Origin: Pigoraptor vietnamica
Taxonomy: Eukaryota; Opisthokonta; Filasterea
Length of the DNA: 21,602 nt
Direction: 5' to 3'
Assembly (NCBI GenBank): GCA_943704525.1
Contig: CALSCQ010001025.1
Location: 1 to 21,602, forward strand
Position numbers and translations under genes: made by a program. How positions within the stretch are numbered: position 1 is the stretch's first letter; each line of letters opens with the position of its first letter. The notes under the pieces were generated by a model. The model made no database searches. It saw only the letters and a program-made list of their open reading frames with translations, and was not told where the DNA came from. Shown piece after piece: positions 1-21,602 of this stretch.

Positions 1-28
1 GGGGGGGGGGGGGGGGGGGGGGGGGGGG
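1..28. repeat. Poly-G run at the window start
   Basis: Twenty-eight consecutive G bases open the window and are followed directly by ordinary mixed sequence. A run this long is unusual. It may be a contig-end or sequencing artefact, or a real homopolymer. Nothing in it is coding. Confidence 0.9.
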
Positions 29-238
29 TAACGCACGCGCCCAAGGCACACAAGGGCCACGCTCAGGGCACCTTCCCATGGATGAAATAAGCCGCCGACA
101 TAACGACTTTGTATCTCGAAGATGGCTGCAGTACGAGCCGTTCATTGTGGCCAGCACATTAAACGAATTCCGCATGGGACGGCATGCACGCTCGTCGTGT
201 CGCATTCTCTCAGACGACAACGGTAGATGCTAAGCACT
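29..238. other. Flank downstream of gene 1, no gene recognised
   Basis: This stretch lies past the stop codon of the minus-strand membrane protein gene. Short open frames exist on both strands but none carries a recognisable motif or a convincing splice pattern. It probably holds the 3' untranslated region of gene 1 and possibly the end of another gene that lies outside the window. Confidence 0.4.
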
Positions 239-1587
239 TCACGTGACGTCGTCGTCGTCCTCGCACCCGCCGTCCTGAATGAGAAGGCGGTGCTCGGCAA
301 CGCGCGCGGCCTCTCGCGCGGCCTCACGGCGTCCGAGACAGAGTCCCTTGGCGCGATCGCAGCCGCACACAAAGAGAAAGAAGAGGACGTGAAGGAGGGA
401 CACGCCGCCGTACCACGCAGCGGCAATGGCATCCTTCGTGTCAAGGAAAAAATAGGGCCACCTGCAAGACCAAAAACAAAACATTGTGAATGGGCAACGA
501 GCGCAGCACAACTGTTCCGTCCAGCCCAACCCACGTTCCACTGTGGATGTAGCGCGCCCATGAAAACGCGCCGTACGACAGGCCCCACAGCACCGCAAAC
601 ACGGCGTGCGCGGGGACGACTGGTAGAGCGTTGAGGGCCAGCTCAACGGCCATGTAGGCAGCGTTCACCCCGTGCATGTGGTAGCTCACGACATTGAGCA
701 CGACATCGGCGTATCCGTCGCTCTTCAGCTGAGGGTAGAGAACCGTCCACAATACAACGTCGACCAGAAGCACCATGGCCGCGTTCAGCTCGAATAGGAC
801 CCACAGCGTGCGCTCGACAATCACGTGGGACCGACCGACCCATCGCATCCACGCCCCAAAGCCGAGGATACACTGGCGTGCAGGGAATGGAGAGTCACAA
901 ACATGTGAGTATCTGTTGATGGAGGGATGCAGAGGAGACAACCAGGCGCAACAACAATGTGTGTGTGAGTCACACTAAATAGCGGTGCATGCACCCACTG
1001 CAAAGTAGCCCGCGAGTAGAATGAAATTCCAGAGGGTGAAGAACACGAGCTGCGTTGGGCCGTTGGGCACGCTCAGTGCGTAAACGAGAATGGCCAGCGC
1101 ATACGTCATGATGGCGAGGCGCGCCGCCAACAGCAGCCGAGGATAGCCCACACGCGACCCGACGAGCGCATTCGCGTCCACGGCGTGCCAGTAAAACCAA
1201 CCTGTTAAGTGCATACATCCATATGAGTCAAGGTGTGTGTGTGTGTGTGTGTGTGTGCGTGTGTGTGTGTGTGTGCGTGTGTGTGTGTGTGTGCGTGTGT
1301 GTGTGTGTGTGGGTTGTGTGTGTGCGTGTGTGTACGCATAATGCGTCAATGGTCTATGTGTATGTGCTCATGTGTCCGTGGATGTGACGAACGTACGAAC
1401 AAGGGATTCGGCGTCTTTCGCAGTATGCCGGGCGCAACAAGGTCACGTGCGAGCATGAGCGATGATCCCAAAAAACGTAGTTATGCCACCCACCCCGTCG
1501 ACCCGCGATGAAAGAGAAGGCGAAGATGGCCACAAAGAGAATGCCAAGGACGACTGCAAGTGCGGGGTGCACGACGAGGACCTCCAT
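239..1587 (-). CDS. Seven-helix membrane protein, rolling-stone/FAR-17a-like, four exons
   Basis: I join four exons on the minus strand: 1587-1494, 1201-999, 872-535 and 461-239. All introns are GT-AG (292, 126 and 73 nt) and phases match, giving 285 residues. The start is the first ATG after an in-frame stop. About seven hydrophobic segments are visible: near residues 5-28, 55-75, 82-105, 115-140, two between 150 and 205, and one near 235-255. The block around HGVNAAYMAVELALN, then LPVVPAHAVF, then W-P-Y-F-F-L-D-T across the last intron, resembles eukaryotic multi-pass families such as rolling stone or FAR-17a/AIG1 as I remember them. This assignment was not tested by a search. The tail is polar and ends with an acidic EDDDD patch. 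Molecular function is unknown; a role in an internal or plasma membrane is inference. It is transcribed divergently from the helicase gene. Confidence 0.75.
1233..1334. repeat. GT/AC microsatellite in intron 1 of gene 1
   Basis: About 100 bases of alternating GT are interrupted by GC dinucleotides, with the C at 1258, 1276 and 1294, exactly 18 bases apart. This gives a higher-order 18-base unit inside the simple repeat. It sits wholly within the 292-nt first intron of the membrane protein gene and explains why that intron is the longest of its three. Confidence 0.95.
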
Positions 1588-2208
1588 CTTCCCACGGACC
1601 AAACCGCTGCGCCACTATTCGAAAACCATTCCCGCTTGTCCCGCACGCTATGCGAGTGCCATAGAGATGACTTCCCTTGCGCACTTTGAACTGACAGGGT
1701 CGAAAGAAAGTTATGTTCGCTGGTACCAAACCCACACTGACCATCAAGGTGTTGACTCGATCCGGACAATCATCCTGACGAGTCCGGACTGACTGAGCGC
1801 CCCAAACCATGCATTCTCACACTTCTCGATGTCAGTGAACGACCACTTTCGATGTCTACACTTCACACAGACGCGCTTCCTCGATACCATAACACTGCAT
1901 ATACGTGCGACTTTTGACTTCCCAGTGAACCTTTTTCTTTGGGTTGTCGTTCGCCCTGCGACGTCGCGAGCGGCCTTTGCAAAGTGGATGTGACTGAATT
2001 CGGCCCATCGCACACTCGCGCTTGTTGTCCCACTTCTTTACGAGTAAACGACCTCTTCGTTTTGGCGCATCCCAAACATATTCGGCCTTTACTTCGCATG
2101 AATGCTATTCTGCGACTCCCGGGTTTGATCGCGTCAGGTGGATTCAGTTTATTGTGCTGTTTTTGCGCATCCCTTGCGCTTACCTTCCCTCTGCAGCCGT
2201 CGCCGAGG
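1588..2208. promoter_or_regulatory. Divergent intergenic region between genes 1 and 2
   Basis: About 620 bases separate the start codons of the minus-strand membrane protein and the plus-strand helicase, so both promoters should lie here. No clear TATA box is seen. A pyrimidine-rich stretch ending in CTCTGCAG at 2189-2196 looks like a splice acceptor and may end an intron in the helicase 5' untranslated region. A small inverted repeat (TCCGGAC at 1761-1767 with GTCCGGA at 1782-1788) could form a 7-base-pair stem with a 14-base loop. Open frames here carry no recognisable domain. Confidence 0.5.
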
Positions 2209-5200
2209 ATGGCGCACTACGCGGGCATGTTCGACGACACGTTCCTTGACGATGGAGGTCCCTCCGGGCACGTCGATATCAACGACCTCCAATTTGGCGC
2301 TCACCTTCTGCCGGACGACGGAGTTGCGCCGATGGAGTACGAGTGGGTGTGGATGCACTCTTTGGACACGACGGGTGTTTGACCGACTGCATGTTGCCCT
2401 TTTATCCTTCTCTACGGACAGCGAGTATGTGTACGGATACGACGACGATGCTGCGCCACCTCATGCAGCGCACGACTACCCGAATACAATGAACGACTAT
2501 CCCAAAGGTACTGATCCTCAGTGCACGAAGCCCTGTTTCGCCACTAACCATGCTCTCAAAGCGGACGAGATCGAAGACTTTGAGGGGCCAGCGTTCGCAC
2601 ACGGCGCGCCTGCGTATGGTCAGGGAATGTACGACGATCATGACGCGCCTATGCTTCGAGAGCCGGCGTACGACGAGCCCGAGTACGCGCCTCCTCGTCG
2701 CCAAGCCGCGCTCGGGACCGGCCGAGGCGTCGTGCCGAGTGGGCGCCCCATGTCTGCGCCGGGAGGCGTGAACCTTCGTAGCGTCATGGAGCTTGGTAAG
2801 TAATGGACGAGCAATTGTATTGTGGGCGCAGTTGGCTGAGGCTTGACACACGGTGCGCAGAGAGCGAATTCCGCGGCGTCTTCTCGTTCCCCTACTTCAA
2901 TAGGGTCCAGTCCGACTGCTTTGACGACGTATGTAGCTTTCTTTCGCTCCCACAGCCAGAGCTAGATGGGATCACACTGACTTTTTTGCGAATAACCACT
3001 TTTTACAGCTCATGCACTCGGACGCTCCGATTGTCGTCTCTGCGCCGACGGGTTCCGGCAAGACGGCTCTCTTCGAGCTTGCGCTTATCCGCATGATAAT
3101 GCGCGCGAGAGACACCCCGGGCGGAGTGGCAAAGGCGAAGGCTGTCTACATGGCGCCGATCAAGGCCCTCTGCTTCGAACGTTTCGAAGACTGGAAGGCC
3201 AAGTTTGAGCCGCTTGGTCTGAACTGCAGGGAGCTCACGGGCGACAGCGACATCGAGGACTATTACGAGTTGCGCGGAGCGAACCTCATCCTCACGACCC
3301 CCGTGAGTGTGCCAACTTGCGTTTCGCTGCAGTGTGCACTTGCATTACCTCACACGTGCATTTGTTTCACAGGAGAAGTGGGACAGCATGACGCGCAAGT
3401 GGCGCGACAACCAGTCGCTCGTACAGGAAGTCCGCCTCTTCATGGTAGGTCCCATTCTTTTGAGTGCGCCTGTTTTTTGCATTGACACAGTACTTTGCCC
3501 GCTGCAGATTGACGAGATTCACACCCTCAACGACGCCACCCGCGGGGCCACCATCGAGGCCGTCATCAGCCGCATGAAGACGGTGCAGTCGCACACGGAC
3601 GCCGCCATGCGCCTCCGCGGGGAACTGCCCGAGAACTCGAGCGATTCATCGGTGCGATTTGTTGCCGTGTCCGCGACGATCCCCAACATTGAAGATGTAA
3701 GTATAATGGCGCCGTTTTGCTGCTCTCGATCAATGTTGCAACTTACATTCTGCTGTGTGAAGCTGGCGGAGTGGCTCGGACGCCCGAATGCCCACGCGCT
3801 GTACCGCAAGGTGGACGCGTCGCTGCGCCCCGTGCCCCTCACCGTGGAGGTGGTCGCGTATCCGGACTCGAACAACGCCTTCAAGTTCGACATGAATCTG
3901 AACTTCAAGCTCTACGATCTCGTCAAGTCGCGCGGCAACAACAAGCCCGCCCTTATTGTAAGTGCGCATTCCTGATTGTACTGCTACGATTGATTTGCTC
4001 TGACGTCGCAACAGTTCTGTAGCACGCGGAAGAGCGTCCAGCAGGCTGCCGCGCAGCTTCTCAAGCAGGCGGGCGAGGCGCGTCGGATGGAGGATCGCTT
4101 CGTCAAGTCTCCGGAGATGCGGCAGAAGTATGTCGTGTTGCGCGAAGGAGGGTTGTACGTGTAATGTGTGCTCACACCTGCGTTGCACTTTGCTGCAGGC
4201 TCCAGAAGGCGTGCGCGTCTATCAAGGACAAGGCCCTGAGGGGTGAGAGTTGTCACCGAAGCGTATTCTGTCCCAACGTTCGTTTACCTGCCCATTCGTT
4301 GCCCAGACTTGATGATGGCCGGCATTGGGTACCATCACGCCGGCCTCGACGTGTCGGACCGCAAGTGTGTCGAGAGGGTTTTCATCGACGGCGACCTGCC
4401 CGTGCTGTGTGAGTTGTGATTGTGCCGCTCGTGTTCAGGATAGCGCACGAGTCTTATATATGTTATGTTTCGTTCGCAATCTGCAGGCGCTACAAGCACG
4501 CTTGCGATGGGGGTAAGAATTCCCGAGCACCAACAATCGGCGCTATGCATAGCCTCACCTGTTCCGTTGTCCGCAGGTCAACCTCCCCGCCCACTTGGTC
4601 ATAATCAAGTCCACCGAGCACTACGAGGGCGGCATGGTGTGCGAGTACTCCGAGTCGCAAATTCTTCAGATGATGGGGCGCGCCGGTCGTCCGCAGGTGT
4701 GTGTGCGATCTCTCCTCCCGCGCTTTTGCATGCGTGTCTCGGCACTTCAACTGCTCGTGCATGCGTAGAAGTCTAAGTGCTTATGTGAAATTTTGCAGTT
4801 TGACACGAGCGCGACGGCGATCATCATGACAAAGTACTCGTCCAAGCGCAAGTACGAATCGCTCGCGTCGGGCAGCGAGGTCATCGAGAGCAGGTGGGCA
4901 CTTTGTGGATGTCGCGTCTTTTCACGTGCAGCGAAGTGTGTGACTAAACTATTGACATGCTCATCGTACGTTACAGTCTTCATCTGAATCTCATTGAGGT
5001 AAGTACGACGATGGGTTGAGCCTTGTTTTCCCTATGCATTAGACCCTGTAAACTTGTACCCGCACACCTCGCAGCACATCAACGCGGAAGTGGTTCTGAA
5101 GACCATCACCGACGTGTCCGTTGCCCTTGACTGGATCAAGTCGACCTTTCTCTTCGTGCGAATTGGCAAGAATCCCGTCCGCTACGACCTCCCTCGCGAG

Positions 5201-8200
5201 TTCACCCGCGAGCAGATGGAAGACCGCTTGCAGGCGCTGTGTTTGGACAGCCTCAAGCAGCTCGCGCAGTACGAGCTCGTCGTCATGGACGATGACATGG
5301 GCCTCACTCCGACCGGTGCGTGTTTTGTGTGCTTAATCACATCGCAGTCCCTATTTGCTGCCTAACAGATTGTATCCTCTGACTGACTAGTGCATTTGGC
5401 AACTCGTACTGCCTTGATTTTAGACACGGGCAAGCTGCTTGCGCGCTACTGCATCGCCTTCTCGACCATGAAGGGGTTCATCACAAACCTTCCGGCGCAC
5501 CCGACGATGCAGGAGCTGGTGTGTGAGAGGGAAATCTTCTTGTGCTAGAGCGCAAAGAGAGGCACCTGCTCCGTACACTGCGCGATGCGTACCCTGATAG
5601 ATCGACTGCCCCTTTGCAGCTGGACGTCTTCGCCAGCGCGAGCGAGTTCCATGAGATGCGGCTGCGAGTGACTGAGAAGAAGGCGTTGAACGGCTTCAAC
5701 ACTTCGAAGGACAAGCCTCTGCGGTACGAAGCTATGGTCACACTCGGCCTCTTCGACCTGATCGTCTGATCATGACCATGCCGTCTGCAGCTATCCGATC
5801 AAGGGAAAGATCAAGACGACCGAGCAGAAGGTCTCGTGCCTAATCCAGGTGCGCCTGCATTGGTGACGTGTCTGTTGGAACGATGCAAATTTACAGAAAA
5901 GTCGTGATACCCTTGCATTTGCAGGCGACCCTCGGCGGGGCTGCTATTGCCGACTTCTCCCTCAGTCAGGATCGCGAGGTGGGGTTCGCGTTGAATGGCA
6001 TCGTCCCAATTGCACGCGACTCATTCGGCCCTTCCTTACGTGCAGCGCATCTTCCGCGCGGGGACGCGCATTGCGAAGTGTACGTCGCGGGTTGATTGGA
6101 CGTTTGTTTGGAACCCAATTTCCTTTTTGCGGCACTTACTATCAGTTTCTTTGCTGCAAATGCAGGCCTGGCCGAGTACATTAGCACAAAGAGCGACTTT
6201 GATGCGCTGGTTCAAGCCTGCACGCTGTGGGTGGCAGGGAGTCCGGCCCTATGCGCTTATCCCTGGTCATACTGAGTCCCTGTGCGCCTATACCTGGTCA
6301 TACTGAAGCGCTGCTTGATTGTTCCTTCCAGTGCGCGCAGCATGAGGGTGCGTCTGTGGGAAAACTCCCCCCTTGTCGCAAAGCAGATCGACAAGATCGG
6401 TGAGTGGGCCCCTATGTCGAAGAGCGTCCCGCATACCAAAATTGTGCTTATGACTCGATTGATGAGCGCAGGCGAGAAGATGGCGGGACTGCTTGCGACT
6501 GCCGGGTTGACCTCGTTCGAGAAACTCGAAGAGGCGTCGTCCACGACGATTGAACTGGTGGGCGCCGCTCTCAATAGAATGACCGTCAAAGGTTTATTCT
6601 GACAGTCCTTCGTTGTCTGCAGGTCGTCGGGCGAAACCCGCCCTTTGGCGCACAGGTACCTGCGGCGTTGCATTGTCTGTAGGCAATATGTTTCTGACAT
6701 ATGAATTGCGATTCCGGCATTCGTTGGTTACTTCAGGTTAAGGATGCAGTTAGCCGCATTCCTCGCTTCAACGTCGATGTCGAGCAGGTGAGCGCAAAGC
6801 GGACACCATATTTCAAGTGCAATATTGTCTTCGCTTTGAGTCGCGCCCAGCCAGCTGGGATTCCGCTCACCAACTCTGAAACCGCTCTGTTTTGCATTAC
6901 AGGTCGGCGCGCGCGCCATCAAATCCGCTGAGATAGAAGTTCGCGTGTCCCTGGCGAACCACGCCCGCATCTTCGGGGAGGGTGCGACCCGATCGACCGT
7001 CGGGCACGGGTCCATCATCGTGGCTGTCGGCGACAAGGGAACGGGCGTCCTCTTCTTCCACAAGCGCGTTATGTATGCCTTTGTTTGCGATCCGATACGC
7101 AGACATGGTGCAAAAACGGCTTGGTTGACTCTGCGAGCACTTTTTTTCAGGGAGTCGATGTTCGCTCAGTCGCCAGTGTGGTCGCGCAAGGTCACGATCG
7201 ACCGGCCCGACGATATGGACGACGAGTTTGTGGTCAGCATCCGCGTCATCCACGAGAGCCTCGGTGAGTCGCAGGAGGGCCGCTTTACACCTTGAATCCG
7301 TGGCGAATGAAATCGTTGCGCACCGTTTTCACTCACACACACATACTCTCTCTCTCTCTCTCTCACTGTTACTTCGTTTTGCAGTGGGCGTTGATCGGGA
7401 CGTTAAGATGGCTCCCGAGTTCCTCCCGAACCCACAGCGCAAAGTTAAGAAGGTGACGAAGAGCAAGAAGGCCGTAGCTGCTGCTGCGGAACATCTTGTG
7501 CCGGACCAGGTGCGTGATAGCAAGGGTGCGGCTACCTGTTGTTCTCAGTGTCTGACACGTTATTGTCGTAGGACGATCTGGCCGAAGTCGACGATGACGA
7601 CGCTCTTAACGACGCGATACTCGTCGCCATGAGTGGTGTGGAGGAATACGCGTCGGTTACGCGCGGAGTTACGTACACTCGCGACGAGGGCGAGGTCGGC
7701 AACTTCGAGATCACGTGGGAGATGCGCGACGACAGTGGCGATGACGGTACGTTTGAACACATTCTCCAATTTCGCGTTGCATGTCTTACGCCGTACCTGT
7801 GCGCAGGTCCCATAAAGTGCGGACACAAGTGCGCCAACAAGACGACGTAAGTCTCAAGACATTCCATTTTGCGACAGTCTTACTTCTGCTGTTCTAACCG
7901 CGAATTGCCTCTTGTTTTAGCTGCATCCATGCGTACTGCAATGCCATTTTCTCAAGTCTTCCGTTGTTCTAATGCGAATTGCCTTTTGCTTTAGCTGCAT
8001 CCACTCGTGCTGCAATGCCGAGGCGCGTGCGAAGGCTCAGCGCAAGCGCAAGGCCGCCGTTGCGAGCGAGGAGGTGTGTTCGCAATGCGCCAAAGTTCTC
8101 CCCCTCGGCACAGCATTGGCAGGGCAACCCCTAACGCCTTGTGGCTTGCTTGTCCATTCAGTCGGCGGATACGTCCGCCAAAAAAAAGCGCAAGCCACGG

Positions 8201-9133
8201 TCCAAGGTTGAGAGAGTGCCCAAGAAGCCTGCGCGTGAGTCCAGTGATTCCTCGTACCACCGCAGGTGCGTGCTGGTGTTGTGCACCACCTTGAAGCTGA
8301 GAGTTTGCGCACGTTGCCTGGCAGAGACGTCCGAGAGCGAGAGTGCGTTTGCGCTACAGCGCGCGAAGCAGGTGGCCGCAAACCAGCGGCAGGAACATGC
8401 AGTGTCGGGCCGCATGAAGCTCGATGGCTCGTCTAAGGTGAGCGGCTACGTCGTTGTTGTAAACGGCTTTGGGCTCGTAGCAAGAGGGACTTACTAGCAG
8501 CGCCGAATAATGCAGTCGCAAGGAGCAGCCGAAATGGCGCGTGTCGCCCAGCACTTTGCGTACGAGCCGCACAATGTCCGCGGGGCGCCGTCGGCCGTAA
8601 CGGCGCACGCGACGCCGGGGATCGGGGCTCAACGCGCATCTTCCTCGACAGTGCCGGGAGTTGCCAACTCGGGGGCATCGCGCATGCCGCATCAAGGGAC
8701 GCACCCGGCCACGCAGTCGGCGCGCTTCGCCGCTGCGCAGCGGAATTACCCGACGTCGGCCGCTGTCTCTGCCTACGGTCCAAGCGGCACTTCTGCTCCC
8801 ATCGCGGCCAGCGCCCACCCGCATCCCTACGGACGCAATTTCCGCCACGAGCCCCAGACGTTGGCCTCCACGGCAGTCCCTGGCCACGCGCAGCTGGGTC
8901 GTCACGTGTACCCTTATCCGCGGCCCACAGTGCGTCCACACGGTGACTCTGGCTTCGGGGACGGTTACAGCATAGGAGGCGCGAATGGGATGCCGCGCGC
9001 TGTCCCGATCATGCGAGTGCAGCCTGCGTGGGCGCCTCAGCCGCCGTACGGGGCTCTTTCGGGATGTGACGGCGGCGTGCGCCCCGTGGCCAGCCGCAAC
9101 TGCGACGAGCTCTTTGCAGGCATACTCAACTAA
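2209..9133 (+). CDS. HFM1: MER3/HFM1-type meiotic DNA helicase, 35 exons, complete
   Basis: An ATP-dependent 3'-5' DNA helicase of the Ski2-like group. In other eukaryotes it extends recombination intermediates and promotes crossovers in meiotic nuclei. Exons: 2209-2348, 2422-2507, 2562-2795, 2861-2928, 3009-3302, 3373-3444, 3508-3696, 3763-3957, 4015-4127, 4199-4242, 4307-4408, 4487-4512, 4577-4696, 4799-4893, 4977-4998, 5075-5315, 5424-5518, 5620-5723, 5791-5848, 5925-5978, 6046-6079, 6166-6226, 6332-6399, 6472-6557, 6623-6655, 6737-6787, 6903-7072, 7151-7263, 7385-7509, 7572-7746, 7807-7846, 7995-8073, 8162-8234, 8325-8437, 8516-9133. The sum is 4191 nt (1396 residues), with all introns GT-AG and in phase. 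Visible in order: FPYFN..QS Q-motif region, Walker A APTGSGKT (188-195), DEIH (300-303), [40 protein letters not shown] (552-561), a Sec63-like domain (about 610-990), a Cys/His knuckle (1094-1109) and an Ala/Ser-rich disordered tail. DEIH and the C-terminal knuckle favour HFM1 over Brr2. The extreme N terminus and exon 35 acceptor are least certain. Confidence 0.93.
6247..6308. repeat. 31-bp tandem duplication in HFM1 intron 22
   Basis: Two adjacent 31-base units (6247-6277 and 6278-6308) share the core CCTGGTCATACTGA and differ at about five positions. The pair lies in the 105-nt intron between exons 22 and 23. Each copy ends in TACTGA, which resembles a branch-point sequence, so the duplication may supply two branch sites. 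Confidence 0.85.
7331..7365. repeat. CA/CT microsatellite in HFM1 intron 28
   Basis: A short CA repeat runs into about ten CT units inside the 121-nt intron between exons 28 and 29. It contributes to the pyrimidine-rich stretch before the acceptor at 7383-7384. Confidence 0.9.
7864..8017 (+). repeat. Duplicated acceptor plus exon start in HFM1 intron 31
   Basis: Two imperfect tandem copies (7864-7943, 80 bases; 7944-8017, 74 bases) each contain a pyrimidine tract, a TTTAG acceptor and the beginning of an exon. The downstream copy gives TGC ATC CAC TCG TGC TGC, encoding C-I-H-S-C-C, which completes the zinc knuckle. The upstream copy reads C-I-H-A-Y-C and then reaches an in-frame TAA at 7970-7972. 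The upstream copy therefore looks like a degenerate decoy now lying inside the intron. Confidence 0.85.
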
Positions 9134-9228
9134 GAAGAACAGTGCGATGGAAAGGCGTGGGATAGATAAAGTGCAAAGCAAGCGCCCCTCTAATGTGCGA
9201 CAAATTCACGCCTTCATTCAATGCACGC
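9134..9228. other. Convergent 3' spacer between genes 2 and 3
   Basis: Only 95 bases separate the stop codon of the helicase from that of the minus-strand LRR gene, so their 3' untranslated regions must lie close together or overlap. An A-rich stretch near 9165-9178 (GATAAAGTGCAAAG) could serve polyadenylation of the helicase, but no canonical AATAAA is seen. Confidence 0.5.
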
Positions 9229-11016
9229 TTAATCAATGAGTTTGCGCACGCGACTTAGCAATTTGCGATCAATACAGTAAGCCCGCATCACGCTCAGGAC
9301 GCATACGCGCTCAAGGCACGCCGCCCCTCGATTGATGTTGTTGCACTCGTTCAGTATCAGCGTGTGCACGCCGCCCAGCGCAGACACGTCCTTCACGTTG
9401 TTACAGCGAGTGAGGTTCAAGCGGTGCACGCCGCCAAGCATCGACACGTTGCGAACTTTCGTGTCCGTGAGGCAGAGGTCGTATACGCCGCCGAGCCGTG
9501 ACGATCGATTCCGGAGGCTGAGCCTGTGCACGCGCCCCAACGCAGACACATTCTTCACTTTGGTCCCCCTGAGCCGCAGCGTGTGCACGCGCCCGAGCAT
9601 GGAGACGTCGGAGATGTTGTTGAAACTAACGACCAGGACGCGAACATTGCCGAGTGCGGACACGTCCGTCACACACCCGTTGTGAAGAATGAGAGTGTGA
9701 ACCCGTCCCAGGCCGCTCGCGTCTTTGACGTTCGATTCGTAAAAATCCAGCGTGTGGCAGTTCGCGAGTGCAGAGACGCTGCTCTGCGGGGCGATATTCA
9801 GCCAACTCACACGCAGCGTGTGGATGCGGCCGAACGGCGTCACGTCCACCTTCGCGCTCTTGACGTCCGAACCTGTCAACCACAGCGTATGGCACCCACC
9901 GAACGCGCGGTACGCCGCGTCAGAGAACGTGGAATGAGGCGCGATGGTAAGCTCGTTCACGCTGTTCAGAGCCTCTACACCGGTCAGATTCATGGACTCG
10001 TTATCAATCGCAAGCGTGTGCCAAGGGACGACACGTCGAGAGTATCGACGCCACCGAGCGGATACGTCCGCCGCGCGCACACAGCCGATGAGGATGAGCG
10101 AGTGGACGCGCCCGGCAGCCACAACGTCGCAGAGATTGGGCGATTGGGCGAGGTTGAGAAAGTGGAGGGCGCCGAATTCGGGGGGGGGATCGAAACAAGG
10201 GACGAATTGCGCCACGACAGCGATCGGAGGTGCGTCGTAGACGGCAGCCCCCGAATGTCGCCGCAACCCGTGATCGACAGATTTCGCACGCTGACGAGGG
10301 CGCTGACGTCCACGCCCCGCATGCTCCCGAGTGCGACGGTGGTCGCGTCCTTAAGCGCAGACAGGTCGTGCGGCTGTCCGCCCGGCCGCGTACAATTGTG
10401 GAGTGTGACGCGCGGCACTCCCGCGACGCAGTTTAGGTCCGTCGTCACCATGCTCTGAAGCAAAACAGATCGCGCGTTGCGAAAGGCAGGCAGGCTAACC
10501 GGCGCCTTCGCCGTGCTGCCCAGACGGAGCACGCGCGCGCCGGCAAGGAGCGGCGCGTCCGCAGTGGTGGAATGTTACCGTGTGCACGTTGCGCAGACTG
10601 TCGAGAGAGGCATAGACCGCAGAGACGTCGTCGTCGGCCGGCCCAGTGCCTCCAAAGCTGTCACTCAAGTCCCAGGGCCAATACAGCTCTGAGTCATCGG
10701 ACCTGTAACTATCGAACATATCGCTCTTGGTCCTCACAATCGTCGCCGTGTGCACGGCCCGCGAACGCCTCGAGGCAAGCTTCTCGGTCGCATACGCGCG
10801 ATACGACGACAGCACGAGCCGATCGACGGGGATCCACCGCTTCAGTTCCTCCCGAAAGGCCGAGTCCTCGATGAACTGCTTGTTGTAGAGCGGCCACAGG
10901 CGGTACAGGCGCACGCGCGGCGTCGTCTTCGCAAGGGAGGCGACGTCGGCGTTCGACAGGTACGACGCAATGTGGCACAGCACGATCTCCGATGGGAGAT
11001 CGCCAAAGGACGCCAT
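9229..11016 (-). pseudogene. F-box plus leucine-rich-repeat protein, frame broken twice
   Basis: Translation from the ATG at 11016 gives an F-box-like N terminus (LPSEIVLCHIASYLSNADV, about residues 7-25), the motif that binds Skp1 in SCF ubiquitin ligases. It is followed by a tryptophan/arginine-rich stretch and then leucine-rich repeats. The repeats are 19-22 residues with the pattern HTLxLxxxxVxDVSALGxV. At least ten are clear between 9260 and 9950 and more degenerate ones lie upstream. The first frame closes at 10495; the repeats continue in a second frame from about 10560 to 10180 and a third from there to the TAA at 9229-9231. The two breaks are near 10555-10563 and at a run of nine G (plus strand) at 10180-10188. 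This is either a decaying gene or a sound gene with sequence errors. An in-frame GT-AG intron (10578-10455) is an alternative for the first break. Substrate unknown. Confidence 0.75.
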
Positions 11017-11645
11017 TATAACACGCGCGTAAGGGCTGCAACGAGTGGAAGAACACACAGTAGTCACAGACGCAAAAAGGAGAAAACGGCGGGAAAAGGG
11101 CGGGAGCAGGGAAAGTATCACGTGATCGGCTAAGGTGCGGCTGTCCGGACACCACTCCGATATCCTAAAAAGGCGCGAGCAAAATATAAAAACGGTGGCT
11201 TCGCTCAAACGGCGCAAGCACACGCCCTGGCCTGTTCGGGCATTGTCGCGTGGCATTTCAGTTTCAGTGAGCATTCCGAAAGCGCGGGAGGCTGTGGGAG
11301 GGGGTGTGCCGAGTGCTGGATGAGGCGTCTGGCGGCCGACCCGACTGGTGCCCAGGCCATCCCACTGAGGCGGCGCCGGCTCGGCCGAGTGCAACTGAGA
11401 GGCCGGCACGGTTCAGTTCGCCAGCAACCGGACGGTCGCAGCGGTAGCAATAAGGCACGGAGCGTCGACCGAGATGGGTTCAGCGGGGGTTGCGTCAGTG
11501 CATAGTACTCTGATCGGCTCCGCTCGGCCACGCCAGCCGGCGAACTGAGCACCCGATCGCGAGTCCGGGTCCATCTCAGTGTCCGTACTCACAGAGGGTC
11601 TCCGCGGAAGACTTGCGCCGACCCAAGCGGATCGGCGGTGGCATA
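11017..11645. promoter_or_regulatory. Divergent promoter region between genes 3 and 4
   Basis: About 630 bases lie between the start codons of the minus-strand F-box/LRR gene and the plus-strand receptor gene. A perfect 10-base palindrome ATCACGTGAT (11117-11126) contains the CACGTG core bound by bHLH or bZIP factors in many eukaryotes. A TATAAAAA stretch (11185-11192) could be a TATA box for the plus strand, although the first ATG of gene 4 is 450 bases further on, which would need a long leader or a leader intron. Both assignments are inference from motif only. Confidence 0.4.
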
Positions 11646-14600
11646 ATGCGGTGGCGTGCACACAGCCCCTCTTCCGCACGTGGTGCGCCTCTTTCCCTCC
11701 TTTTTTATGAATGTTCGCTCGTGTTGTGCGTCGTCGGACTCGTTGACGCGCATCAACTGCCCAATCGCGCGTCTGAAGGCACGCACGCCAGCGAACCACA
11801 AGCGCCCTCCATTCGAACGCTTGTGGAAAACGAAGTCGTCCGTCGTGCACGTGATGTGGACCTGGACCTCGCGGGAGAAATCGAGAGGCGATTGAACTCG
11901 AGCGCAGCGGCTTCTTCCGTGCTCATCAACCTCTCCACATGGGCCGGCGCGAGTGGCGCCGTTGAACTTTCGCATCCCGTGGCGGTGCGCGGCGAGGGAT
12001 TGACGCTCTCACTCGTTGGCGGAGAAGGAGAGATACGCTTGCAATTGCGGTGCGCGCTCGACTCGGATGCGGCCTCGGCGTTCACCGTATCGCAAGGCGC
12101 GCGACTAGAGGCACGCGGCGTCGCGTTCGAAGGGTGCGCGGTGCGCGTGGACGCAACTGGCGGAGGGGTGGATCTGTCACGGTGCGATTTTGCGACCTCT
12201 GCGTTTGCATTTGTGTGCGAGGGCGGCCACTCTGTCTTTGAGGCCGTTGTGTTTCGCCATTTCTCGAACGACACCGACGTCGGCGCCGAAATTTTCGGCG
12301 GGTCCCTTCTAGTCAATGGGACGGCGACGCTTTCGCTCAACGCCACTGTTTTCGAGAAAACGCGTGCGGTGCAGGGGGGCGCCGTCCGCGTCTTGGGCAA
12401 TGCGTCCGTGCGCGCCGTTAACACTTTGTTTTCAGAGTGTGCCGCGTGTGCGGGTGGCGCCGTTTACGTGGGCGACCATGCGTCGTTCCAGTGCACGGGA
12501 TGTGTGTTCAACGCAACGCGCGCGCGTGCAGAAAGCGAATGGAGAGAGTGCGAAGACCCCGCACTTACAGCGGGCGCCGGTTTCGGCGGTGCTCTTCATG
12601 CGGCAGAAAGCGCGTCCGTGAACATGTCGGACTCGACGCTGACACTCTGCGACGGGAAGTACGGCGCTGCCGTGTACGCCGAAGGTCGCGCGTCGCTTTC
12701 GCTCGCCAGTGTTCGCATCGCAGGAGGAGACGACACTGCCACGTGCGAGTACGGCTGCGCGTTTTACGTGACGCACTCCGCCGACCTCAACGCCTCGCAA
12801 TGTGAGTTCACGAGCCTTCGCGCACGCGTGTCGGCGGCCGTGGTGTTCGTCGGCGAATCTGCGTCCGTGTCTCTCTCCGACAGTACCTTATACGAAGCGA
12901 CCTCCATCCTCGGTGGAGGGGCCTTTGCGCTCCGGAACGCGGCATCCCTCTCCCTGTCGCGCGTGGTCGTGGGCGCAGTGACGGTCGGCTTCGGCTCTTC
13001 CGCCACTGCTGCGCTGCCCGCGCCCTGCCCACTTTCGGACGAAGCCGGTGATGGGGTCTTCGTGCGTGCGGAGGGCACTTCCACGGTGTCCCTGTCGCAC
13101 TGCTCCGTGGGCGTGCTCCTGAGCAGGTGTGGAAGTGGCGGCCTTGTGGCGGTGTTGGAGGGGGCGACGGTGCGTGTGTTCAACGCAAGCGTCGCCTCTT
13201 CATCCGCTCTACGCGGTGGCCTTCTCTCTGCGCGCGGCAATGCGACGGCGTGGCTGTCGGGCGTGTCGTGCGGACAGTGCCACGCGGGCCTCAGCGGCGG
13301 CCTGGCATATGTCACCGGCAGCGCGAACGTCTTGCTTGACAATGTCTCTGCCGACGGTGCCGTGGCGCGACTCGGCGGCGGCGCTTTCTGTTCGGACGGC
13401 CCCTCTTCGTTGCTCCGTGTCACTGGTGCCCGTGTGGCCTCGGCGATCGTCGATCCCTCCAAGTACGGTTCCTGGAATTCGTATCCCTCGAACGCGCCCG
13501 CGGACTTGCTCGGCGGCGGCGGCATTCTCTGCGCTTCTGGCGGCGCACGCGCGGACATTCGCGATGCCATTTCAGACTCCGTGTATTCGGCCGGCGATGC
13601 CGGCGCGGTGGTTGTGTCTGGACGCGCGTCTGTTACCGTCGCCCGCGTGCGCCTCTCCTATGCGATTGCTGCGCGCTCAGGAGGGTTTGCGAGCGTGCGC
13701 GGACGCGGCAAACTCGACGTGGAAGACATGGAGGGAGTGTCGTTCGCGGCAGTGGACCGCGGCGGTTTTGCCGAGATATCGGAAGAGGGCGCGCTGCGGG
13801 CGCGCAATGTGTCGCTAACGGCGTCTTCTTCGAACAGGTCGCTGGGCGGTTTCCTCCATGCCGCGGGTTCGAGCGCCGCTGCACTCGAGGCGATCGTCGT
13901 GGGATTCTGTGCCGCGCACGGCGGCGGCGGCTTTGTGAGTGCGGCGGACGGTGCACGCGTGGACATTTACGACGTGCGCCTGGACACCGCCGAAGTGATG
14001 GCACTGCAGCCCGCGGGCGTCGAGCTCGGGGGAGGGTTCGCGGCCGTTGTTGGCTCCGCGTCACTCAGTGCGATCGCCATCAGCGTCGGGGCGTCGCGCA
14101 GCAATTCGAATGGAGGGTTCTTCAGCACGCACGACAGCTCGACAGTCCGTGCGTCGGCGTGCAATGCAGTCGCAGCAACAGCCGCGGTCGACGGCGGATT
14201 CGCGTGTGCTGTGGGGCAATCGGTTGTTGTGCTAGATGGTGTGGGCGCGACGACTACAAGCGCGGCCCAAGGATCTGGCGGTGCGGTGTTTGCGGGCGAC
14301 TCTGCTCGTGTGGATGCGGCCAATATCACCTTCGCGCACTCTGGCGCGTGGATGGACGGCGGGGTGGCGGCGGTGCGAGGGTCCGCTAGCGTCTCGTTTA
14401 CGACTTGTTACGTTGCAGATGCGCAAGCGGGTCAGCGTGACGGCTTCGTTTCTGCGGTTGGCGGTGTCAATGTCACGTTGAGCGAGGTCAACGTCACGTC
14501 CTGCTCTTCGCTTTCCGACTGGGGCGGTTTCGCGGAGGCTGCGGGGGACGCCACGTTACTTGCCGTCGGGGTTACCGCGGGACGGACGGTGAGCGCCCTC

Positions 14601-17600
14601 AGCGGTGCCGTCGTGGCGGCACGTGACCGGGCGGTCGTGAACGTCGCGCGCGTGTCAGTGTCGAGCGCCTCTGCAGCGCGCGGATGCAGCGGATTTGTTG
14701 TGCGTGGGCGTGCAAGGCTGTCCATCGCGGGCCTCTCCATTGCCGACGTCGCGACCGGCAGCATGGACGGTTGGCTGTCTGCACCAAAGTATGCGACCGA
14801 CACATCGGACGTTAGAGTTGCCGTCGCACTCGCACGTGATGCGAGCATCGGTGCCTTCTGTGCGCGATTAGGCCTCGGGACGAGCGCGAGTGCACCTGCG
14901 CACTTCATTGTCGATTCGCCGCACGTGTGCTACAGCGTGCCACCCGCGGACGTGACATCCCTGCACATATCTGTGGACGATGACATCCCATTTGCTATGC
15001 CGCTGGGGGAGGCGCCCATAGGAGCGCCGTTTCTGCACCTCAGCGGGCCGACGTACTTTTTCCAAGGCGTGCTCGTGAACGGTGTGGTCGAAGTTACGTC
15101 CGCCGCGCGCGTTACGTTCCAGGGCACCGTCTTCCGCGACACTCCTACGGCGGTATCGGGCGAGGCGCTCTTCGACGGCTGCCTATTTCTCGGCAATTCG
15201 CTCGTGTCGCTCACTGGCTTGGGCCGCGCACTCTTCATCAACTGCACGTTTGACGGTGCAACGGTGGCGGGTTTTCTGTCGGCACGGGAAGCGACACTCG
15301 TGTCTCTCTTTGGGGGGTCCGTCACAGCCACTGCGTCAGCCACCGACGGCGGCTTTGCGCGCGTGGAAGGCATTGCATCGGTAGAGCTTGAGGGCGTGCA
15401 TGTGGCGGCGACTGAAGCTCTCGGAAGCGGCGGGTTCGTCCGCATGGGCAGCGGCGCGGCGGACGAATCGTCGCTGCTCTCCCTGCGAGAGTGTGTTGTG
15501 GAGCGTGGCGTGGCCGCGATGATGGGCGGTATTGTGCACGTCGCTCCCGGCAGCCACTTTGTCGACGTGTCCTCGATACGCGTGTTCAATGCCTCCGCGA
15601 AATATGGGGGGTTTGCGTCCCTGTCTCTCGGCGCATCGATCGCTGTGCTGAACGCGTCTATGGACAACTGCGCCGCGTCGGGCGATGGCGGTGTCTTTCA
15701 CTTTGACGGTGCGACCCGCGCCGTGATCACCTCTGTAACATCGACATCTCCCAGCGCTCGTGGAAGCGGCGGGTTCGTGTATTCTAGCGGTGCGCGTGGC
15801 ACCGAACTGCGTGTCACGGCCGCCGTGTTGAGGAATGCGCGCGCAGGTGGCGATGGTGGCGTTCTTGCAGCGAGTGGCCGTGACGATGTGCGCGTGACAC
15901 ATTCGCTCGTAGCAAATGCGTCGGCCGGAGGGTCAGGTGGCGTCGCGTACGTCGCGCCAGGGGAAGGAGGCCGCTTCTCTTTCGTCGGTTGCGACATTCA
16001 AACGGCCTCCGCGCTCGCTTCGGGCGGTGTTGCGCGTGTGTCTGGGCGCGCGCCGCTCTCCTTCGACGACTGCAGAATCCGTGACACCGCAGCCCTGGCG
16101 GATGGTGGCGTCGCTGCCATCGATGAGGGGACCTTGGCCGTGGTCACGTGCTCCATACGCTCCCCCGCCGCCGTGCAGGGCAGTGGCGGCGCATTCCACG
16201 CAAGGGGCGGTGAGATCGTGTTCAACGACACGTATGTCGCGGGCGCGCATGCGGCCCTCGGCGGTGGCGTGCTGTATCTCTCTGGGGCGTCTCGTGCCGT
16301 GTCGCGCAACGTAAGCGTCGACGCGGCCTCCTCCTCTCTCGACGGCGGTGCCGTCCTCCTCCTCTCCGGAACTTCGTCGCTCACTACCATTGACTGGCGC
16401 GTGCGTGGGGCGGTCGGAGAGACGTACGGCGCCGTGGCCGCGAGCGCTTTTGCGGTGGCCGTTGTTGTTGGAGCGCAGTTGTCCGACTGTGCCTGTGTCG
16501 GGGGACCGGGCGGCGCTGTGTCACTGCGTGGGAGTGCGCACGTGACGCTGACGGGCGTCCGCATTACGAATGCGTCGGCGGCGGCGGCGGGTGGGGGCAT
16601 CGCAGTCTCTGCGAAGGCACACTTGGATGCGTCGGACCTTTTTATCGACACGGCGCGCACGGACGGTGACGGCGGAGCGATTGCGCTGGAGAGGGACGCG
16701 ACCGTGTGCCTGAATAGCTCTGAAATTCGGTCGTCGGTTGCGAGCGGATCGGGCGGTGCTGTGGCTCTGAGGGGTTCCAGCGCGCTTATCGCTACCGGTA
16801 TGCTTGTTGTGCGTGCTCAGGCGAATACGGGCGGCGCGTTTTCTGTCGCGGACGGCTGCTCCCTTTCGCTTCGCGCCGGGCGTGTTGTCGATGCAACGTC
16901 CCTTGGCGATGGCGGCGGCTTGTATGCTCGCCGCGCCAACATCACTGTAGAGGACTCCGTGTTTGTCGAAAGCGTCGCCGGTGTGCTGCCATCCCTCGTG
17001 GGCGGCGGCGGATTCGCATACGTGGATGACCCGCTCTCCCTCCGCATGAGGAACGTGACTGTGGACGGCGCGACGGCGGCCCTCGGCCCGGTCGTGTACA
17101 CCGCCTCTGCAGTGTCCGCGAGCGCGAGCGCGCCGACGGAGGACGATGCCGTGCGTGGCGTTGTCGCGACGCGCTTTTCGGCGGCTTATTACACGGGAAG
17201 TGGCCCGCGCATGCTCGTTTCTCCGCCGGCGCGGCTCGCGACGACGGTAACGGGAGTGTCCGGACCGACCGGACTCGGGACGCTCGAAAGCGGCGGCCGC
17301 CTGCTTTCTGTCTTCGTTGAGGCCAGGGACGCGTACGGCAACGCCGCAATTTTCCCGCCATCCCATCCCTTTGGCGCGCGCCTGTTTGTTATGTCCGGAG
17401 ATTGTCTGCTTTCCGGAGACCTCTCGCGTGAGTTTCGACTTGGGTCGAATGTGTCGTTCACCGACGTGCGCGTGTCGGTGCGGACGGCGCTGTCCGGCCT
17501 TCGCAACACGCACTGTGAGGTGGGCTTCGCACCCACCGGTCCCCTCACCGCACTGGACGACCCCGTTCTCAAATCTTCCTTCGTCGTGGATGTCGCGCCG

Positions 17601-18356
17601 TGTGGGAGCGGCCGCACGCTCTCCGTCGAAACTGCCACGGGCCTGCTCGTCTGCGCACAGGGGCCCAGCAGCAGTAACGCGAACGCTGGGATAGTCGCGA
17701 CTGCGGTGGTCGTTCCGGTCGTTGTCGTTGCTTGCATTGCCGTCGTGGCCGTGTTCGTCGTGCGGCGTGAGCGCCAGAAGCGCACGCGCGAGTACCTCGA
17801 AGCATTTTCCAAGACACACCTGAGTACGCGACCGGCGCTCATGATGCTGGACATACCACGTGACCAGCTGGAGCTCGGAGAGACGCTGGGCGAGGGGCAG
17901 TTTGGCGTCGTGTACAGGGCGCAGGTACGTCGGTGTAATCGTATTCGTCTCGGTTAAGTGAGAACATGTATCTGCGTCGCGTGCGTATGTGCGTGTATCG
18001 CGCGAACGTATGGTGTGGAAGTGTGAGTTACCTGCGCGTGGATGCTCGTGTGTGTGCTGTATCCATTGGACGCCGACGGGGATCTCGCTGCGACTGCTCG
18101 GCAGGTGTTCGTCGACGGCCGCTTCCGAGTGTGCGCCGTCAAATCGCTCAAGGGAAACGCGAACGTCCAGGCGCGCGCCGAATTCCGTGGGTGTCGCCAG
18201 GCGTCAGAGCGGAGTCAGCCCAATGCGCGCGCTGAACGAACAATTCGCGTGTCTCAGTCTAGACTCGTCTATTTTGTCTACGGTATTCAGTTAGCTGACT
18301 CGTTTCTCCTTCCTCACACATACTACCGACACTATGACCCAGTCGCTGAAGCGGAG
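11646..18356 (+). CDS. Giant beta-helix-repeat receptor with truncated kinase domain
   Basis: Exons 11646-17924 and 18105-18186, then probably 18343-18356. The ATG at 11646 gives a basic start and a hydrophobic stretch (about 17-35), a likely signal peptide. About fifty repeats of 26-27 residues follow, each opening with a GG(A/F/V) turn. They resemble the polymorphic-outer-membrane/pectate-lyase-like parallel beta-helix and form two blocks (about 85-1070 and 1190-1850). Many N-x-S/T sites suggest N-glycosylation. A filamin-like domain with VEARDAYGN lies near 1857-1975, then one membrane helix (about 2017-2040) with a following RRERQKR stop-transfer patch. The cytoplasmic part begins a kinase: LGETLGEGQFGVVYRAQ ends exon 1, CAVKSLKG (the VAIK lysine) is in exon 2, and AEFLAEAE (helix C) crosses into exon 3. 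No HRD or DFG motif follows. It is therefore a receptor tyrosine/TKL-like kinase whose catalytic lobe is missing here. Ligand unknown. Confidence 0.85.
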
Positions 18357-18498
18357 GTGCGTACATGCCATGGCTGCCGTTCGCAGCCTCTTCAATGCAC
18401 CTGTGGTCAGCCTCGCATTGCGCATTCCCAATATCGGTGCGCTTGCCGAACCCCCCCCCCCCCCACCCCCCCTCCCCTCTCTCTCTCATCCACCACAC
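18187..18498 (+). other. Kinase remnant and junction to gene 5
   Basis: This 312-base stretch holds a likely intron (18187-18342), the 14-base exon 3, and then a shifted frame from 18361 to 18436. The shifted frame reads MAAVRSLFNAPVVSLALRI and resembles the helix C to strand 4 part of a kinase, but it is out of frame by one base with exon 3. Past 18436 nothing kinase-like is seen. The rest is the C-rich tract and the leader of gene 5. Confidence 0.4.
18451..18486. repeat. Long C-rich tract followed by CT repeat
   Basis: Fourteen C, one A, seven C, T, four C and then alternating TC. The minus strand is G-rich with several runs and could form a G-quadruplex. The tract lies between the end of recognisable kinase sequence and the ATG of gene 5, so it could be part of a promoter or leader, or mark a rearrangement or assembly join. 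Confidence 0.85.
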
Positions 18499-21400
18499 AT
18501 GCCAGACAACGAAGTGATGTCTCCGCAGTCTCGCTCGCATTTCTTCTCGGCGGATGCCCCCCTCTCGTTTGCCGATCTCGGCCCGTCGGCATCGTCGTCT
18601 TCCGCTTCGTCCCTCTACGAACAGAGCGTGCTGCCGGACCTCTTCGACGACCCCTTTGGCTTCACGGAGTCAAACTACAAGTCTTTTGCGGGTCTTGAGA
18701 GCGGAGTGTCGCGCCGCGGAGGCGTCCTGGAGGCGCCTTCTTCGGCGTCGTCGTCACGTGACGCGACGGGTGGCGGTGTCGACCGCGACGATGGTCCCGT
18801 TGGCGTATTTGCAAACAGTGCCGCGCATTCATCCGCTTCACGCAGCGAGACGGTTGCGCAGCGCCTCTTGCGCCTTGAGCGCGACGAGCTGGCGGAGCTT
18901 CTTCACTGGCGGCCGTCGTTTTCAATGGGCGAGGCCGTGCAAGCGCCCGTCGCGACCCTGGGCGCATCTCCCCCGCAGGAGGCATTCGTCGTCGGCGCGT
19001 TTGCCGATCGCGTGCAGCTCGAAGGCCCGCCCGTCGCTCGCCCCGCTTTCGCCCAGCCGCCCGTTGTTGTGCGCGCGGCCGCGCTGTCGGACACGGCTTC
19101 GAACGCCAGCCGTCTTGCGGAGCAGCGCTTCCTCGAGCTGACGCAGCGCCACCTGTTGCGCGGGTCGCGTGGGCCTGCGCAACCCGTCGAGCGAGAGCCG
19201 TCTTCGGGCCGCGTCCGCCCATCGCCCGCCGCCGCTTCCGACCCCACTGCAGCCCCGGATGCATCGACGGTGTTCCCGTGGCTTGCGCGGTGGCGGCGCC
19301 CTATTGAGTATGACGAAGAGGATGATCCGGAGGAGGTCCAGGGGGGCACCGAAGGAGGAGGCGGCGGCGGCGGCGGCGGCGGCGGCGACGGGTGGACGCA
19401 CTGGCGGAGCGCTGCCCCGGCGCTCGTCTCTGCCGTCAACGAGGCTGCGACGGCAGCCACGGAGCCACGCGAGCGAGCCAGCGGAACGGCTGCTGATGAT
19501 GAGAGCGCGGAATACGACAGCGATTGGGAGACAGCGAGTGACGAGGAGCACGGTTCCGCCGGGGTTGTCGAGAGGACGCGCCGCGCGGCGGAGGAAGAGG
19601 GACTGAGCGCAGTCCACGCGCAACTGGAGGCCATTGATCGCCAGCTGTCGGCTTACGCAGCCGCGCGGGCTGCCGAAGCGGCGCCGACAGCGCAGCAGGC
19701 ACCTTCGTCGCCGTCACGTGCCAGAGACCACTCGTCCCATCGCACGGTGCGCTCGCCGTCACCCTCGCGTGATCGAGAGGGACTTCACCACGGTTCCCCG
19801 CGGGCGCAGAGGGCGCGCACTGATGAGGTCGCGCCGCCTTCCGTGCCGCTGCTGGCAGAGTCGTCGTCTGCGCACGTAGGTCGCGGGGAGTGGTGGCGCC
19901 AGGATCGACCTCGGCGCGAGGCCGCCCACGCGAGCCAGCAGGCGACGCAGAGCCGTATCGGTGAACAGGTGCGCCGCGTGGAGGAGGGCTACGGATTGCT
20001 GGCGCAGCTCGAGGCCATCGACGCGGAGGTGGAGGGTATGACGCGCGAGCTGGAAGCGGCTGCGGCCGGTGCGCCCACGCGCGCGAGCCGCACGCTCGTG
20101 GCGGACTTTGTCGACTTGCAGGATCGCCTGTCGTCGATACGCACCCGCTTATCAGCGTCTGGCCTGGAGGGCGGAGGGGAGGCTGCGGCAGTGCCAGCGC
20201 CACAGCGCGCACATTCGACGTCGCCGTCGCGTGCCGATGCGGGCGCGTCGAACGGCGTGCCGCACGCTGACGACCGTGCCGCCGGTGACGGTGACGGGGA
20301 GAGCGACGAAGACGACTTGCCGCTCCTCATGACGAGCGAAGACGATTCCATGCCGGAACTCACGTACGACTCGGACACTTCTGACGGCGATTGGGCTTCG
20401 CTCGCGGCAGAGCTTTCCAGCGCGCACGCGCGTGCCAACGCCGCCCGCGCCGCTGCGTCCCGCGTTCCGCACGTGGCGCCTTCGGCCGCGCGCATTTGGA
20501 GCGACGGCGAGACCTCGGACGAGAGCGATTCGGACACCGAAGGGAGCGACGTGCCTGATCTCGTGACGTCGAGTGACGACGACGCAGGGGCCGATGTGCT
20601 GCCCGCGCAGGCGTCGCCGCGCGCGAGGGCTTCGCGGGGGTTGTACACGGTGTGGAGCCGCGCCTATCTCGAGCGGCAGATGGACCTGGAGGTGGACGAG
20701 GTGCCCGAGCTGGTGACGTCATCAGAAGAGGATTCCGAGGGCGAGAACATGATACAGGAACTCGTGCGGCAGCTGCGCCCATCGCGACACGCGCGGGTGA
20801 CGCCGTTCAGTGCGCTGTCGGACGACGGGTCGGAATCGGAAGGCATGTCGGAAAACAGCGAGGATTACGAGACGGACAATGATGGCGACGATGACGATGG
20901 TGAAGAGAGCGGCGAAGAGAACCCTCCCAGAATGCGTCACCGTGACGACACGAACGATGCGCACTCCCCCTTTGGCCCGGTGATGTCCCTGCGCGAACTG
21001 TTGGACGTCATTGACTCGATACGGGCGCACCATTGGACGGACCCGCTGGCGCCGCGGCCGAGAGAGGCGGCGAGTCGGCGTCGCGCGGTTCCCCAGCGTC
21101 GAAGCGAGCCGGACGCGGAAACGCTCGCGAGGTGTCGCCGCACGCGCGACCGGTGCGACCACCGCCGGCGCGAGTTTTTGCAGGGCGTTCGCGCGCGCAA
21201 TTTCCCGGGAGGGGCGCACGGTCACGTGACGAAGACGGCCGAAGCGCCGGTCGAGTTTTTCGTGTCTGCGCGTCCGCCGTCGCCTGCGAAGGCGCGGCAC
21301 ACGGTTCCTCCGCGCGCAGTGTGTGCCGACAGTGACGATGAGACGAGCGGCGGCGTCGTTGCATCTGCCTCAACTGCGGGCGCTGTGGCCGATGGTGCTC

Positions 21401-21553
21401 TTGAAGCCAGCGCCTGCGGGATCGATGGGCAGAACGAGGCTTGCGTGGACGCCGTAGAGTATGTGCGGTGCATTTCGGCCGAGGGCGAGGAATTCTTTGT
21501 GCCCCGGCGGGTGATGTGCCACTCGCAGCTGGCGCGGCGAATGCTAGACGGAG
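18499..21553 (+). CDS. Acidic disordered protein with Elongin C/Skp1-like C-terminal start (partial)
   Basis: The frame from ATG 18499 stays open for 1018 codons to a GTAAGT donor at 21554, and the gene continues past the window. An in-frame Met lies at 18517. Most of the protein is low complexity: Ser/Ala/Pro/Arg-rich with acidic clusters and an 11-glycine run (GGC repeat, about 19354-19386). Two possible coiled-coil stretches share AQLEAID (near residues 374 and 502). Four repeats of a hydrophobic-Pro-acidic motif occur: LPLLMTSEDD (607), MPELTYDSD (618), VPDLVTSSDDD (685) and VPELVTSSEED (735). The last visible part, VEYVRCISAEGEEFFVPRR from residue 986 and ending MLDGG, matches the start of Elongin C/Skp1 BTB-like folds as I recall them, and these are ubiquitin ligase adaptors. 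Elongin C is normally only about 110 residues, so the long N-terminal extension is odd. A possible next exon begins at 21598 after a 44-nt intron. Function is unproven. Confidence 0.75.
19354..19386 (+). repeat. GGA/GGC triplet repeat coding for polyglycine
   Basis: Two GGA and nine GGC codons in a row lie inside gene 5 and encode eleven glycines. It is an in-frame trinucleotide microsatellite that probably varies in length between strains without breaking the frame. Confidence 0.85.
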
Positions 21554-21602
21554 GTAAGTATGGTCAGCTCACAACCTACCCACCACCACCACCCCAGATC
21601 GG

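Follow-up and report, generated by a model that had tools for sequence, protein, structure and literature searches.

The 21,602-nt stretch of DNA analysed here (hereafter the window) ends within a long forward-strand open reading frame that, in our view, probably encodes a Skp1/Elongin C-type adaptor domain fused to a long acidic, lysine-poor arm predicted to be disordered, a reading that depends on the sequence past the window end. The arm would comprise 979 residues with only 3 lysines (18499-21435, + strand). It is followed by what appears to be the opening half of a POZ domain of the Skp1/Elongin C type (21457-21553, + strand), aligned to positions 5-31 of the 62 in the Skp1_POZ profile.

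Such a fusion had been proposed in an earlier note on this DNA. The splice-site, start-codon and coding evidence fit the proposal, and Elongin C/Skp1 is the identity that sequence comparison supports best for the last 32 residues, but the window holds no more than half of the domain.

An unbroken frame from the acidic arm to the window end

The + frame containing position 18334 runs open for about 1,102 codons, between a stop at 18292 and the window end. This is longer than any stop-free run in our simulations, in which 300 sequences per Markov order gave longest runs of 628, 713 and 744 codons at the three orders. Possible start codons are Met 18334, 18499 or 18517 (+ strand). The unbroken passage from the acidic region into Elongin C-like residues described in the earlier note is thus confirmed (Met 18334 or 18499 to 21553), as is its placing of the exon end at 21553; a donor of very high score follows at 21554. 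Counted from Met 18499, the in-window protein has 1018 residues, with 17.3% D+E, 101 R and 3 K.

We scored the ORF in 150-nt blocks (n = 21) with a codon-usage model derived from the upstream exons of the helicase and the receptor. Of the 21 blocks, the ORF frame outscored both other forward frames in 20 (in block 19684 by a hair) and all five other frames in 16, including both blocks covering 21184-21483; the test penalised stops in other frames, which slightly helps the ORF frame. In block 21034-21183 codon usage shows no preference for the ORF frame and favours other frames. When 21436-21552 is scored by itself, the ORF frame receives -0.02, compared to -0.63 and -0.26. A test restricted to synonymous codons did not discriminate between frames and was negative (-0.216) at 21436-21552.

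Identity of the last 32 residues

The 32 residues encoded at 21457-21552 (EYVRCISAEGEEFFVPRRVMCHSQLARRMLDG) share 13 identities with a stretch of Elongin C (ELOC) which we take to be human, in an ungapped alignment from the first strand of the domain (BLOSUM62 score 55). Compared with the same stretch, the second-best of 43,014 six-frame segments scores 20. The reversed stretch scores 28 at best in the window, and none of 2000 shuffled versions reaches 55 anywhere in it (highest 51).

Because the family was chosen after the sequence had been seen, Pfam provides a fairer figure than this comparison. Skp1_POZ (PF03931) is the sole family listed for the 32-residue piece (E 0.086, 13.5 bits compared to a cut-off of 21.9) and for a 39-residue piece (E 0.15, below cut-off). 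For an 83-residue piece, Pfam lists Stanniocalcin alone (E 0.094, below cut-off) and Skp1_POZ is absent; for the 1018-residue protein it lists no family. When the PDB was searched with the 39-residue piece (E <= 10), 19 of the 20 rows were Elongin C, as near-identical chains with a best E of 0.58, and no Skp1 chain was among the 20. The list is headed by an unrelated protein, cytochrome c oxidase subunit 12 (E 0.13). With the 83-residue piece, the same search returned unrelated rows and no Elongin C.

As a yardstick, the matching half of human Elongin C passes the Skp1_POZ cut-off (E 9.4e-7, 29.3 bits), and in the PDB the same stretch finds 1hv2, presumably yeast Elongin C (E 0.04), as well as SKP1 chains (E 1.7-1.9). 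With relatives found at E 0.04-1.9, the value of 0.58 is therefore within the range of true relatives. On these comparisons, half a domain is seen to yield weak numbers between distant relatives, and by the same scores the 21457-21552 piece matches Skp1_POZ far less well than human Elongin C does.

Single-sequence AlphaFold folds the 39 residues as strand-strand-helix (E6-13, E19-26, H29-38) with a mean pLDDT of 81.9 (87, 98, 87 and 52 by block), and strand-strand-helix is the expected start of the POZ fold. Foldseek searches with this model (E <= 10) gave 334 matches, none at E <= 0.001 and no Elongin C among the 50 of 334 listed. A model of the 190-residue end piece has low confidence (mean pLDDT 42.3) and is useful for the linker only.

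These results have to be weighed against a chance resemblance, in which the acidic protein simply continues and the hairpin and helix of its last 32 residues belong to another domain, BTB-like or unrelated. In favour of this explanation are the Pfam E value of the piece and the lack of any family for the full protein, together with the lack of Elongin C among the 50 Foldseek matches listed and the unrelated PDB rows, which appear for the 83-residue piece and stand on top for the 39-residue piece. Yet chance sits poorly with a score of 55 when the runner-up reaches only 20 and no shuffle reaches 55 (though one comes to 51), with an ungapped match that begins at the first strand of the domain, and with a model that has the strand-strand-helix order. 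We consider a chance resemblance unlikely.

Splice sites and starts near the join

The many short introns of the window suggest eukaryotic DNA. Donor and acceptor profiles were built from 28 introns of the helicase gene (57-121 nt, median 76), with ends picked by eye, and the thresholds (acceptor 5.0, donor 6.4) are the third-lowest training scores; with profiles from a single gene, an odd site may escape. The top donor in 17800-21602 is GAG^GTAAGT at 21554-21559 (+ strand, phase 1), whose score of 11.6 ties with the best of the 28 helicase-gene donors. The intron that follows it probably extends beyond the window end. We also considered a 44-nt intron ending at 21597 and rejected it: it is shorter than any of the 28 introns, and the acceptor score is under threshold.

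With the helicase-trained profiles, no acceptor of at least 5.0 was found in 21185-21528 and no donor of at least 6.4 in 19970-21553. The acidic ORF also has no in-frame Met between 20983 and 21514. Because neither an above-threshold acceptor nor an in-frame Met is found near the join, one exon most likely encodes both the arm and the start of the domain. The earlier note had allowed for an internal promoter or start, and named transcripts starting close to 21400 as a refutation; no start or splice site was found for a short gene beginning there, which is therefore unlikely.

A related explanation invokes two genes or transcripts, with an internal promoter driving a second, shorter product of Elongin C type, which would overlap the acidic gene and start at Met 20983 or be spliced from a small upstream exon. 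Met 20983 is indeed in frame and opens a predicted helix in the 190-residue model, and there is one low-scoring acceptor, at 21184 (5.8). This acceptor has no partner within the intron range of 57-121 nt because no donor reaches the threshold in 19970-21553. The stretch without in-frame Met also argues against this explanation, and a start at 20983 would leave 158 residues before the domain, compared to 16 in human Elongin C (1vcb_B). We regard two separate products as quite improbable.

The acidic arm and its motifs

Having favoured a single exon, we return to the arm of the putative fusion. The arm is probably disordered, as judged from composition, with only 20983-21552 modelled. A 94-residue stretch before the Elongin C-like piece (21175-21456, + strand) has pLDDT below 50 in the single-sequence model and is a probable unstructured linker.

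Four related short acidic motifs are found in the arm (20317-20733, + strand): LPLLMTSEDD, MPELTYDSDTSD, VPDLVTSSDDD and VPELVTSSEED. Between VPDLVTSSDDD and VPELVTSSEED, comparison by eye suggests that the peptide is kept while synonymous sites differ. The idea, also from the earlier note, of an arm that recruits SUMO-modified partners looks weak on motif content, as only one of the four, EDDLPLL, fits a SUMO-interaction consensus.

Searches for relatives gave no confirmed match: tblastn confirmed none of 22 pattern matches to the 190-residue end piece in the viral contigs (viral_contigs) and none of 20 pattern matches to the 1018-residue protein in the genome contigs (genome_contigs), and a search of phages gave no match at E 0.01.

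Lysine depletion

The 3 lysines of the 1018-residue protein compare to 16.0 expected under a null keeping codon-position composition (obs/exp 0.19). None of 2000 draws was as low, nor was any of 5000 in a separate run. The lysines lie at positions 61, 912 and 931, leaving a single lysine-free stretch of 850 residues. Translated in the other five frames, the same DNA gives 19, 4, 20, 18 and 24 lysines. In the 21457-21552 piece, the three lysines of the human Elongin C stretch are replaced by R, P and R.

A 2023 study (PMC10665810) defines a lysine desert as at least 150 residues or 50% of the sequence without lysine, and links such deserts to the ubiquitin system and to receptors of cullin ligases, for example VHL. 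By this definition the acidic protein contains a lysine desert, with 850 of the 1018 residues of its in-window part in one lysine-free stretch.

The neighbouring receptor exon is lysine-poor too (obs/exp 0.54; 34 of 2000 null draws reach a value this low), and the K:R ratios of the acidic protein (3:101) and of the receptor exon (11:133) show no significant difference (p = 0.16). Because the receptor exon is also depleted and the ratios do not differ significantly, lysine depletion is weakened as a special feature of the acidic protein. Lysine poverty is further shared by a 207-residue ORF that follows the helicase at 8510-9133 and lacks lysine altogether, and by the out-of-frame reading with only 4 lysines; the helicase core (obs/exp 1.73) and the leucine-rich-repeat ORF (1.25) are not depleted.

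Upstream neighbourhood

The window opens with a run of 28 G (1-28) that resembles an assembly edge. Positions 2861-7746 hold an intron-rich Ski2-like helicase whose nearest solved relatives are ASCC3 (E 4e-162) and SLH1 (E 2e-161), followed by the U5 200 kDa helicase/BRR2. On the minus strand, 9229-11016 contains a leucine-rich-repeat ORF (LRR_4, E 1.5e-5, just below cut-off) together with an F-box-like match that is weak and under the cut-off (E 0.013). It is possibly an F-box/LRR gene, which would be of interest next to a possible Skp1-type gene.

The open exon at 11613-17924 encodes around 2,100 residues, among them a right-handed beta helix (PF13229, E 1.6e-12) and a transmembrane-like hydrophobic segment (a weak match to TM_ErbB1, under its cut-off). 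It ends in the beginning of a tyrosine-kinase-like domain, matched by PF07714 over positions 1-48 of 258 at E 1e-4, just under the cut-off; a guessed extra exon brings the match just above it (E 3.4e-5). We annotate 11613-17924 as a putative beta-helix receptor kinase-like gene. The kinase-like start (17832-18477) is cut short close to a C-rich tract (18451-18477), reflecting either a truncated gene or an assembly misjoin. Because this break lies just upstream, it is uncertain where the acidic ORF begins; the join at 21454 is unaffected.

An assembly error, in which poly-C/poly-G tracts break or misjoin the assembly and the neighbourhood is not genuine, is suggested by the opening 28 G and by a kinase domain that covers roughly the first 50 of 258 profile positions before it ends near the C-rich tract, but such an error would bear on the 5′ side of the acidic ORF, whose frame is open throughout 20983-21553 (though block 21034-21183 is without codon preference), and we consider it very improbable.

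Proposed product and its significance

If the fusion is genuine, one large exon would encode the acidic, nearly lysine-free arm of about 980 residues and then the strand-strand-helix start of the POZ domain, with the remainder of the domain encoded in exons past the window end. The product may act as a cullin-RING adaptor, its POZ domain docking on a cullin and a receptor. The repeated short motifs of the tethered arm could then recruit partners, and the near absence of lysine may spare the arm from ubiquitination by its own ligase. The fullest version, a single polypeptide made of an Elongin C-type cullin adaptor and a client-recruiting, disordered arm of about 980 residues, purged of lysine against self-ubiquitination and carrying VP[DE]LVTSS-acidic docking motifs, is conceivable and we offer it tentatively, as a doubtful extension of the fusion itself.

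Elongin C and Skp1 are normally separate adaptors that are shared among many receptors. If true, attaching one of them to a long arm would create a dedicated ligase module, an unusual form for an adaptor. The lysine-free arm would be a natural test of whether deserts shield parts of a ligase from its own activity. Among the matches listed in a literature search (titles and abstract openings), there was no Elongin C or Skp1 fusion of such type.

Comparison with known adaptors

Elongin C is a short stand-alone protein of roughly 100-120 residues, and its chains in our PDB list have 94-121. In contrast, the domain described here has a long open frame upstream: counted from Met 20983 it spans 474 nt, and from Met 18499 probably some 2,958 nt, which would put about 980 residues ahead of the domain. 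In Elongin C, the C-terminal half binds the BC box, Elongin B and the cullin; in the acidic protein this second half of the domain would lie beyond the window end. The C-terminal F-box-binding region of Skp1 would similarly fall outside the window.

In a cullin survey (PMC2785787), the Skp1/F-box, BTB and DDB1 ligase types are described as ancient, and Elongin-containing ligases as having arisen late, perhaps twice, in animals and fungi; 'Skp1/Elongin C-type' is the safe wording for the domain. By the desert definitions of PMC10665810, the acidic protein resembles lysine-desert proteins of cullin ligases such as VHL, since its in-window part falls under both the length and the percentage definition. 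In VHL-type proteins, however, the desert is on a receptor, whereas here it would be on the arm of an adaptor.
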